NCBI GenBank assembly: GCA_017302795.1
Contig: JAFLCB010000001.1
Span: 124,001 to 188,000 of the forward strand
Length of the DNA: 64,000 nt
Direction: 5' to 3'
Origin: Deltaproteobacteria bacterium
GTDB taxonomy: Bacteria; Bdellovibrionota; Bdellovibrionia; Bdellovibrionales; JAMPXM01
Part shown: in pieces, positions 1 through 64,000 of the stretch
How positions within the stretch are numbered: the stretch's first letter is position 1
Layout of the letters: every line of letters begins with the position of its first letter
Translations under genes and position numbers: made by a program
Notes under the pieces: generated by a model
The model's input: only the letters and a program-made list of their open reading frames with translations
Told to the model about the DNA's origin: nothing
The model's database searches: none

Positions 1-1
1 A

Positions 2-427
2 GCTCGCCTTGTTCAATGGTGCGCCGCTGGATCACTCGAGAGCTACGGTATTTCTGCAGACGACGCTGGTTTTTTTAGATCGATTCTTATCAATACCAGA
101 GACAGCACCGGGCTCGATCCCGAACAGCTCTGGAAAGAACGGAAAGGATTGATCTTCAAACCTAAAACGTCACACGGCGGAAAAGGTGTTTATCGCGGCT
201 CCTCTGTGTCGCGTGGAGCGTTTCAATCGGTGATAGATTCAGGTGCACTTGCACAAGATTTTATTCCTGCCCCAACGTTGAAATTGGGTGACGAGGAATT
301 CAAATACGATCTCCGTTTCTTTGCGTACAAGGATCGAATCAACATTGCCTGCGCTCGGCTCTATCAAGGACAGATGACAAATGCGACAACTCCGGGTGGC
401 GGAGTCGCAGCGGTTTCCTGGAGCTAG
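2..427 (+). CDS. ATP-grasp-like protein, C-terminal part (cut by window edge)
   Basis: The frame is open from the left edge, so only the last 141 residues are visible. The visible part has the look of an ATP-grasp catalytic core end: a Gly-rich loop after a lysine (KPKTSHGGKGVYRG), an acidic substrate stretch (EFKYDLRFF), and a terminal RLYQGQMTN followed by TPGGG, where Gln and Asn would sit at the metal-binding positions. Such enzymes join a carboxylate to an amine or thiol using ATP. The substrate cannot be read. It lies 77 bases upstream of the SelO-like gene on the same strand, so the two may be co-transcribed. The internal TTG at 149 is not the real start because the similarity continues upstream. 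Confidence 0.6.
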   Translation, partial: ARLVQWCAAGSLESYGISADDAGFFRSILINTRDSTGLDPEQLWKERKGLIFKPKTSHGGKGVYRGSSVSRGAFQSVIDSGALAQDFIPAPTLKLGDEEFKYDLRFFAYKDRINIACARLYQGQMTNATTPGGGVAAVSWS

Positions 428-504
428 ACCGCCAACGCACAATTGCCCTCGACTATTAGCGAGCCTCTCAAGTTGACACATAGCGTGCCGATAAGTTTCT
501 TAGA

Positions 505-2382
505 ATGTCGAAACGATTTGCAACTAGACCAGCCAACACGGCGCCATCGACATCTGGCAATGCAGCAAAAAAAGCTGAAGATCGCCGGTGGGATTACTCT
601 GCGTTCGAAACGATCGACGGCCAACACCCGTGGCAAAGTAAGGTGCCGGAAGGTTGCGTTCTTTATCCGGTGCGCAAGCTTAGCCGTGGTCAGGTCATTT
701 GGTTTAATTTTCAGCTGGCAAAAGACATGGGACTTATTCCCACCGATCATCCTAATAAGGTGACGCCGGAACTCGATAAGAAAATAATCGAAACCTTCAG
801 TCTTCAAATTATAAATGAGTGGGATCAATCGCACGGCGCAACAGTTCCGCCGAGCTTGATGAAAGCTCACCCATACATGGCAACCCGCTATCTTCAGTTG
901 CAACACGCGGACAAGCGAGGTCGTACCTCAGGAGATGGTCGCGGAATTTGGAACGGCACCATTCGCCATCGAGGCGTTACCTGGGACGTATCCAGTCGTG
1001 GAACCGGCGTCACGCAACTATCCCCTGGCGCCGTGGAAGCGCAGCGCCCACTAAAAACTGGGACGGAAGAGTTCGGCTATGGGTGTGGTCTTGCCGATAC
1101 GACAGAGCTGATTGGCAGCGCCGTTTTTTCAGAGATTTTTCATCGCAACGGGCTTTCAACAGAACGAGTCCTTGCGATCATTGATCTTGGCAGAGGCATT
1201 GGGATCGGAGTCCGTGCGGCACCCAACTTGTTTAGGCCTGCACACCTGTTTCTTTGGCTCAAGCAAGGCGAACGCGAAACGCTTCGCCGAGGCTTTGACC
1301 TGGTGATCCAACGACAGTGTGAGAACGGTTCGTGGGCTTGGAACCCAAAAAATCCCGACCGACATCGGCGTGCACTAGCTGAGATCGCAAAATCTTTTGC
1401 TCGCTTCGCCGCGAAGCTCGAACGAAGGTACATTTTTGCATGGCTTGATTGGGACGGCGACAATGTGCTCGCCGACGCGGGAATTATTGATTACGGCAGT
1501 ATCCGGCAGTTCGGACTTCGTCACGATCAGTATCGCTATGACGACATCGATCGATTCTCGACGAACCTCAATGAGCAACGCGGCAAAGCACGTTTCACTG
1601 TTCAAGTCTTTGCACAATTGGTGGAGTTTCTCGAAAATGGTCGCAAAGAAAATCTGTCGAAGTTTTCGAACTCCGAAGCGCTTCGCCTTTTCGATCGTGA
1701 ATTCGATGTTGAACTCCGCCGGGAATTTTTGGCGCAAGTCGGACTTGATTTGGCCGATGCAGAAATCGCCCTTAAAGAACGGAAAAAGGACGTTGAAAAA
1801 CTTTATTCCAGCTTTTTAAAGCTGGAACTTTCGAAAACAAAAGCTGGCGTGAAGAAACTTCCGGACGGAGTTAACCGACCCGCTGTTTTTAATATGCGAA
1901 AGCTCCTTCGAGAACTGCCAGATCTTTGCATTGATGAATCTAAAAGCTGGCGGACCCCTGAAGCGGAACAAGTGCTCGAACTGATGCGATCTTCTTTTGC
2001 TAAACGCGCGGACCTTCGCCTGCGGGGCGGGCTGCGAAGCAAAATAAACGGCTTCCTAGACTCCTACTCAGCTTTCATGCAATCGACCCTAGGCACCAAG
2101 CCGCATGGTTCTAGCGTGCGTGCGTGGCGCCAACGCGCGAGACAGCGGAACTTTGAAGGCCGGATCACTGGCAATGGTTCGGAATACATCGTCGAGGAAA
2201 TCGTCCGCGCTCGGAAAAAGGGAATGGCACTCGATGACCTGAGGCAGGCAATCGAACTCTTTATTGCATCACAGGCCCCACATAACCCGCCAAATTCTCG
2301 CCCCTCGGTGATCAGCACAGCCGCCGGCGATCTCTATCATTCATTGATTAATATTTCGCTCGAGCACGAAGAAGACATATAA
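505..2382 (+). CDS. Divergent SelO-like pseudokinase (predicted protein adenylyltransferase)
   Basis: 625 residues, longer than typical SelO (about 480-550). SelO proteins have a kinase fold with flipped ATP and transfer AMP to Ser/Thr/Tyr of target proteins. Seen here: a DGR motif near residue 143; a segment (VRAAPNLFRPAHLF, about residues 235-248) matching the SelO RVAPSF region; and a metal/catalytic segment WDGDNVLADAGIIDYG with Asp319-Asn320 and Asp329 of DYG. The nine-residue Asn-to-Asp spacing equals that of characterised SelO. The first 50 residues and the charged C-terminal 250 residues are not recognised. ATG start chosen because an upstream extension would run into the preceding gene. 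The family assignment rests on motifs only; overall identity appears low. Confidence 0.65.
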   Translation: MSKRFATRPANTAPSTSGNAAKKAEDRRWDYSAFETIDGQHPWQSKVPEGCVLYPVRKLSRGQVIWFNFQLAKDMGLIPTDHPNKVTPELDKKIIETFSLQIINEWDQSHGATVPPSLMKAHPYMATRYLQLQHADKRGRTSGDGRGIWNGTIRHRGVTWDVSSRGTGVTQLSPGAVEAQRPLKTGTEEFGYGCGLADTTELIGSAVFSEIFHRNGLSTERVLAIIDLGRGIGIGVRAAPNLFRPAHLFLWLKQGERETLRRGFDLVIQRQCENGSWAWNPKNPDRHRRALAEIAKSFARFAAKLERRYIFAWLDWDGDNVLADAGIIDYGSIRQFGLRHDQYRYDDIDRFSTNLNEQRGKARFTVQVFAQLVEFLENGRKENLSKFSNSEALRLFDREFDVELRREFLAQVGLDLADAEIALKERKKDVEKLYSSFLKLELSKTKAGVKKLPDGVNRPAVFNMRKLLRELPDLCIDESKSWRTPEAEQVLELMRSSFAKRADLRLRGGLRSKINGFLDSYSAFMQSTLGTKPHGSSVRAWRQRARQRNFEGRITGNGSEYIVEEIVRARKKGMALDDLRQAIELFIASQAPHNPPNSRPSVISTAAGDLYHSLINISLEHEEDI

Positions 2383-2508
2383 CCTGCTTCGATCAGGTGA
2401 TTGTTTCATTCCCTAGAATTCATCACCCTATCCATTTTCCCCTCCTATTGCCATCTCTGCGTCGCCCAAATAGAACAGCGGCTAACTATCACTTGGGAGA
2501 CCTATTAT

Positions 2509-2895
2509 ATGAAATTCCTTGCTCAAACTTTCGTGACGTTCGCCTCATCCGCTTTGCTTTTGTCAACTGCTTCAATGGCGGCACCACAAACCCAATACGG
2601 CTACGAATGCGACGCCGACGGTAAAGCCGTCGTCATGAAGTATTCGTACGTTAGCGGCTATCAAATGGACCTTTTGACAATCGACGGGAAAGATTTCACC
2701 TATTCCGCAAAGGTGAATGTCTTCCGTGGCGGTGGCACACTTTTCACGATCGAAAACTACCGTGCTGGGAAATCTATGGTTTTCGGACTCAACACTCCAA
2801 GTGGTACTTACTACCAACTTGAGGGCGGTAACCAGTATCCAATGTCTTGCACGACAATAAAACCACCAGCACAACCAGCTGACGATCGCCTGTAG
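2509..2895 (+). CDS. Small secreted protein of unknown function
   Basis: 128 residues beginning at ATG 2509, preceded by a GGGAGA ribosome site eight bases upstream; the open frame extends further 5' but without a better start. The N-terminus is a clear Sec signal peptide (MKFLAQTFVTFASSALLLS) with likely cleavage after SMA. The mature part is about 105 residues, with two cysteines that could form one disulfide (Cys in YGYECDADG and in PMSCTT) and a beta-rich pattern of alternating aromatic residues. No family is recognised. A strong hairpin follows within 20 bases, so it is probably monocistronic. Confidence 0.75.
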   Translation: MKFLAQTFVTFASSALLLSTASMAAPQTQYGYECDADGKAVVMKYSYVSGYQMDLLTIDGKDFTYSAKVNVFRGGGTLFTIENYRAGKSMVFGLNTPSGTYYQLEGGNQYPMSCTTIKPPAQPADDRL

Positions 2896-2910
2896 TTTTC
2901 ATTCGGCGCT

Positions 2911-2933
2911 CTCCGCAGGAACTGCCTGCGGAG
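2911..2933 (+). terminator. Hairpin after the small secreted protein gene
   Basis: Perfect 9-bp stem CTCCGCAGG/CCTGCGGAG with a 5-base loop, 16 bases after the stop codon, followed by ATCTTTA. The T-run is short, so it is either a weak intrinsic terminator or an mRNA 3'-end stabiliser. Confidence 0.6.
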
Positions 2934-3014
2934 ATCTTTAGCGATTAGTCGCGTCATCAGGAGCAATGACTCGATTGGCTGGACGAACATGTTTCTCCAA
3001 GCTAAACCAAGCCT

Positions 3015-4043
3015 ATGATCATAGTGACAGGTGCGACAGGATTCATCGGTTCCGCCATGGTTTGGCAGCTCAATAATCGCGGCGCTTCCGCGATCCTCGC
3101 GGTCGACACTGTGCCCCCGTCGGTTCGCCCCGGTCCGCTAACGAATCGCCGATTTGACCGCTTCATTGGCAAAGATGACCTCTGGACATATTTAGAAAAT
3201 GTGGAAACGAAATCGGTGGTCACAGCCATCGTGCATATGGGCGCTTGTTCGTCGACGACCGAGCTCAATGCTGCTTTTCTGAAGGAAAACAATTTTCTAT
3301 ACACTAAGCGTCTTTGGCAGTGGTGCGCAGAGAACCAGAAGTCCTTCATCTACGCTTCCAGTGGTGCCGTGTACGGCGACGGCGACCAGGGTTTTGATGA
3401 CGGAAGTCCCTCGACGATCTTTAAGCCGTTAAATCCTTACGGCGAATCGAAAGCGATGTTCGATCGCTGGGTTGAAAGGGAAACTCTCAACCCAGCGGCG
3501 CCCACACCGCCGAACTGGTATGGGCTGCGTTTTTTTAATGTCTTCGGACCAAACGAATACCTTAAAGGCGACATGGCAAGCGTCGTATTCAAAGCATTTC
3601 ATCAAATACGCAATACTGGCCGATTGAAGCTCTTCAAATCACATCGCGCCGACTACAAAGACGGCGAACAGCTTCGCGATTTTGTCTACGTGAAAGACAT
3701 CGTTCGCTGGATGGACGAACTTGTCTTACGCGCCACAGGCCAGTCGGCCTCTGGCCTTGGTCCCGCTCAAAGTGGCATTTATAATATGGGCTTTGGCAAA
3801 GCTCGATCTTGGAACGATCTTGCCGCGGCAACTTTCCGAGGCCTCGAGGCGCCCCTCACTATTGACTACATCGACATACCGGTCGATATGCGACCGCGCT
3901 ATCAGTACTACACGCAGGCGAATATGCAGCGCCTGATGGGCCTAAAATTGTCCCAGCCCGAATGGCCTCTTGAAAAAGCGATTCAAGATTACGTCTCCAA
4001 TCATCTCGCCAACCATACGGGCGGCGGGGATCCGTGGCTATGA
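3015..4043 (+). CDS. hldD: ADP-L-glycero-D-manno-heptose 6-epimerase
   Basis: Short-chain dehydrogenase/epimerase that converts ADP-D-glycero-D-manno-heptose to the L-glycero form, the last step in making heptose for the lipopolysaccharide inner core. The Rossmann motif GATGFIGS is at residues 6-13, and the catalytic YxxxK (YGESK) at about 142-146; the family's MGACSSTTE and RFFNVFGPNE segments are also present. 342 residues is slightly longer than the usual 310-330. Its stop codon overlaps the start of the aromatic hydroxylase (ATGA), so a lipopolysaccharide gene leads an otherwise unrelated four-gene operon. Cytoplasmic. Confidence 0.93.
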   Translation: MIIVTGATGFIGSAMVWQLNNRGASAILAVDTVPPSVRPGPLTNRRFDRFIGKDDLWTYLENVETKSVVTAIVHMGACSSTTELNAAFLKENNFLYTKRLWQWCAENQKSFIYASSGAVYGDGDQGFDDGSPSTIFKPLNPYGESKAMFDRWVERETLNPAAPTPPNWYGLRFFNVFGPNEYLKGDMASVVFKAFHQIRNTGRLKLFKSHRADYKDGEQLRDFVYVKDIVRWMDELVLRATGQSASGLGPAQSGIYNMGFGKARSWNDLAAATFRGLEAPLTIDYIDIPVDMRPRYQYYTQANMQRLMGLKLSQPEWPLEKAIQDYVSNHLANHTGGGDPWL

Positions 4044-5830
4044 CTGCAACTACGGCTGCTACTACAAACTCTGATCTACCAAAACACCTCCAGCGCTACA
4101 TCGTCGACCAAGACTATTCGCGGTATACGCCCGTCGACCAGGCCGTATGGCGCCACATCATGCGCCAGCTGAAATCATTTTTGTCGACGCATGCGCACCC
4201 CTGTTATGTCGATGGATTGAAAAAAACCGGAATCGAAGTCGATCGGATTCCATCGATAGAACACATGAGCCAGCGCCTGTCTGAATTTGGCTGGCGGGCG
4301 GTTCCCGTGAGCGGTTTCATTCCTCCCGCAGCGTTCATGGAACTCCAGTCCCTTGGTGTTTTGCCGATCGCCAGCGACATGCGAACCTTGGAACACCTGC
4401 TTTACACTCCCGCTCCGGACATCGTCCACGAGGCGGCTGGGCATGCGCCGATTCTAGTAGACCCCGCCTTCGCCGGATATTTGAAGTCCTACGCCAACGT
4501 TGCTCGCCGGGCGATCATCTCGGACGAAGATATGGATCAGTACGAGGCCATTCGTATTCTTTCTGACGTGAAGGAAGATCCTGGTTCGACAAGTAAACAA
4601 ATCCGACAAGCAGAAGAGCGCCTTGAGGCCGTCAATAAATCAATTAGTCATATTTCGGAAGCTGCCCTGTTAGGGCGGATGAATTGGTGGACCGCCGAGT
4701 ACGGGCTGATCGGTGATCTTCATTCGCCCAAAATATTTGGCGCGGGTCTTCTTTCTTCAGTCGGCGAAGCGCGAGCTTGTTTGGATGTAAAAGTAAAAAA
4801 GCTCCCGCTCTCTATCGAATGCATTCAATACTCATATGATATCACAGAGCAACAGCCTCAACTTTTTGTTGTTGAGACCTTCGATCGTCTGGAATCTGTA
4901 CTCCAAGAACTGGCGTCCATGATGGCTTTTAGAACAGGCGGCCTGGCGGCTGTCGAAAAAGTTTTGAAGTCCAAAACTGTCAACACGATTGAACTGGATC
5001 ACGGACTTCAGCTCTCTGGCATCTTAAAAGCGGTTTATTCCCAACAAGGTAGCGTGAGCTATTTGAACTTCTCTGGTCCAACTTTATTGGCGCTCAAGGA
5101 CAAAGCGCTTCCAGGCCAAGGGATCGATCACCATCGGCAAGGCTTTGGAACGCCAATTGGTCGCGTCGCGGTCGAAGTGAAACAAAATGGCCAGCCCGCA
5201 TCGACTTTTCAAGATCTCGGCTCTCTACCTGAAGCCGAGTTGAACCGACTTGGAATTAAACCTGGCGCAGACTTGATTTTGACCTACGAAACCGGCCCAG
5301 TCGTTACTGGAGTGGTAAAGGCGCTTCATCTCATTGAAGGTCGCCTTCAAGTTTTGACACTTTCAAAGGCAAAGGCCGTCTTGAAAGACGATCTGCTATT
5401 TGACCCTGCGTGGGGGGAGTTTGATATTGCAGTCGGCACAAAGGTCGCGAGTGCTTACGGCGGACCAGCTGATCGAACTGCGTTCGGAGAAACCGAAGAC
5501 TTCACTCGCAAACTGGTTCCTCGTCGGATTTTCGAAAACGAAGTCATCGCAATCCATAGGCTTTACGAAGAGGTTCGCCGGTTTCTGGATCATTCAGAGG
5601 GCTCAAAAGAAATACATCTTCGAATTTCGGAGCTGTCTCGAAAGTCCGCCACGATTGCGCCCCACGACTGGCTGCTGCAAGTCGAGCTTTTGGAAGCCGC
5701 AGAAAAACTAAAAGCCCCAAAAGAAACCGTCAGTAAAATTGAATCAGCGCTCGGGGCCATTAGCGCCGCGAAAACGGATAGCGCGCGGCACATTGAAGAT
5801 GCTCGCCACACGTTACATCTGGAAAACTGA
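4040..5830 (+). CDS. phhA: Long-form aromatic amino acid hydroxylase (phenylalanine 4-monooxygenase)
   Basis: Pterin-dependent non-haem iron enzyme hydroxylating phenylalanine to tyrosine. The iron ligands are His130 and His135 in HEAAGH and Glu220 in TAEYG. Bacterial PhhA is usually 260-300 residues; this one has 596 and belongs to the long form also known from Bacillus, in which the catalytic domain (about 1-310) is followed by a C-terminal region of unknown role. ATG 4040 overlaps the hldD stop as ATGA and is preferred to GTG 4034 two codons upstream. The product tyrosine would feed the hpd/hmgA pathway encoded 5 kb away on the other strand. Confidence 0.9.
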   Translation: MTATTAATTNSDLPKHLQRYIVDQDYSRYTPVDQAVWRHIMRQLKSFLSTHAHPCYVDGLKKTGIEVDRIPSIEHMSQRLSEFGWRAVPVSGFIPPAAFMELQSLGVLPIASDMRTLEHLLYTPAPDIVHEAAGHAPILVDPAFAGYLKSYANVARRAIISDEDMDQYEAIRILSDVKEDPGSTSKQIRQAEERLEAVNKSISHISEAALLGRMNWWTAEYGLIGDLHSPKIFGAGLLSSVGEARACLDVKVKKLPLSIECIQYSYDITEQQPQLFVVETFDRLESVLQELASMMAFRTGGLAAVEKVLKSKTVNTIELDHGLQLSGILKAVYSQQGSVSYLNFSGPTLLALKDKALPGQGIDHHRQGFGTPIGRVAVEVKQNGQPASTFQDLGSLPEAELNRLGIKPGADLILTYETGPVVTGVVKALHLIEGRLQVLTLSKAKAVLKDDLLFDPAWGEFDIAVGTKVASAYGGPADRTAFGETEDFTRKLVPRRIFENEVIAIHRLYEEVRRFLDHSEGSKEIHLRISELSRKSATIAPHDWLLQVELLEAAEKLKAPKETVSKIESALGAISAAKTDSARHIEDARHTLHLEN

Positions 5831-6636
5831 TGTCTATCTCTAGCCATTCCGTTTTATCACGAACTGCTGTCGTGCTTCATCGACCAATTTATCCGCGAAA
5901 CATTGGAATGTGTGCCCGCGCCATGGCGAATCTGGGGGCACACGAACTTCATGTGATCGCGCCTCGCTGCGATTGGACCAGTAGCATGGTCCACCACGAA
6001 CTGCGCCAGGGCGCTACTCACGGTGCACCAGTTCTTGAAGCTGCCAAGGTTCACGCGACACTCCATAACTTCCTCGAATCACATGGCCAAGGAATTCGCT
6101 TTGGCTTTAGCGCTAGAGAGGGCTTTGGACGCCGTATTCATGATTTCTCTACGCTGGTTCGCCAGCTCGGGAACCAGCTTGATCATCCCATCCATGCCAC
6201 CACAAGTTCTATTCAGCTTCACTTTGGAACTGAGGACGATGGTCTTTCTTTAGAAGAGCTCGAGCCGATGAATTTCATTGTTCGACTTCCGACGTCAGAT
6301 GATGTTCCTAGCTTAAATTTGTCTCATGCAGTTTTACTGGCGCAATATATTTTGCGAGATGACTTCCTCGCCACTGTATCAGCCGAGAGTCCAGCCCGGA
6401 ATCCGGCCGCGAATTTAGAGAATGCACTGCCACCGGCCCGATTAGAATATCCACGCAAAGCCATTCGCGAGTGGCTAGAGGAACTGGGCTTCGATCTTGA
6501 TTCGCGAAAAATCAGCATAGAAACCTCCCTCAATCGAGTATTACTGTCACATTGCCCGACGCCTGAAGATGTTCGTTTGCTAGAAAAAGTTTTATTCCAA
6601 ACTGTGGCCAAACTAAAAGCCAAAGGGACAACATGA
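5830..6636 (+). CDS. SpoU/TrmH-family RNA 2'-O-methyltransferase, TrmJ-like
   Basis: SPOUT-class methyltransferase with the three knot motifs in order: motif 1 RPIYPRNIGMCARAMANLG (residues 18-36), motif 2 FGTEDDGL (about 132-139) and motif 3 with SLNLSHAVLLAQY (about 161-173). A helical C-terminal extension of about 90 residues is as in TrmJ, which methylates ribose 32 of tRNA. Trefoil-knot enzymes bind SAM as homodimers. It starts inside the hydroxylase stop (TGATG) and overlaps the next gene by 4 bases, so translational coupling is likely. The exact RNA target cannot be told from sequence. Confidence 0.8.
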   Translation: MSISSHSVLSRTAVVLHRPIYPRNIGMCARAMANLGAHELHVIAPRCDWTSSMVHHELRQGATHGAPVLEAAKVHATLHNFLESHGQGIRFGFSAREGFGRRIHDFSTLVRQLGNQLDHPIHATTSSIQLHFGTEDDGLSLEELEPMNFIVRLPTSDDVPSLNLSHAVLLAQYILRDDFLATVSAESPARNPAANLENALPPARLEYPRKAIREWLEELGFDLDSRKISIETSLNRVLLSHCPTPEDVRLLEKVLFQTVAKLKAKGTT

Positions 6637-7106
6637 AGACACCACAAGATTTCATGCGTCGAGCAATCGAACTTTCCAGAAGAAACATGCAATCTGGAGC
6701 AGGCGGCCCGTTCGGTGCCGTAATCGTTAAAAACGGACAAATAGTCGGTGAAGGTTGGAATAAAGTAACCAGCACCAATGACCCAACGGCGCACGCAGAA
6801 GTAGAAGCTATTCGCGATGCGTGCAAAAATCTTGGCGCGTTTGAGCTCAAAGATTGCGAACTCTACACAAGCTGTGAGCCTTGTCCCATGTGTCTAGCTG
6901 CCACCTATTGGGCACGAATCGGTTCGATCTATTTCGGCAACAATCGCGCGGACGCAGCGGCTGTGCAGTTTGACGACGATTTTCTTTATCACGAAATCAG
7001 TAAACCGCTTGAAAGCCGCACGGTCCCGATCAGGCCACTCCTTCGCGAAGAGGCCTTAACCGTCTTTGCGGAATGGACCGCTAAGCTCGACAAGATTCGG
7101 TACTAG
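6633..7106 (+). CDS. CDA-family deaminase, guanine deaminase-like
   Basis: 157-residue zinc deaminase with His54-Ala-Glu56 and the PCPMC motif (Cys84, Cys87). The C-terminal FDDDFLYHE stretch and the length resemble Bacillus-type guanine deaminase GuaD rather than TadA, and a separate clear tadA lies at 63 kb, so a nucleobase role (guanine to xanthine) is inferred. It overlaps the preceding methyltransferase by 4 bases (ATGA) and is the last gene of the operon. Its stop overlaps by 4 bases the stop of the convergent lipoprotein gene. Confidence 0.8.
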   Translation: MKTPQDFMRRAIELSRRNMQSGAGGPFGAVIVKNGQIVGEGWNKVTSTNDPTAHAEVEAIRDACKNLGAFELKDCELYTSCEPCPMCLAATYWARIGSIYFGNNRADAAAVQFDDDFLYHEISKPLESRTVPIRPLLREEALTVFAEWTAKLDKIRY

Positions 7107-8290
7107 CGACGTCCCGATGGAAAACTAGACTCTGAAGGGGCACAATAGGACAACCAGAGTTCAAGAACTTCGCGCTCGAGATTTGTATCAGCTTGGGCAG
7201 GGCTTGAAGGTGTTAACTCTGACCGGTTCATAACGAACTTAGTCAGCATGGTGCGTTCTGGAATTAGTCCGACAGCAAACATATCCCCAGTCGTGCGGGA
7301 AGCTGGATCGAGAATTTCTTCCTTGATGTAGGTAAGACCCGCAACACCAAGACGCTTTTCCGAGACATTCACGTCAAGGCCGCCAAGCAAAGCCATTGCC
7401 TGACCGAGTGTCGATTTCTCGATGAGATTCGTAGATAAACCCAGAAGACCATAAGCGAACATATTATATCGAGTCTGCAAAAGCTGTCGGACCCGAGCTG
7501 GCCTTGCGAGAACTTCTTTGACGTAATGGGGCCCAGACGGCAGCTTGATTCGACCATTGTCGATTTCAGGCTTTAAAAGAAGTGCGGTGATAATTAAATC
7601 GTACATCGACATAGGTCGACCATAATATGGATCCGGAAGTTGCTTGCGATTTGTTTTATGAAGAGCAAAGGCCATGGCGTTGAAAGCCGACGCGCGATTT
7701 TCTGCTGACTGAACGTCCTTAACATCGGGCTGCGCCTGAGGCCATACTTTGCCGCCAGTAGGCGCGATATCATCGAGCTTCAAAAAGAACTCAAGGACCC
7801 CTTGCTGATAAAGTCGTTCCCGTTGTGCGGGATCAGCATCCATCCCGACCCGGCCCATAACTTGGAACTCGAAAGACATCATGTAAAGACCGGCTTCAGC
7901 GACCCGAGCTTGCAGCGAACGCGCGCGCTGGAGAGATTCGAAGGCATTCCGCCTCAGAGCCGAGCCATCGCCCTGCCTCATCGAATCAAAAAGTTCCGCC
8001 ATATTGGTTTCAACGTTTCGCATTCGCTCGGCCAAATCCTCTTTAGCGACGCCCAGCAAATCTTCCATTTTCGTATCGAGCTCGTCGGTTGTTTTCGACA
8101 TCTCACCGAGCTTATCTTTCATCTCTCCAGTCTTATCGAGCAACGTCTTCGTCGTCTCATTCATCTGGCTGGTATTGTCTTTCATTTCGTCGACTTTTTT
8201 AATCTCGCTACAAGCTGGCAACAGCAAGATTGAAAACATCCCGAGCAATACCAGACAAATGATTTTTGAAATTGAATTGATTGAAACCAT
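7103..8290 (-). CDS. Lipoprotein with coiled-coil N-terminus, unknown function
   Basis: 395 residues from an ATG preceded by a strong GGAGGGG site. The N-terminal hydrophobic segment ends in a lipobox (LLLPAC, Cys27). Residues about 30-110 are a Lys/Glu/Asp/Met-rich coiled coil reminiscent of trimeric envelope spacers (repeated MKD, GEM, TKT units). The rest is a mainly helical domain with no recognised motif. It is expected in the periplasm anchored to a membrane, probably in an oligomer. The gene ends the minus-strand run and converges on the deaminase gene. Confidence 0.75.
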   Translation of the reverse strand: MVSINSISKIICLVLLGMFSILLLPACSEIKKVDEMKDNTSQMNETTKTLLDKTGEMKDKLGEMSKTTDELDTKMEDLLGVAKEDLAERMRNVETNMAELFDSMRQGDGSALRRNAFESLQRARSLQARVAEAGLYMMSFEFQVMGRVGMDADPAQRERLYQQGVLEFFLKLDDIAPTGGKVWPQAQPDVKDVQSAENRASAFNAMAFALHKTNRKQLPDPYYGRPMSMYDLIITALLLKPEIDNGRIKLPSGPHYVKEVLARPARVRQLLQTRYNMFAYGLLGLSTNLIEKSTLGQAMALLGGLDVNVSEKRLGVAGLTYIKEEILDPASRTTGDMFAVGLIPERTMLTKFVMNRSELTPSSPAQADTNLEREVLELWLSYCAPSESSFPSGRR

Positions 8291-8422
8291 AATGACCCCT
8301 CCAACGGGCAGCCGCAAGACGAGCTCGCCCGGAACAGTTGTCTCAGAATCTTCGACTTATCAGCAAGATTCGTATCAAACCGGGTAAATGAATTGATTAA
8401 TTTTCACAAGAGCAACCGACAC

Positions 8423-9685
8423 CTAAACCTCGTCTAGGCGGCCTGTGATGTGAAGATCGGGTCCAATCAGCTTTACGCGTTGGCGCTTCAGCTTCCAAGA
8501 GTCTTCAAGCTTTTTGACCCCACATAAATCTGACCAACCGATCGAGTATTTTCCACCAATAACCGAGGATGCCATAAAGACATGAAGTCGATGTGCTAAA
8601 CCATTGTCAATGAACGGTCCCACTGTCCCAGCGCCGCCCTCAACATACACGCCTGACATCCCAAATTCTCGAAGCTTCTTAAGCATCTGACGAAGATCAA
8701 TGACCCCCTCGTTGCTTCCTTCGACTTCGAAAATTCTAAATCCGTGGTCTTTGGCTTTTGCGATAGCTTTTGCATTCGCACTTGAAATTCCCGTTTGAAC
8801 GCAAACAAACACTCGACTGGTCGGACGAACCTTGGCGACTTCAAACTCGATCAATCTGTCGACCAGCTTGGCCTTAGGGTCGACGACCACGACAGAATTC
8901 GTGTGATCGGTAATGTCTTCCAGCCGTACGTTCATAGATGGATTGTCAGTTTCAATCGTGCGTCGACCCACGATAATGGCGTCGTGCTCTAACCGCAGTC
9001 GGTGGCCCTTTTCGCGGGCCAGCTCCGATGTAATCCACTGGCTAGTGCCATCATTCATTGCCACGCGACCGTCTAACGAAGAGGCCACCTTTACTGTCAC
9101 AAACGGAAGAACGCCGGGGCCTTGATTTCGCATCGACCAAAGGAAAATCTCTGATAGATCTTCGGCCTCATCAATCAATTCTTGCTTCGTGCCGGCATCT
9201 AATACTTTCCCGGGAAGGCCCGGCCATTCATGTATTTCTGCAAGCGACAGGGACATCACTCCCGCATCCTTCAAGATTTGGGCCCCCTTCCCGGCAACTG
9301 CCGGATTAGGATCCACAAGAGCATAAGTGACAGTCGCTGGCTTCAGGGGCGCTAAGGCTTTGGCGCACGAGCCCGTTCGACCCTCATGCGCACAGGGCTC
9401 GAGAGTGAGGTAGATATGGCAGCCTTGGACGGCTTCTCGCTTTCCTTTAATCAACGCGAACCGCTCGAGCGCTTCAATTTCAGCATGTGCGGCGCCGACT
9501 TTCGAATGCCATCCACCGGCAACAAACAGGTGATCTTTATCGAGGATTACGCACCCGACCATTGGGTTCGGGGCGACAAACCCTGCACCCTTGCGGGCCA
9601 AGATCAGGGCCCACTTCATCGCATCCGCAGGCGATACAAAATCACCAATATTGGGCGTCTTCATCGACGGTCGAGGTTCCAACAT
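8423..9685 (-). CDS. ribD: Bifunctional riboflavin biosynthesis deaminase/reductase
   Basis: Carries out two steps in riboflavin synthesis: deamination of the GTP-derived pyrimidine and NADPH-dependent reduction of its ribose. The N-terminal deaminase has His67-Ala-Glu69 and the zinc motif Cys98...Cys107 (PCAHEGRTGSC). The reductase follows from about residue 190 (VASSLDGRVA, IIVGRRTIETDNPSMNVR, VYVEGGAGTVG). The 420 residues include an insert between the domains. ATG 9685 is nine bases from the preceding gene; ATG 9664 is an alternative. No other rib gene is in the window. Confidence 0.92.
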   Translation of the reverse strand: MLEPRPSMKTPNIGDFVSPADAMKWALILARKGAGFVAPNPMVGCVILDKDHLFVAGGWHSKVGAAHAEIEALERFALIKGKREAVQGCHIYLTLEPCAHEGRTGSCAKALAPLKPATVTYALVDPNPAVAGKGAQILKDAGVMSLSLAEIHEWPGLPGKVLDAGTKQELIDEAEDLSEIFLWSMRNQGPGVLPFVTVKVASSLDGRVAMNDGTSQWITSELAREKGHRLRLEHDAIIVGRRTIETDNPSMNVRLEDITDHTNSVVVVDPKAKLVDRLIEFEVAKVRPTSRVFVCVQTGISSANAKAIAKAKDHGFRIFEVEGSNEGVIDLRQMLKKLREFGMSGVYVEGGAGTVGPFIDNGLAHRLHVFMASSVIGGKYSIGWSDLCGVKKLEDSWKLKRQRVKLIGPDLHITGRLDEV

Positions 9686-9694
9686 AGCTTCAAT

Positions 9695-10660
9695 CTATTT
9701 GATTTTTGCCTGCGTGCAACTATCCATCAGGTGATCAGAAACGCCTGGACCAAGGCCGCGCGATACGTGAACCATGCCATGGCCTTTTTGCAATAAAATT
9801 TGATCGGCGACAAAACGGTCGCGCTCTTTAAAACTTTGCACGCCCTGTTCAATCCATGAACGATGCTCTTCCACTAACTTCTTCACCTCTGGTTTTTTTA
9901 CTTTCGCCAGCAACGCTTTAAGTTCGTCCGAGCGCTCAGAGACACCCGAGAACAAGTCGACTTGATTGATCTCAACAATCTTCTCCATATCGCTTGTTCG
10001 AATTCCCGAGTGGGACACAGATGCTAGAAGCAGATCGGCGCGTTCACGGAGTTTATCTGTGTAACCGTTGACTCGCATTCGGATGGCGAGGTTGTCGAGT
10101 GCGACCACCCGCGAGGAATTCTTCAGGGCTTCGTTTTTCCATCGCGAATAAGCGACGGGGCCCATTTGCAAAATCAAAAAAGATTTAATGTCCGAAGGCT
10201 TCACTTTGTCTTTTTTTAGTTGTGCTTCAATAGCGGCAGAGGCTTTTGCAATTTCAGCTTCGTTTTCAAGACCAACTTCGTCTCCCTCTTTTTCGACTCC
10301 AAGCCACGAAAGCCGTTTCTGAATAAAAAGATCTCCGATCGCTATCACAATTTCCTGTAGCGACCGATGGTAAAGAACATTGGTGTCGAGCGCGTCTTTC
10401 ACTTCCGCTGCCCGCGAGGCTTTTGATTTGTAGGTCGAAAGAAAATCTGTCAGAGCGATCGGCTTTTTGGGAAAATGATTTTGAAAGAATAAAGCGACTT
10501 CATCTCGTTTGGCTGTCCGAAACATTGTTCGACTTGGCGTAACCCCGCACATGGTATTTTGAAAACGATCGGACTGCGCTAAGGACTCTAATGTCGGAAG
10601 CAGCAATGCCGCTAACGTCACGGCCAAAACTAAAAAATTTAAAATATGATTTTTTGACAT
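9695..10660 (-). CDS. Periplasmic protein of unknown function
   Basis: 321 residues with an N-terminal signal peptide (hydrophobic stretch residues 8-24, likely cleavage after SLA-Q). The mature part is charged and mostly helical, with one Cys near the N-terminus of the mature chain and one near the C-terminus that may pair. The C-terminal pattern (ERDRFVADQI... then HGMVHVSRGLG) faintly resembles the end of TraB/GumN-type proteins, but I would not assign it. It lies 43 bases downstream of hmgA and 9 bases upstream of ribD, so it probably shares their transcript. Confidence 0.7.
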   Translation of the reverse strand: MSKNHILNFLVLAVTLAALLLPTLESLAQSDRFQNTMCGVTPSRTMFRTAKRDEVALFFQNHFPKKPIALTDFLSTYKSKASRAAEVKDALDTNVLYHRSLQEIVIAIGDLFIQKRLSWLGVEKEGDEVGLENEAEIAKASAAIEAQLKKDKVKPSDIKSFLILQMGPVAYSRWKNEALKNSSRVVALDNLAIRMRVNGYTDKLRERADLLLASVSHSGIRTSDMEKIVEINQVDLFSGVSERSDELKALLAKVKKPEVKKLVEEHRSWIEQGVQSFKERDRFVADQILLQKGHGMVHVSRGLGPGVSDHLMDSCTQAKIK

Positions 10661-10703
10661 GACCCAAGGTTACAGGAACCGAAGGCCAACCGACAGTCGA
10701 GTT

Positions 10704-11840
10704 CTACTTTTTCATCCAGCTCTTCCAATATTCTGGAAGTTCAAAACGGGATAGCGACTCATCGCGCTTAAGTGGCCAGCGCGTGTCCAACATAACTGCC
10801 TTTTCGTCCGTGTGTGTTTTCGCTTTCACTTTCTCCATAGCCTTAGGATGAGGACCATGAGGAAAACCCGCCGGGTGAAAAGACATCATTCCCGCGTGTA
10901 GATTATCACGGCTGAAGAAATCTCCGTCGTGGTAGAACAGAATTTCGTCATAGTCGATATTCTGATGGTAAAACGGCACCCTTAGGGCGTCCTTGTCTTC
11001 TTCCATTGGTCTAGGAAGAAACGAACAAACAACAAATCCTCGCGCCGCGAAGGTCGTGTGCACGGACGGCGGCAAGTGAACGCGGTGACTCATGATTGGC
11101 ATAATGTGATCCATGTGAAGGGTGTACGGAAACAAATCCCCCTTCCAACCTTGGACATCGTAAACACATTCTTCATAACCAATTGTCGTCAGCTCGTCTG
11201 CATGCTTGATTCGAATCGAACGCACATCAATACCGTCATTTCGCATAACTTCATAAAGACGCTCGAGATCTGGCTTAACCAGTGCATTCGGATCCCAAGG
11301 CGCATGACGTCCCAACATACCGCGCTCTGGTTCGCGGAAGTGGCTCGTGCGATTTTCAATCACGAAAAACTGAGTTGGTTCCGTAACATGAAATGTATGA
11401 CCGATACACTTTGGCACAACGATGTAAGAGCCCGGAGTAAAATCAAGAAGACCATACTCCGACAGAAGCTGACCCGAACCTTTGTGACAAAAATAAAGCC
11501 AATCGCCATCTGCATTTCGTCGCGATTCCATCCGTGCACGATCCGCAACTGGATGAACCCACAGTGTCGAGACAGTAACATCGGAGTTATAGAAAAGACG
11601 TTGACCTATGAGTGAACCGACATCGCCGCCGGGCTTTTCAGTCGCTGCAAATTTAACGAGATCGTACATCCGAGGTTTTAGGGGACCTTCAATCGATGAC
11701 CAGCGAGTGGAAGGACGTTCTTTGATCAAATGAGAGACGGGACCAAAGAACCCTTCTAGCCCTTGTTCTTCTTCAAATAAGCCTTCAGGAATTCCCTTAT
11801 GGCCCTGCCGCGTCGGCTTCCCTTGAGTATAATGATACAC
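10704..11840 (-). CDS. hmgA: Homogentisate 1,2-dioxygenase
   Basis: Cupin-fold iron enzyme opening the ring of homogentisate to maleylacetoacetate, the central step in tyrosine breakdown. 378 residues, the shorter bacterial class. Seen: the cupin segments SYIVVPKCIGHTFHV and HRVHLPPSVHTTF, the likely iron-ligand region FYHQNIDYDE, and the C-terminal HPAGFPHGPHP loop. It lies downstream of hpd, whose product is its substrate; the 130-base gap holds two copies of a double-hairpin repeat. Maleylacetoacetate isomerase and fumarylacetoacetase genes are not in the window. Confidence 0.92.
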   Translation of the reverse strand: MYHYTQGKPTRQGHKGIPEGLFEEEQGLEGFFGPVSHLIKERPSTRWSSIEGPLKPRMYDLVKFAATEKPGGDVGSLIGQRLFYNSDVTVSTLWVHPVADRARMESRRNADGDWLYFCHKGSGQLLSEYGLLDFTPGSYIVVPKCIGHTFHVTEPTQFFVIENRTSHFREPERGMLGRHAPWDPNALVKPDLERLYEVMRNDGIDVRSIRIKHADELTTIGYEECVYDVQGWKGDLFPYTLHMDHIMPIMSHRVHLPPSVHTTFAARGFVVCSFLPRPMEEDKDALRVPFYHQNIDYDEILFYHDGDFFSRDNLHAGMMSFHPAGFPHGPHPKAMEKVKAKTHTDEKAVMLDTRWPLKRDESLSRFELPEYWKSWMKK

Positions 11841-11865
11841 CGCTCACCCCCCATAATTTGAAAAT

Positions 11866-11919
11866 TCAAAAGTGCTCTGCAGTTTTGAAAGCATCGCCAG
11901 CGGCGATGCGACACCTACA
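11866..11919. repeat. Double-hairpin intergenic repeat, copy 1
   Basis: About 54 bases with two adjacent hairpins: an AAAAGTGC/GCAGTTTT-type stem around TCT (one arm base changed in this copy), then GCATCGCC-AGC-GGCGATGC. It sits between hmgA and hpd, followed two bases later by copy 2. Confidence 0.8.
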
Positions 11920-11921
11920 AG

Positions 11922-11974
11922 TCAAAAGTGCTCTGCACTTTTGAAAGCATCGCCAGCGGCAATCCGGTACCTAC
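11922..11974. repeat. Double-hairpin intergenic repeat, copy 2
   Basis: Same element as copy 1 with a perfect first stem (AAAAGTGC-TCT-GCACTTTT), a second stem CATCGCC-AGC-GGCAATC with one mismatch, and the GGTACCTAC tail. Its tail overlaps the hpd stop codon (CTA at 11971-11973 on the plus strand). Confidence 0.8.
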
Positions 11975-13032
11975 AGTACTCCGCGAATACGTTGATCTTC
12001 TTCCATTGCATCGAACAATGCCTGGAAGTTTCCATCGCCAAACCCATCGTGCCCGCGGCGCTGGATGACCTCCAAAAAAATCGGTCCAACTTGGTTTTTT
12101 GTGAAAATCTGCAGCAAGTATCCCTTCGCGTCGCCATCAACCAAAATCGCTCGATCCTCGAGATCCTTCAAACTTTCTTTAACAATCGGCAATCGCGCAG
12201 GCAAAGCCTTGTAATAGGTTTTCGGCGGCGGGGCCAAAAACTCGATTTTTTCCTCGCGCATTGATTCGACGGATTTACAAATGTCATTCGTCAGAAGCGC
12301 AATGTGCTGAATTCCCGAACCTTTGTATTCATCGAGGTATTCTTGAATCTGAGATTTCAAATCTTGGGGCTCGTTAATAGGAATTGAAAACTTTCCGCAA
12401 GGTGAGCGCATGACTTTTGATAGAAGGCCAGTCGACTTCCCTTTGATGTCGAAATAACGTCGCTCTTCGAAACCAAATATTCCGGTGTAGAAATCACACC
12501 ACTTCTGCATTTCCCCTTTAGGGACGTTGTTGGTCATGTGATCGATGACCATTAGACCTTTTCCTTTGGGGCGCCGTTCGTCAGCCTCCCAAGTCCAGCC
12601 CGAGTCGTAAATCTCTCCGCCTCCCGCATCGACGTTTTGCGGATATCGATCGACAAAATATACTAGCGAGTCGCCAATTCCATAAATAGCTGGAATTCCT
12701 GCCCAGCCACTTTTTTTCGAGTCATCAGTAAACGGTCGCGCACCACGTTTGACGGCTTCTTCAAATGCAGCCTTGGCATTTTTAACACGAAAGCCTGTCG
12801 CAGATGCGCATGGTCCGTGTTCCTTGGCAAACGCCGCCGAGTAGGAATTCGGATCTTCATTGATAACAAAGTTAACTTGGTTTTGCCTGTACAAGCGCAG
12901 GGGCTTCGTTGCGCTGCGAGCGACAGGCTTCATTCCGATTCGCTCCATCATGTTCGTTAGGATTTCCGAGCCTGCTGGACCAGCAAACTCAATAAATTCA
13001 ATACCGTCCAAACCACATGGATTTTGCGTCAT
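11971..13032 (-). CDS. hpd: 4-hydroxyphenylpyruvate dioxygenase
   Basis: Non-haem iron enzyme converting 4-hydroxyphenylpyruvate to homogentisate. From ATG 13032, which has a GGGGGA site upstream, it is 353 residues, a normal length. Iron-ligand motifs are visible: His in DHMTNNV, His in GIQHIALLTND and Glu in FLEVIQR near the C-terminus; the GFGxGNFxALFxAxE ending is typical. The longer open frame to 13143 would read through a leader hairpin and is rejected. hpd and hmgA form the upper homogentisate pathway. Confidence 0.92.
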   Translation of the reverse strand: MTQNPCGLDGIEFIEFAGPAGSEILTNMMERIGMKPVARSATKPLRLYRQNQVNFVINEDPNSYSAAFAKEHGPCASATGFRVKNAKAAFEEAVKRGARPFTDDSKKSGWAGIPAIYGIGDSLVYFVDRYPQNVDAGGGEIYDSGWTWEADERRPKGKGLMVIDHMTNNVPKGEMQKWCDFYTGIFGFEERRYFDIKGKSTGLLSKVMRSPCGKFSIPINEPQDLKSQIQEYLDEYKGSGIQHIALLTNDICKSVESMREEKIEFLAPPPKTYYKALPARLPIVKESLKDLEDRAILVDGDAKGYLLQIFTKNQVGPIFLEVIQRRGHDGFGDGNFQALFDAMEEDQRIRGVL

Positions 13033-13061
13033 AGATCCCCCAGTAAGTAGAATCTTTGCTA

Positions 13062-13118
13062 CCACAGGCGTACCTGTGGGACTAGGGGAATTCAGAAAAT
13101 GCATCGTCAGGAAACGAT
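13062..13118 (-). promoter_or_regulatory. Two hairpins in the hpd leader
   Basis: The first, CCACAGG-CGTA-CCTGTGG (13062-13079), is 30 bases before the hpd start. The second, CATCGT-CAGGA-ACGATG, is at 13102-13118. Together with the repeat at 13128 they fill the leader. A regulatory role, such as an operator or attenuator for tyrosine catabolism, is inference only. Confidence 0.4.
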
Positions 13119-13127
13119 GGCGATCGG

Positions 13128-13175
13128 AAAAAGTGCTCTGCACTTTGGAAAGGATCGCCAGCGGCGATCCGGTAC
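13128..13175. repeat. Double-hairpin intergenic repeat, copy 3
   Basis: Third copy of the element seen at 11.87-11.97 kb: AAAGTGC-TCT-GCACTTT, then GGATCGCC-AGC-GGCGATCC, then GGTAC. Both stems are perfect although the bases differ from copies 1 and 2 (compensatory change CATC/GATG to GATC/GATC), so base pairing rather than sequence is conserved. It lies between hpd and the upstream outer-membrane protein gene. Confidence 0.8.
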
Positions 13176-13203
13176 ATTTTGAGACAGTCTGACCCGAACT
13201 TTT

Positions 13204-14673
13204 CTAGAAGTTCCAAGCCGCTGCTGCGCCTACAGAGCCTTGCCCAACGCCTTGTCCTAAGAGATCCCCTAGTTGATCCAACGAAACGTCTCGCGTTGAA
13301 TCCACAACAAACCGGCCGTTCAGTGAAAATCTAAAATCGCCCACTCGGTATCCAAACTCGGGCCCTACAGACACGACTCGAATACGATCTGTTTTGGATG
13401 TCGTACCGGCACCAGTGACTTCATAGGGGCCAGAAAGAAGCACTTCCGCCATACCGCCAAGCTCGAAGGACTTTTTAGGAGTCGAAGGAAATTTCCCGAG
13501 GGCGGAAAATCGCACGGCCAAAGAAGATCCGTAGCGGTGGGTGTAGGAAGCACCACCTACTGTCTGCTGCGCCTCGGAACCTGGAACGAAGTAAATTTGG
13601 TTTTCGATTCGGACAAGCTCATCTTCTCGGCGAACGGCAACGCCAAATGTGCCTGTGTCGCGACCCACAGGAATGTCTTTTATTTCTCCTGCTGAGAGAG
13701 TGTTTAAATGAAGCGCCGAAAATAGTTGTACTTCAAAATCATTCCACTCGGCTATACGAAGTCGCGTCGACAGGCCAACGGGTCCCAGGTACCACCGCTC
13801 GGTTAATCCGACATAGGTGAACTCAAGACCAAAACCAAATGCTCCCGCTTGATCGTTGCGACTTGAACCAAACGGATACATGAAACTTTTTAGGGAATGA
13901 AGCGCTGAAATCGGCGCGGCCGATTGCGTGGATTCCGGCATGAAAAAAGAACGGTACGAGTATTCCACAGTGTTGTGCCGAGCACGGTTAAGTGAGCGAA
14001 GAACGCTTATTTGTTCCTCCGTCGTAGTTCCTTCACCTTTCGAAGATCCCGTCGCCGACACAGAATTTCCGTGAGCTTTCATTTCTTTTGCAACAACGGA
14101 CTTAACGCGGTCAAAGGTCGAATCTTTCGCGGCAATCGCCAAAGTGATCCGACTAACTGACTTTTCGTTTTCTCGAATTCCGGCAGGCAAAGCGCGATGC
14201 AACGCTTCGTGAATGTGAAGTGCGATAAGCTGATTTCGGTCTAGCAAAAGCGAAGCCGGAAAAAATCGTGTCGCCGCATGGGGCTCGGCAAAGGTTCTTG
14301 CGTACACGAGCTGATTTTGGTTCCCGACAGCTCCGATGGACTGCGCAACTTCTAACGCATCTGACTTCTGTTCCGCTGTCGCCTCCGTCTTCGAAAGATC
14401 GATGTTCTGCCCAACCAGATACATCTCGGCCTTCTCGACTTCCGGAATTAAAAGACCTAGCCCCTCAACGGCCGACACCTGAAGAGCCTTTAACTTTTTC
14501 ACAGCTTCTAGCCGTGTTTCAACGAGAACACCCGAACGGATCTCAACTGCTGATTCCAGATCCCCACCATCGTCGCCATTGCCAACTCGAGTTGGTCCGG
14601 AAAAGCCAGGAACACTGAACAATGCCAATGTCGCACAGGAAACGAAAGTTGCCGACTTCATCATGCGTTTCAT
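13204..14673 (-). CDS. Exported HExxH domain plus probable outer-membrane beta-barrel
   Basis: 489 residues. Signal peptide at residues 1-25 (cleavage near GFSG). Residues 30-200 contain a zinc-protease-like motif, His155-Glu-Ala-Leu-His159, within an amphipathic helix. From about residue 270 on, alternating polar/hydrophobic strands with many aromatic ends suggest an 8-12-strand barrel, finishing in the classic C-terminal aromatic (WNF). So it could be a surface-tethered peptidase. Neither half matches a family I can name. The gene overlaps the TIGR02147-like regulator by 4 bases and is surely co-translated with it. Confidence 0.7.
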   Translation of the reverse strand: MKRMMKSATFVSCATLALFSVPGFSGPTRVGNGDDGGDLESAVEIRSGVLVETRLEAVKKLKALQVSAVEGLGLLIPEVEKAEMYLVGQNIDLSKTEATAEQKSDALEVAQSIGAVGNQNQLVYARTFAEPHAATRFFPASLLLDRNQLIALHIHEALHRALPAGIRENEKSVSRITLAIAAKDSTFDRVKSVVAKEMKAHGNSVSATGSSKGEGTTTEEQISVLRSLNRARHNTVEYSYRSFFMPESTQSAAPISALHSLKSFMYPFGSSRNDQAGAFGFGLEFTYVGLTERWYLGPVGLSTRLRIAEWNDFEVQLFSALHLNTLSAGEIKDIPVGRDTGTFGVAVRREDELVRIENQIYFVPGSEAQQTVGGASYTHRYGSSLAVRFSALGKFPSTPKKSFELGGMAEVLLSGPYEVTGAGTTSKTDRIRVVSVGPEFGYRVGDFRFSLNGRFVVDSTRDVSLDQLGDLLGQGVGQGSVGAAAAWNF

Positions 14674-15497
14674 ACTGGCTCCTGATTCAAACGAAACAAT
14701 GCAACTTCTAGTTGGTAGATAGAATCAAATTTGCGGCCGCGACGCTTGCGGCCGTACTTGGCAATGATTTGCTCTTGAAACTCTGCAATTTCCCGCGCGA
14801 TGGCTTTTATGTCTTTTTTATCGATGGCCATGCCAATTCCAGTGATGTCCCGTTCTTCGCGCCCCTGGTTGTCCAAGGCTAACACCGCTTTTTCGAGAAG
14901 CGTGCGGTGATAGCGACGAATCGCTTCCGACGGAACTTCGCTCAAATGCTCAACGAGATCATGGGTGGCCACTGCGCGGTCGGGTGGGGCACGGCGCACT
15001 AGCTGCAATCTTTCCAAACGATCCATAGCTGTTTGAGCTTGGAGCAAAGTGATTCCAAGGCGGAAAGAAATGTCGGGAGCTTTCCATGTGAAGCCGTCGA
15101 CTTCTAAAAGATTTAGAATTGCAAAACACCACCAATCCGACACGAGCCGGAACCGGTCTTCGTCCAATCGCCGCAAGTGAAGCGGGACCGCCGGGGAACG
15201 AAGCGGTGCTGCCACACCAGATTCACGCGCCTCTCGTTCCGTTGAGGCCGTCGCCGCAAGCACCAGAAGATGTTTGAATTCTGCTGGACTGAGATCCAAC
15301 GCACGCGAAACTTTTTGGCAGGCCTTGGCACTCATGGGGCGCTTCTCGCGCAACACTTCGCTTAACTCGCCGGGGCTCATGCCCAAGTGTCTTGCGAAGG
15401 CACGCAGCGAGTACCGCGGATTCGTACTCAAACGACGATCTAGCTCTCTTCTCAAAAAATCATTTACAGATGTGGATTCAAATACTGATTCAGCCAT
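14670..15497 (-). CDS. TIGR02147/DUF4423-type regulatory protein
   Basis: 275 residues. N-terminal helix-turn-helix of the Cro/C1 style (SLRAFARHLGMSPGELSEVL, about residues 27-46), then a winged-helix-like middle (about 120-165), and the diagnostic C-terminal region of TIGR02147 proteins: SEVPSEAIRRYHRTLLEKA followed by RDITGIGMAI. This family is abundant in Fibrobacter and Bdellovibrio-type genomes and often sits directly before a secreted or outer-membrane gene. Here the 4-base overlap with the barrel protein suggests that it controls its own operon. DNA binding is expected but the operator is unknown. Confidence 0.85.
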   Translation of the reverse strand: MAESVFESTSVNDFLRRELDRRLSTNPRYSLRAFARHLGMSPGELSEVLREKRPMSAKACQKVSRALDLSPAEFKHLLVLAATASTEREARESGVAAPLRSPAVPLHLRRLDEDRFRLVSDWWCFAILNLLEVDGFTWKAPDISFRLGITLLQAQTAMDRLERLQLVRRAPPDRAVATHDLVEHLSEVPSEAIRRYHRTLLEKAVLALDNQGREERDITGIGMAIDKKDIKAIAREIAEFQEQIIAKYGRKRRGRKFDSIYQLEVALFRLNQEPV

Positions 15498-15626
15498 GGA
15501 ACCGTTTTAACTGTTTTTGGAACACATGGCGACTTCTTTTGGAACATACTGTTTCAAAAATGTATCACACGGCTGTGCAATGTGCATTTGAAGGCGACAA
15601 GTCCCACCTAAATACGCAAAACCACT

Positions 15627-16895
15627 CTATTTGAGGAATTCTATAACCTGCGGGTCGACTTTGATTGAGGCAGCATCCCACCGTGCAATTCTTAGCTCCG
15701 ACCCCGACGTCAGTCTCGACAGAGCGACATACGCCTGACCTGGCTCCCAAAGCCGAGAAAGATCAACCGCAAGCCGATCCATCGTCGCTCCTTGCGCTTT
15801 GTGAATTGTCGATGCCCAAGCGAGATTAACGGGAAAGTTGGTAAGCGTCGCAATCGGATCGCCATCTCCGTCCAACATCGAAAAAGTGGCCTTCTCAAGC
15901 TCGACACGCCTTCCGTTTAGAAGCTCCACTGACAGCTTTTGTGCTTGAATACGGCGAACATGCCCCGTTGAACCATTCACCCATCGATTCATCGGGTCAT
16001 TTTGCCGAATCATAACAAGTGCGTTTTCTTTGAGCTTTAAAATATCCGGAATTGGCGCTTGTTTTCTTAGGCTCTCGATCGCTTTTGCATTGCCCGACGC
16101 CACCGTCAATACCGAGGTTACCTCGCCTGGAAGATCCTGAAGCCGCATTTCGTTGAACTTTTCAGTTTGGTCCCGACGAGGAAAAAGACGAGTTCCATCA
16201 AACTCCAAATCAACAGGACCTGTTCTGCTATCTAAATAGTGGCGAACTTCCTCGTCGATAACGCCTTGTCTGACTTTTGCCAGAACTTGCATATACTCTG
16301 GATCTTGGCAGCGCACTTGTGTTTGCAAAATTTGACGATTGAACGCAGACCATTCCCAAACGGGATCTAGAAACGCCCATCCGCCTCCGCGGGCTGGATC
16401 GCGTTCCACAGGTGGCAGCTGAGCAAAATCACCGACGGTCACAATTCGCAATCCGCCCCATGGCAAATCACTTTCCCGAACTCTCCTCGCCAAAACTTCA
16501 GCGACGCGCAACACAGGACCAGCGAGCATTGAAACTTCGTCGATGACCAAACCCTTGATTTGTCGAAGCCGTCGAACGACTTGGCGATTGCGCGAAGCGC
16601 GCTCGATGGTTTGCTCTGGTCCGCCTTCAAGAATTCCAAGTCCAAAAAAAGAGTGAAAAGTACGTCCGCCAACGAGGACTGCTGCCGCGCCAGTCGAGGC
16701 GAGAATCGGATATTCACGAAGATCCAACCCGCGCTGAAAATGCCGAATGAGATAGGATTTTCCGACGCCGGCGCCGCCCGTTAAAAAGACGTTCGGTCGC
16801 ACCGCCGATTCAAGGGCTTCCATCGCGCGCGCCTGGCAGGCCGTCATCGTCGGGACGCTTCCTATTTTAAATGCTTCGACTGAAGAGTGTTCCAT
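15627..16895 (-). CDS. Pif1/RecD-like superfamily 1B DNA helicase
   Basis: 5'-3' helicase of the Pif1 group. Seen in order: Walker A GGAGVGKS, motif Ia with STGAAA, Walker B DEVSM, motif III GDFAQLPP, and the C-terminal TIHKAQGATMD and YVALSR motifs. 422 residues from ATG 16895, compact for Pif1. Likely roles are unwinding of G-rich or blocked forks. The start is uncertain: the open frame continues to 16946 but would then overlap the divergent thioredoxin gene. No strong ribosome site is visible at either position. Confidence 0.9.
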   Translation of the reverse strand: MEHSSVEAFKIGSVPTMTACQARAMEALESAVRPNVFLTGGAGVGKSYLIRHFQRGLDLREYPILASTGAAAVLVGGRTFHSFFGLGILEGGPEQTIERASRNRQVVRRLRQIKGLVIDEVSMLAGPVLRVAEVLARRVRESDLPWGGLRIVTVGDFAQLPPVERDPARGGGWAFLDPVWEWSAFNRQILQTQVRCQDPEYMQVLAKVRQGVIDEEVRHYLDSRTGPVDLEFDGTRLFPRRDQTEKFNEMRLQDLPGEVTSVLTVASGNAKAIESLRKQAPIPDILKLKENALVMIRQNDPMNRWVNGSTGHVRRIQAQKLSVELLNGRRVELEKATFSMLDGDGDPIATLTNFPVNLAWASTIHKAQGATMDRLAVDLSRLWEPGQAYVALSRLTSGSELRIARWDAASIKVDPQVIEFLK

Positions 16896-16936
16896 CAGAG
16901 GATGACAATTAGCATGGGTCTCTCTATTGTGGCCAA

Positions 16937-17545
16937 ATGGATTCAACGTCGTCTCGACCAGAAAAAAAACAACGCATTTCGCATTTTTCCATCGCCGCTG
17001 TATTGGCTTTGGCGCTCAGCGTGGTGCTTTCCGCTTATTTATTTGGCGGTCGGAGTCCGGTCGAATCCGCCAAACCCTCAGTCGCCCTCGCGACGACGGA
17101 GGAGATTGATGCGTGGTTAAAATCCGAGATGAAAGCGGCAAATGCACCCTTTGCCATTTTGAATGTCTGGGCCACTTGGTGCGAGCCATGCCGGACCGAA
17201 ATGCCGGAACTTGCTGAGTTTCAAAAACTCTACCCTGAGTGGCCCCTGCTTTTCGTAAGTGCCGACAATGAGAATGACCTAGAAGAAGCGCAAAAATTTT
17301 TGCACAATTCGAAAGTTGAAAAACCGTCGCGCCTCCTTCGTGGCGAACAGACTGCGTTCATTCAGAGTTGGCAGAAGCGTTCCAACGCTGACCCTACAAG
17401 GAGATGGTCCATGAGTTTACCGGTCACTTTTTTTGTCGATGAAAGTGGCAACGTTCTTAAATTCCTGGCGGCAGAAACGACTAGTCAGGAGCTTGCGGCC
17501 ATCGCGAATGGTCTAACGAAACCGAAAAGCCCTGACGCTCTATAG
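16937..17545 (+). CDS. Membrane-anchored TlpA/ResA-like thioredoxin
   Basis: 202 residues. One N-terminal membrane helix (residues about 18-37) after a positively charged leader places the domain in the periplasm. The thioredoxin fold shows ATWCEPC with redox-active Cys-Glu-Pro-Cys and a cis-Pro segment (SLPVTFFVDESG). Such proteins reduce disulfides in the periplasm, often for cytochrome c maturation, but no cytochrome genes are nearby. The fold contains about 25 extra residues between the active site and the cis-Pro. It is divergently transcribed from the helicase gene with 41 bases between starts. Confidence 0.85.
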   Translation: MDSTSSRPEKKQRISHFSIAAVLALALSVVLSAYLFGGRSPVESAKPSVALATTEEIDAWLKSEMKAANAPFAILNVWATWCEPCRTEMPELAEFQKLYPEWPLLFVSADNENDLEEAQKFLHNSKVEKPSRLLRGEQTAFIQSWQKRSNADPTRRWSMSLPVTFFVDESGNVLKFLAAETTSQELAAIANGLTKPKSPDAL

Positions 17546-17601
17546 CGCAAAGACGCCGCGCAGTATTGAGCAAGTGCGAGAAACGTTGTCTTCTAGCCGG
17601 T

Positions 17602-19062
17602 ATGTCTAACTCAGAAGCTTCCCAGGCAACTTCGACCCACGCTACCTCCTCGCGGCCTACCATGTCGGGCGCAGCGACAAAGGTATTTATCAATCGAACT
17701 TTGAACATGCGGAAAATCAAGTTCATCGGATTGGATATGGATCACACGCTAGTGAGATATCATAGCCATGCGTTTGAAGAATTGTCGCACAAAACGATGT
17801 GCAAAAAGCTCGTTGAGCAAAAAGGTTATCCCAGTTTAATTTTAAACCTTAAGTTCGATATGGATCTTGCCGTTCGCGGGCTTGTCATCGACAAAAAAAA
17901 GGGAAACCTTCTAAAAGTCAGCCGCCATGGTGCGATTCGCGCGAGCTACCACGGAACTAAACCGATCGACTTTCCCCAGCAACAAAAGTTGTACAAGTCG
18001 ACCTATATCGATCTCTCCGATGCGCAAGCCTACACCGCAATCGACACAGCATTTTCGCTTTCTGTCGCTACTTTGTTTGCGCAATTGGTTGAAATCAAAG
18101 ATGCCGATGGTCGTGAAGCGCTCCCCGATTATGAAACGATCTCTCTTGATGTCATCGAAATGCTGGATCTTTCGCATCGTGATGGTTCGCTAAAAAATGA
18201 GGTTGCTCTCAATCTCGAAAAATACATTATTAAAGACCCGCTCGTCGTCGAGCGAATCGAACGTTTTAAAAAACACGACAAGCGCTTTTTCATTGTGACC
18301 AATTCTGATTTTGGCTATTCGAAGCTTCTACTGGACTACGCCATCAATCCATTTTTAAAAAATCACAAAGACTGGACCGAGGTTTTTGATTACGTCGTAA
18401 CACTGGCGCAAAAGCCCCGGTTCTTTTGGGACACTCTTCGATTTTTAAAGGTAGATCCTAAATCAGGCGTCATGACGAACTACGATGAGCCACTCAAGCC
18501 AGGAATCTATCAGGGCGGCGGAGCTGCGAAGTTCGCAAAAGATCTAGGCGTTGAGGGTGACGACATTCTGTACATTGGGGATCATATTTATGGCGACATC
18601 TTGCGTTTGAAAAAGGACTGCAACTGGCGCACAGCTTTGGTTGTCGAAGAGCTCGATTCCGAACTTGAGAACTATATCAAGGCGCAGCCATTTTCTTCGG
18701 AGATCCGGGTTCTGATGGAAAAAAAGGAACCCCTTGAGCACGACTTGGTCGAACTGATTACGAAGCGCATTGAGGCCTCTGACGAATCAGATGACGGTCG
18801 CGTGCATGAGCTTCAATCCAAAATCTCGGAAATCGACAAAACAATTTCATCGCTGATAAAAAAACAGCAGGGTGTCTTCAATTCTCACTGGGGCGAGATT
18901 ATGAGGGCCGGCAATGAAGAGAGTTATTTCGCGACACAAGTCGACCGATATGCTTGTGTTTACATGCCGAAGCTAAGCGATTTGCTGGACTATTCCCCTC
19001 GCACTTACTTCCGCGCCGAGCGAAGACCGCTGGCTCATGAACTCGCGTTGGGCCTCTCGTAG
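17602..19062 (+). CDS. HAD-superfamily 5'-nucleotidase (cN-II-like)
   Basis: About 486 residues. The HAD nucleophile motif is GLDMDHTLVRY, and motif II/III are represented by FIVTNSDFGY and the late acidic GDHIYGDI. This is the IG-type 5'-nucleotidase family related to eukaryotic cytosolic purine nucleotidase, dephosphorylating IMP/GMP-type nucleotides; the substrate here is unproven. The C-terminal ~90 residues are a helical pair. The open frame begins at TTG 17566, but the conserved part begins only at VFINRTLNMRKIK, so ATG 17602 or ATG 17662 is more likely. The gene ends just before a long inverted repeat. Confidence 0.85.
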   Translation: MSNSEASQATSTHATSSRPTMSGAATKVFINRTLNMRKIKFIGLDMDHTLVRYHSHAFEELSHKTMCKKLVEQKGYPSLILNLKFDMDLAVRGLVIDKKKGNLLKVSRHGAIRASYHGTKPIDFPQQQKLYKSTYIDLSDAQAYTAIDTAFSLSVATLFAQLVEIKDADGREALPDYETISLDVIEMLDLSHRDGSLKNEVALNLEKYIIKDPLVVERIERFKKHDKRFFIVTNSDFGYSKLLLDYAINPFLKNHKDWTEVFDYVVTLAQKPRFFWDTLRFLKVDPKSGVMTNYDEPLKPGIYQGGGAAKFAKDLGVEGDDILYIGDHIYGDILRLKKDCNWRTALVVEELDSELENYIKAQPFSSEIRVLMEKKEPLEHDLVELITKRIEASDESDDGRVHELQSKISEIDKTISSLIKKQQGVFNSHWGEIMRAGNEESYFATQVDRYACVYMPKLSDLLDYSPRTYFRAERRPLAHELALGLS

Positions 19063-19068
19063 GCCTCA

Positions 19069-19126
19069 AAGGTACCGCCTACCTTTTGGTAGCGCAGTTG
19101 CGCTACCAAAAGGTAGGCGGTACCTT
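19069..19126. terminator. 28-bp perfect inverted repeat between convergent genes
   Basis: Two 28-base arms with a 2-base loop: arm 1 19069-19096 (AAGGTACCGCC...GTAGCGCA), arm 2 19099-19126. It lies 7 bases after the stop of the nucleotidase gene and runs over the stop codon of the opposing gene. With no long T-run it is best read as a bidirectional 3'-end barrier or RNA stabiliser. The arms contain an inner near-palindrome, TACCTTTTGGTA. Confidence 0.75.
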
Positions 19127-19934
19127 ACTTCGCTGAAGGTTCGCGAATGAGCAGGAGATAGTCGTTTGGCTTAGGCTCTTGCATAACAGCGATGAATCTA
19201 GAACGGATGCCTGGCTCGGATTCAAGAATTTGTTTCCGATAATATCCGCGGCCGGCCATTAAGATCGCACAACCTAAGTCCGCAGTGCCGGATCCATCTC
19301 GCTCGGAGCCAATGCAAATCGGTTCCATTTCTTTTTCCTGTGCCGCCTCGAGCGCAAGAGGTCCCACAGTTATCGTGAAAATTCCCTCCGGTTTACCTTC
19401 ATTTCGTCCCGGTCGATCCACCAGCGCCTCAAGGCGACTGATCGGATTTCCCTCCACTAGATGAGTCGAATAGATATTTGGCATGACGACCAAAACCCGT
19501 TCCTTTTGCGCCATCGATTGCGTTACGGCATCGCCAAGTTCCGAAAGTGACTGCGTGTTGGTCTCGATTTCAATTAAGTTTGGAGTGAGGGCTGCCAAAG
19601 CATCGCGAATCGCCTGATCCATCTTTTTTTCGACAAATATTTTTACAAACTCACGTTGGTTTTCTTTTGCAGCGATTGCGAATCCTAAAGCGACATCTTT
19701 GGACCAATCGCGGTTAGTGGGAAGTCCCAGGATGACCGGGTATTCATTGGCCAGCTGCGCATAGAACCGCTTCAGCGCTACCGCGCCGATCTGCTCGGGC
19801 TTTTCAAAATACGAAGGCTTCATGATTCTCTTAGGAGCGGGACTGTAACCATATTTGATCGTCAGTGCGATCCCCACGGTCACGACGATAAATCCAAAGG
19901 CGATACCATACTTCGTATACTTCATTCCATCCAT
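19125..19934 (-). CDS. Membrane-anchored protein of unknown function
   Basis: 269 residues from ATG 19934; ATG 19925 is an alternative and the codon at the open-frame limit is not a usual start. One N-terminal membrane helix (about residues 8-27: GIAFGFIVVTVGIALTI) followed by a soluble domain with alpha/beta character (ALKRFYAQLANEYPVILGLP, VLVVMPNIYSTHLVEGNP), resembling a periplasmic Rossmann-like fold, perhaps of the substrate-binding kind, without a clear motif. The stop lies inside the long inverted repeat. Not recognised. Confidence 0.65.
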   Translation of the reverse strand: MDGMKYTKYGIAFGFIVVTVGIALTIKYGYSPAPKRIMKPSYFEKPEQIGAVALKRFYAQLANEYPVILGLPTNRDWSKDVALGFAIAAKENQREFVKIFVEKKMDQAIRDALAALTPNLIEIETNTQSLSELGDAVTQSMAQKERVLVVMPNIYSTHLVEGNPISRLEALVDRPGRNEGKPEGIFTITVGPLALEAAQEKEMEPICIGSERDGSGTADLGCAILMAGRGYYRKQILESEPGIRSRFIAVMQEPKPNDYLLLIREPSAK

Positions 19935-20058
19935 GCCTAAGCGGATAGGCCGAGAAGCGCCTGGCGTCAATCTCTCGCTTTTGATTGAAGGAATTCTGTC
20001 CTGCCGCTAGGTATGGGCCATAAAGAGGACTTGATCCACGGGACAGGTACCATTGAAT

Positions 20059-20871
20059 ATGCAGAAAAGTTTAACGAAAAACAGCGCTGAATCGAAGCAG
20101 CCAGTAAAAATCCTCGTCGTTGGCAACGGACGTGTTGCAAATGCCTTCATTGGTTTTCTTAAGTCGCAACCTGACACTCACTACATTCATTGGCATCGCA
20201 AAATAGGCGCCCAGTTTTCTGAATTCTGCATGGCGCAAGCCCCGACGCACGTTTGGATTGCAGTCTCGGACGACGCCATCAGCGAATTCGTTGAAGAAAA
20301 CTTTGCGTCGCTTTTTGGAAAAACAGTCTGCCACTTTAGCGGCGGTCAATCCAGTCTCACTGTTTTGCGCAGCGACCGGTGCCTTACGGTGCACGCAACT
20401 CATCCGCTTACGACTTTCGGAAAAACCGGGGACCCGAACTGGATTCAACGCTTCACAGAAATCCCATTTGTTCTCGATCGATCATCGATCACCCCCGGAT
20501 TTACACTTGAGTCACTTCTTCCTGGCATGCGAAATCCGGTTTACTCGATCGAGCCCGAAGAGCGCCAATACTATCACGCGCTTTGCGCCCTCGCAGGCGG
20601 CCTGACAGTAATGACTTGGGAATCCATCCAAGCCCGCTTTCAATCCCGGTTAAATTTGCCCCCCGCGGTCCTGAGTGTTTTCAAAAAACAGATTTTCGAA
20701 AACCTATCCGCCCCGGGAAATATGTCGGTTCTCACCGGCCCTGTTGCTCGCGGTGATTTGAAAATGATTGCGGCCCACTTTGCCGCGCTTGAAACTAGAT
20801 GCGACGCCACGTTGATGCAAATGTACTCTCTGTTGATCCAATTGAATCGGCTGGAGGCCGCCAAAAAATGA
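20059..20871 (+). CDS. DUF2520-type Rossmann dehydrogenase, candidate ketopantoate reductase
   Basis: 270 residues. N-terminal NAD(P)-binding Gly motif (VVGNGRVANAF, about residues 19-29), a helical C-terminal domain with the family pattern HFSGGQSS, THPLTTFG, and the diagnostic TGPVARGD. Fold belongs to the 6-phosphogluconate-dehydrogenase-like group. It is the first gene of a five-gene operon in which the other four are panB, panC, coaBC and coaX; the one missing step between panB and panC is ketopantoate reduction. PanG proteins, established as alternatives to PanE, are of similar type. Function is therefore inferred from context. Confidence 0.75.
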   Translation: MQKSLTKNSAESKQPVKILVVGNGRVANAFIGFLKSQPDTHYIHWHRKIGAQFSEFCMAQAPTHVWIAVSDDAISEFVEENFASLFGKTVCHFSGGQSSLTVLRSDRCLTVHATHPLTTFGKTGDPNWIQRFTEIPFVLDRSSITPGFTLESLLPGMRNPVYSIEPEERQYYHALCALAGGLTVMTWESIQARFQSRLNLPPAVLSVFKKQIFENLSAPGNMSVLTGPVARGDLKMIAAHFAALETRCDATLMQMYSLLIQLNRLEAAKK

Positions 20872-21686
20872 AATCAGAAGTTTTCAACCTTCCGTCTTTT
20901 TCAAAAGCTAAATCACAAGGCCGACCAGTTTCCATGGTGACCTGCTACGATTCAACCTTCGCTAAGCTTGTAGAGAATAGCTCCATCGATTGCATTCTCG
21001 TCGGCGACAGTGTTGCCATGACCATACACGGCTTTGCCGACACACTTAACGCCACCCCGGAAATGATGGCTACTCACGTGGCCGCTGTGCGACGAGGTGC
21101 ACCCACCAAATTCATCGTTGCCGATTTGCCGTTTCTCGCCCATCGCGGAAGCCTCGACGAAACCATGAAGGCGGTCCGCTTGATCATGAGCGCTGGGGCA
21201 AATGCGGTAAAAATTGAAGGTATTGACGGGTCGGAACAAACTTTTCATCACATTGTTGAAAGTGGCGTTCCAGTGATGGGGCACTTGGGTCTTACTCCAC
21301 AGTCCGTCAACGTCTTCGGTGGATTTCGTGTTCAAGGCAAAACACTTTCCGCGGCCGAGGCCATCAAAAAACAAGCCACAAAACTTGAAGCTTCCGGAGT
21401 TTTTGCAATTGTCCTCGAGTGCGTCCCATCGACACTCGCGAATGAAATCACAAAAGCTGCTCGAGTGCCGACGATCGGCATCGGAGCAGGAAGTGGATGT
21501 GACGGACAGGTTCTGGTGATTCAAGATCTCCTTGGCCTAAATACCGATTTCCGTCCGAAGTTTGTTCGACAGTTTGGGCAACTCGCCGAGCCCGTCGCGA
21601 CTGCCTTAAAGGAGTTTGATTTAGCAACTAAGGACCGCACTTTTCCAGCTGCTTCAGAATCCTTTACCACCGAGCCCTCCGCATGA
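20868..21686 (+). CDS. panB: 3-methyl-2-oxobutanoate hydroxymethyltransferase
   Basis: First committed step of pantothenate synthesis: adds a hydroxymethyl group from methylene-tetrahydrofolate to ketoisovalerate, giving ketopantoate. Seen: SMVTCYDSTFAKL, the metal-binding LVGDSVAM, the VKIEG segment and the catalytic glutamate in VLECVP. 272 residues from ATG 20868, which overlaps the previous stop (ATGA) and has a GGAGG site at 20853-20857. A longer frame starting at 20799 is inside the upstream gene and is rejected. Confidence 0.95.
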   Translation: MKSEVFNLPSFSKAKSQGRPVSMVTCYDSTFAKLVENSSIDCILVGDSVAMTIHGFADTLNATPEMMATHVAAVRRGAPTKFIVADLPFLAHRGSLDETMKAVRLIMSAGANAVKIEGIDGSEQTFHHIVESGVPVMGHLGLTPQSVNVFGGFRVQGKTLSAAEAIKKQATKLEASGVFAIVLECVPSTLANEITKAARVPTIGIGAGSGCDGQVLVIQDLLGLNTDFRPKFVRQFGQLAEPVATALKEFDLATKDRTFPAASESFTTEPSA

Positions 21687-22504
21687 AGGTTTACCGAAAT
21701 CTTCAGATTTGGATCGACGACCGCAAAGCGATCGTGAATAAACATCGCGATCTGGGAATAGGCTTCGTTCCGACTATGGGCGCGCTACACGAAGGGCACC
21801 TATCCCTAATTCGTCAAGCGAAGTCGGAAAATGCACTTGTGATCGCTAGCATTTTCGTCAATCCAACTCAGTTTAACAATCCCGACGACTTCGAAAAGTA
21901 CCCGTCAACAATTGATGCCGATCTGGCACTCGCGGAAAAAGCCGGCTGCGACATCGTGCTACTGCCATCAAAAGAAGATGTTTATCCCGACGGCTATCGG
22001 TACCGCATTAGCGAATCCACCTTTTCGAAAGTTCTATGCGGCGCACATCGCCCGGGACATTTCGATGGTGTTCTGACAATTGTCTTGAAACTCTTCCAGA
22101 TCACTCAAGCAAGTCATTCTTACTTCGGCCAAAAAGACTTCCAGCAGCTCGAGCTTATTCGCTCAATGGCCAAGGCCTTCTTTTTGGACATCAAAGTATT
22201 GGGTCTTCCGACAGTTCGAGAAGCCGACGGACTTGCAATGAGCTCGCGGAACCTGCGCCTGAAACCTGAAGACCGAAAAAAAGCAGCACAGATTTCAACG
22301 CTTCTGCGCCAAAGTTTTAGAGAGCAGAAAAGCGCATCGTTCGTTGCAGCTGAACTTGCGAAGAATGGATTTCGCGTTGATTACGTGGAAGATCATTTAA
22401 CCGGCCCGTCTGAAGAGCTGCGACGATTTGTCGCTGCGTTTCTGGGAGATGTTCGCCTCATCGACAACATGACTGCCATAGACGCAGAACAAGGTTCCAA
22501 ATGA
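21683..22504 (+). CDS. panC: Pantothenate synthetase
   Basis: Joins pantoate and beta-alanine using ATP through a pantoyl-adenylate. Motifs: PTMGALHEGHLSLI (HIGH-like, near residues 30-43), FVNPTQF, HRPGHFDGV, FGQKDFQQL and the KMSKS-equivalent MSSRN. 273 residues, normal length. Start overlaps the panB stop by 4 bases (ATGA), and its stop overlaps coaBC in the same way. panD (aspartate decarboxylase) is not in the window. Confidence 0.95.
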   Translation: MKVYRNLQIWIDDRKAIVNKHRDLGIGFVPTMGALHEGHLSLIRQAKSENALVIASIFVNPTQFNNPDDFEKYPSTIDADLALAEKAGCDIVLLPSKEDVYPDGYRYRISESTFSKVLCGAHRPGHFDGVLTIVLKLFQITQASHSYFGQKDFQQLELIRSMAKAFFLDIKVLGLPTVREADGLAMSSRNLRLKPEDRKKAAQISTLLRQSFREQKSASFVAAELAKNGFRVDYVEDHLTGPSEELRRFVAAFLGDVRLIDNMTAIDAEQGSK

Positions 22505-23754
22505 ACAAACGCGTTTTGTTTTTGATGTCTGGTTCGATCGCCGCTTACAAAGCATGCCAAGTTCTTTCACGACTGAAGCAACTTGGGCACGAAGTAGAGG
22601 TGGTGGCATCACAGTGGGCTTTACGTTTTGTCGGCGAAGCTACGATCGAAGGTTTAACAGGCCGACCCGTTCATCAATCGATGTTCGGCTCGGGCGCACA
22701 CATGTCACACATCCATCTGGTTCGATGGGCCGACCTCGTAATTGTTTGCCCGGCCACTGCGAACACGATCGGCAAACTCGCGAACGGAATCGGCGACGAC
22801 CTCTTAACGACTCTTTTTCTCGCACACGATTTTTCTAAGCCTTGGCTCATCGCTCCCGCGATGAACACAAAAATGTATCATCACCCGGCGACACGCGAAT
22901 CAGTTCGAAAACTGACCGAGATGGGCTGTAAGATACTTGAAACAGCGTCCGGAGTTCTCGCATGCGGTGAAATCGGCGATGGCAAACTTTTGGATCCAGA
23001 TTTGCTTTTGCAGGCCATCATCAGTGAGCTGAATTCAACAAAACCTCGAACCGAACAAAACGAAGCTGACTCTTCAAGCCTCAATAGGCAGGGACCGGGG
23101 CGAAGTCGAAGTGTACTTATAACTTCAGGAGGAACATCTGTTCCGATCGACGCAGTCCGATCCATTACAAACCATTCCACGGGAAAAACCGGTGCTGCCC
23201 TGGCTGAGGTTTTCTTTGGCCTTGGTTACTCGGTAACGCTCATCGCCGCCAAATCTTCCATTAGGCCCAAATTCGATGAATTCGACGGAACCCATTTTAA
23301 ATCATTCGAATTTGAAACTTTCCTTGAACTTCAAGAGAGACTTGAGGCGTGCCTAGCGACGACAGATTTCGACGTTGTTGTTCACGCTGCAGCTGTCAGT
23401 GATTATTCGGTGGCTGACGCTTCGACCTCAGGAAAAATCGATTCCTCCGACGAGATCGTTCTACGGCTGAAAAAAAATCCCAAGCTTTTGGATTCCATTC
23501 GCGGCAAATCCAAAAACCCTCACGTAAAAATAGTTGGGTTTAAATTTACCGCCGATGAAGGCGAGCTAGCTGCGCGAGCTGAAAAACTCGCGAAAAGCGG
23601 CTCCGCTGACTTCCTCGTTACCAATGATTTGAAAAACTATCCGAATTGGCGGCTTCATCAAGTCGATCTGCAAAGCCGAACACTTAAACTTGTCGAATCG
23701 GGCGCCGATCGCCACGAGCTTGGACTTTCAATCGCGCAAAGGGTGACTCAATGA
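22501..23754 (+). CDS. coaBC: Phosphopantothenoylcysteine synthetase/decarboxylase
   Basis: Bifunctional CoA enzyme. The N-terminal flavin decarboxylase domain (about 1-180) shows SGSIAAYKA, the PAMNTKMY motif and [14 protein letters not shown]. The C-terminal synthetase (from about 200) begins [27 protein letters not shown] and includes AAVSDYSV and the KKNPKLL segment. 417 residues is typical. It couples cysteine to phosphopantothenate and decarboxylates the product to phosphopantetheine. 4-base overlaps on both sides. Confidence 0.95.
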
Positions 23755-24575
23755 TACTTTGTCTCGACGTCGGGAACACAACGATCCACGCTGGAGTCTA
23801 CGCATCACCGTCTTCCAGTGGACAAGAAATTTCTGAAGCACATCTTAAACCGATGACCCAGTTCCGACGTACGTCAGAGTTCCGTGCCTCGAGCGACGAA
23901 ATTGGATTATTCATACTGGCGGCTTTGCGGGAAAACGGCGTCGACCCGAAAAAAATAAAAGGGATTTCGATTTGCTCAGTCGTTCCGGATGCCATTTACT
24001 CCATTCGCGGCGCTTGCCAAAAATACTTCGGGATGCAGCCTTTTATCCTTCAAGCAGGAACTAAAACCGGCCTAAAAATTAAATATCGCAATCCGCTTGA
24101 GGTCGGGGCGGATCGAATCGCCAACTCAATTGCTGCGGTTGAACTTTGCCCGGATCGAAACTTGATCATTGTCGACTTCGGCACTGCTACGACTTTTTGT
24201 GCCGTCAGCAAAGACAAAGACTATTTAGGCGGCGTCATCATAGCGGGCATTCGAATTTCTATGGAGGCTCTTGAGTCGAGAACTGCCAAACTTCCGTCAG
24301 TTGAAATCTTCCCGACCGCTAGCACGTTAGGACGATCGACAGTTGAAAGCATTCAGTCTGGACTTTATTTCGGGCAGATGGGCATGGTGAAGGAGATCTG
24401 CACTCGGCTTCAGGCCGAATGCTTTTCAGATGCGCCGCCCGTCCTGCTCGCGACAGGTGGCTTCGCAGGGCTCTTTGAAAAAGAAAAGCTATTTGATCGA
24501 GTGATTCCAGATCTCGTTTTGCGCGGCCTCTACCGCGCAACGATTTTAAACCAAACTTCGTTACAGAGTTTGTGA
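23751..24575 (+). CDS. coaX: Type III pantothenate kinase
   Basis: Phosphorylates pantothenate. ASKHA-fold motifs: phosphate-1 loop [13 protein letters not shown] at the N-terminus, the GADRIAN segment near residue 120, phosphate-2 [12 protein letters not shown], and [11 protein letters not shown]. 274 residues. It completes the CoA operon, although panC's product must pass coaX before coaBC. The stop lies 15 bases inside the convergent unknown gene downstream. Confidence 0.93.
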
Positions 24576-25895
24576 GGCTGCTGCGTCGTCAAATCTGACA
24601 AATGGCAGCGTCTCGACCGGGGCTTTCAATAAAAGTACGCCGGCGTCCGCAAGCCATTCGGTCTTTTGAGTTCTTAGAGCAAATGGCAACTTGCCGCCGC
24701 CTAATTCAATTGGCGCAATTTGACTTTGCAATTCCGTAATCAATGTCGCCGGAGAGATCCACTTCTGTTTCACTGCAAGTCGAAGCTCGCGCACTCCAAC
24801 TTTTGCCATGACGAGATTCAAATTCAGCTTTGCGAAACTTCTCGCATCGAATGCCGGCTTCACGACCGTATTTTCCTCACAGTCCTGAAACCAAACAAGT
24901 TCCCGAGCTTCGAACTTTTTTAGCTGTTCAACTGTCGGAAACCGGCATGAGCCTACGACCGCGAGGCCTACCTGGATGCGAGAATCTTGCACTTCGTTAA
25001 CTTGAAATCGTTTGAATCTTATAGCTGCTGTCTCGCTGAAGTCAGCCGCGAATGTTAACAGCGACTTAGACTTAAGTGCTCGGTCAAAACTAGAAAAAAT
25101 AACTTTAAGGTTCCTGCCGAAGAGCGCACCCTCGTTCGGCCACGAAGCCACTCGATCATAGCCCATAAGACCTGGATCAGTTGAAGCCTTCATTAAGTCA
25201 GCTAGCACGCCAAGACGCCAGTGCACTGGGCCCGACTTCAACTGGGTTCGAAGGCGGTTCGCAAGCCAGGGCACAAGGCTCATGGGATTTGCTCGGGTTG
25301 TAGCGCAATCATCTGGGCTTGAAGTCATTCTGCCCGCTTGAAACTTACAGTTTACATTCTCAAACCAGGTACTCCCTTCGACTGGCACTGGGTTTGAATC
25401 CATCGATTGCGGAAAGAGTTCCCAGATTACAAGTCTTGCAACGGATTCCGCAGCTAAATCAAAAGCTCCCAGCGCGGGCTGCCCACGAAGCTCATCCATC
25501 CAAAGGCGAAGAATATGCAATTCAATTTCCCACTGCCGAAGCGCAGACTTGGATACAAAATATCCCAGATCTTGCCGAATCGGTGTTGGTTGAAACTTTC
25601 TGTAAACAGACAGGGCCGAGTGCATTTTTTCGATATTTTCGATCGCACGATTCACGACCGCAATTTCCAAAAACTCGAGAGGACGATCCATTTCCTCTGT
25701 GGTCATTTCAATGAGAGAGCTCGTTCTAAATATTTCTGGTTCGGCCAGCTTCGTGCCAACAATAACATAGGCTAAAATGAGGCCAACTGTAGCGACACAC
25801 ATAAGCAACCGATAGAACTGATTTTCCATAGCTCGCTCTAGGATATCAGCGAGTCCAACCCAGCGATCTTGCCAGTTTCTATCGAAAAACCTCAT
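24561..25895 (-). CDS. Single-pass membrane protein of unknown function
   Basis: 444 residues. One membrane helix near the N-terminus (about residues 31-49, [19 protein letters not shown]) after a charged 25-residue cytoplasmic start; the remainder is probably periplasmic, largely helical in its first half and beta-rich in the second. Three or four cysteines (NCKF, DDCATT, GSCRF, QDCEEN) could pair as disulfides, consistent with export. No motif recognised. Its 3' end overlaps coaX by 15 bases tail to tail. Confidence 0.7.
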
Positions 25896-26022
25896 AATCC
25901 TGCTTCCCCAACGAAAGACTTACATTTCTGTCTCAAGGTTTAACAGCCAGGTTCGACCAAAGCGAATACCCTCGCGACAAACCTGCTACGCGTAACGATA
26001 TACAAATTTAACGCCAATGACT

Positions 26023-26967
26023 TTAGATCGGCAGAAGACGCGGAGTGCCTGCGCGCGCGACTTTCGAAGGGAGCTCGCGCTTCATTTGAGGTTGAAGCCA
26101 ACGCGAAGCCTCAATCAAAGCCTCAAGGTCTAAACCAGTTTTCAAACCCATTCTGTGTAGCATATAAACGACGTCCTCGGTCGCGACGTTTCCGGTGGCG
26201 GCTGGGGCGTAAGGACAACCCCCAAGGCCTCCCAAGGATGAATCGAACGATCGTAGTCCTATTTCCAGCGACGCTAAAATGTTGGCTAAGGCGGTGCCGC
26301 GAGTATCGTGAAAATGCATGGCGATCTTGTTTTTTCCAATAGCCGACTTCAAAGCCTTACCAAGTCGCCTAACCTGCTTAGGATCGGCAACACCGATGGT
26401 GTCGCCGATCGACACTTCGTCACAGCCTATTTTCAACAACTTTTCGGCCATCGCAACGACTTTTCTTTCACTCACTTTTCCCTCGAATGCACAGCCGAAA
26501 CACATACTCAGATATCCGCGAACTGTTAAGCCATGTGACTTCGCAACCTTCACAACGTTTCCGTAGCGAACAAGACTGTCCTTAATCGAACAATTAATAT
26601 TCTTTTGCGAGAAAGATTCGGAGGCCGACGCAAAAATCGCAATACGCTCGACACCAGATGCCAGAGCTCCCTCGAGGCCTCGAAAATTTGGAACAAGCGC
26701 TGAAAATTGGACGCGTCGAAACTCCGAACCTTTCTGCTTACGAAACTGAACTGCCGCTTGAATTAACTGATCAGAACCTGCCATCTGAGGAACCCACTGC
26801 GGAGATACGAATGCGCCCATTTCAATTTCGCGTGCGCCGGCTTTCGCAATCCGCTTTGCCAATTCAAGGCGCGCCTCAACAGAGAGCATGGTCTTTTCAT
26901 TTTGCAACCCGTCGCGCATTCCCACTTCGATAATTCGAACGATAGAATCGGAAGTCGTTTTCATCAC
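26023..26967 (-). CDS. mvaB: Hydroxymethylglutaryl-CoA lyase
   Basis: Splits HMG-CoA into acetyl-CoA and acetoacetate, the last step of leucine breakdown. TIM-barrel motifs: EVGMRDGLQNE, EMGAFVSPQWVPQMA, GDTIGVADP, metal-binding FHDTRGTALANI and the catalytic-cysteine loop GGCPYAPAATGN. 314 residues. It overlaps the biotin carrier gene by 4 bases and is the last gene of the leucine catabolism operon (also called liuE). Confidence 0.93.
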   Translation of the reverse strand: MMKTTSDSIVRIIEVGMRDGLQNEKTMLSVEARLELAKRIAKAGAREIEMGAFVSPQWVPQMAGSDQLIQAAVQFRKQKGSEFRRVQFSALVPNFRGLEGALASGVERIAIFASASESFSQKNINCSIKDSLVRYGNVVKVAKSHGLTVRGYLSMCFGCAFEGKVSERKVVAMAEKLLKIGCDEVSIGDTIGVADPKQVRRLGKALKSAIGKNKIAMHFHDTRGTALANILASLEIGLRSFDSSLGGLGGCPYAPAATGNVATEDVVYMLHRMGLKTGLDLEALIEASRWLQPQMKRELPSKVARAGTPRLLPI

Positions 26968-27338
26968 TTGACCTCTAGCAGAACCAACGCGGCTCCGAGT
27001 GCGACCTGATCTCCTGCGCTGCAGTTAACCGATTTGACAACTCCTTGAGCCGCGGCCTTCAAAGTGTATTCCATCTTCATGGCCTCCATAACAATGACCA
27101 CATCACCTCCGCTCACGGAAAAGCCAACCTGAGCAACTACTTTGACGATCTTTCCAGGCATCGGAGCAGTGATCGTCGATGGATCGGCGGCGCTGGCCAA
27201 ACTCTTTCCGCGGCGGCCACGGACCTCCGTCTCGTGAGTCCAAACCTCACCACCAAAAGAAAACCAGGTCGTTGAGCCGAGCTTGGCAACTGCACCTACT
27301 CGCTTTCGCCCGTTCTCATCGAGCACGATTTTTTTCAT
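26964..27338 (-). CDS. Stand-alone biotin carboxyl carrier protein
   Basis: 124 residues. The C-terminal biotinyl domain carries EAMKM with the biotin-accepting lysine; the upstream PMPGKIVKV strand is typical. In most methylcrotonyl-CoA carboxylases this domain is the C-terminus of the alpha subunit; here it is a separate gene that starts at ATG 27338 within the stop of the biotin carboxylase gene (ATGA), with GGAG upstream. A GTG at 27350 is a less likely start. The N-terminal ~50 residues resemble the linker region of a fused alpha subunit. Confidence 0.9.
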   Translation of the reverse strand: MKKIVLDENGRKRVGAVAKLGSTTWFSFGGEVWTHETEVRGRRGKSLASAADPSTITAPMPGKIVKVVAQVGFSVSGGDVVIVMEAMKMEYTLKAAAQGVVKSVNCSAGDQVALGAALVLLEVK

Positions 27339-28870
27339 ACGTTTCTCCACCCATCACCAAGCCATGGCTTCTGCAAAGCAGCCGCTGAGGAATGTGCCAT
27401 GCCGACTTTTTCGCTGAAGTCGGTCGCCGACTCGAGGGCCATTTTTTCGAACTGCTTTTCTAGATCCGTGCGAGCTCTTGGCGCTAAGCCGATGCCACTT
27501 TCTTGCGTGAAGTGCTTGCCGACAAATTGCGTGGTCATCGAACCATCAAGAAATTCAGGATGTGCGAGCATCGCCATAACGAATGGAATATTGGTGTGAA
27601 CGCCAAGAACCAGCGATTGGCTTAGGGTCGCATTCATTTTTTTTATCGCCCGTAGGCGCGACTCATCCCAGACAATAACTTTTGCAATCATTGGATCGTA
27701 AAACGGAGTGATCTCATCGCCTGCTTCAAAGCCTGTTTCGAATCGCCTGCCCGGTCCGTCTGGCCACTCGACGCCCAGCAATTTTCCAGTCGAGGGAATT
27801 CCTCCTAGATAAGGATTCTCGGCGTATATCCTGCACTCAATCGCATGTCCGTGGGCCACCAAACTTTCTTGTGCCCACACTTGAAACTCGCGTGCCGCGT
27901 TTAAAATCTGCGCTTTGACAAGATCGACACCAAGAACCATTTCCGTTACAGGATGTTCAACCTGTAGACGAGTGTTCATTTCGAGAAAAAAGAATTTGCC
28001 GTCTTGCAGAAGAAATTCGACTGTTCCGGCGCCCTCGTAGTTAGCACTTTGGGCCAAGCGCACGGCGGCTTCGCCCATCTCTCTTCGTAGCTCCGGAGTC
28101 AGACTAGGAGAGAGAGCTTCCTCAATAATTTTTTGATGTCGCCGTTGAACGGAACATTCGCGTTCAAACAAGTAAGAAACCTCGCCAAACGAATCGCCAA
28201 AAATTTGAAACTCAATGTGTTTCGCGCGATCAAGATACTTCTCTAAAAACACGACAGCCGAACCGAATGCCGCTAAGCCTTCTCGCTGAGCCGACGCAAT
28301 CTGTTCGGGTGCCTCGGATTTCGAGCGAATCACTTTCATCCCACGCCCACCGCCGCCTGCCGCCGCCTTTACGATAACCGGAAATCCAATTCGGGTCGCT
28401 TCGTCGACGAGGGTTTCGATTCGCTGATCGTCACCCATATAGCCAGGTACGGCCGGAGCATTTGCGGCAGCCACTATTTTCTTTGCGGAAATCTTATCGC
28501 CTACTGCACGGATAGACGCTGGCTTCGGACCGATAAAAATCATGCCTGCCTGAATCACGGCCTCTGCAAATTCCGCGTTTTCAGAAAGAAAGCCAAAACC
28601 GGGGTGAACCGCTTGGGCACCGGCAGCCAAAGCTCCGGTGACATTTTTACTTATACTTAGGTAGCTTTCCGCGGTTGCCGCAGGTCCTATGCAAACGCGA
28701 CTATCTGCCATGCGGTATGCACGAGTTCCGATATCTGGCTCCGAATGCAAAAGTACCGTTCGTATTCCAAGGTCACGGCAGGCATGAATAATTCTAACTG
28801 CAACCTCACCGCGATTTGCGATCGCAATCGTTTGAAGCCGTTTACCAGTGGCGCGAGAAACTGAGCTCAT
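27335..28870 (-). CDS. Biotin carboxylase subunit of an acyl-CoA (methylcrotonyl-CoA) carboxylase
   Basis: ATP-grasp enzyme that carboxylates biotin. Motifs: IANRGEVAVRII at the N-terminus, FGFLSENAEFAEAV, the glycine-rich AAAGGGGRGMKVI, FLEMNTRLQVEHPVTE and a C-terminal biotin carboxylase domain. About 511 residues from ATG 28870, which has GGAGG eight bases upstream and overlaps the enoyl-CoA hydratase stop (ATGA). The gene ends where a fused subunit would continue into a BCCP domain. Context with the MCC beta subunit makes 3-methylcrotonyl-CoA the likely substrate (liuD-type). Confidence 0.9.
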   Translation of the reverse strand: MSSVSRATGKRLQTIAIANRGEVAVRIIHACRDLGIRTVLLHSEPDIGTRAYRMADSRVCIGPAATAESYLSISKNVTGALAAGAQAVHPGFGFLSENAEFAEAVIQAGMIFIGPKPASIRAVGDKISAKKIVAAANAPAVPGYMGDDQRIETLVDEATRIGFPVIVKAAAGGGGRGMKVIRSKSEAPEQIASAQREGLAAFGSAVVFLEKYLDRAKHIEFQIFGDSFGEVSYLFERECSVQRRHQKIIEEALSPSLTPELRREMGEAAVRLAQSANYEGAGTVEFLLQDGKFFFLEMNTRLQVEHPVTEMVLGVDLVKAQILNAAREFQVWAQESLVAHGHAIECRIYAENPYLGGIPSTGKLLGVEWPDGPGRRFETGFEAGDEITPFYDPMIAKVIVWDESRLRAIKKMNATLSQSLVLGVHTNIPFVMAMLAHPEFLDGSMTTQFVGKHFTQESGIGLAPRARTDLEKQFEKMALESATDFSEKVGMAHSSAAALQKPWLGDGWRNV

Positions 28871-29682
28871 GACTTCGACCTCCAAGATGGCTCTCGCTTC
28901 TCGAGGAATGACGAAAGCCCCTCTTGACCTTCTAAACTTGTACGAACATCTGCAATTACTTTGACCACTGTCGTCTGCGCCTGGTTCGGAGTCTGACCGT
29001 GGATCTCGTTTAACAGACGCTTCGTGGTTTTTACGGCGTCGGGTCCCGCCTCCAGAATGGCTTTCACAACCGCCTCTTTTTCTCGTACCACCTCTTCCGA
29101 AAGACCGACAAAATGCACCAGGCCAGCCTGCAGTGCAGCGTCGGCGGCAAACGTTTCGCCCGTCATCATCCAGCGACGGGCCCAGTGTGGCGACATCTTA
29201 GATAAAATGAAGGAGGAAATCACCGCAGGGACGATCCCAAGTCGCACTTCAGAAAAACGAAACTGAGTTCCGGTCTCGGCAAAGGCGATGTCCGCGCACG
29301 CGGTTATCCCAACGGCACCGCCCATAGCATGACCGTGCAAGTGAACGACAACTGGAACCTCACAAGTGCGAACGGAATCAAACATCGCAAAAAGTTTTTC
29401 CCCGTCGCGGCGATTCTCTTCGTGTGAAAAGTTCGCCATCGATTTCATATATTCCAAATCCGCACCGGCACAAAATGATTTGCCGTGGCCAGAGAGAAGA
29501 ACAACACGAGCATCCTTGTAGGGACCCTCTCTGCCAGCTTTTGAAAATACCTCTGTTAACTCCGAAACCGTTTGTGCGTTGAACGCGTTTCGCACTTCGG
29601 GTCGCGAAAGAGCCACACGAAGGACTGCTTGGTTTGATAAAACGCCGGCCGCACGATCCAGCGACACTTCGATAGTTGTCAA
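28867..29682 (-). CDS. Enoyl-CoA hydratase family, probable methylglutaconyl-CoA hydratase
   Basis: Crotonase-fold enzyme; in this operon it most likely hydrates 3-methylglutaconyl-CoA to HMG-CoA (liuC). Oxyanion-hole motifs SGHGKSFCAGADL and GHAMGGAVGITACADIA are present, with the downstream catalytic region RLGIVPAVISSF. The start is probably TTG 29682, seven bases after the MCC beta stop and behind a GAGGA site; the open frame upstream overlaps the MCC beta gene and has no similarity. 271 residues, a normal crotonase length. Confidence 0.87.
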   Translation of the reverse strand: MTTIEVSLDRAAGVLSNQAVLRVALSRPEVRNAFNAQTVSELTEVFSKAGREGPYKDARVVLLSGHGKSFCAGADLEYMKSMANFSHEENRRDGEKLFAMFDSVRTCEVPVVVHLHGHAMGGAVGITACADIAFAETGTQFRFSEVRLGIVPAVISSFILSKMSPHWARRWMMTGETFAADAALQAGLVHFVGLSEEVVREKEAVVKAILEAGPDAVKTTKRLLNEIHGQTPNQAQTTVVKVIADVRTSLEGQEGLSSFLEKREPSWRSKS

Positions 29683-29689
29683 ATCATCC

Positions 29690-31339
29690 TCACATTCGGA
29701 AGACGCCTTTGCGGCGTTCTTCCATCGGAGCGTTACAAGTTGCGGAAAGTGCCAGTCCCAATACTCTGCGTGTATCCTTCGGATCAATGATCCCATCGTC
29801 CCAAAGCCGTGCGGTAGAGTAGTAGGCGGAACTTTCTTCCTCGTACTTTTTTAACGTGGGTGCCTTAAAGGCAGCTTGCTCTGTCTCCGACATTTTCAAG
29901 CCGCGCTCTGCGAGCTGATCTATTTTCACAGTTAACAAGACGTTGGATGCTTGTTCGCCACCCATAACTGAAATCTTGGCATTGGGCCACATCCAAAGAA
30001 ATCTCGGCTGATAAGCTCGCCCACACATTCCGTAATTTCCAGCACCATACGAGCCGCCGATGATGACAGTGAACTTTGGAACCGAAGCGTTGGAAACCGC
30101 CATGACCATTTTTGCGCCGTGCTTTGCGATTCCCTCGTTTTCATACTTCTTGCCGACCATAAAGCCCGTAATATTTTGCAAAAAAAGCAGTGGGATCCCG
30201 CGCTGATCACAAAGCTCAACAAAGTGAGCGGTTTTAAGCGCGCTTTCACTGAAGAGGACTCCGTTGTTAGCAACAATGCCAATTGGCATTCCATAGATGT
30301 GTCCAAAGCCACAGACGACCGTGTCGCCATACAGCGGTTTGAATTCATGCAGCCGACTGCCATCCACGATGCGCGCGATTATTTCTCTCACGTCAAACGG
30401 CTTTCGAGTATCTGCGGGAATCAATCCGTAAATATCGTCGACGGAGTAAGCTGGTTCCTCGGATTGAGAAATCCGAAAAGGAACGGATTTTACTCGATTC
30501 AGATTGGCAACAATGTCTCTGGTAATTTCGATCGCGTGCTTATCATCGTCAGCAAGATGATCAGCGACTCCGCTCAGGCGAGTATGTACGTCGGCACCAC
30601 CCAGCTCTTGCGCTGTTACAACTTCACCAGTCGCTGCTTTCACTAGCGGCGGACCACCCAAAAAAATCGTTCCATTGCCCTTTACAATAACGGTTTCGTC
30701 ACTCATCGCAGGGACGTAGGCACCGCCCGCAGTACATGATCCCATGACGACCGCAATTTGCGGAACACCGGCCGCTGACATTCGCGCTTGATTAAAAAAG
30801 ATTCGTCCGAAGTGATCCCGATCTGGAAATACTTCAGCCTGCAAAGGCAAAAATGCTCCGCCCGAATCCACAAGGTAAATACACGGCAAACGATTTTCCG
30901 TGGCAATTTCTTGAGCGCGAAGATGTTTTTTGACCGTCATCGGGAAATACGTACCGCCCTTTACCGTCGCATCATTGGCAACAATCATGCAGTCCTGCCC
31001 ACTCACAACGCCAATACCCGTAACAACTCCAGCGCATGGCGCAGAGCCATCATACAGTCCCCAGGCGGCCAAAGTTGAGAGTTCCAAAAAAGCAGACCCG
31101 GAATCCAAGAGGGCATCGATTCGCTCGCGCGCGGTCAACTTTCCGCGCGATTTATGTCGCTCGATAGTTTCTTTACCACCACCTTCTTTAGCAACAGCAA
31201 CATTTTTTCGCCACTCTTCCACATGGCGAAGCATAGCGGTTTGATTTGCGCGAAAATCATCTGTCGATCGCGCACTTGGTGCCGCAAACGCAGATTCTAA
31301 AACCGGGCCACTAGGCACACCTTCCAAATTCTCTTTCAT
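29690..31339 (-). CDS. Methylcrotonyl-CoA carboxylase beta (carboxyltransferase) subunit
   Basis: Transfers the carboxyl group from biotin to 3-methylcrotonyl-CoA (liuB/mccB). 549 residues with the crotonase-like two-domain structure: [57 protein letters not shown], and C-terminal [16 protein letters not shown] and [20 protein letters not shown]. These are diagnostic for MCC rather than propionyl-CoA carboxylase. It overlaps the unknown upstream gene by 4 bases. Confidence 0.93.
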
Positions 31340-31935
31340 AATTTTCCCTTTAACTGGGCTCGCGCGCGTGCGAAAACTGTGACTTCCACCTCTACAACCG
31401 CGAGACCAGAAACATCGACACCTGCTAAGGTCAGATCGGCCGTTGTACCGTGAGCGAGGTTTTCCAAAACTCGACGACGAAACATCTCGCGATCATTCGC
31501 TGACCACTCTAAAACCATCGACCCGCGACTTTGCGACCCGCGAGTCGATTGCAGCCAACGCGTGCTCATCGCTTCGATTGCAGCGTACTCTCCGCCCTCT
31601 AAATCAAAAAAGGGCGAAAGGGCACGTCGCACCAAAAGTTCAGTCGCCTCAGCAATACTCGCAGGTGACCAAACTGATAGCTCTGCCTCCCAGCGCGTTG
31701 CACTTGCCGGAAGCGACGATCCGGTTAACCGAACTCCGTGGCGTCCAAGGCCCAGCACGCTTACGGCGCGATCAACGGCACGCGCACCAGCATGTTGCAA
31801 AGTCGATCGCAGAAGGCCTCCCAAGGCGGGCACAACCGTAGTTAATGCAGCTTCCAATTGTTCGCGGAATGCCTTGGAGAGGACGAGCGGTACCTGTTTG
31901 GATATCTGTGAATTTATTCGGTCGTATAATCGCAT
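31336..31935 (-). CDS. Unknown protein leading the leucine catabolism operon
   Basis: 199 residues from ATG 31935; the open frame continues to 31998 without a better start. Ala/Arg/Leu-rich, probably helical, no signal peptide or membrane segment. It overlaps the MCC beta start by 4 bases and so should be made with it. There is no isovaleryl-CoA dehydrogenase or helix-turn-helix motif in it; the family is not recognised. It could be an accessory or assembly protein for the split carboxylase, but that is only suggested by position. Confidence 0.65.
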
Positions 31936-32067
31936 GTATTTATCTTTGCGAAACCTGTGAGTTTTAAGTTCTTTATGCCAGTTTCCCTTGCCGTTCAAGG
32001 CTGCTCGAGTCTACTCTCTATTTGACGTCGAACTCGAGGAAAAGCTTTGACGCTGGGAGGCCTTTCA

Positions 32068-32511
32068 GTGGGGATTAGCAAGTACATCGCAACCGCGATT
32101 GCAATTGTGATGATGGGATGGACTTGGGGCCTCGCGAACAATGAAGTCGAAGGGACTGATCTCGCACTAGAACAACGTCGCGAAATTGAAATGAGCCTCG
32201 AAGAAATGATCGTGCAATACATCCGGGCACGTCGGCCCGGCGTCACGGATGTTATATTCCAGCAATTATTCAGCGAGGACGTCGCTTCCTCGAAGCCAGA
32301 TACCAAAGAAATGCTCGTGCGATTTCGTTACCTTACCAACGAGCCAACGACAGCCGGAGAAATGACCGAACAAGTCTTTGAAGGAACGGTTCGCCTACGG
32401 TCTTCGGACGGAATCACTTGGGAATGGATTGACGAGAAAGTTCGATCCCCTTTAATCCGTTACCGCAACGGGACCGAAATCAAGGCCACCGGGGAAGACC
32501 CGGCCCAGTGA
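32068..32511 (+). CDS. Small exported protein of unknown function
   Basis: 147 residues from GTG 32068, which has GGGAGG seven bases upstream (TTG 32047 is possible but lacks a site). N-terminal hydrophobic signal or anchor (KYIATAIAIVMMGWTWGLA). The mature domain is acidic, with an FRYLTNEP...FEGTVRLRSSDG...WEWIDEKV pattern suggesting a small beta-sheet fold. It overlaps the methyltransferase gene by GTGA. Divergent from the leucine operon with 130 bases between starts. Confidence 0.7.
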   Translation: MGISKYIATAIAIVMMGWTWGLANNEVEGTDLALEQRREIEMSLEEMIVQYIRARRPGVTDVIFQQLFSEDVASSKPDTKEMLVRFRYLTNEPTTAGEMTEQVFEGTVRLRSSDGITWEWIDEKVRSPLIRYRNGTEIKATGEDPAQ

Positions 32512-33608
32512 TAGACGAGGCAAGCCTCACTCGCTTTGTCACACTCGACGAAGAGGGCTACTTTGTCATCGACGGTTTGCGAGTTTCTGATCAGGCACTC
32601 GGCGCAGAGTGGCTAGCAAAGATCCAAATCGACGATCGAGGACGCTCTTATTTCAACGACAACGATGCTGGGGGCGATTACAAAGTCATTGTTGAAGCGT
32701 TCGACCAACCCCTCGTTGCACTCGACATTTTGGTTGCTGGCAAGAATAGCGAGATTTGGACTGCGCGATTCCCCTACGGAGTGGAAAAAGAGTTTATTCC
32801 AGAAACGCTTTGCTTTGACGAGTGGGACCGGTTTCATCTTCGTACCAAAGACGGCGTGCCGGCCGTCCTGAGTCGTAGCGCTCAGGCGCGTTTTTTCCAG
32901 GCAGCGACAGATTACGACGATGAATCTGTGACGTTTGCAGGCAGAACTATTCAATTAAAACCATGCTTCGAAGAAACACCGGCCGCTGAAAACTCTAACT
33001 GGTGGAGTGAGATCTATCGCAGCGGCCACTTGCGGTGGGACCTCGGTGCCGCACATCCACTTCTTGATGAACTCCTTCCGCCTCTGAAATTCACAAAAAG
33101 CCGAGTTTTGATTTTGGGATGCGGCCTTGGTCACGATGCAGCTTGGTGGGAAAAGCGCGGCCACATCGTCACTGCAGTTGATTTTTCAGAAGAGGCTATT
33201 GCAAAAGCGAAAAGCCTTTACGGTGAAAGCAGCACTCTTCGTTGGCATACTCTGGACGCGTTTCAACTGCCGGCAAACTGGTCAAGCAGCTTCGATATTA
33301 TTTTTGAACACACTATGTATTGCGCTATTCCGCCACATCGCCGCGCGGACCTGTGCAAAGTTTGGTGGCGCTTGCTGTCGCCTCGAGGGCGAGTTCTTGG
33401 AATTGTCCCTGCAATGGATAAATCCGTCGGCCCACCTTATGGCGGCACCGAGTGGGAATTGCGTCGGCGACTTTTGGAGCCGTTGCGAAAGACCAAACGT
33501 TCTTTGTTCCGTCCATTGATTTGGAAACGCTTAAGAAATTCTCACGGACGCCGATTCGGACGGGAACTCTTTTTCATCGTCGAACGTGGCGACTCCGCGA
33601 CCGATTAG
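32508..33608 (+). CDS. Class I methyltransferase with unknown N-terminal domain
   Basis: 366 residues. Residues about 1-155 form an unassigned domain (VTLDEEGYFVIDGLRVSD... ending in FAGRTIQLKP). Residues about 160-360 form a SAM-dependent methyltransferase of the thiopurine/halide methyltransferase type: the WWSEIYRSGHLRWDLGAAHPLL entry segment resembles the WDLG pattern of that group, motif I is ILGCGLGHDAAWW, and the acidic post-I residue is in VTAVDFSEEAI. The start is GTG 32508 in a GTGA overlap with the upstream exported protein. Substrate unknown. Confidence 0.8.
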   Translation: MIDEASLTRFVTLDEEGYFVIDGLRVSDQALGAEWLAKIQIDDRGRSYFNDNDAGGDYKVIVEAFDQPLVALDILVAGKNSEIWTARFPYGVEKEFIPETLCFDEWDRFHLRTKDGVPAVLSRSAQARFFQAATDYDDESVTFAGRTIQLKPCFEETPAAENSNWWSEIYRSGHLRWDLGAAHPLLDELLPPLKFTKSRVLILGCGLGHDAAWWEKRGHIVTAVDFSEEAIAKAKSLYGESSTLRWHTLDAFQLPANWSSSFDIIFEHTMYCAIPPHRRADLCKVWWRLLSPRGRVLGIVPAMDKSVGPPYGGTEWELRRRLLEPLRKTKRSLFRPLIWKRLRNSHGRRFGRELFFIVERGDSATD

Positions 33609-33995
33609 TCCGCCCATTTCAGCGCCACAACCCCGGTGCTTTACGAATTCTTTATCGTTACAGTGCGGTGCAGTAATGCGACGCGCAGACCAAGATTTAT
33701 CTAAGAACTATTTTGGAACCACCACACCTAAGTATATGAAATTGCTGGCAGTCACAAGTCCCACCAGGAAACTAATTTCATGTAGCCCATTGGGGTGACA
33801 TAAGCCGGGCTTATGGAACGGAAAACAAAATAAAAGTTGTCTAAGGCCTTCCGTCCTAGCAGAAGAGTGGCTCAGGAAGGAATTCCTGATGGCGATCAAA
33901 GGATTCTGATCGTCTCGCTAACCGAAGCGAAGCTCGTGGGGGTCATGAGCAGCGCTTCTCCCGCAAAAGGTTGCGGGAAGGATAAGGGGGACATC
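33609..33995. other. 387-base intergenic stretch before the protease gene
   Basis: No ORF with a ribosome site is seen. A palindrome, CATAAGCC-G-GGCTTATG, lies at about 33799-33815. A hairpin TCCCGCAA-AAGG-TTGCGGGA at 33959-33978 stands immediately before the AAGGGGG ribosome site of the protease gene and may affect its translation or RNA stability. I compared the leader with the c-di-GMP riboswitch pattern and found no match. Confidence 0.5.
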
Positions 33996-34946
33996 GTGAC
34001 AGGTTCGAGTACGCTCACTTCTTCTAGTCTTATTTCTCAATCATGGATGAAAGATTCAATGGTTCGCATCGTTGCCGCGTTTGCGCTGGCTTCTGCCGCT
34101 CTTGCTACTTCGGCCTGCGGACAAGCGCCATCAGCATCGTCAACTACATCTCTTGGCGGTATCGAGACCGGCATTATTGGCGGAAAAGAAATCGCGGGGA
34201 CAGAACCTTACGCTCCGCACGTTGTTGGAATTTATGACGCAAGCGCAGGTGCGATTTGCACAGGTTCAATTCTATCTCCATCTATTGTGGTGACAGCTGC
34301 ACACTGCGTAGAGTCGAGCGCATCAAGTTTAAGAGTTGTTTTCGGAAATGACTTTAACTCTCGTTCAGTTGTCGTTCGCGCTGTTGACGCATACCAAGTT
34401 TCCCCGTTGTGGCCATTCCGCCAGAACACGGCACTTAACACCGGTGACATTGCTCTCATTAAATTTTCTGGCGGCCTACCGGCTGGGTACAAGGCGATTA
34501 AATTTCTGACCGATGCTAGTAAATTGTCGGACGGAATGACTGTTACACTCGCGGGCTTCGGAGCCTCAGACGTCGTGCAGGTTCGGGATCCTCGATCGGG
34601 CGCCCTGTCGAGCGATCATCAAGGTTCTGGAAAATTGCGCTATGTAGACACCATCATCTCGGCGGCTGCCTTCACGAAGAGCGAATTTGTGACGGATTCA
34701 AAACAAGGTCGCGGCGCTTGCCACGGCGACTCGGGCGGGCCAGCTTTCATCACGGTTGACGGCGAAATGGTTGTCACTGGAGTCACCAGCAGAAGCGTTG
34801 ATGATCCGGAAGATACCTGCTCAGTTGGAGCTGCTTACACAAGCATTCCTTTCTACTCGAAATGGATCATTCAAACTTCTAACCAACTCAATTCGATGAC
34901 ACTGGCTGATCGCTCGGCGCGATCGACAACTGTCGCTCACCGGTAA
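33996..34946 (+). CDS. Trypsin-like serine protease, probable lipoprotein
   Basis: 316 residues from GTG 33996, chosen for its strong AAGGGGG site; ATGs at 34047 and 34059 are weaker alternatives. An N-terminal hydrophobic segment ends in a lipobox-like LATSAC (Cys41 in this frame). The S1 chymotrypsin fold is complete: mature-like N-terminus IIGGKEIAGTEP, catalytic His in TAAHC, Asp in GDIALIKF, Ser in CHGDSGGP. The IIGG sequence suggests activation by cleavage as in trypsins. It should be exported and may act on prey, host or environmental protein. Confidence 0.88.
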   Translation: MTGSSTLTSSSLISQSWMKDSMVRIVAAFALASAALATSACGQAPSASSTTSLGGIETGIIGGKEIAGTEPYAPHVVGIYDASAGAICTGSILSPSIVVTAAHCVESSASSLRVVFGNDFNSRSVVVRAVDAYQVSPLWPFRQNTALNTGDIALIKFSGGLPAGYKAIKFLTDASKLSDGMTVTLAGFGASDVVQVRDPRSGALSSDHQGSGKLRYVDTIISAAAFTKSEFVTDSKQGRGACHGDSGGPAFITVDGEMVVTGVTSRSVDDPEDTCSVGAAYTSIPFYSKWIIQTSNQLNSMTLADRSARSTTVAHR

Positions 34947-34983
34947 TTTAAATTCTGCCTGCGGGACTAGGGGTCTACCGCAC

Positions 34984-35016
34984 GAAGGGCGCTCTGAGGG
35001 GGGCGCCCTTCTTCTT
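34984..35016 (+). terminator. Intrinsic terminator after the protease gene
   Basis: Stem GAAGGGCGC/GCGCCCTTC with a G-rich loop of about 10 bases, followed by TTCTTTT. It also reads as a hairpin from the other side for cysK, though without a good T-run there. Confidence 0.8.
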
Positions 35017-35045
35017 TTGGAAAGAAGAAGAATCGTAAATTTCAA

Positions 35046-35069
35046 CGCCATCTTTGCGATGAGATGGCG
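35046..35069 (-). terminator. Hairpin after cysK
   Basis: CGCCATCT/AGATGGCG, 8-bp stem with 8-base loop, seven bases after the cysK stop on the minus strand and followed there by TTGAAATTT. Weak intrinsic terminator candidate. Confidence 0.5.
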
Positions 35070-35075
35070 AGAGAC

Positions 35076-36074
35076 CTAAATCAACGGCTGAGGAGTCAGC
35101 CCTTTTTCATTTCGCCAAGCTTCCGACAAGAGTTTGGATTGGTAGCGACTTCCATGGTCGCACAGGATTGTCACAATAGTCTTTCCCTCACCCTGATGAC
35201 GTTTTGCCAATTGATAGGCCGAAACCAGGTTGAGCGCAGCCGAGGTTCCCAAAAACAATCCGTCTTGCCGAGAAGTGTGGAAAAGCATGTTGATCATCGA
35301 CTGATCGTCAATTCGAACCGCTTCGTCTATTTGAGCGAGAGCGAAGTTGGCCGTGACCCGCATTATTCCAATTCCCTCAGTGACACTTGATCCAGTTGTC
35401 TCCATCTTTCCGTCGCGAACCTGGCAATAAAGTCCCGAACCAAACGGATCCGCCAAAACCACTTTCACTTCACGACCCACGGATTTTGCGTTTCTTTTCA
35501 GACTGCGACTAACTCCGGCTATTGTGCCTCCGGTACCCACCGCACAGGTAAAGTAGTCTATAACGCCGGCGGTCTGTTTCCAAATTTCTTCTCCGGTACC
35601 AGCCTCGTGAGCCGCGCAGTTTGCGGTGTTTTCAAACTGATTCACCCAAAAAGCGTTCGGCGTTTCCTCTGCTATTTTTTTTGCGCGATGATAAAAGTGC
35701 TCTGGATTTGCAAATGGCACTGGCTTGACGGCGCGAACTTCGGCGCCCAGGGCTTCTAACATCGCCATTTTTTCCTGAGCCTGATTGTCTGGCATCGAGA
35801 TGATACAGCGATAACCTCGAGCGGCTGCGAAAGTTGCGAGTCCAATGCCGGTATTGCCTGCGGTACCCTCCACCAATATGCCCCCAGGCTTTAGAGCTCC
35901 GGACTTTTCGGCGGCCGCGATCATCGATTTTGCCGCGCGATCTTTCACACTGCCGCCAGGATTCATGAATTCGCATTTAGCGAAAATTCGACAGCCGGTT
36001 TTCTGCGACAGCGATTTGATTTCGACTAGCGGCGTATTTCCAACTAGATCCCATGTCGACATCGCAGGCTGCAT
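35076..36074 (-). CDS. cysK: Cysteine synthase (PLP-dependent beta-substituting lyase)
   Basis: Makes cysteine from O-acetylserine and sulfide. 332 residues from ATG 36074, which follows AGGAGGA by eight bases; the long upstream open frame is non-coding. Motifs: substrate entry VGNTPLVEI, PLP lysine in NPGGSVKDRAAKSMI, phosphate-binding EGTAGNTGIGL, GTGGTIAGV. The family also includes cystathionine beta-synthase; the short C-terminus without a CBS domain favours cysteine synthase. No sulfate assimilation genes are adjacent. Confidence 0.9.
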   Translation of the reverse strand: MQPAMSTWDLVGNTPLVEIKSLSQKTGCRIFAKCEFMNPGGSVKDRAAKSMIAAAEKSGALKPGGILVEGTAGNTGIGLATFAAARGYRCIISMPDNQAQEKMAMLEALGAEVRAVKPVPFANPEHFYHRAKKIAEETPNAFWVNQFENTANCAAHEAGTGEEIWKQTAGVIDYFTCAVGTGGTIAGVSRSLKRNAKSVGREVKVVLADPFGSGLYCQVRDGKMETTGSSVTEGIGIMRVTANFALAQIDEAVRIDDQSMINMLFHTSRQDGLFLGTSAALNLVSAYQLAKRHQGEGKTIVTILCDHGSRYQSKLLSEAWRNEKGLTPQPLI

Positions 36075-36103
36075 GCATATCCTCCTAATTTTTTCGCACT
36101 GAC

Positions 36104-36568
36104 TTAAAGTTCTACCATCTTCCATGGAGGAATCCACCGCGCATGAAGTTCCGTGAATTCGGATTTCATGTTGGTGATCGATTGATCTTTGTACTTTGCC
36201 TGAAACCATCCTGTTTGAAAGGCACCGTGTTTGATGACAGAGTTCAAAAACTTTTTCCGGTAGTGTGAATATACCAGCTGGGGAACATGCTCGTACTCAA
36301 GTCGAACATTTTGCGCATACTCATTGTAGTAAATGACCGGGCGCCCAAGTATGGACATGTCGATATCCAGAAAATAGGCGAGGGCCGACGTTTTATCTTT
36401 CGCGGGCTGCCGATGATTCGATAGCTCGATCATCTCGGAAATCGCTAGTTCTTGAATGCGATCGGCAGGGTAGGGTCGAACCTCTGCTACAAGTTCAACG
36501 AACGCTCTTTCAAATTGGCCGTATTTGGACGTTTGCGTTCGGTCGGCGGACAATCTGCCGCGCCGCAT
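36104..36568 (-). pseudogene. Remnant of an HD-superfamily phosphohydrolase-like gene
   Basis: The frame runs from 36667, but its first part lies in the RNase P RNA and its terminator, so at most 154 residues from ATG 36568 can be protein. The remaining part matches the C-terminal half of the small predicted metal-dependent HD hydrolases: a helix, then H....D, then FLDIDMSILGRP, YAQNVRLEYEHVP and RKKFLNSVI. The N-terminal half that would carry the YHxxxH and HD metal motifs is absent. It is 29 bases upstream of the cysK start. Read as a truncated relic, though a short translated product is possible. Confidence 0.6.
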
Positions 36569-36572
36569 CTCC

Positions 36573-36604
36573 AAAAATAAGGAGGTACCTTTCGGTACCC
36601 CCTT
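36573..36604 (-). terminator. Intrinsic terminator of RNase P RNA
   Basis: On the minus strand an 11-bp stem AAGGGGGTACC/GGTACCTCCTT (one G-U) closed by a GAAA tetraloop, then TTATTTTT. It lies directly 3' of the mature RNase P RNA. Confidence 0.9.
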
Positions 36605-36616
36605 AAAACGTCGACG

Positions 36617-37027
36617 AGGGTTTTGCGATAAGCCGGGTTCTGTCTTCTGTTGTGGATTCGACACCACAATCAGGAGGTGATCATTCCTCTGGGATCTCCG
36701 TTACCGAAGACCTCTAGCGAACTTACCCGAGAGCCATGTGCGGGTCGCACTTAACGCTCTCCTATTTGTTCTTGCTCCACGCAGAGTTTGGCTATTTTCA
36801 CTCCGGCAGCTCCCTTAAGGTTTCCCGTTCCCAACCCTAAGCTCAATGCCCCGGACATTTTCTCTGTTCCACTGTTCCTCACCTTGCGGTGGGGGGTCGT
36901 TAACCCCTGCGCTACCCGATGGAGTCCGGACTTTCCTCAGCGAACTTTCTTTTTGATAAATCTCAAATAACCTAGGTCATTCGATTTTCGTCTCAAGGCA
37001 GAACGCCGCGATCGCCTGCAAAACCGC
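36617..37027 (-). ncRNA. rnpB: RNase P RNA
   Basis: Catalytic RNA that removes tRNA 5' leaders. Read on the minus strand the 5' half has GAGGAAAGTCCGGACTCC (complement at about 36919-36937), the universal CR-I region, and the 3' end has ACAGAACCCGGCTTATCGC (complement at 36624-36643). P1 is closed by GGTTTTGC (37018-37025) pairing with GCAAAACC (36619-36626). About 410 nt, type A size. A promoter and terminator flank it. All protein frames in this interval on either strand are spurious. Confidence 0.96.
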
Positions 37028-37031
37028 CGGT

Positions 37032-37059
37032 AGTATAACACAGTCTCAATTTGACGCAA
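37032..37059 (-). promoter_or_regulatory. rnpB promoter
   Basis: On the minus strand TTGCGT - 16 bases - TATACT, with the predicted start about 7 bases on, next to the 5' strand of the P1 helix of RNase P RNA. Confidence 0.7.
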
Positions 37060-37079
37060 TGTGTATGATTGGGTGAAAT
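37051..37079 (+). promoter_or_regulatory. Divergent promoter for the 51-residue membrane protein
   Basis: TTGACG - 17 bases - TGAAAT on the plus strand; its -35 box overlaps the -35 region of the rnpB promoter on the other strand, so the two start sites may compete for polymerase. Confidence 0.45.
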
Positions 37080-37118
37080 TCCCTCTGAGGCCTGCCGATA
37101 AAGGATCTAGGAGGCACT

Positions 37119-37274
37119 ATGCAATCTCAAAGGCAATCAGGTCCACAAAGAAGCAGCTCAACGAAAGCAGTCTCCGTTCGCGATTACACTGCCCGGAAAG
37201 TGACCCTTGTCATCGCGCTCGCACTAATGAGCTACATTGCCATGTTGCCGATTTTACATCGCCTATCGGAATAG
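37119..37274 (+). CDS. 51-residue single-pass membrane protein
   Basis: ATG 37119 has an excellent TAGGAGG site five bases upstream. The product starts MQSQRQSGPQRSSSTK, then a short charged stretch (VRDYTARKV) and one membrane helix (about residues 28-46, LVIALALMSYIAMLPIL), ending HRLSE. The N-terminal half is polar and Ser/Gln-rich. Too short for most gene finders. No family recognised; orientation with the charged N-terminus in the cytoplasm is expected. Lies between rnpB (divergent) and a convergent glycosyltransferase gene 13 bases away. Confidence 0.65.
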   Translation: MQSQRQSGPQRSSSTKAVSVRDYTARKVTLVIALALMSYIAMLPILHRLSE

Positions 37275-37287
37275 TGGACGAGGGAAC

Positions 37288-38328
37288 CTAAGCGCCCCGA
37301 TCAATCGGGGGCGAGTTTCGATGAACACCAAGCACACCAAGTAAAGATCCTAAGCTGTAGGCAAAGTGACTTCCAGCGGCGATTGCCACGGCCCGCAAAG
37401 CGGTTGTTATCGGTTGCCCGATTCGGAAGGCCCCTGCGATCACACTTGGCGGAACGAGCGCACCGTAAAGAAGAAGAATCAAAACTAAGAAATCATTTCG
37501 ACCTAGGAAGACTGCGCGAAAAATCGCAAATATCAGGGCGGCCATCGCAACTGGAGGAATCAGTTTTAACGACCAGATGTGAGCCGAATGGTCTCGCATT
37601 ACTTCGATTTGCCCCCAACCGTAGCGGTACATCCGCGCGAACCAAGGAAGCTCGCTTTGATCTTGCCGATGAGTGACCGCCGGCGAAGCCAGTAAAACGA
37701 AACGTCCTTTGGTTCTCAATCGGTAGCTAAACTCTAGATCCTCGCAAACCTGTGTGTAGCTCGTTCGATAACCGCCAACCGCTAGCGCCGATGCGCGATG
37801 ATATAAAACTGCGCAGGAAGACAGATGACTCACTTCTTCAGGCAACTCAACCTGAAGCGCCTGAATCGCCCCCAAGAGCGCTAAACGAGACGAAAAAAAG
37901 CAAAGAAGGGCGTCGTTGAACGCGGACTCTTTTACTGGCGGACGATTGACCGATGCGATCGCAACAGTTGGATACTTTGAAAGATGAGTTTCCGAAGCCG
38001 CATTCGAAAGAACTCGCAGCCAGTTGGTCGGCAGTTCAATATCCGAATCGACAAATGCACAAAAATCAGCACCCTCGCTTAACTCCCGCAAAAACAAATC
38101 CCGCGCCGCCGCGATTTCCTTGTTCTCCCGTCGTACGATTTGCGCCTGAAATCTTTCTGCCGTTTCGACCAACCAGCTCTGCGTGGATCCCGATTCATTG
38201 CCATTATCTACGATGGTCAACGTATATTCTGGGGCACCCTGCTGGGCACGTATCGAAGCAAGCGTCCGCTGCAGCAGTTCACGCTGACGATGGCTGGGAA
38301 TGTAAGCCAAAACTCCAATTGCGATCAC
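37288..38328 (-). CDS. Family 2 glycosyltransferase with C-terminal membrane segments
   Basis: About 346 residues from GTG 38328, where the GT-A fold begins (VIAIGVLAYIP). Nucleotide-sugar site: TIVDNGNESGS and the metal motif FVDSDIELP; a CEDLEFSYRLR motif resembles the ED catalytic region of the family. Two to three membrane helices follow at the C-terminus (about residues 270-330). It probably moves sugars to a lipid or surface glycan at the inner membrane. The start is uncertain: no good ribosome site, and the open frame continues to 38451 into the divergent gene. Confidence 0.8.
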   Translation of the reverse strand: MIAIGVLAYIPSHRQRELLQRTLASIRAQQGAPEYTLTIVDNGNESGSTQSWLVETAERFQAQIVRRENKEIAAARDLFLRELSEGADFCAFVDSDIELPTNWLRVLSNAASETHLSKYPTVAIASVNRPPVKESAFNDALLCFFSSRLALLGAIQALQVELPEEVSHLSSCAVLYHRASALAVGGYRTSYTQVCEDLEFSYRLRTKGRFVLLASPAVTHRQDQSELPWFARMYRYGWGQIEVMRDHSAHIWSLKLIPPVAMAALIFAIFRAVFLGRNDFLVLILLLYGALVPPSVIAGAFRIGQPITTALRAVAIAAGSHFAYSLGSLLGVLGVHRNSPPIDRGA

Positions 38329-38393
38329 AATCGAATGATAGGATGACGGGAAGCAGGTTGCCAGAGGAAAGCGCCTAAGAATAATGTCGTCAA

Positions 38394-40970
38394 ATGTCCG
38401 AGTGGATGCTTTGGAGTCGCTACGGTGGCTCGATTCAACTTGGGTCGGCACCGCCGCCCCGACTCTATCTCATTCCCCTCAGCGCCTCAATTGAACACGA
38501 GGGGCCGCTGTCTGTTTTCATGGGCCATCGCAATCGCGAAGAAAGAAATTTAGAAGGCATAACACGAGCTCTCGATCGAGCGATATCGGGTGAATACGAT
38601 GGAGTGATTTTCCCATCGACAATCCTGTCACATCCCGCGCGGCACGAAGTCTTCGCCCGCTGCCAAAGTCGGGGCCTTAAGATTGTCCACCAACTGACAA
38701 CGGATGTGTTATCGACGGAGCATCATTCGAACTTAAAATTTTCTCTGAATCCAGAGATTCGAGTTAAAGTCCGACAATCCGATGAGGCCTTAGGCGATCC
38801 TTTCACACGCATGGACGAGCTAATGCGAAGGCTCGATGCCGGCGATGCTCTCAATCTTGTCTTCGGCGCAGGCTCGCTGCCAAAGGACACACTGATCGCG
38901 AGACTCACGCGATGGCAGGATCAGGTTTACTTCACATATTCTGCTCGAGCCACCGATCCCGTGATCGAGCTTCTCCATCGACTTCAACCCTTTGTTCGCG
39001 AGCGCTTATTCTTTCACTTCCCTTACCATCTGGAGTTCGGGGACGGAAATTTAAGCTGTCAGCAAATCTACGACCTCACAGAACGCATTCATGCAAGAGT
39101 TCCCGGTATCCGCGTTCGCCCAATGCTGGGGGTAGAGAGTTTTGATCCTCGCGTCGATTCAGAATTGGAATTAGAGCCAGTTCACAAACCCGTTTTTGAA
39201 ACGAAAGCCCATCAGCAAGTGAACTCGTCACTTGAAATTTCGGTCGTCATTCCGAGCTACAACAATCGGGACTATTTACTGAACACTATCAAGCATCTTT
39301 CCCGGCAAGATCTTCACGCAGGTAGCTTTGAAGTGATCGTCGTCGACGATGGTTCCAACGATGGCTCTCAAGAGGCCGTACAAAGTCTCGTCCGGTCATA
39401 TGAAGGTCTACTGAATTTCAAATACATTTACTCGCCTCGTCTGAAACCTCGCAAGATGGGAGACGCTAACTACCGCGCTGGTATTTCGCGAAACTTAGGA
39501 GTTAAAAACTCGCGTGGTCGCATACTTTGTTTTTTAGACTCAGACATACTAACTCCGCCCAATTACTTGACTGACCTTATCGAAAAACACAGGCGTTTCG
39601 ATGTCATCCAGTGCAAGCGCTTAAATTTAGTTCGAGAAAAAAGTGACGCTGACGTCTGTTTCGAACAAATCGATGCCTCGCAGGACACGTTCAGCACCGA
39701 GGATGGCTATTGGGAAAAATTCTACTCCGTCAGAGAGTGGGAAAAAGAACCATTTTTTTGGAAATACACGTGCACCTATGGGCTGTCAGTTCCTGCGAAA
39801 CTTTTTAAACGTGTCGGGTGGATTCGCAAAGGCTTTGTGTTCTATGGATTTGAAGATGTCGAGCTTGGATATCGACTGGCGCAAGTCGGCTCACGCTTTC
39901 ATTTGAATGAGACCGTCACTTATCATTTGTTCCACAAAAACGAACGATCCGAATTTCACAATTCAGACTATCTTCGGCAAGCCTTGCTGGCGAAAACTGC
40001 CCAAATATTTTATCTCGGGCGCCTTGAGCCGGAAATTTTCTTTCACTTTCGCGGGTTAATGAAGGAACAACTCCCTCTTTCGAGCCTTGTTAAATTTGCG
40101 TGTAGAAAATTGGGAATAGATGTCGAAAAGTCTAACAGAAATCCGGAAGCCGCAAGTTGGCTGACTGTTCCGTTTTTGGCGATTTGGAATTGGCGCTGGT
40201 TTATTTGGCGCCTACTTCAAAAAGCAAAAAACAGTACCGGGATTAAAAGGCCCGCAGCGGTTATTGCACGCGGATTCTCCTGGGTAAAATCGGTTTTCGA
40301 TCCGATCATCCGACCTGTGCAGCGTTATTCTCAAGCGCTAGAGCTTTGGCGAGTTAAGCGCACTGCCGCAGTTGCTATTTCTCATATGCAACTATGGCGA
40401 CTGAAAGTCGCTGCACAATGGATCTGGGGCCAACGATGGCGAATTACAGTGCCAGCGAAAAGAGTCAGCGATAAATTTAAAGTCCGGCGACTGTTGATCG
40501 ATTGGCTGCAGCTGTGGAGACTTCAAGCCGCTGCACAATGGGTCTGGGGCCAGCGGTGGAGAGTTGCTGTTGCCGCCAAACGAATCAGTGATAAGCTACA
40601 GCTTTGGCGACTTCAACTCATGACGTCGCGATTCACGTCGCAGCTTTGGCGGTTGCGGGTTTTGGTGATTCGCATTTCCGGATTCATAAAATTCAGACTG
40701 TCGACTATTCCCTTTTGGAAATTGCGCGTGCTCGTTGAAGGTGCGCGGAATCAGGCCTGGCGCCTTCGCGTCGTCACCCAGCGGATAACTGGAAATTTTA
40801 ACGCGATGATCTATTCTGAACCTGTTCGGAAAGTGAAGGGTATTCTTTGGGCCGCACTTTTCCCAATCCGAAAAATGTATTACTTCGCGCGATTCCAATG
40901 GCAGAAACGCTTATCTAAATCTATTCAGGAATCCGAAAGTCAAACTCGTAATCCGCAGGAGCGGCCGTGA
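38394..40970 (+). CDS. Large family 2 glycosyltransferase with novel N-terminal domain and Trp-Arg repeat tail
   Basis: 858 residues. Residues 1-250: an unrecognised alpha/beta domain ending in the pattern LSCQQIYDL...PGIRVRPMLGVESFDPR that recurs in the next gene. Residues about 280-560: GT-A glycosyltransferase (VVIPSYNNRDYL, VDDGSNDGS, metal site FLDSDILTP, FYGFEDVELGYRL acid region). Residues about 650-850: nine modules of 15-20 residues of type W-[RK]-[LIV], including an exact 40-residue tandem pair at 666-705 and 706-745. Tail modules are basic and amphipathic, without true membrane helices; membrane-surface or glycan binding is a guess. Overlaps the next gene by GTGA. Confidence 0.85.
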   Translation: MSEWMLWSRYGGSIQLGSAPPPRLYLIPLSASIEHEGPLSVFMGHRNREERNLEGITRALDRAISGEYDGVIFPSTILSHPARHEVFARCQSRGLKIVHQLTTDVLSTEHHSNLKFSLNPEIRVKVRQSDEALGDPFTRMDELMRRLDAGDALNLVFGAGSLPKDTLIARLTRWQDQVYFTYSARATDPVIELLHRLQPFVRERLFFHFPYHLEFGDGNLSCQQIYDLTERIHARVPGIRVRPMLGVESFDPRVDSELELEPVHKPVFETKAHQQVNSSLEISVVIPSYNNRDYLLNTIKHLSRQDLHAGSFEVIVVDDGSNDGSQEAVQSLVRSYEGLLNFKYIYSPRLKPRKMGDANYRAGISRNLGVKNSRGRILCFLDSDILTPPNYLTDLIEKHRRFDVIQCKRLNLVREKSDADVCFEQIDASQDTFSTEDGYWEKFYSVREWEKEPFFWKYTCTYGLSVPAKLFKRVGWIRKGFVFYGFEDVELGYRLAQVGSRFHLNETVTYHLFHKNERSEFHNSDYLRQALLAKTAQIFYLGRLEPEIFFHFRGLMKEQLPLSSLVKFACRKLGIDVEKSNRNPEAASWLTVPFLAIWNWRWFIWRLLQKAKNSTGIKRPAAVIARGFSWVKSVFDPIIRPVQRYSQALELWRVKRTAAVAISHMQLWRLKVAAQWIWGQRWRITVPAKRVSDKFKVRRLLIDWLQLWRLQAAAQWVWGQRWRVAVAAKRISDKLQLWRLQLMTSRFTSQLWRLRVLVIRISGFIKFRLSTIPFWKLRVLVEGARNQAWRLRVVTQRITGNFNAMIYSEPVRKVKGILWAALFPIRKMYYFARFQWQKRLSKSIQESESQTRNPQERP
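40387..40606 (+). repeat. Tandem 120-base coding repeat
   Basis: Two copies with a 120-base period (for example CTGCACAATG at 40411 and 40531) inside the glycosyltransferase tail. Similarity covers about 88 bases of each copy; the frame is kept, so the protein gains a 40-residue unit. Confidence 0.8.
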
Positions 40971-43285
40971 ACCGAGACACGCTGATCGCAATTGGGAGCG
41001 AAATTCCAAGGTCAGTTTCCGTGCCGCTCGCGATGGGTGCGCTTCGTTCACAAAATTCGCTTCATGACGCACGTTCATGGGTCGAAGAAGCAATCCGCGC
41101 TCACAGCCAAGGACGCCGTCCGGTTTTAGTGGGCGACATTTCCCAGCCGGATCACTTACTGGACTCGCTTTTGGCTGCAAAAAAAGAACGACCGCAAATT
41201 CAGTTTGCACTTCTGCTGCACTTCAGTCAGGCACTCCAAACACCGCTTACAGATCGTCTTCGATCCCAGTTCGACGAAGTGTTTGTTGCTGTTGATCAAT
41301 TGATATCTGTAGCGGATGCACATGCAATACGTCAGTCGGTCCGACCGCGATGGGTATTGATACCTCGGGTTGGCTTAGACTGGAACCAGATCCTGATCGA
41401 TCGACTGCTTCCAGACCGACGCGGAACTGCCACAATCCTATGTCCGCCAGCAGAATCCCCTTGGTCCGATGAGGGTCCCTTTCTATCGGCTGATGAGCTC
41501 CTTATTCATCTTCATGCATTTCAACACGAACATCCATTGATCGAGGTTCGGCCTCCGCCGCACGAATGGTTCATTCCCAGCCAAATAGCGCCATGGGAAA
41601 AGCCTTCTCGCGATCCTCAAATGGCTTTGGTTCTGAAAAAAACTGAAGATCCTGTCGTGCCAAATATTTCGATTATTGTCCCATTTCATTGGCAAATGAG
41701 GTCCGCCGCAATGTCGCATCTGACGACATGTTTACACTCCTGTTTGCGAGTTATTGACTATGTGTATGCGCAATCCGAAGCACTCACCGTCGAATACATT
41801 GTCAGCGTTGATAGAGATCACGACGCCGAACCTTTTGATATCACGGCGCTCAAGAAAAGTATCGATCCACGCATTTTCCGATCGCTCACCATTTTGGAGG
41901 CTGCTCGTACTAATGACAATATTGACTGGCGCGCTGGCTTCATTCGTAACCTAGGGGCCCAGAATTCTAGAGTTGGCTCCGGCGGCCTGCTTGTCTTTGT
42001 GGATTCGGATGTTGAAATTGTCGATCCCGCAATTGTCGCGAACGAAATCATTGAAGGCCGAAACAGCCTAGTTTTCTCACGAGTTCGCGACGAAAATCAA
42101 TCCAACGGCAACAAAGCATCAAGTCGAAACAACCTACCATTTCAAGTTGCAAGTTCGAGGCTGATGATTGTTCGACGTTCACTCTTTGAAAATCTAGGCG
42201 GGTTTGCCAAAGCATTTCGAACCTATGGCTGTGAAGACAATTTTCTTGTTTGGCAAACTACCGAAATTTTAAAGAAGGGGCTACCTGTTTCCTTCGCTGC
42301 GTTTCCTTTCGCTACCACCAAGGATTTAAGCTCGTCGGTTTTTAAGGATGACCTGATTGTGAAAATGGAGAGGCTGAAAGCCGCGGCTGATTTATTTTTC
42401 CGAATGACATTTGACCCGAGGGTACATCGACATTTTTTCATAAGCCTCGGCCCCGGAATGGGTTTTCGTTATTTCATAAAGCGAATAGCTTGCGAGAAAA
42501 AGTTGCGGCCAAGTCTGGGACCAGTCATCTTTATCATGACATTGATTGAAACAAAAAATCGGGTAGCCTATCTTCGCGGACTGTGGGACGTCATTCGGTG
42601 GAAGATAAAACGACCTCTTTTGTTAGTTTCCTCCGAGGCCTGGCGAATGGGTCAGGCTAAACACATTGTTAAAAAACATAGCTGGAAGATTCCGAATCTT
42701 TTTCTCAAATCCTACTTTTTAATTCGGCATGCCGCTGCCATGGCGCTGGTCATTATTCATCGAATTTCCATCAAACTGGCGGCAACCAGGTTCGGGTGGA
42801 ATATTTTTGGCTGGAGAGTGTTTGTTGGATTGAAAAAACTTTGGGGTGAGTCACGCCGATTGCTAGCGGCGCACATACTATTCCCTGGACTACACATCAG
42901 AAACCAGATCGTTTGGTGGTCGAAAGTCGGCGGAGAACGGGTTTGTGGAGGTATCAAATTTTTCGCTGGTTGGTGCCATAAGCTCTTTGTTGATTTCGTT
43001 TGGATACCGAGCCTTCGCGTTGCTCAGAGCCCCTACCATCTCACACGTCTTTATGGCTGGAGACTTACCTCTGGGATCGCTGCACCATTTCGCTATACGC
43101 GCGACAATTTTTGGAAATTGAAGGTTATGGCTAGAAAAATGCGCGGCGAATTGTGGCGTATTCCAGTCCTCTGGAACCGCTTCCTTGGCCGACTTTGGTT
43201 TATCCCGGTTGGCTTTAAGCGCTTGGGCGAAAAAGTTCGTGGGGCAATTCGCTTTCTGAAGAAAAAAAGCCGAGGGACGCCGTGA
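40967..43285 (+). CDS. Second large glycosyltransferase, paralogue of the preceding gene
   Basis: 772 residues with the same three-part plan. The N-terminal ~230 residues include LSADELLIHLHAF...HPLIEVRPPPHEWFIPS, which aligns by eye with the previous gene. The GT-A domain (about 235-500) shows IIVPFHWQ, metal motif FVDSDVEIVDP and a GCEDNFLVWQ acid region. The C-terminal ~250 residues again hold W-[RK]-hydrophobic modules (AWRMGQ, SWKIPN, GWRVFV, GWRLTS, FWKLKV, LWRIPV), more degenerate and without the 40-residue duplication. GTG start in a GTGA overlap. Confidence 0.82.
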   Translation: MNRDTLIAIGSEIPRSVSVPLAMGALRSQNSLHDARSWVEEAIRAHSQGRRPVLVGDISQPDHLLDSLLAAKKERPQIQFALLLHFSQALQTPLTDRLRSQFDEVFVAVDQLISVADAHAIRQSVRPRWVLIPRVGLDWNQILIDRLLPDRRGTATILCPPAESPWSDEGPFLSADELLIHLHAFQHEHPLIEVRPPPHEWFIPSQIAPWEKPSRDPQMALVLKKTEDPVVPNISIIVPFHWQMRSAAMSHLTTCLHSCLRVIDYVYAQSEALTVEYIVSVDRDHDAEPFDITALKKSIDPRIFRSLTILEAARTNDNIDWRAGFIRNLGAQNSRVGSGGLLVFVDSDVEIVDPAIVANEIIEGRNSLVFSRVRDENQSNGNKASSRNNLPFQVASSRLMIVRRSLFENLGGFAKAFRTYGCEDNFLVWQTTEILKKGLPVSFAAFPFATTKDLSSSVFKDDLIVKMERLKAAADLFFRMTFDPRVHRHFFISLGPGMGFRYFIKRIACEKKLRPSLGPVIFIMTLIETKNRVAYLRGLWDVIRWKIKRPLLLVSSEAWRMGQAKHIVKKHSWKIPNLFLKSYFLIRHAAAMALVIIHRISIKLAATRFGWNIFGWRVFVGLKKLWGESRRLLAAHILFPGLHIRNQIVWWSKVGGERVCGGIKFFAGWCHKLFVDFVWIPSLRVAQSPYHLTRLYGWRLTSGIAAPFRYTRDNFWKLKVMARKMRGELWRIPVLWNRFLGRLWFIPVGFKRLGEKVRGAIRFLKKKSRGTP

Positions 43286-44316
43286 ACTCAATGCCTGTCG
43301 CAATCACCGTCGTAATTCCAACACTTGGGACTTGCCCTCATTTGCGTGGCCTTCTTGAGAGACTTCAAAGGCAGACTTTAGTTGCGGCTTCTCCTGCGAA
43401 TTCAACGATCGAGGTTCTCGTTATCGCCAACTTACCAAAACAGGAATTGAGATCGCTCGTTAGTTCGATGGATCGATCATCGCAAGTAAAGTTCGAGTAC
43501 CTTGAAACCGGCAAAATCGGCGTCAATCTCGCACGCAATAAAGGGTTAGAGCGGGCAAAAGGCGACGTTATCCTTTTTCTAGATGACGATGCAATTCTTG
43601 ATGATCTAGAAGGGGCCGGCGAACATTTTCTTTTTCGACATATACAAAAACATATCGAGAATCCAGAAGCTGCAGCGATTGGCGGACCCTACCGCCTTGT
43701 CGATCGACATTCCCTTTGGGATGAGGCTTACCACTTTGTAGCTTCAGATTGGCTACTTCGGAACGTGCGTGACGGCCATCACACAAATCAACTGTTGGGT
43801 GGCAATCTTTCTGTGAAACGTTGGACGACTACAAAAGGTTTCAAGTTCGACGAAACAATCGCCTATGGCGGCGCCGAAACAGGTTTTTGCCAAAGACTCA
43901 CTTTGGCTAACGAAACACTCTTATACTTCCAAGACCTAGCAATTGGGCATGCACCGGACCTTTCCAAAACAGCCTTTTGCAAAAAGGCCTACCTACAGGG
44001 AGCCGGCGCAAGATGGCGAGACCGTAAATTACCTGCCTCACCTTTTATCCATGTAAATCAGTTGCGAAGAAATCCTAGCAATTCGGAAATCGCAGCTTGG
44101 GTGCAGCTTTACAAAGATTGTTTTGAATTTGGTTGGTCTTCCGACCCCTTCCGGGATCACCTCGCCTCGAATGGGCAAGTGAAGTTCAACTTTTTTAAAT
44201 TTCAAATCCATCGGGTTAGGAATCTATTGCTGCGCACGCTACCGCAAAGAGTCCGACGACAAATGCGCCAGGCTTACGCGGCAACCCGCTCTATTTGGAT
44301 TTCTGCCAAATACTAG
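43282..44316 (+). CDS. Family 2 glycosyltransferase
   Basis: 344 residues, starting at GTG 43282 in the stop of the previous gene (ATG three codons later is an alternative). GT-A motifs: ITVVIPTLGTCPHLRGLLE, NLARNKGLERAKGDVILFLDDDAI with the metal-binding DDD, GGPYRLVD and YGGAETGFCQRL. Last of a three-gene overlapping operon. It resembles the opposing gene at 44291-45127 in IPTLG, NxARNxG, LDDD and GGAETGF, so the two are likely paralogues arranged tail to tail, overlapping by 26 bases. Confidence 0.88.
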   Translation: MNSMPVAITVVIPTLGTCPHLRGLLERLQRQTLVAASPANSTIEVLVIANLPKQELRSLVSSMDRSSQVKFEYLETGKIGVNLARNKGLERAKGDVILFLDDDAILDDLEGAGEHFLFRHIQKHIENPEAAAIGGPYRLVDRHSLWDEAYHFVASDWLLRNVRDGHHTNQLLGGNLSVKRWTTTKGFKFDETIAYGGAETGFCQRLTLANETLLYFQDLAIGHAPDLSKTAFCKKAYLQGAGARWRDRKLPASPFIHVNQLRRNPSNSEIAAWVQLYKDCFEFGWSSDPFRDHLASNGQVKFNFFKFQIHRVRNLLLRTLPQRVRRQMRQAYAATRSIWISAKY

Positions 44317-45127
44317 CGGCACGACCAATACTCGTAATACCAAGGTAGGGTAAGCAAAACGCCGCCAACACGAATCGATCTTTAACAGAAAGTCGTTTAA
44401 TAAAATCATGTGCGCGAGCGAGCCGGACAGCAGAAGGTGGGCGCAATTGATCAGTTGCGACCGCGCGAATCCCCTGACGAAATGCTAACTTCATCCATTG
44501 ATCAAGTCGGCGGGCACCAGGACGATGAAATACGTCCAGCCGCTTTTCATATCGAAGAATGCGTCTACGCGCTTTCGACCACTTCCTAAGTTGATGAACA
44601 AATCCAGTTTCGGCTCCACCATGCTGAATAGCTTCATCGAAACCGCCAAGCTCAAAAAAAATGGATTTTCGGACCACCAAACATCCACCTAAAAATGCCT
44701 CGTTTTCGTTTTCACCCGAAGCGTGTCGCCAAAGAGAACTCAAAAGATTGTAGCCGTGCTCGACAGGAGACGCATCAGGAGGAGTCAAATATGCCCCGCC
44801 GACCGCCGCGATTTCTGCCTTTTCAAAGTGGAACGAAAGCAAACCCAAAATGGCCTGCTCATCTGGGACCACGACGTCATCGTCGAGAAACCAGATCACA
44901 TCACGCGATGCCAACGCCGCACCGTGATTTCGAGCACTGTTCACGCCGGTCTTCTTTGCCTGGGTGACGACCACCTCCTGCCACCGCGCGGCCATCTTTT
45001 CAATCTCGGCGGAATCCAGGCTGCCGTCGGCGACCGCAATGATTTCAAACTGTGTCGACTTCGGCAAAGACAGTATTAAGTCCTGCAGGGAATCACGACC
45101 AAGAGTTGGGATGACAATTGAAACCAT
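44291..45127 (-). CDS. Family 2 glycosyltransferase, convergent paralogue
   Basis: 278 residues. VSIVIPTLGRDSLQDLI, GVNSARNHGAALASRDVIWFLDDDVV, GGAYLTPPD and HGGAETGFVHQL match the opposing glycosyltransferase. No membrane helix beyond a weak C-terminal hydrophobic patch. Inversion of one copy after duplication would explain the tail-to-tail layout. Divergent from the membrane protein gene, 51 bases between starts. Confidence 0.88.
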   Translation of the reverse strand: MVSIVIPTLGRDSLQDLILSLPKSTQFEIIAVADGSLDSAEIEKMAARWQEVVVTQAKKTGVNSARNHGAALASRDVIWFLDDDVVVPDEQAILGLLSFHFEKAEIAAVGGAYLTPPDASPVEHGYNLLSSLWRHASGENENEAFLGGCLVVRKSIFFELGGFDEAIQHGGAETGFVHQLRKWSKARRRILRYEKRLDVFHRPGARRLDQWMKLAFRQGIRAVATDQLRPPSAVRLARAHDFIKRLSVKDRFVLAAFCLPYLGITSIGRAASIWQKSK

Positions 45128-45178
45128 AGTTCATGTTCCGCTCGCCAGAGGTGTTTTCGCAAGGCTATGATATAGCTG

Positions 45179-46894
45179 ATGCTGCAGAGTGTTCGACTAA
45201 GATTTCGACAAAACATCCACCAGCGATGGCGGCTACCTGCGCTCGCCCTAATTTGCCTTCTTACTGTAATGCCCGGACTATTCATTTCCTTTGAGGATTC
45301 TGAAATCTGGGGAATTACCTCTAGTCGGCGCTTCTTTGACGAATTTGGAACATTTAACTCCGCACACTTCAAACCGCTGTTCAGTGCACTTTTTGGTCTC
45401 ATCGTACATCTTGCTCCAACTGATTGGAGCGCTCTTGTCGCCTCGCGATGGGTGGCGCTCGTAATAGCAGCAACCGGACTTTTCAGTTTTTACCGAGTCG
45501 CACTAACGGGCCTGCGTGTAGGTCGATCTGGTACGGTAAGCGTTTTGCTTTTAGCTTTATTTACAACTCTGCCGGTCTTCTTGATTCACTTCCCGAAAGT
45601 GAGAAGCGATTCGATTGCCGCATCGGTCGCATTGATAGGAATTTTCCAGCTCATTACCCGGCCGAAACGAGCCTCTGGAATCTACCTTTTCACAAGCCTC
45701 CTGGTGCTTTTGATAACTCCTAAATCTTTAGATTTAGTGGCCGGCCTCGCAATTATTTTCTGGCACACAAGCGAACGTCGCAATTCCGAAAAGCTTGTTT
45801 GGATAGCAGCGCCAGCGGCGGGTGTTTTGTTCGCGGGGCTCATTTGGGGCCGAGAATCAATGGCTCGAGTTCTACTGAACTGGTTAGATTCGTACCAAAC
45901 GGCACCATTTTTCAGTGACCAGAACTGGTCGCACATTTGGATTTCCTTTGCTAGTTCACCAGTCACTCAACTGATCCTCATCCTCGGGCTGGTCGTCGCC
46001 GCAGTTAAATTCAAAGATCAAACACAGACAGAACGAAGCTTGATTCTCTCCGGCTGGGTTGTGCTTTTCTTTATACTTATCCACTCTCAAAAGTTTCATT
46101 TTTTCCTCGCCTCACGCGTGCCTTTTCTGGCCCTCGCAGCGCTGCCAGGAATATTGTGGTTCCTGGACTTTTTAAAATCTAAACAGGCGAACTGGGGATC
46201 GGTAGAAACGAGACTACCTCTCCTGCTAACTGCGTTTGTCTCGGTCACGTTAGCAATTACGACTTTTCGGCTCGAGCGGCTTTCGATGTACGAAATGCGC
46301 CAGCAGAAAATCGCTCACACCAATCTGCGACAATTTATCTTGCGCACAGGCCCGGCCACATATTGGGACGGGATCGGGCTTTTTCCAAAAATGAATACAG
46401 TGTTTCATTATCCTTCGCCGGGCGACCGCGAAAACACAGAATTGCTCAGTTATGCCGAAATCTCGAAACCGAATTTGGTGTTTCAAACTTCGAAAATGGA
46501 GCTGCTTGAGCCCAAACTGTTTGTTTGGCTCACACAGCACTACGCCGCTCTCAGCCCTTTTGTTTTTACTCGTATAGCGATCTTGGACAAAGTTTACTTC
46601 AAACCTAATTGTGAGATTTCGCTCAAGGACCTAAAGCTGCTACGAGATTCAAATCGATTGACCGGCGAAATTATTCTCTTGGCAAAAAGCGGATACAATT
46701 CCAGTTGGACTCAGTTTCCGTTTTCTTCGGAGCCAATTCGTACCCGCTTGAGCGATTTAAATGGAGCCGAGTGGGTTTCAATTGAAAACTGCCAGGAAGA
46801 AGACACCTATTTCGCTATTGCTAGCGAGCAATGCTGGCAAGCAGGTGAGCCGCCTCACAGTCTATTTCTTTTTGGTTACGACCGTCGATTGTAG
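45179..46894 (+). CDS. Polytopic membrane protein, GT39/PMT-like glycosyltransferase
   Basis: 571 residues with about 8-10 membrane helices in the first 380 and a periplasmic C-terminal domain. An acidic residue pair in the first outer loop (SFEDSEIWGI) sits where lipid-phosphate-sugar dependent transferases (PMT, ArnT-like) keep their catalytic Asp/Glu. Such enzymes use polyprenyl-phosphate sugars, which fits the adjacent DPM1-like gene that could make that donor. Substrate not inferable. 33-base tail-to-tail overlap with that gene. Confidence 0.75.
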   Translation: MLQSVRLRFRQNIHQRWRLPALALICLLTVMPGLFISFEDSEIWGITSSRRFFDEFGTFNSAHFKPLFSALFGLIVHLAPTDWSALVASRWVALVIAATGLFSFYRVALTGLRVGRSGTVSVLLLALFTTLPVFLIHFPKVRSDSIAASVALIGIFQLITRPKRASGIYLFTSLLVLLITPKSLDLVAGLAIIFWHTSERRNSEKLVWIAAPAAGVLFAGLIWGRESMARVLLNWLDSYQTAPFFSDQNWSHIWISFASSPVTQLILILGLVVAAVKFKDQTQTERSLILSGWVVLFFILIHSQKFHFFLASRVPFLALAALPGILWFLDFLKSKQANWGSVETRLPLLLTAFVSVTLAITTFRLERLSMYEMRQQKIAHTNLRQFILRTGPATYWDGIGLFPKMNTVFHYPSPGDRENTELLSYAEISKPNLVFQTSKMELLEPKLFVWLTQHYAALSPFVFTRIAILDKVYFKPNCEISLKDLKLLRDSNRLTGEIILLAKSGYNSSWTQFPFSSEPIRTRLSDLNGAEWVSIENCQEEDTYFAIASEQCWQAGEPPHSLFLFGYDRRL

Positions 46895-47668
46895 CAGCTG
46901 CTTGCGAGCGTCCGCGACTTCACGCAAATGTAGCGGAGTATGAATCCATGACGAAAGAATGCGAATAAAAAATCGTGGACCGTCAGCAAATACACTCAGC
47001 TTTGAACGTCCAATCCGTTTTGCGTAGGGAATCGGAATTTCCACCAAGCGATGTCCTGTTCGCAAAAACGCTAAGGTCATCGCCAGGGAATAATCCAGTC
47101 CATTCGGCAGAGCCCGACTGGCAAAGAAATCACTCATGTTGCGCGTGAAAAGCCTCATACCAGTGCAGCTATCGTAAACCCTGGTCCGGTAAAGAATATT
47201 GATGGTCCCAACAAAAAGCCGATTTCCAATTTCGCGAGTGACGGGCATATGTTCACACTTTGACAAACGGTCGCCACAAACCATTTCTGCATTTTCTTGA
47301 TCAAGTGCATCGATCATATTTGGCAAGACGATCGGATCATAAGTCCCATCAACATCGTAAAATGCGACATAACCGCCTTGCGCTGCCGTGATTCCCGTTT
47401 TGATTGCGGCCCCATATCCTTGTCGCGCGCTATGAGTCAGAACTTTAAGATTGAAATGATCGTTCTGGTTAAATGAGCGGTTCCAGCTGTCAACGGCTTG
47501 GCGGGTCCCGTCAGTACTTCCATCGTCGACGATTAAGACTTCAAGCAACTGGATATTCCTGCTTCGCCATTCACTGCTAAGACTTAGCAACCGGACAAGG
47601 ACGGGCGCAACGGCCGTTTCTTCGTTAAAACATGGTAAGATCACTGAGATCGTTCGCACCTGATTCAA
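46862..47668 (-). CDS. DPM1/DPG-synthase-like glycosyltransferase (polyprenyl-phosphate sugar synthase)
   Basis: 268 residues of the GT2 subgroup that loads a hexose onto polyprenyl phosphate: ISVILPCFNEE, VLIVDDGSTDGTRQ, RQGYGAAIKTG, FYDVDGTYDP with the metal-binding DVD, and RTRVYDSCTGMRLF. No C-terminal membrane helices, so cytosolic and peripherally membrane bound. Likely donor-maker for the opposing GT39-like enzyme. Confidence 0.88.
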   Translation of the reverse strand: MNQVRTISVILPCFNEETAVAPVLVRLLSLSSEWRSRNIQLLEVLIVDDGSTDGTRQAVDSWNRSFNQNDHFNLKVLTHSARQGYGAAIKTGITAAQGGYVAFYDVDGTYDPIVLPNMIDALDQENAEMVCGDRLSKCEHMPVTREIGNRLFVGTINILYRTRVYDSCTGMRLFTRNMSDFFASRALPNGLDYSLAMTLAFLRTGHRLVEIPIPYAKRIGRSKLSVFADGPRFFIRILSSWIHTPLHLREVADARKQLLQSTVVTKKK

Positions 47669-47812
47669 CTGCTGTCCCTTTAAGTCGAAAAAAACTATTA
47701 ATAACTTAAGTTTTTCTCGGACTCTTCTTTAATTCTTAATCGATTTGAGACATCATCATGTCAGACGTTTCTTGCCAAATACGATCTCAAATTTTTCTGA
47801 GGAATTTTTAAC

Positions 47813-48922
47813 GTGAAGAAGTCACTCTTGGTAGGCGCAATTTTAGGTTTAGTCCTTACTCTGGGGATCGCAGTGTATCTTCGCGATCAAAACCTTTTAA
47901 GTACCGGATCCCCTGGAAGTGGCGATTCTGGCGGCAAATCACCGAAGGATCCGGTAGATGCGCCTCTTGTCACTGTCCTAAATGGCTTTTTACTGAACTT
48001 TAAAGGCGCTGACGACCTCATGGCGCACCGCAAGGCCGCAATTCAACCTTTTATTACAACCGCCGATTGGGAAAAAACTATGAGCGCCCACGGCCTTCCG
48101 GTGAACCAACGAACGACTTCTCAATGTCTGACTTCCACGCTCGCGCAAGCTGTGACTGTCCGCCCCGATCAGGTCGAGCCGATCTTAAGCGGCCGTCAGA
48201 ACGTGCTGTTTATTTCGAATGACGTACCCCGATGTTTTTCGACCCAGAGTAAAGTTTTTTTGGTGGTTGATGAAGCCATCGACGCAAAGTCGGCCTACGC
48301 CATTCCCGCTTCCGTCACTATTGAAAACTTCATCGAAGTATCAATTCTAAGCCTCAAGCCGGAAGTTCTGTGGGCCATGCGCCTCTCGAGAGAAGACGTC
48401 CCCACCGCAGCGTTTGGCGACATTGAATACGTGAACCTCAGTACACCTATGACGATCATGCAGATTTCTGTAATTCCCGGAAAACCGGTGATCGATGGAA
48501 CGGTCATCCCTCCATTTATGGCTGGCGTTGAACCTTTAAAACCTTCGATGATCGCGTCCTACATGCGGGCGTTGAGAGCAACTAACTCATACAAACCTTT
48601 TTTCGTAGACGCTCGAGACCCCAGAACAAAATCTAGCGGCCTGTATCCCGGGGCTATCAACTCGCCTTTTCTTTATACCAACGTTAACCAGCTTCGGTTC
48701 TTCTTAGATATGCCAGTCTCGCTGATCGCCGGTGCTCAGTTCGACGTCAGTAATTTACCAACAGATATCGTGACCCCACTTATCATCTTCGGTAACGATT
48801 CCAGAGACGCCAGTGCAGTTTGGGTAGCGCGAAACCTTCGGCTTCGCGGTTATCGCACGCTCTTTTTTGTAGACGGCGGATACGAAGCACTCAAGAAAGA
48901 AGCCCCGCAAATTATCTTTTAG
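47813..48922 (+). CDS. Exported protein with inactive rhodanese-like domain
   Basis: 369 residues from GTG 47813. N-terminal membrane anchor (residues 5-23), then a Gly/Ser/Pro linker and a roughly 200-residue region of unknown fold. The last 110 residues look like rhodanese: FVDARDPRTKSSGLYPGAINSP, then TPLIIFGNDSRDASAVWVARNLRLRGY, then FFVDGGYEAL. The catalytic cysteine, which should follow IIF, is absent (Gly-Asn). So it should bind rather than transfer sulfur. Its stop overlaps the convergent dacB-like gene by 11 bases. Confidence 0.75.
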   Translation: MKKSLLVGAILGLVLTLGIAVYLRDQNLLSTGSPGSGDSGGKSPKDPVDAPLVTVLNGFLLNFKGADDLMAHRKAAIQPFITTADWEKTMSAHGLPVNQRTTSQCLTSTLAQAVTVRPDQVEPILSGRQNVLFISNDVPRCFSTQSKVFLVVDEAIDAKSAYAIPASVTIENFIEVSILSLKPEVLWAMRLSREDVPTAAFGDIEYVNLSTPMTIMQISVIPGKPVIDGTVIPPFMAGVEPLKPSMIASYMRALRATNSYKPFFVDARDPRTKSSGLYPGAINSPFLYTNVNQLRFFLDMPVSLIAGAQFDVSNLPTDIVTPLIIFGNDSRDASAVWVARNLRLRGYRTLFFVDGGYEALKKEAPQIIF

Positions 48923-50690
48923 CGAATTCCCGCCGCTCGACAGATTCGGCGATCTTTACAACTAAGGCATCTTGAAATTTTCTAACCTTTTCGCGATTGC
49001 GGACGTTGGTCGAAGTTAGTATCACGAACGGGATATACTCAGTTTGTCCCCCAACCTTCTTCGGAACATAGCCGACCAGCTGGTAGGCGCCCGACAGAGT
49101 CCCGGTTTTTCCCCGCACTTTTCCCGTAGCCGCGGTCTTATTCATGCGATTTGCCAATGTTCCGTCTTCGCCGGCCGTCGGAAGTGATTCCCAAAAAGCT
49201 GGAAACATTTTTTCTTTTGGCAGCTGTCGTAATACCGCCAAGAAAGCGCGAGGAGTTGCGGCGTTGCCGTTCGAAAGCCCCGCCCCATCCAAAAAGCGCA
49301 GTTCGTTCGCAAACTCCGGAACACTTTCACGATGCAGCCATTCCGCAACCGTCTCTTTGATAATATTTTGCCCAGAAGAAAGTGCATCCTCTCCTGGCGA
49401 CTTAGAACGTATTCCAACTGCTTTAAACAGAGCATCAGCTAAAAAATTATCGCTCGGCTTATTTGTGGCCTCTACCAGCGCAGCAAGATTCGCTGATTCA
49501 AAAACTAAACTATTTCCGGTATTTGAATTCATCAGTGCCGCCGCGGTCGCGCGGTCGGCCGAGGACTCAGGATATTGAACTGAAAAGTCAGAGACCTTCA
49601 CCTGCTTTGCGCGCAGAGCCTTGGCAAACTCGTCGGCGTACCAGCCGGCGGCATTACCAATTGGAAGCTTCCAAGAAAGTGCACGAGGACTTTTGGCAAT
49701 GTAAGTGCCTTTCAAGCGGAACCCTTCTAGGACGCGGGTTCCTGAAAGCAAAACTTCTATCCCCAAAGAATTTTTTGCGCCTGGCTCCGTGCCCAAGTCA
49801 CCCTTTAGAAAATCTTCGATACTCGGAGATTCCCATTTGAAGCCACTAGTCGAATGAATTTTCGTGAGTGCGCAATTCCATTGATAATTGAAACTTGATG
49901 CTAAAGAGCCATAGCACTCACGCATGTCGATAGTAGGGATTCCCTCCGCATAGCGCACGTGATCCAATCTTCGGTCAGAAGATAGCAAAATCATCGGTCC
50001 ACGAACTTCGGTCACCCCCTTTGCCTTTACGGCTGACGCCATCTCCGTCATTCGATGAGGTGCACCTGCATCGTAAGAGTCAATTTCGACGGTCGGATCA
50101 CCATCAGAAAAAATGACCATTCCAGAGGCTACTGAGCCTTGCTGCGCAAAAGTGATAACAGTTCTAAATCGAAAATCGTCGCCCAATCGTTTCAACGCAA
50201 CAGCAGTTGTAATGACCTTCGTAATCGAGGCCGGAACAAATCGCTGAGTGTCGTTTTGAACTCGCGCGCTTGGCGCGTCGGAAGTCAGGCCTACCGAAAT
50301 ATCTTTTGATTTCGTTAAAATATACTCGACGTTGAAAGGTGTCGGCTTTGGTTTTGGTTTAGGTTTAGGTTTTTCTTCTGGCGAACTGCCAGGAGCGCTC
50401 CCCTGTGAGACCTTCGTGGCGTCTGACGTGCCGTCTGACTGAATGTCGTTCGGTTTCGCATCGCCCTCGGAATCTTGACTGGTCGGTTGTGCGACGATCG
50501 CGAGTTGATCTGATCCCAAATATATCTGCGAGGCCTCTACCAATTCCCGATCAGCAAGCGGATTGCCGCTGCCCGTAGATTGCGGCGCACACGCAGCCGA
50601 CGATAAACAAACTACGACACCGAGGGTGAAACGCGCTGTTGTATCACTTGAAAAGAAACGAAATAAACCACCGTCAACTATGATCCGCAT
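48912..50690 (-). CDS. dacB: D-alanyl-D-alanine carboxypeptidase/endopeptidase, PBP4-type lipoprotein
   Basis: 592 residues. A signal peptide with lipobox CLSSAAC (Cys34) makes it a lipoprotein, unusual for DacB. A low-complexity linker holds a Lys-Pro run (about residues 105-115) that could span peptidoglycan. The penicillin-binding domain shows SITK (SxxK, the nucleophile), SDN and GKTGTLSG (KTG). It trims peptidoglycan cross-links in the periplasm. Bdellovibrio relatives use DacB-type enzymes to round prey; that role is an inference. Confidence 0.9.
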   Translation of the reverse strand: MRIIVDGGLFRFFSSDTTARFTLGVVVCLSSAACAPQSTGSGNPLADRELVEASQIYLGSDQLAIVAQPTSQDSEGDAKPNDIQSDGTSDATKVSQGSAPGSSPEEKPKPKPKPKPTPFNVEYILTKSKDISVGLTSDAPSARVQNDTQRFVPASITKVITTAVALKRLGDDFRFRTVITFAQQGSVASGMVIFSDGDPTVEIDSYDAGAPHRMTEMASAVKAKGVTEVRGPMILLSSDRRLDHVRYAEGIPTIDMRECYGSLASSFNYQWNCALTKIHSTSGFKWESPSIEDFLKGDLGTEPGAKNSLGIEVLLSGTRVLEGFRLKGTYIAKSPRALSWKLPIGNAAGWYADEFAKALRAKQVKVSDFSVQYPESSADRATAAALMNSNTGNSLVFESANLAALVEATNKPSDNFLADALFKAVGIRSKSPGEDALSSGQNIIKETVAEWLHRESVPEFANELRFLDGAGLSNGNAATPRAFLAVLRQLPKEKMFPAFWESLPTAGEDGTLANRMNKTAATGKVRGKTGTLSGAYQLVGYVPKKVGGQTEYIPFVILTSTNVRNREKVRKFQDALVVKIAESVERREFAKR

Positions 50691-50767
50691 GGCGCAACGG
50701 AGTCCAAGATTCGTTCCATCAAGCAGAGAACGAGAAAAGTAAGGATACTCGTGGCATTTCGGACAGT

Positions 50768-50802
50768 TAAAAAAACAAAACCCCTCTAGAAGCTAGTGGG
50801 GT
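50768..50802 (-). terminator. Intrinsic terminator downstream of the prepilin-like gene
   Basis: On the minus strand ACCCC-A-CTAG / CTAG-A-GGGGT, then TTTTGTTTTTTT. It lies about 65 bases after the stop. A second inverted repeat, TTGGCAA-AA-TTGCCAA, is between them at 50835-50850. Confidence 0.85.
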
Positions 50803-50865
50803 CTGTCGCAAAATTATATAGTCATAGCCAAATTTTGGCAAAATTGCCAAATGGTGACAGCAACA

Positions 50866-51999
50866 TCAAGATCCCGTACGCGTGCAAATGATTCGCGTGA
50901 AGGTCGAGCCGTTGCCGACAGAGGTCCCATAGGTCCCGCCCCCATCAGGCACCGGTACACCCAACATCCAGTTATTGTTCGTACTGCCAAACGGAGAGGA
51001 GCTTGGACGGTCAGTACACATATGCTGAACTCGCAAAGTCACGGCTGCGTTCGTACGGAACGAAACGTCCACAACGCTCACGACAGACCCACCACCCGAA
51101 ACAGAGGCTAAGGAAATTCCTGATTGTGCATTGATGACTCCGCAACCCGCACCCGCCGTGTCACACAAGCGAATGCGGTTACCGCCGTTTTTGAAACCAG
51201 GAACCCCAGCCCGGCAGTTATAGGCACCAGCTGGCAACGTAAAGGTATCGTTGGCAGTGTCGAGAGTTGCGCCAACGACCGCGGTGTCTATAAGTTCGCT
51301 AAGCTGCCTCGTATACCAAACCGGGTCCGTACCATCGAAGCATGCACCGACCTCCTCAACTGCAGCCGCGGTGGCCCCAAACGTTATGTGCCGAATAACA
51401 ATTGTTTCGTTTCTGATAGCCAGAGCTCCACGACGGAAATCAAAACTATACGTCGTCGGATTGAATCCTCCACCGACCGTGACCTTCGGACCAGCGGCAA
51501 ACACAAAATCGCCTCGAATTCTAACGTCCGGAGTTTTACAGTTTGCAGAACCTGTGCAAGTCGCTTCCCAAGTCACATTCCAGCGAAACGGACACGTCGG
51601 GTCTGGAGTAGCTGTTGAAAAAGTATTACAAGGCTGACCGTCGAACCGAAATCCTGCAGTAGCAGTTGCGGCAGGGTAAACCGACACCGGCCCCGCTTGA
51701 ACGATGTTAAAGGCTGATGAAAAACCACTTGCGCAGTTTGCGGTTGCGGCTCGCAAACAGTCCAAGAAAGCATCGTTCGACGCATCGTTGATTGTGGCAG
51801 TCCAATGGGCCGGAGAATTTAAAGTTTCTATGATACGCGCACGAATGGAATTTAAATTTCCGACTTGGGATGTTTTCTGTTGAGCAGAGAACATGTCGCT
51901 GATCATCGTTCCGACCCCGAGAGCAATGATCGAAACAATGGCTGCAACGATAATGACTTCGATCAACCCGAAGCCGCGTTCGTTTTTTATGACTTTCAT
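50866..51999 (-). CDS. Type IV prepilin-like protein
   Basis: 377 residues. Class III signal: MKVIKNERG before F10, with Glu14 at position 5 of the mature chain and a hydrophobic helix to about residue 31, the site of a prepilin peptidase and N-methylation. The long C-terminal domain is Thr/Ala/Gly-rich with about 12 cysteines, many likely disulfide-bonded, unlike a major pilin. It is therefore a minor pilin, tip adhesin or pseudopilin. AAGGGGA ribosome site. No other pilus genes are near. Confidence 0.88.
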   Translation of the reverse strand: MKVIKNERGFGLIEVIIVAAIVSIIALGVGTMISDMFSAQQKTSQVGNLNSIRARIIETLNSPAHWTATINDASNDAFLDCLRAATANCASGFSSAFNIVQAGPVSVYPAATATAGFRFDGQPCNTFSTATPDPTCPFRWNVTWEATCTGSANCKTPDVRIRGDFVFAAGPKVTVGGGFNPTTYSFDFRRGALAIRNETIVIRHITFGATAAAVEEVGACFDGTDPVWYTRQLSELIDTAVVGATLDTANDTFTLPAGAYNCRAGVPGFKNGGNRIRLCDTAGAGCGVINAQSGISLASVSGGGSVVSVVDVSFRTNAAVTLRVQHMCTDRPSSSPFGSTNNNWMLGVPVPDGGGTYGTSVGNGSTFTRIICTRTGS

Positions 52000-52367
52000 T
52001 GATGTCCCCTTAAAATGTGCCCTTCAACAGATTCCGTTATTAGCTTAACGGAAAAACTCTGTAAGAAGATGAAACGTTTCAAGAAAATCGGCTAAGCGCG
52101 ACCAATTAGCTATGGTAGCTGTATCAGATCGGGATTATGTCTCACGTCAGTACAGTATTGGACGTTAATCATAATATTGTAATTGAGGAGGCAGCGGCGA
52201 GCTGGTGAACGCTGCTTCTTTTTTTGCCCTTGGATCTAGACTGGTCCGAGGAGTGTAGAGGAGTGTAATAGCGGCGCTTGCTAAAATTTGCCGGAATTTG
52301 TCACCAGACTACCTCGGCCAGTCGCCTGCAAACCCAGTAATACCTTACTCACTGAAGTCTGAATGAG
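52000..52367. other. 368-base intergenic region with hairpins
   Basis: The pilin gene leader holds CCGTTA-TTAGCT-TAACGG (52034-52051). Further on, a strong terminator-like hairpin ends at about 52225 on the plus strand with no ORF in front of it. The last 140 bases before the kinase-like gene show nothing recognisable. Confidence 0.6.
52185..52225 (+). terminator. Orphan intrinsic terminator
   Basis: GAGGAGGCAGCG / CGCTGCTTCTTT with a 13-base loop and a run of seven or more T. No coding sequence ends nearby on the plus strand, so it may terminate a small RNA starting in the pilin/kinase gap. Confidence 0.65.
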
Positions 52368-54059
52368 GTGTGGCGCTTGCAACCACCAGTAGCTATGGAC
52401 ACAATTTCTAGGCCTGAGCTCTACTGTCGAACATTGGTCGGGACAGCACCCCATTTGTGCGTGATGACCCTCTTTGCAGGTCTATTTCAGTTGGGTGCTT
52501 TGCCCGCGCTTGCATCGGAATCGATTTCACTTGGCGCCGATGTGAAAGTTCACACACTTACGCCAACCGGGCAGACCGAACTCTGTATCCTACCAAAACA
52601 CTATTTGAACTACGACGGTCAAGACCAAGATCGAAAGGAAGAAGCCGAACTCTGTCGGCTATCGCCTTACTTGAACCAAGAAATAAAACTGGAATTTACA
52701 TCTTCATCAAAGTTAACATCGAAGCTCTTTAAAAAAACCGACACCAAAGATGTCATCCTCTGCCCGAAGCTAAATAGCACTGTTCCTGGCACTAATTTTA
52801 TTGACGTTCCGAAAGGCTGGAGCGCCGAAAAGGCGATTGCGGAATTCTGTATCGAGAAGCTGGAAGTTCCAATTGCGATCGCCGACAAATATTCGATTGA
52901 AGCGCGCCTGAAGAGCTGGTTCGCAGACGCATCGGCATCTTCTGTCTTGGCCTATTACCATCTGTCTCGAATTTTAGATGTAGGCCGCGTGCCACCTGCG
53001 GTCTACAGAACACTTGAGCGAACGTCACACGAACCAGTAATAAAAAGAGCCAACGAACTCTTAAAAGGTTCAACCGAGCACATCGCCAACAACTGGCGCG
53101 CCCTAGGAGACGCAAGTAAAAATGCGGCTCGCGGAAAACCAAGTCTTAAGATTTATACGCCAGACGGAAAAATGCTTTACGGCGCGCTATCAAAAAATGC
53201 CAAGGGCGAAGAAAAGTACACCGAAGTTAGTGGTGTCGGAGATTTTGTGTCTCGTTACCCACGATTTCTCGCACAGCCACCGTTTCAAAAAGTGGCTGAT
53301 CCATTAGGTGTAGAACTGCTTGCAAAATCCAATCGAATCGAAACTCTTGCCCCTATGATCATCCAGATGCGCGACGTTTCGGGAATGGTTCTGCTTGACT
53401 CGTTGCTTTCGCAGGACGATCGCATTGGCAACATTCATTACAAGATTGAGGTCGTTGAAAATACTCAATCCGGAGCGCATAGCCGTGAACTAACTAAAAT
53501 AGAAAAAGAAGCTGCAAAAGAGGAGCTCAACAAAGCACGCGCACACCTTCTAGATAAAGCCCGAATCGCCAGTGAACAGGGCAATGCAAAACTCGCTGCC
53601 AACTTCCGAGGTCAGTCCGAAAAAATCAAACTCACGGAACGCCTCGTTCAAAAAGCACTCAAGTCCCTTTACCCTGGGGAAACGAAAATTCTCGCGAAAG
53701 TGATGATCCTTAAAGACAATGATTGCGGCGTCGACACGGATCCTCGACGACGGCAAAATCTGATGCGGCGATATGGAGCACTCGAACGCTTGCGACACAT
53801 GGATCCTGAAACCTATCGACGTTTTCTTCAACTGGCAGACGACATTTTAACAGACCGATTTAGGCCTTTTGCTATCAATACACTTTTGTACCGCGAACAG
53901 GACTACGAGGGAACCAAAGTCAGCCTGAAGGAAAACGCACGCCACGCTCTCAACATTTTAAAAGATGCCTGCCGTCGCGGCGACCTCAAGCTAGATCTCA
54001 CTATGAAGTTTGACGATCGAGGTCGTTTTGTTCCCGAACCACACCCTGGCTGCGAATAA
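52368..54059 (+). CDS. Secreted FAM20/PI4K-like putative kinase
   Basis: 563 residues from GTG 52368 (ATG 52395 and TTG 52377 are alternatives). Hydrophobic signal ending near ALASES at about residue 50. Three features of the atypical FAM20C/phosphatidylinositol-kinase-type fold occur in order: a helix LAYYHLSRILDVGRVPP (about 193-211), a catalytic loop-like LLSQDDRIGN (about 346-355), and an acidic metal-binding motif LKDNDCGVD (about 448-456). The insert between the last two is about 90 residues and coiled. It would act in the periplasm or outside the cell. Kinase activity is a prediction from motifs. Confidence 0.6.
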   Translation: MWRLQPPVAMDTISRPELYCRTLVGTAPHLCVMTLFAGLFQLGALPALASESISLGADVKVHTLTPTGQTELCILPKHYLNYDGQDQDRKEEAELCRLSPYLNQEIKLEFTSSSKLTSKLFKKTDTKDVILCPKLNSTVPGTNFIDVPKGWSAEKAIAEFCIEKLEVPIAIADKYSIEARLKSWFADASASSVLAYYHLSRILDVGRVPPAVYRTLERTSHEPVIKRANELLKGSTEHIANNWRALGDASKNAARGKPSLKIYTPDGKMLYGALSKNAKGEEKYTEVSGVGDFVSRYPRFLAQPPFQKVADPLGVELLAKSNRIETLAPMIIQMRDVSGMVLLDSLLSQDDRIGNIHYKIEVVENTQSGAHSRELTKIEKEAAKEELNKARAHLLDKARIASEQGNAKLAANFRGQSEKIKLTERLVQKALKSLYPGETKILAKVMILKDNDCGVDTDPRRRQNLMRRYGALERLRHMDPETYRRFLQLADDILTDRFRPFAINTLLYREQDYEGTKVSLKENARHALNILKDACRRGDLKLDLTMKFDDRGRFVPEPHPGCE

Positions 54060-54138
54060 AAAAATAAGTACTTTTTTGTTCTTTCTTTCTCTGTATATTG
54101 CTACCGAAATGCTGGCACAAACGGCTGTCGAACCTAAG

Positions 54139-54528
54139 CTAAATGTCTCCGTTGGGCCCAACACCATTGGCGATGTTGGGGCGACAATCGACTTCGTTGA
54201 CGGTTCTTGCTTGAGTGAGGAAATTGAACGGCAACATTCTGGATCTGCCGATTTTGAAATCACCAAGCAGCTTGTTCCCGCCAATCGCTTTGCAGCTGGT
54301 TATTAACATTTCTAGGGCTGAAGAAGGATCTTTAGCATCAGCATAGTAGCGCTTTGACCAAGCAACAGTTTCAGAATACCCTTGCACGGCGATCGGATGA
54401 CTTTCCGTTTTCAAACAATAGGCCTCACAACGAACTTCCGCAGCGATAGCAGTCGAACCGACGAACGCCACGACGCCCAACAGGAATAATAAAGTTTTTT
54501 TATGAAGCAATAGCGCTCTCACAAACAC
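54139..54528 (-). CDS. Small secreted cysteine-containing protein
   Basis: 129 residues from GTG 54528 (GTG 54522, two codons on, has the better spaced GAGG site). Signal peptide MFVRALLLHKKTLLFLLGVV with cleavage near AIAA. The mature chain of about 98 residues has four cysteines (VRCEAYC, ITSCKAIGG, EVDCRPN), suggesting two disulfides, and a helix-forming middle. No family recognised. It faces the kinase-like gene tail to tail, 79 bases apart. Confidence 0.65.
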   Translation of the reverse strand: MFVRALLLHKKTLLFLLGVVAFVGSTAIAAEVRCEAYCLKTESHPIAVQGYSETVAWSKRYYADAKDPSSALEMLITSCKAIGGNKLLGDFKIGRSRMLPFNFLTQARTVNEVDCRPNIANGVGPNGDI

Positions 54529-54901
54529 CTCACATTGTTACCCTACAAAGTGGCAAATCGCCTATGAAGAACGAATTCCGTATAGCGCATATACCAGCAG
54601 GCAATGTGCCAGTGTCCAAAGCAGACGTAGGGTCCTAGAGCAGCTATTGGTAAAATTATTTCATGTTTAACAACTTTGGAGTGACGGAAGATGTCGGCTT
54701 CGATTGCGGGCGAGGAAGTTTCACTGCAGAGAGTGCGGTCGATATATCAACGGTCGATTGCTGTTACCGTCACTGGATGAAACTTTCATCGAAGAAAAAG
54801 ACCGATCTCGCGCGCGCGTGATCGGAATCGACGAAAAGTTTTTTACGAAAAAGCAAGCCTTCATTAATCTTGACTGAGACTGGGATTTTCTACTTCTTCG
54901 A
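54529..54901. other. 373-base intergenic stretch holding a transposase relic
   Basis: Contains only the ISL3-type fragment described separately (54663-54879). Bases 54529-54660 show no ORF or clear hairpin. Confidence 0.5.
54663..54879 (+). pseudogene. ISL3-family transposase fragment
   Basis: ATG 54663 opens a 50-codon frame ending at TGA 54819; a second frame then reads RVIGIDEKFFTKKQAFINLD and stops. GIDE followed by Lys and then an aromatic-rich strand to Asp resembles the first catalytic Asp region of ISL3 (IS204/IS1001/IS1165) transposases, and the upstream cysteines and CCYRHW recall its N-terminal zinc-finger/helix-turn-helix. No inverted repeats or full-length transposase remain. 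Read as a decayed relic; the assignment is tentative. Confidence 0.4.
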
Positions 54902-56938
54902 TTAGTAGCCGCGGAAGTTGCGGGGCTCTTCCTCGCTCGTCCATTGGCGAATCTGCGACATAATTTCATCTTGGTAAGTGTAGGCCGTCGCCCCGACGCC
55001 TGCCGCTGCGGCACCGCCAGCTGTGCTTAAGATGATCTTTCGATTCTTATCTTTGATCGATTTTAAATGCGCCAATTGCGGTTCATGATTCGGGAGAGTG
55101 AATTCTATCTCTAGCGATGGCACGGCCCGGCTAATCTGTTCTTTCAGATGAACAATACGGTTAATCATATGGTCGTACCGAACCAGCATCGATTGGTTGC
55201 GATCTTTAAAGTCATTTTCTCGGTCTTGCTCCCACCGAGTGCGGATAGAACCAGAATCCGAGGAAAGGTAACTCGCAAGTTTTCCCCGGCTCTGGCGAAG
55301 CGAATTTTCTTCTTTATCAAGGACGCCGACAAGCTTTGCGGTTTCACCCGGTGTTTTCTTTGCCGCCTTATAGGTGTCATTGGTTATGCCATCGACCAGA
55401 CTGGTCACACTTGCAATTTGACCTCGGTGGCTGTTTTCGACGGCTCGAGCTTTTTCCGCTTGCCCGACGATCCAGTCAACTTGACTCTTGTCATAGCTGG
55501 CGATTGAGGGTGAACCGTTTGATGCAGAAACGGCATACATACCCCGCGTTTGTGCCGCCGGAAGTGGTGGAAGATCGTCTATGTGATCACCTGGCTGAAC
55601 GCCACCAACAAGTACTTCTTCGTACCGAGCGCGAAGGCGATCGGGACGACTCATTGAGTAGTCTCTTGAATAGTAGTCGATGTAGTCTTCCTGCTCAGTA
55701 TAGTATTCGGTTGAGCCATTTGAATTCTGTCGCGACTTTGTAACAGTACGAGTTTTTGGCTCTGCATATTGGACTGTCACCGTCCATTCGGTCTGAACAT
55801 CGTATTCAGATTTTGCTGGTGAACGTTGCTCGGTGATGCCAAGGTAAGACGCGCGACGTTCGGGCGTTTCGCGGCGATATTGCGGATTGCGAATCTGCAA
55901 ATGAACATCGTGCTTCTCGGTTACGGGCATTCCCGTTGTTTCCTTGTTTTTGCGATTCCAAGCACCTCCGATGACGCGATCGATAGTGTCCATCTCGCCT
56001 TCCGCAGATAAGTTGAGCTCTGCTTCATTTTGCTTGGCGCCCAAGGCTTTGGCGCGCTTTGCCAAATCGCGAATTCGAATGTCAGCTCGCGGAATCGGAC
56101 TATTGGCTGCGATTTCGCGACCATAAAGCTGACTGATCATGCCGCGTACTTCACTCAGATCGGCGGCGGTACCCGAAGCGAGATTCTGAAGTTCTTTGAT
56201 CTCGGGATTCGATAGCTCCAGTGACTGAGTGTATTTTGGCAGAGCTTCAAGCGCCGGCTGATCGGTGAGGTACATCTTCTGGAGCTGGCGCCGAAAGGAA
56301 TCATTGACCTCGATAATGGCCCTAACTTTGTCGTAATGCGGCGAGAAAAAACGCACAACAGGGTCGTACCACTTCGAGTTCGGGTACTTCGCATTTTTAT
56401 CGTGTTCAGTAATGGCTCGCAGTAGAACTTCCACGTCGGTTCTGCCGAGTGCCTTTTCGCTAAGTTGCGCCGCATAGGCTGGGTCACCTGAATAGCCAAG
56501 TTTCGCATCGTGGACTTGCATAGCCTGGCGAATCGCAAAACCGCGATCGGCTACATTACCAAAGAAGGGTTCCGTGCCGAGTTCGTCGATCATATGCTTA
56601 AGTTCGTCGAGCATTTTATCCTCTTTAGGAGTGGCTTTGAGGATTCCAGACTTGACGTTAAAATAGAAATTAATGAATTCTTCTTTCGTCCTGCCAGAAA
56701 AAATTTTTTCGAGGGCTTCATTCGGCGTCGCTTCAATCGCGACACGAGCGCGTCCCCAATAAAAGAAATCGGTTTCTTTTTGCAGGGCGGCCATCACCTT
56801 TTCCGAGTGCGCGAATAACTTCTGATAGATGACAGCGCAATCGAGCGGCTCTTTCGCGCTGGCCACGATCACAAAGACGCATGCCAACGAAAACACGAAT
56901 GCGACAATCGATGAATTTAAAACGAAACGATTTCTCAT
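54902..56938 (-). CDS. Large exported protein of unknown function
   Basis: 678 residues from ATG 56938; the open frame continues to 57010, where it overlaps the upstream gene, but the signal peptide (RNRFVLNSSIVAFVFSLACVF) begins at 56938. Residues about 35-250 are helical and charged; the middle has acidic/Tyr-rich stretches (STEYYTEQEDYIDYYSRDYS) and a QNSNGS linker; a C-terminal Ala/Gly helix (STAGGAAAAGVGATAYTY) may insert into a membrane, followed by a short acidic tail. No family recognised. It is co-transcribed with the zincin-like gene. Confidence 0.7.
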   Translation of the reverse strand: MRNRFVLNSSIVAFVFSLACVFVIVASAKEPLDCAVIYQKLFAHSEKVMAALQKETDFFYWGRARVAIEATPNEALEKIFSGRTKEEFINFYFNVKSGILKATPKEDKMLDELKHMIDELGTEPFFGNVADRGFAIRQAMQVHDAKLGYSGDPAYAAQLSEKALGRTDVEVLLRAITEHDKNAKYPNSKWYDPVVRFFSPHYDKVRAIIEVNDSFRRQLQKMYLTDQPALEALPKYTQSLELSNPEIKELQNLASGTAADLSEVRGMISQLYGREIAANSPIPRADIRIRDLAKRAKALGAKQNEAELNLSAEGEMDTIDRVIGGAWNRKNKETTGMPVTEKHDVHLQIRNPQYRRETPERRASYLGITEQRSPAKSEYDVQTEWTVTVQYAEPKTRTVTKSRQNSNGSTEYYTEQEDYIDYYSRDYSMSRPDRLRARYEEVLVGGVQPGDHIDDLPPLPAAQTRGMYAVSASNGSPSIASYDKSQVDWIVGQAEKARAVENSHRGQIASVTSLVDGITNDTYKAAKKTPGETAKLVGVLDKEENSLRQSRGKLASYLSSDSGSIRTRWEQDRENDFKDRNQSMLVRYDHMINRIVHLKEQISRAVPSLEIEFTLPNHEPQLAHLKSIKDKNRKIILSTAGGAAAAGVGATAYTYQDEIMSQIRQWTSEEEPRNFRGY

Positions 56939-57006
56939 CACTCTCGTTATCGGAAATAGGAGGAATGAATTGAGCCGACCAAAGTCCTGAATCGCCCGGA
57001 CTGTTT

Positions 57007-57735
57007 TCAATCGTAGCGAAGAATTTGACGAACACGGCTCTCAAGTTCGTCACGGATAAGGCGGTAAGCGTCAATTTGTTCTTTCAGTGCGGCATCCTGA
57101 CAAACGGTCAAATTCCAGATTATTGGGTTGCCCTTTGCATCTAAGGGACGAACTCCACGCCATTTTGTGCCGATTTCTTCAACGACCTGAGCGATTTTCA
57201 GCTTTTGCACTTCAAGGGCTTTCAGATCGACGCGAGGATAGTCGTCCATAAATCCTCCGACGGCACCGCTGATAGAATCAAAGTCTGGAAAATCTGGTCG
57301 TATCAAGTTCCAGATTCGAATTTCTTTTAAACTGTCTTCCTCATCGAATTCGCGAGACGGCACGGCAGGAAGCCCCAGACTCCGTTTGGTATCGTCATTG
57401 GCCATGACCTCGATCATCGCTCCGAAATCTCGCGGTTCACCACTCGGTCCGGTACATTGAACACCTGCTGCGGCGAGAAACGATTTTGTGTTCTGCACTC
57501 CTTCCAGAAGACTTTGAATTCGCTCTTCGCCGAAGACACGTTTCTTGAGTGCTTCTAGCACTTTCATACGGGTGACCGCAGGACTTTGAATGGCTGCTTC
57601 GACCACGTACGACGACACGTAATACTTCTGCAAGTACTCTGCATCTCGTTCATCTAAACCGAGCAGATGAGCCGTCTCATGCACGAGCAGCCCATTCACT
57701 TCGAGAGGAAGCTCTCTTGGCGTCAATCGCCTCAA
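57007..57735 (-). pseudogene. N-terminally truncated zincin-like protein
   Basis: 242 residues from TTG 57735. An HExxH motif (His19-Glu-Thr-Ala-His23) is followed by LLGLDE, similar to zinc peptidases, and then about 200 helical/charged residues. HExxH so close to the N-terminus, with no signal peptide and only an ATT/TTG-initiated open frame upstream to a TAG, suggests that an N-terminal export and propeptide part has been lost. The 3' end overlaps the next gene's open frame. It could still be an active cytoplasmic protein, hence the caution. Confidence 0.55.
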
Positions 57736-57758
57736 GCGAGAGAGCGAAAGGCAAATGA

Positions 57759-57917
57759 TTGAAGGAATATAATCTTAAGAAACTAAAGAAGCGTCCTGGC
57801 CCGGTAAAAGTCGTCGCCGACGCCGCGAAGATTGCCATCAGTATTCGGCTTGATAGCGGAGAGCTCGTTGATCGGACGTCTCCAGATCTGAAAAAACTTT
57901 TGAAGAACGTTGTATAA
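57759..57917 (+). CDS. 52-residue CopG/BrnA-like small protein
   Basis: TTG 57759 behind AAAGG. The product pattern, EYNLKKLKKRPGPVK then IAISIRLDSGELVD then KKLLKNVV, resembles short ribbon-helix-helix antitoxins (an initial Y-[DN]-L/F-x-K segment, then I-x-I-R-L-D). No toxin ORF is beside it, so it may be a relic or an orphan antitoxin. Divergent from the truncated zincin gene, 23 bases apart. Confidence 0.45.
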   Translation: MKEYNLKKLKKRPGPVKVVADAAKIAISIRLDSGELVDRTSPDLKKLLKNVV

Positions 57918-57948
57918 GAATAAGCCCTTGAAAGTTCAGATCGAAATT

Positions 57949-58025
57949 TGGTAGGGGCTGAGGGACTCGAACCCCCGATCCGCCGGTTATGAGCCGGCTG
58001 CTTTAACCAGCTAAGCTAAACCCCC
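57949..58025 (-). tRNA. tRNA with CAT anticodon (elongator Met or Ile2)
   Basis: 77 nt including an encoded CCA. Acceptor GGGGGTT pairs with AGCCCCT, the first pair being G-U. Anticodon loop CTCATAA on a GCCGG/CCGGC stem; T-arm GGGGGTTCGAGTCCCTC. G1-U72 and the lack of three G-C pairs next to the loop exclude an initiator. Whether it carries Met or, after lysidine modification, Ile cannot be settled by eye. Confidence 0.9.
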
Positions 58026-58040
58026 AAAGCTGACCAACAG

Positions 58041-58069
58041 ATAAAACCAATTCTCGGACTCAGAGGCAA
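58041..58069 (-). promoter_or_regulatory. tRNA promoter
   Basis: On the minus strand TTGCCT - 17 bases - TTTTAT, ending about 15 bases before the tRNA 5' end. Confidence 0.5.
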
Positions 58070-58111
58070 GCAACTCCGAATCAAAATGCGACCTCACCAC
58101 CTGCCAAGAAT

Positions 58112-58141
58112 AAAAAGAGCCGGCTAGGTGCCAGCTCTTTT
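58112..58141. terminator. rpoD terminator (probably bidirectional)
   Basis: AAAAGAGC / GCTCTTTT outer stem with an inner GGC/GCC pairing, flanked by A and T runs on both sides; lies about 65 bases after the rpoD stop. Confidence 0.85.
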
Positions 58142-58207
58142 CGCAAACTCTGATCGCAATTCACCGAACCACCAAAATCGGGGGTGGGTCGGACGATAAC
58201 CGGGCGA

Positions 58208-60061
58208 TTAGTTCTGTCCGTTACCTGAATCCATGAAGGTCTTCAGTTTTCCAGAACGCGAAGGATGACGAAGCTTGCGCAGTGCCTTGGCTTCAATCTG
58301 ACGAATACGTTCACGCGTAACGTTGAAATCTTGTCCAACCTCTTCCAGCGTGTGATCGCTTTCTTCGCCGATCCCGAAACGCATACGAAGAACTTTTTCT
58401 TCCCGCTGCGTAAGAGTCGCTAGAACTCGGCGCGTTTGTTCGGCCAAGTTCAAGTTCACGATCGCTTCTGCAGGGTTGATCACTTTCGTATCCGGCAAGA
58501 AATCGCCCAAGTGCGAATCTTCTTCTTCACCCACTGGGGTTTCCAAAGAGATCGGCTCTTTTGCGATCTTCAAAACCTTGCGGACTTTATCCACAGGCAT
58601 ATCCATTTTCTCTGCGATCTCTTCTGGATTTGGCTCGCGGCCAAGTTCCTGAACCAGGTAGCGCGACGTGCGCACTAGCTTGTTGATCGTTTCGATCATG
58701 TGCACCGGAATACGAATGGTTCGAGCTTGGTCGGCAATCGCGCGCGTGATGGCCTGACGGATCCACCATGTTGCGTACGTCGAGAACTTGTATCCACGAC
58801 GGTATTCGAATTTATCGACGGCCTTCATCAAACCGATGTTTCCTTCTTGAATCAGATCCAAGAACTGAAGGCCACGGTTTGTGTACTTCTTCGCGATAGA
58901 AACAACGAGGCGCAAGTTCGCTTCTACGAGCTCCGCTTTCGCTGCATCCGCCTCACGTTCACCTTTCCAGATGGCCGTGTAGGTATCGCGGATCCAGTTG
59001 AAGTTCATTTCTGTTTCAGTGTGAAGACGCTTCATGCGCGCGTCCGCATCGATCGCCTGCATGTAGTACTGGCGGAAACGCTGGAACGTCAGTCCCGTAT
59101 CGCGCGTCATCTTCGTCAATTCTTTGTCGTTCGATTCAACCAGCTTGTAACGCGCACCTAATTGCTCGAGGTCATTCGTGAAAGTCTTCTGTGTGCCTTC
59201 GCGAATACGACGACGCAATGTCGTCATTCGATTCAAAAGGTTTTTGAATTTGATGACGATGCGATTAATCGTTTTTCGGTTGAAGTTGATCGACTCGAAG
59301 TGTGCCATGACTTCCGCGTTAGCAACGGTCAGCTCTTTTTCAGCTTCGGTTTTCGTCTTTGGACTCAAGTTTTCTATTCGTAAAGTAGCAAAACTTTTCG
59401 CAGCTTTTGTTTGATACTTTTTTACTTCGTCGATTAACGAATGTACTTTTTCGATGTACTCCTGCTCGTCGTACTGAGTTTCCTCATCCTCGAGACCGCG
59501 GAAGATCGCTTTAACTTTGATTCGACCTTGATCAAGGCGAACTCCAAGTTGAATGATTTCGGTCGTTCCAATTGGCGACAAAAGAATTGCGCGAACGATT
59601 TCTCGTTCACCCTTTTCAATTCGGCGAGCAATTTCAACTTCACCTTCGCGAGTAAGAAGCGAAACGCTTCCCATCTTACGCAGATAAAGCCGAACAGGGT
59701 CATTGCCCTTCATGTCCTCGTCTTCAGCTTTTTCTTCGTCTTCGTCTTCTTCCTCTTGCTCCGCATCCGGATCCGCAAGGAAAGCCTGGCCTTCTTCATC
59801 GCCATCTTTTTTCTGGCTTGGCTCCGTGATGATCACGCCCGCCGAATCAAGTGCCGACATGAACGTATCCATGACTGAGGCATCATTGATTTCGGGCGGC
59901 ATGAGATCGTTGATCTCTTCGACCGTGATAAAGCCTTTCTCACGGCTCATACGAACAAAGCGGTCGATCTCGTCTTTGATCAGATTGTTTTGGTCATCCA
60001 CCGACAGAACTTTTGGTTCGTCAGATCGGCCCGTTGATTTCGTCTCGTTCTTACCTGCCAT
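58208..60061 (-). CDS. rpoD: Primary RNA polymerase sigma-70 factor
   Basis: 617 residues from ATG 60061 behind GGAGG; the frame continues to 60151 but overlaps dnaG. Region 1.1-like N-terminus, an acidic stretch ([17 protein letters not shown]), region 1.2 ([12 protein letters not shown]), region 2 ([48 protein letters not shown]), region 3 and region 4.2 ([20 protein letters not shown]). Housekeeping sigma factor. Third gene of the conserved macromolecular synthesis operon here led by the YqeY-like gene. Confidence 0.97.
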
Positions 60062-60116
60062 TCGGCCTCCGAACACGCTTTGCTTATTTACCAACAAATT
60101 AGAATTTTCGATCGAG

Positions 60117-62153
60117 CTATTCTCGGTCAAACATTCGCCTTTCGTTTTCAATTTCGCGAAGCTCTCGCTGTATGGTCATATATTTTTCCATTAAATTCTG
60201 GCTCTGTTCGCCAGTTCCCTTTTCGCGCAGCTCAAGACTGACGCGATGAAGGTCTGCTAGTTTGCGACGGCGTTGAATTGCATTCAGTATTTTCGCCATC
60301 TGCCTTCTATCACCTTCCGCCGACGAGTCACTGATCGTGGCAATTCCAACTGCATCCGACAATCCTTTCGACAGAATTTCCGGTTGCGCGACACTTCCCA
60401 TGAGAGAAGCAGCTAAGGTAGCAAATGCATCGGGCTGATGTCCATACTTCCTAAGCGCAATACCTGCTAGTTTTCTCGCTCCCTCATGTTCGAAAAGATA
60501 GGCGATCGGGTGATCTTCTTTCGAAGCGCCAGAACTGAACCATTCTTTCGATGCTTCACTCAGGTCTCGAATAAGGAACTGACTTTGCAGGAGAAGGCCA
60601 AGCGCCACGATTTCTTCGCGTGAAATACCCTCTAGATCGATTCTCTTGTAGCTAGCGACCTGCGCGGCATCGCCAGACTCGCTATCGAAACCCTCGGTCA
60701 CACTGCCATCACCGGCAACTTCATTTTCTGTGCCGCTTGGCCCAGTTGGTGCATGGCCAGAAAAACCGACCGACGAACCTGCTCCGCTAGTCGAAGAAAT
60801 AATTTTTGGAGTATATTCTCTCGACTGCATTGCAGAAATTTTTCCCGTGATAGTTTTTCGCACCCAAGCGGAATCGACATCTAGAAACCTCGCCATTTCC
60901 TCAATGAAGAGGTCCGCCATAGGAGAATTCAGCATTGCCGGCCCAGCCGGCGCCAACGCCGAGGCCGCTTGCTCGACCACCGCGAGGCGGTCTGCGGAAG
61001 TAGCTCGGTAACCCGACATCCAATGACGCGTCAGGAGGAGAGTGAATAAGTCTCCCGCCTTGTCCATCTGCTCCTTTAGCGCTTCCACACCATGCTCACG
61101 AATAAAATCATCTGGGTCTTTGCCGTCCGGTAAAATGAGCCCGCGTGGGCGAATATCTGCCGCCAGCAAGGAAGGAAGACTTCGTTCTGCACCTTGAATC
61201 CCTGCGCGATCTCCGTCGAGCAACATCAATACATTGGGCGTCATCCGCCGAATCAGCTTTCCATGATCAGGAGTAAACGCCGTTCCCAAAATGGCCGCGA
61301 CATTTTTAAGTCCTGCGCCATAAAGCGCGACCGCGTCCATGTAACCCTCAACAATTACTGCTTCATCTTGCGAGCGAATGTACCGCGCAGTGACATCAAG
61401 CCCGTAAAGTACTCGGCCTTTGTGAAAAACTGGGGTCTCGGGCGAATTCAAATATTTCGGCTCGTCGTCGCCCAGGACGCGACCGCCAAAACCCAAAACA
61501 TCGCCGGAAGTCGAAACAATCGGGAACATCAGTCGGCCCCGAAAAAGATCAAAGTGCGATTCCCCGCCGGTACGCGAAGATTTTTTAACCAGGCCGGCCT
61601 TTTCGCCGACTTCCATGGGAATTCGGCGAGCCCGCATCGCGCGGACAAGGCCCTGCCAGTCGTCTGGCGAATATCCAATTTTAAAGGTCTCTAGGATCTC
61701 TGCCGTAAGCCCTCGCTTCTCGGCATAGACACGTATGGGACTGGTTGCGGGAAGTTTTTTAAATGATTCCTCAAAAAAAGAGGCCGCCAGACGGTTGGTC
61801 GCAAGCACATTCTCTCGAAGCTCGCGAAAGCTTTTCTCTCTCGGATCTTCGTCTCGCTCGGGCAAAGCGATGTTCGCCCGACGAGCCAGAAACTCGATAC
61901 TTTCAGGAAATGAATAACCATTGAAAACCTGAAGAAACGTAAAAATGTTTCCGGACTTCTTGCAGCCGAAACAATTGTAGAGCTGCTTATCTTCGCTCAC
62001 GGAAAAGCTTGCTGTCTTGTCATTGTGGTCAGGAAATGGGCATCGGCCCATAAAGTTAGACCCCGCCGACCGCAATTGGGTGTAAGGCGCAATTACGTCG
62101 ACGATGTTGTTCGCTTCGCGAACTTTATCTACGAAGTCCGGATTAAATCTCAC
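60117..62153 (-). CDS. dnaG: DNA primase
   Basis: 678 residues. N-terminal zinc ribbon with Cys38, His43, Cys61 and Cys64 (CPFPDH...CFGC), RNA-polymerase core with VEGYMDA (TOPRIM Glu) and [10 protein letters not shown] (DxD), and a C-terminal helicase-binding region. It starts within the stop of the YqeY-like gene (ATGA) and lies 55 bases before rpoD. Makes RNA primers at the replication fork. Confidence 0.97.
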
Positions 62154-62599
62154 TTCGCTAATTTGGCTTTCACAAGCTCACTTACGAGTTTGTTGTCCGC
62201 CGTGCCGGAGGTTCGCGCCTGGACTTCTTTCATCACCGCGCCCATGTCTTTAACCGACGATGCGCCGGTCGACGCAATCACTTCCGTCACGACCTTTTCC
62301 ACCTGTTCCCTCGACAGCTGCGCGGGAAGATAAGTTTCCAAAAGCTTCAGTTCTGCCGACTCTGCATCGACCAGATCTTGACGATTAGCGGCCGCGTACT
62401 GTTCGATCGATTCGCGTCGTTGCTTGGCTAATTTTTTTAGGACGGCAATATGTTCGTCTTCGGACATCGGTTCAGGACGAAGTTCAATTTCACGGTTTTT
62501 AAATGCCGATTGAACCATGCGAAGAGCATTGAGCTTCGCCATGTTTTTTGCGCGCATTGATTCTTTGATGTCGTTGCTGATTTGATCTCGAATTCCCAT
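62150..62599 (-). CDS. GatB/YqeY domain protein
   Basis: 149 residues from the last of several in-frame ATGs, with GGAG spaced six bases away. Helical; matches the C-terminal tRNA-binding domain of GatB: KNMAKLNALRMVQSAFKNREIEL, LETYLPAQLSREQVE, DMGAVMKEV. Function unproven in general; possibly tRNA handling. Between rpsU and dnaG, as in many proteobacteria. Confidence 0.92.
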   Translation of the reverse strand: MGIRDQISNDIKESMRAKNMAKLNALRMVQSAFKNREIELRPEPMSEDEHIAVLKKLAKQRRESIEQYAAANRQDLVDAESAELKLLETYLPAQLSREQVEKVVTEVIASTGASSVKDMGAVMKEVQARTSGTADNKLVSELVKAKLAK

Positions 62600-62653
62600 C
62601 ATCATCTCCATTGTCTTTAGACAGTCCCTTCGTCGTTCAAAGGGACTAAAACA

Positions 62654-62682
62654 AAAAAGAGCCGGTTGAGCCGGCTCTTTTT
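62654..62682 (-). terminator. rpsU terminator
   Basis: Perfect 12-bp stem AAAAAGAGCCGG / CCGGCTCTTTTT with 5-base loop; a T-rich run follows on the minus strand. It lies between rpsU and the YqeY-like gene, so it probably sets the rpsU-to-operon ratio by partial readthrough. Confidence 0.9.
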
Positions 62683-62715
62683 ATCTCGATTGATTTCGAT
62701 CACCGAAGAATCGAA

Positions 62716-62913
62716 TTAATCGTTATGTTTCTTCGATTTTTTGAGAAGCCGTTTGCGAGCCGAGATCGACTTCTTTTTAAGTCGTACGCTTGGCTTTTCA
62801 AAGTGTTCACGCTTCTTCACTTCAGACAGGATGCCAGCTTTTTCGCACGACTTTTTGAATCGACGAAATGCCGCTTCGAAACTTTCGTTATCTCGAAGTT
62901 TAACCAATGCCAT
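62716..62913 (-). CDS. rpsU: 30S ribosomal protein S21
   Basis: 65 residues beginning [19 protein letters not shown], then [23 protein letters not shown] and a Lys/Arg-rich tail. Binds the 16S rRNA 3' region and helps initiation. The start at 62913 is preferred to ATG-like codons slightly upstream. A hairpin (CGAGGG/CCCTCG at 62943-62957) stands 30 bases upstream and may regulate it. Confidence 0.95.
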
Positions 62914-63004
62914 ATAAATCACCCGCCCTTCAAAGCTTGCCGCGAGGGACCCCCTCGGGAAGCAGAATGTGAACTAAAGAATTGGCTAACATGGTAAAGT
63001 GACT

Positions 63005-63032
63005 ATGACAAAGCACTTTCTTGGACTATAGA
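63005..63032 (+). promoter_or_regulatory. tadA promoter candidate
   Basis: ATGACA - 16 bases - TATAGA, 40 bases before the tadA start. Confidence 0.5.
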
Positions 63033-63071
63033 CTTTCTTGACCGAAGCTAAGCGCTCGGTATTGCTGCATT

Positions 63072-63542
63072 ATGGCGGAACCTGTGGAAAATAACGATGA
63101 TCTACGATTCATGGCCCTTGCGCTGACTCTCGCCGAGGAAGCCGCGGCTCGCGGCGAGGTACCGGTCGCGGCCGTTATTGTTGAGAATGGAAACGTGGTC
63201 GCCACCTCTGCGAACGAAAAAGAGCGGGCGTTTGACCCCCTCGGTCATGCCGAGATTCGTGTGATTCAGGATGCGGCGGCCAAACTAGGCCGCTGGCGCC
63301 TTCTCGGATGCACACTTTACGTGACTCTCGAGCCGTGCGTGATGTGCGCCGGCGCGATCGTACAATCGCGTGTCGACCGGGTTGTTTACGGGGCAAAAGA
63401 CGCAAAAGCTGGTGCGGTCGAATCGCTCTACCAGATCCTTTCCGACACCCGTCTCAATCACCGACCCCAGGTTGAGACAGGGGTAATGGCCAAAGAATGT
63501 GGCGCCATTCTTTCAAGGTTTTTCGCCGAGAAGCGTAAATAG
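63072..63542 (+). CDS. tadA: tRNA-specific adenosine deaminase
   Basis: 156 residues. Zinc motif HAEIRVI plus PCVMCAGAI, with the substrate-binding YGAKDAKAGAV segment typical of TadA. Converts A34 to inosine in tRNA-Arg(ACG). Divergent from rpsU. The 6.6 kb deaminase belongs to a different subfamily. Confidence 0.93.
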   Translation: MAEPVENNDDLRFMALALTLAEEAAARGEVPVAAVIVENGNVVATSANEKERAFDPLGHAEIRVIQDAAAKLGRWRLLGCTLYVTLEPCVMCAGAIVQSRVDRVVYGAKDAKAGAVESLYQILSDTRLNHRPQVETGVMAKECGAILSRFFAEKRK

Positions 63543-63664
63543 CTCAGGGTTCAGCTCTGGCTGCCACAAAAATATGCACTTCCGATTGCGGAGAAAGGAC
63601 GCGCCGCGGTAAGAGTCATTGCGCCCGATCCCCTCAAACTATTTTAGACCAAAGGAATCGCCCA

Positions 63665-64000
63665 ATGAAATTAGCCAAAATGACTGCCCTATCGATCGCT
63701 CTAGCTGCCCTAGCCGCTGTTTCGACCTTCGCTGTTTCGCCAAGCGCAAAAGCAGCTGGCACGACACAAAAAGGAAACCTTGTTCCAGCGCGTGTTACGG
63801 ATATCAAAGTTGTTGTCGCACCTGCGGGTTCGCCAACTGGCGTCGGCGCAGCGCGCGCTTTTGCGACAATTACCGCTTTAGTTCGTTTTTGTCGTGGTGT
63901 TGCTCCCGAGCAATTTGAAGTGAAAGTTCGCAAATCGACAAAACTTCAGACCGTGGAAATACTTGATGTTTATCTCACTGACTGCCGCTCTATGGGCACA
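63665..64000 (+). CDS. Secreted protein, N-terminal part (cut by window edge)
   Basis: ATG 63665 with AAGGA eleven bases upstream; the frame is open for 112 codons to the right edge. Signal peptide MKLAKMTALSIALAALAAV with cleavage near AKAA. The mature part (VPARVTDIKVVVAP, two cysteines in VRFCRG and LTDCRS) is not recognised. Confidence 0.75.
   Translation, partial: MKLAKMTALSIALAALAAVSTFAVSPSAKAAGTTQKGNLVPARVTDIKVVVAPAGSPTGVGAARAFATITALVRFCRGVAPEQFEVKVRKSTKLQTVEILDVYLTDCRSMGT

Follow-up and report, generated by a model that had tools for sequence, protein, structure and literature searches.

An exported protein family of Bdellovibrio and its relatives with a predicted FAM20-like kinase fold

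In a 64,000-nt stretch of genomic DNA from a member of the Bdellovibrionota (hereafter, the window), one gene encodes a protein that is probably an active, exported phosphotransferase with an atypical kinase fold of the FAM20 type, whose substrate would be part of the cell envelope or of prey. The family to which it belongs, in Bdellovibrio and its relatives, is undescribed and is represented neither by a family model nor by a solved sequence. Searches with Pfam, NCBIfam, PHROGs and PADLOC returned nothing meaningful for the window protein, which has no family match in Pfam or NCBIfam; no relatives of it turned up among viral contigs or viral structures; literature searches found no paper describing a FAM20-like bacterial family; and no kinase terms were found in a proteome paper on Bdellovibrio predation (PMC12546842). 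The fold class is already known. Exported bacterial proteins that combine this fold with an invariant active site and phosphatase neighbours would extend phosphorylation outside the cytoplasm to bacteria, would inform ideas on how the FAM20 kinases arose, and would offer a candidate means by which Bdellovibrio alters itself or its prey.

The window gene and its conserved residues

The open reading frame begins with GTG and spans 563 codons; an alternative start, the ATG at 52395, would give a protein of 554 aa, and the true start is uncertain because a clear ribosome-binding site was not seen. Its parts are as follows.

52368..54059, + strand: whole open reading frame, predicted exported FAM20-like kinase-fold protein (family profile E about 1e-139)
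52395..52514, + strand: signal-peptide-like N-terminus, residues 10–49 (sequence inspection)
52911..52913, + strand: codon of Lys182, the invariant Lys of the FKQ strand and putative ATP-binding β3 Lys (identical in 60/60)
52947..53009, + strand: LAYYHLSRILDVGRVPPAVYR, a helix and strand segment, the part most like FAM20A and FAM20C (PDB matches of a 60-residue segment)
53397..53432, + strand: D(344)SLLSQDD(351)RIGN(355), the catalytic-loop motif (Asp344, Gln349, Asp351, Arg352 and Asn355 identical in 60/60)
53475..53687, + strand: insertion rich in Lys and Glu and predicted to be helical, separating the catalytic loop from the DND strand (alignments; poor model with a helical hairpin)
53715..53723, + strand: D450 N451 D452, putative metal-binding motif (identical in 60/60)

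Several lines of evidence bear on the kinase assignment. First, an earlier note made from the sequence alone had picked out three kinase-like motifs in order and with plausible spacing, and these were recovered in a real open reading frame, LAYYHLSRILDVGRVPP at residues 194–210, QDDRIGN at 349–355 and LKDNDCGVD at 448–456. An automatic alignment was made of 60 divergent family members, some of which are only about 25% identical to the window protein. The residues identical in all 60 are Lys182, Asp344, Gln349, Asp351, Arg352, Asn355, Asp450, Asn451, Asp452 and Asp543 (window open reading frame numbering), the Asn of the very divergent member L095 being placed by alignment only. Because their key residues are identical in 60/60 homologs at such divergence, the catalytic motifs are not a chance occurrence. 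Codon-position differences from a same-genus ortholog with 52% identity (0.38/0.27/0.66) are as expected under purifying selection.

Export, the other property claimed in the earlier note, is likewise supported by sequence features. The hydrophobic N-terminal stretch of the window protein runs into ...LGALPALA|SES (residues 34–49), in which ALA|SES resembles a cleavage site, and 59 of the 60 family members have a signal-like N-terminus as scored by a simple home-made hydrophobicity rule rather than SignalP; the exception, L036, has one by eye. Several Cys residues are conserved in the main branch of the family, which would fit an exported protein with disulfides.

The same alignment gives grounds for an alternative, which we consider rather unlikely, that the protein is an exported pseudokinase with a role in nucleotide binding or in the regulation of a partner kinase, or that it catalyses another transfer such as AMPylation or glutamylation. 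The loop after Lys182 is short, usually reading SCSYTPS in the family and ADASASS in the window copy, and no acidic residue between Lys182 and the helix is conserved among the 60 members. In FAM20C, Glu306 of the Kβ3–Kα3 loop is essential for catalysis (PMC5865150). An acid from elsewhere could conceivably stand in for it, a candidate being Glu281, which is conserved in 52/60 members. The DRxGN motif also places its Asn at +4, compared with +5 in the DRHxxN motif of other PI4K/HipA-like proteins of the same phylum, and FAM20A, which regulates FAM20C, offers a precedent for a pseudokinase in such a role. Against this, the Lys, Asp, Arg, Asn and DND residues are invariant in 60/60 members, whereas in pseudokinase families some members have usually lost such residues. 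We favour an active enzyme because the catalytic set is strictly conserved.

Predicted fold and sequence link to FAM20

Second, structure prediction, which the earlier note had proposed as a check, gave a kinase fold for a homolog and a model too poor to interpret for the window protein. From a 7-row alignment, the window protein was modelled with a pLDDT of 54.7, and a Foldseek search with this model placed DrFam20C1 at rank 3 (E 1.4), the search being filled by matches to the helical insertion, which is long in the window copy and in L033. A shorter homolog with about 30% identity, L036, modelled from the same sequences, reached a pLDDT of 81.3 and a pTM of 0.85. With the L036 model, the top 16 chains in a Foldseek search of the PDB are all FAM20 (E 7.9e-7 to 1.7e-4); PI3K and HipA come next. 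VIA-align superposed the model on DrFam20C1 with Z 16.7 and an rmsd of 3.9 over 282 aligned residues; the Z-scores are 16.6 for hydra Fam20, 15.9 for human FAM20C and 13.5 for FAM20A, compared with 11.9–14.7 for PI4KII, 10.7 for CtkA, 9.8 for CotH and about 8–9 for HipA. The model has a strand carrying the conserved Lys (99–104, L036 numbering), a helix (112–124), a long helix (249–271) followed by Asp275, and a strand (318–325) followed by Asp327, an order that agrees with a kinase. Because the window protein's own model is poor, we take its fold from L036 and predict that of a FAM20-like kinase. The FAM20/PI4K type named in the earlier note is thus supported, with L036 standing in for the window protein, and FAM20 comes first, PI4KII second, and HipA and CotH lower.

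Third, a 60-residue segment taken from around LAYYHLSRILDVGRVPP in the window protein has exactly four PDB matches at E up to 10, and all are FAM20: FAM20A (0.013 and 0.014), FAM20C (0.067) and DrFam20C1 (0.12). Searched whole against the PDB, the window protein matches FAM20A and FAM20C with E near 1, and these matches are mixed with unrelated ones. This sequence link of the helix segment to FAM20 is suggestive, not significant by itself, and agrees with the independent fold match. Neither the whole-family profile nor a profile of the catalytic segment alone finds a kinase among PDB sequences at E up to 10, nor does phmmer with L036 against the PDB; PF06702 matches neither the window protein nor 33 relatives, and its cut-off was reached in 0 of 192 genomes of the phylum. 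Weak matches to Dehydratase_SU and AP-3 were set aside, as they fall mainly on the Lys/Glu-rich insertion.

That the kinase likeness is a chance motif match on some other fold might be argued from the lack of any significant family match by sequence and from the low-confidence model of the window protein. We strongly disfavour this reading and regard it as highly improbable, given the confident L036 model, with its matches to FAM20, PI4K, HipA and CotH, the invariant catalytic-type residues, and a segment whose matches in the PDB are to FAM20 only.

Distribution, neighbours and proposed function

A family-profile search detected the FAM20-like family in 56 of 369 Bdellovibrionota genomes and in 26 of 182 genera. 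The titled loci of the family lie in four Bdellovibrionota metagenome-assembled genomes (MAGs) and in one Methylococcales MAG with two tandem copies; among 121 Methylococcales genomes, the only positive one is the MAG that led us there. In that MAG (L034:1434-4272), the two tandem, divergent members accompany a phosphatase-like gene, and the FAM20-like genes were probably acquired by horizontal transfer. Genome G073, which consists of one contig (3,782,950 bases) and which we take to be a Bdellovibrio bacteriovorus HD100-like genome, has family copies at 772252-773595 and at about 2414801-2416390. The window's own genome (4.23 Mb, 39 contigs) has one further copy, on contig C3, and in a tree of 47 family members the window copy groups with this paralog (support 100/99).

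Across 46 regions around family genes, three kinds of exported neighbour recur. A tyrosine-phosphatase-like protein with the motif HCWNGWHxSG is found in 15 regions, and a calcineurin-like metallophosphatase in 9 (PF00149, E 3e-14 and 3e-19 for the two tested). DUF2252 proteins are found in 4 regions and, in one other case, as a fusion with the FAM20-like protein; there are further cases outside those counts. Both phosphatase types adjoin the FAM20-like gene in L114 and L118, and in the HD100-like genome (L101) the metallophosphatase gene ends 21 bases ahead of the FAM20-like gene, both being on one strand. A single genus with a shared gene order accounts for many of the tyrosine-phosphatase-like pairs; other surroundings are seen in L034, L035, L073, L077/L096, L078 and L098. 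A phosphatase-like gene is present in 34 of the 56 genomes with the FAM20-like family and in 8 of the 313 without it (Fisher p 1e-25, uncorrected for ancestry). Such frequent exported neighbours of phosphatase type suggest phosphate signalling outside the bacterial cell.

The tyrosine-phosphatase-like family (L062:5945-6841, L034:768-1373, L035:981-1709 and 13 more) has invariant YRGG and HCxxGxH...G motifs, and the P-loop Arg of active tyrosine phosphatases is replaced by Ala or Ser. We found it in 42 of the 369 Bdellovibrionota genomes, in most cases together with the FAM20-like family. DUF2252 is a family of the protein-kinase clan (PMC9758233), and on the pseudokinase reading set out above the adjoining DUF2252 genes could be the true enzymes. 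In one case (L061:3702-6173), a FAM20-like protein and a DUF2252 domain are naturally fused in a single protein of 823 aa.

Neither a phosphatase gene nor a DUF2252 gene adjoins the window copy, and a phosphatase-like gene lies elsewhere in its genome (C1:347834-348352). On the other strand it is flanked by a gene for a small exported-looking protein and by a prepilin-like gene. The prepilin-like gene, just upstream (window 50866-51999, − strand), encodes a prepilin-type protein with an N-terminal methylation motif; beyond it (48912-50690, − strand) is a D-Ala-D-Ala carboxypeptidase of the S13 family, which has a KPKPKPKP linker and an N-terminus like that of a lipoprotein. At 54902-57735 (− strand), a 702-residue exported-looking protein without a family overlaps a 242-residue open reading frame with a short HETAH zincin-like motif.

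The own-genome paralog is part of a three-gene operon with overlapping ends, encoding a DUF2252 protein, a 396-residue protein without a family and the FAM20-like protein. This operon interrupts the division and cell wall cluster, with murD on one side of it and ftsW on the other (L060:3275-7358; C3, about 220270-224360), an arrangement also present in a second genome of the genus (L107:6632-10688); in a third genome (L109), the same three genes are together elsewhere. The position points to the cell envelope, and co-expression alone could explain it.

This location of the paralog, retained in the second genome, is one argument for a narrower form of our preferred explanation, in which the exported protein phosphorylates lipid or glycan of the envelope and is not a protein kinase. 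PI4KII, the second-best fold match, points in the same direction, as does FAM20B, which phosphorylates a xylose residue (PMC5865150). We hold this form to be possible, though not the one to be expected: no lipid- or sugar-binding feature was identified, FAM20C, which gives the best fold match, is a protein kinase, and the place between murD and ftsW may reflect co-expression only.

Taken as an active phosphotransferase, the protein would be exported to the periplasm or secreted, with removal of its signal peptide. Lys182 would hold the phosphates of ATP, Asp351 of the QxDRxGN loop would serve as the catalytic Asp, and Asn355 together with Asp450 and Asp452 of DND would hold metal. Phosphate would then pass to a protein, glycan or lipid belonging to the cell envelope or, in predators, to the prey, and the exported phosphatase-fold proteins encoded beside many relatives may reverse or tune this phosphorylation. 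We infer these features of the family, namely ATP use, catalysis, the roles of the residues and the partnership with phosphatases, and remain cautious about activity because the loop Glu is missing and ATP is normally absent from the periplasm. For predators, the prey cytosol is a possible source of ATP, a subject on which a literature search returned nothing useful. A more far-reaching version, in which predators and their kin have an exported phosphorylation system of FAM20-like kinase, exported phosphatases and kinase-like DUF2252 proteins that modifies the envelope or prey with prey ATP, and in which the bacterial family has a position close to the root of the animal secretory-pathway kinases, seems to us unlikely to hold.

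Comparison with known kinases

CotH shares with the window family a bacterial atypical kinase fold related to FAM20 and modifies surface proteins, but it acts in the spore coat and is not known to be exported via a signal peptide; neither the window protein nor its relatives match the CotH family. HipA and HipT are of the same atypical kinase fold class (Z about 8–10) and share the Asp...Asn and second Asp. HipA is cytoplasmic and is encoded in toxin–antitoxin operons, whereas we found no HipA family match and no recurrent HipB-like neighbour in the 46 regions. Type II PI4-kinases and other PI3/PI4 kinases (PF00454) provide the second-best fold match and share a DRxxN-like loop with an Asn, but their loop is DRHxxN with the Asn at +5; the FAM20-like family has it at +4 and is predicted to be exported, and PF00454 matches neither the window protein nor its relatives. 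Separately, Bdellovibrionota also encode proteins that resemble PI3/PI4 kinases, HipA_2 and Fam20C (L042:1129-1908, L043:1-2043, L039 and L048), with D(Y/H)LI.N.DRHxxN...IDH(G/S) motifs and, in L042, a signal-peptide-like start; they make up a second set of kinases that are possibly exported.

The closest likeness is to FAM20 (PF06702), whose members include the Golgi casein kinase FAM20C, FAM20B and the pseudokinase FAM20A. FAM20 is the best structural match and shares the secretory signal, the HLxRILxxxRVPPxVxR helix and following strand, and the β3 Lys. In FAM20C, Asp458, which we take to be the catalytic Asp, lies 7 residues after Asp451. The window protein reproduces this arrangement, with Asp344, Asp351 and Arg352 corresponding to Asp451, Asp458 and Arg459: an upstream Asp 7 residues before the catalytic-type Asp and an adjoining Arg. 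Asp451 and Arg459 are parts of the catalytic segment beside a cation-binding Asp in FAM20C (PMC7948968). The DND motif, present in 60/60 members, takes the place of DNG, with its metal-binding Asp, in FAM20C and of DFG in other kinases, a correspondence based on order and secondary structure rather than residue-level superposition. The catalytic loop of the bacterial family is a shorter DRxGN, compared with DRHHYE in FAM20C; the N-terminal part differs, and Glu306 has no conserved counterpart in the β3–helix loop. FAM20 forms a metazoan-specific cluster in a kinome survey (PMC9758233). We place the bacterial family beside FAM20 and not within it, because it has no PF06702 match, no conserved loop Glu, and a DRxGN motif with its Asn at +4.
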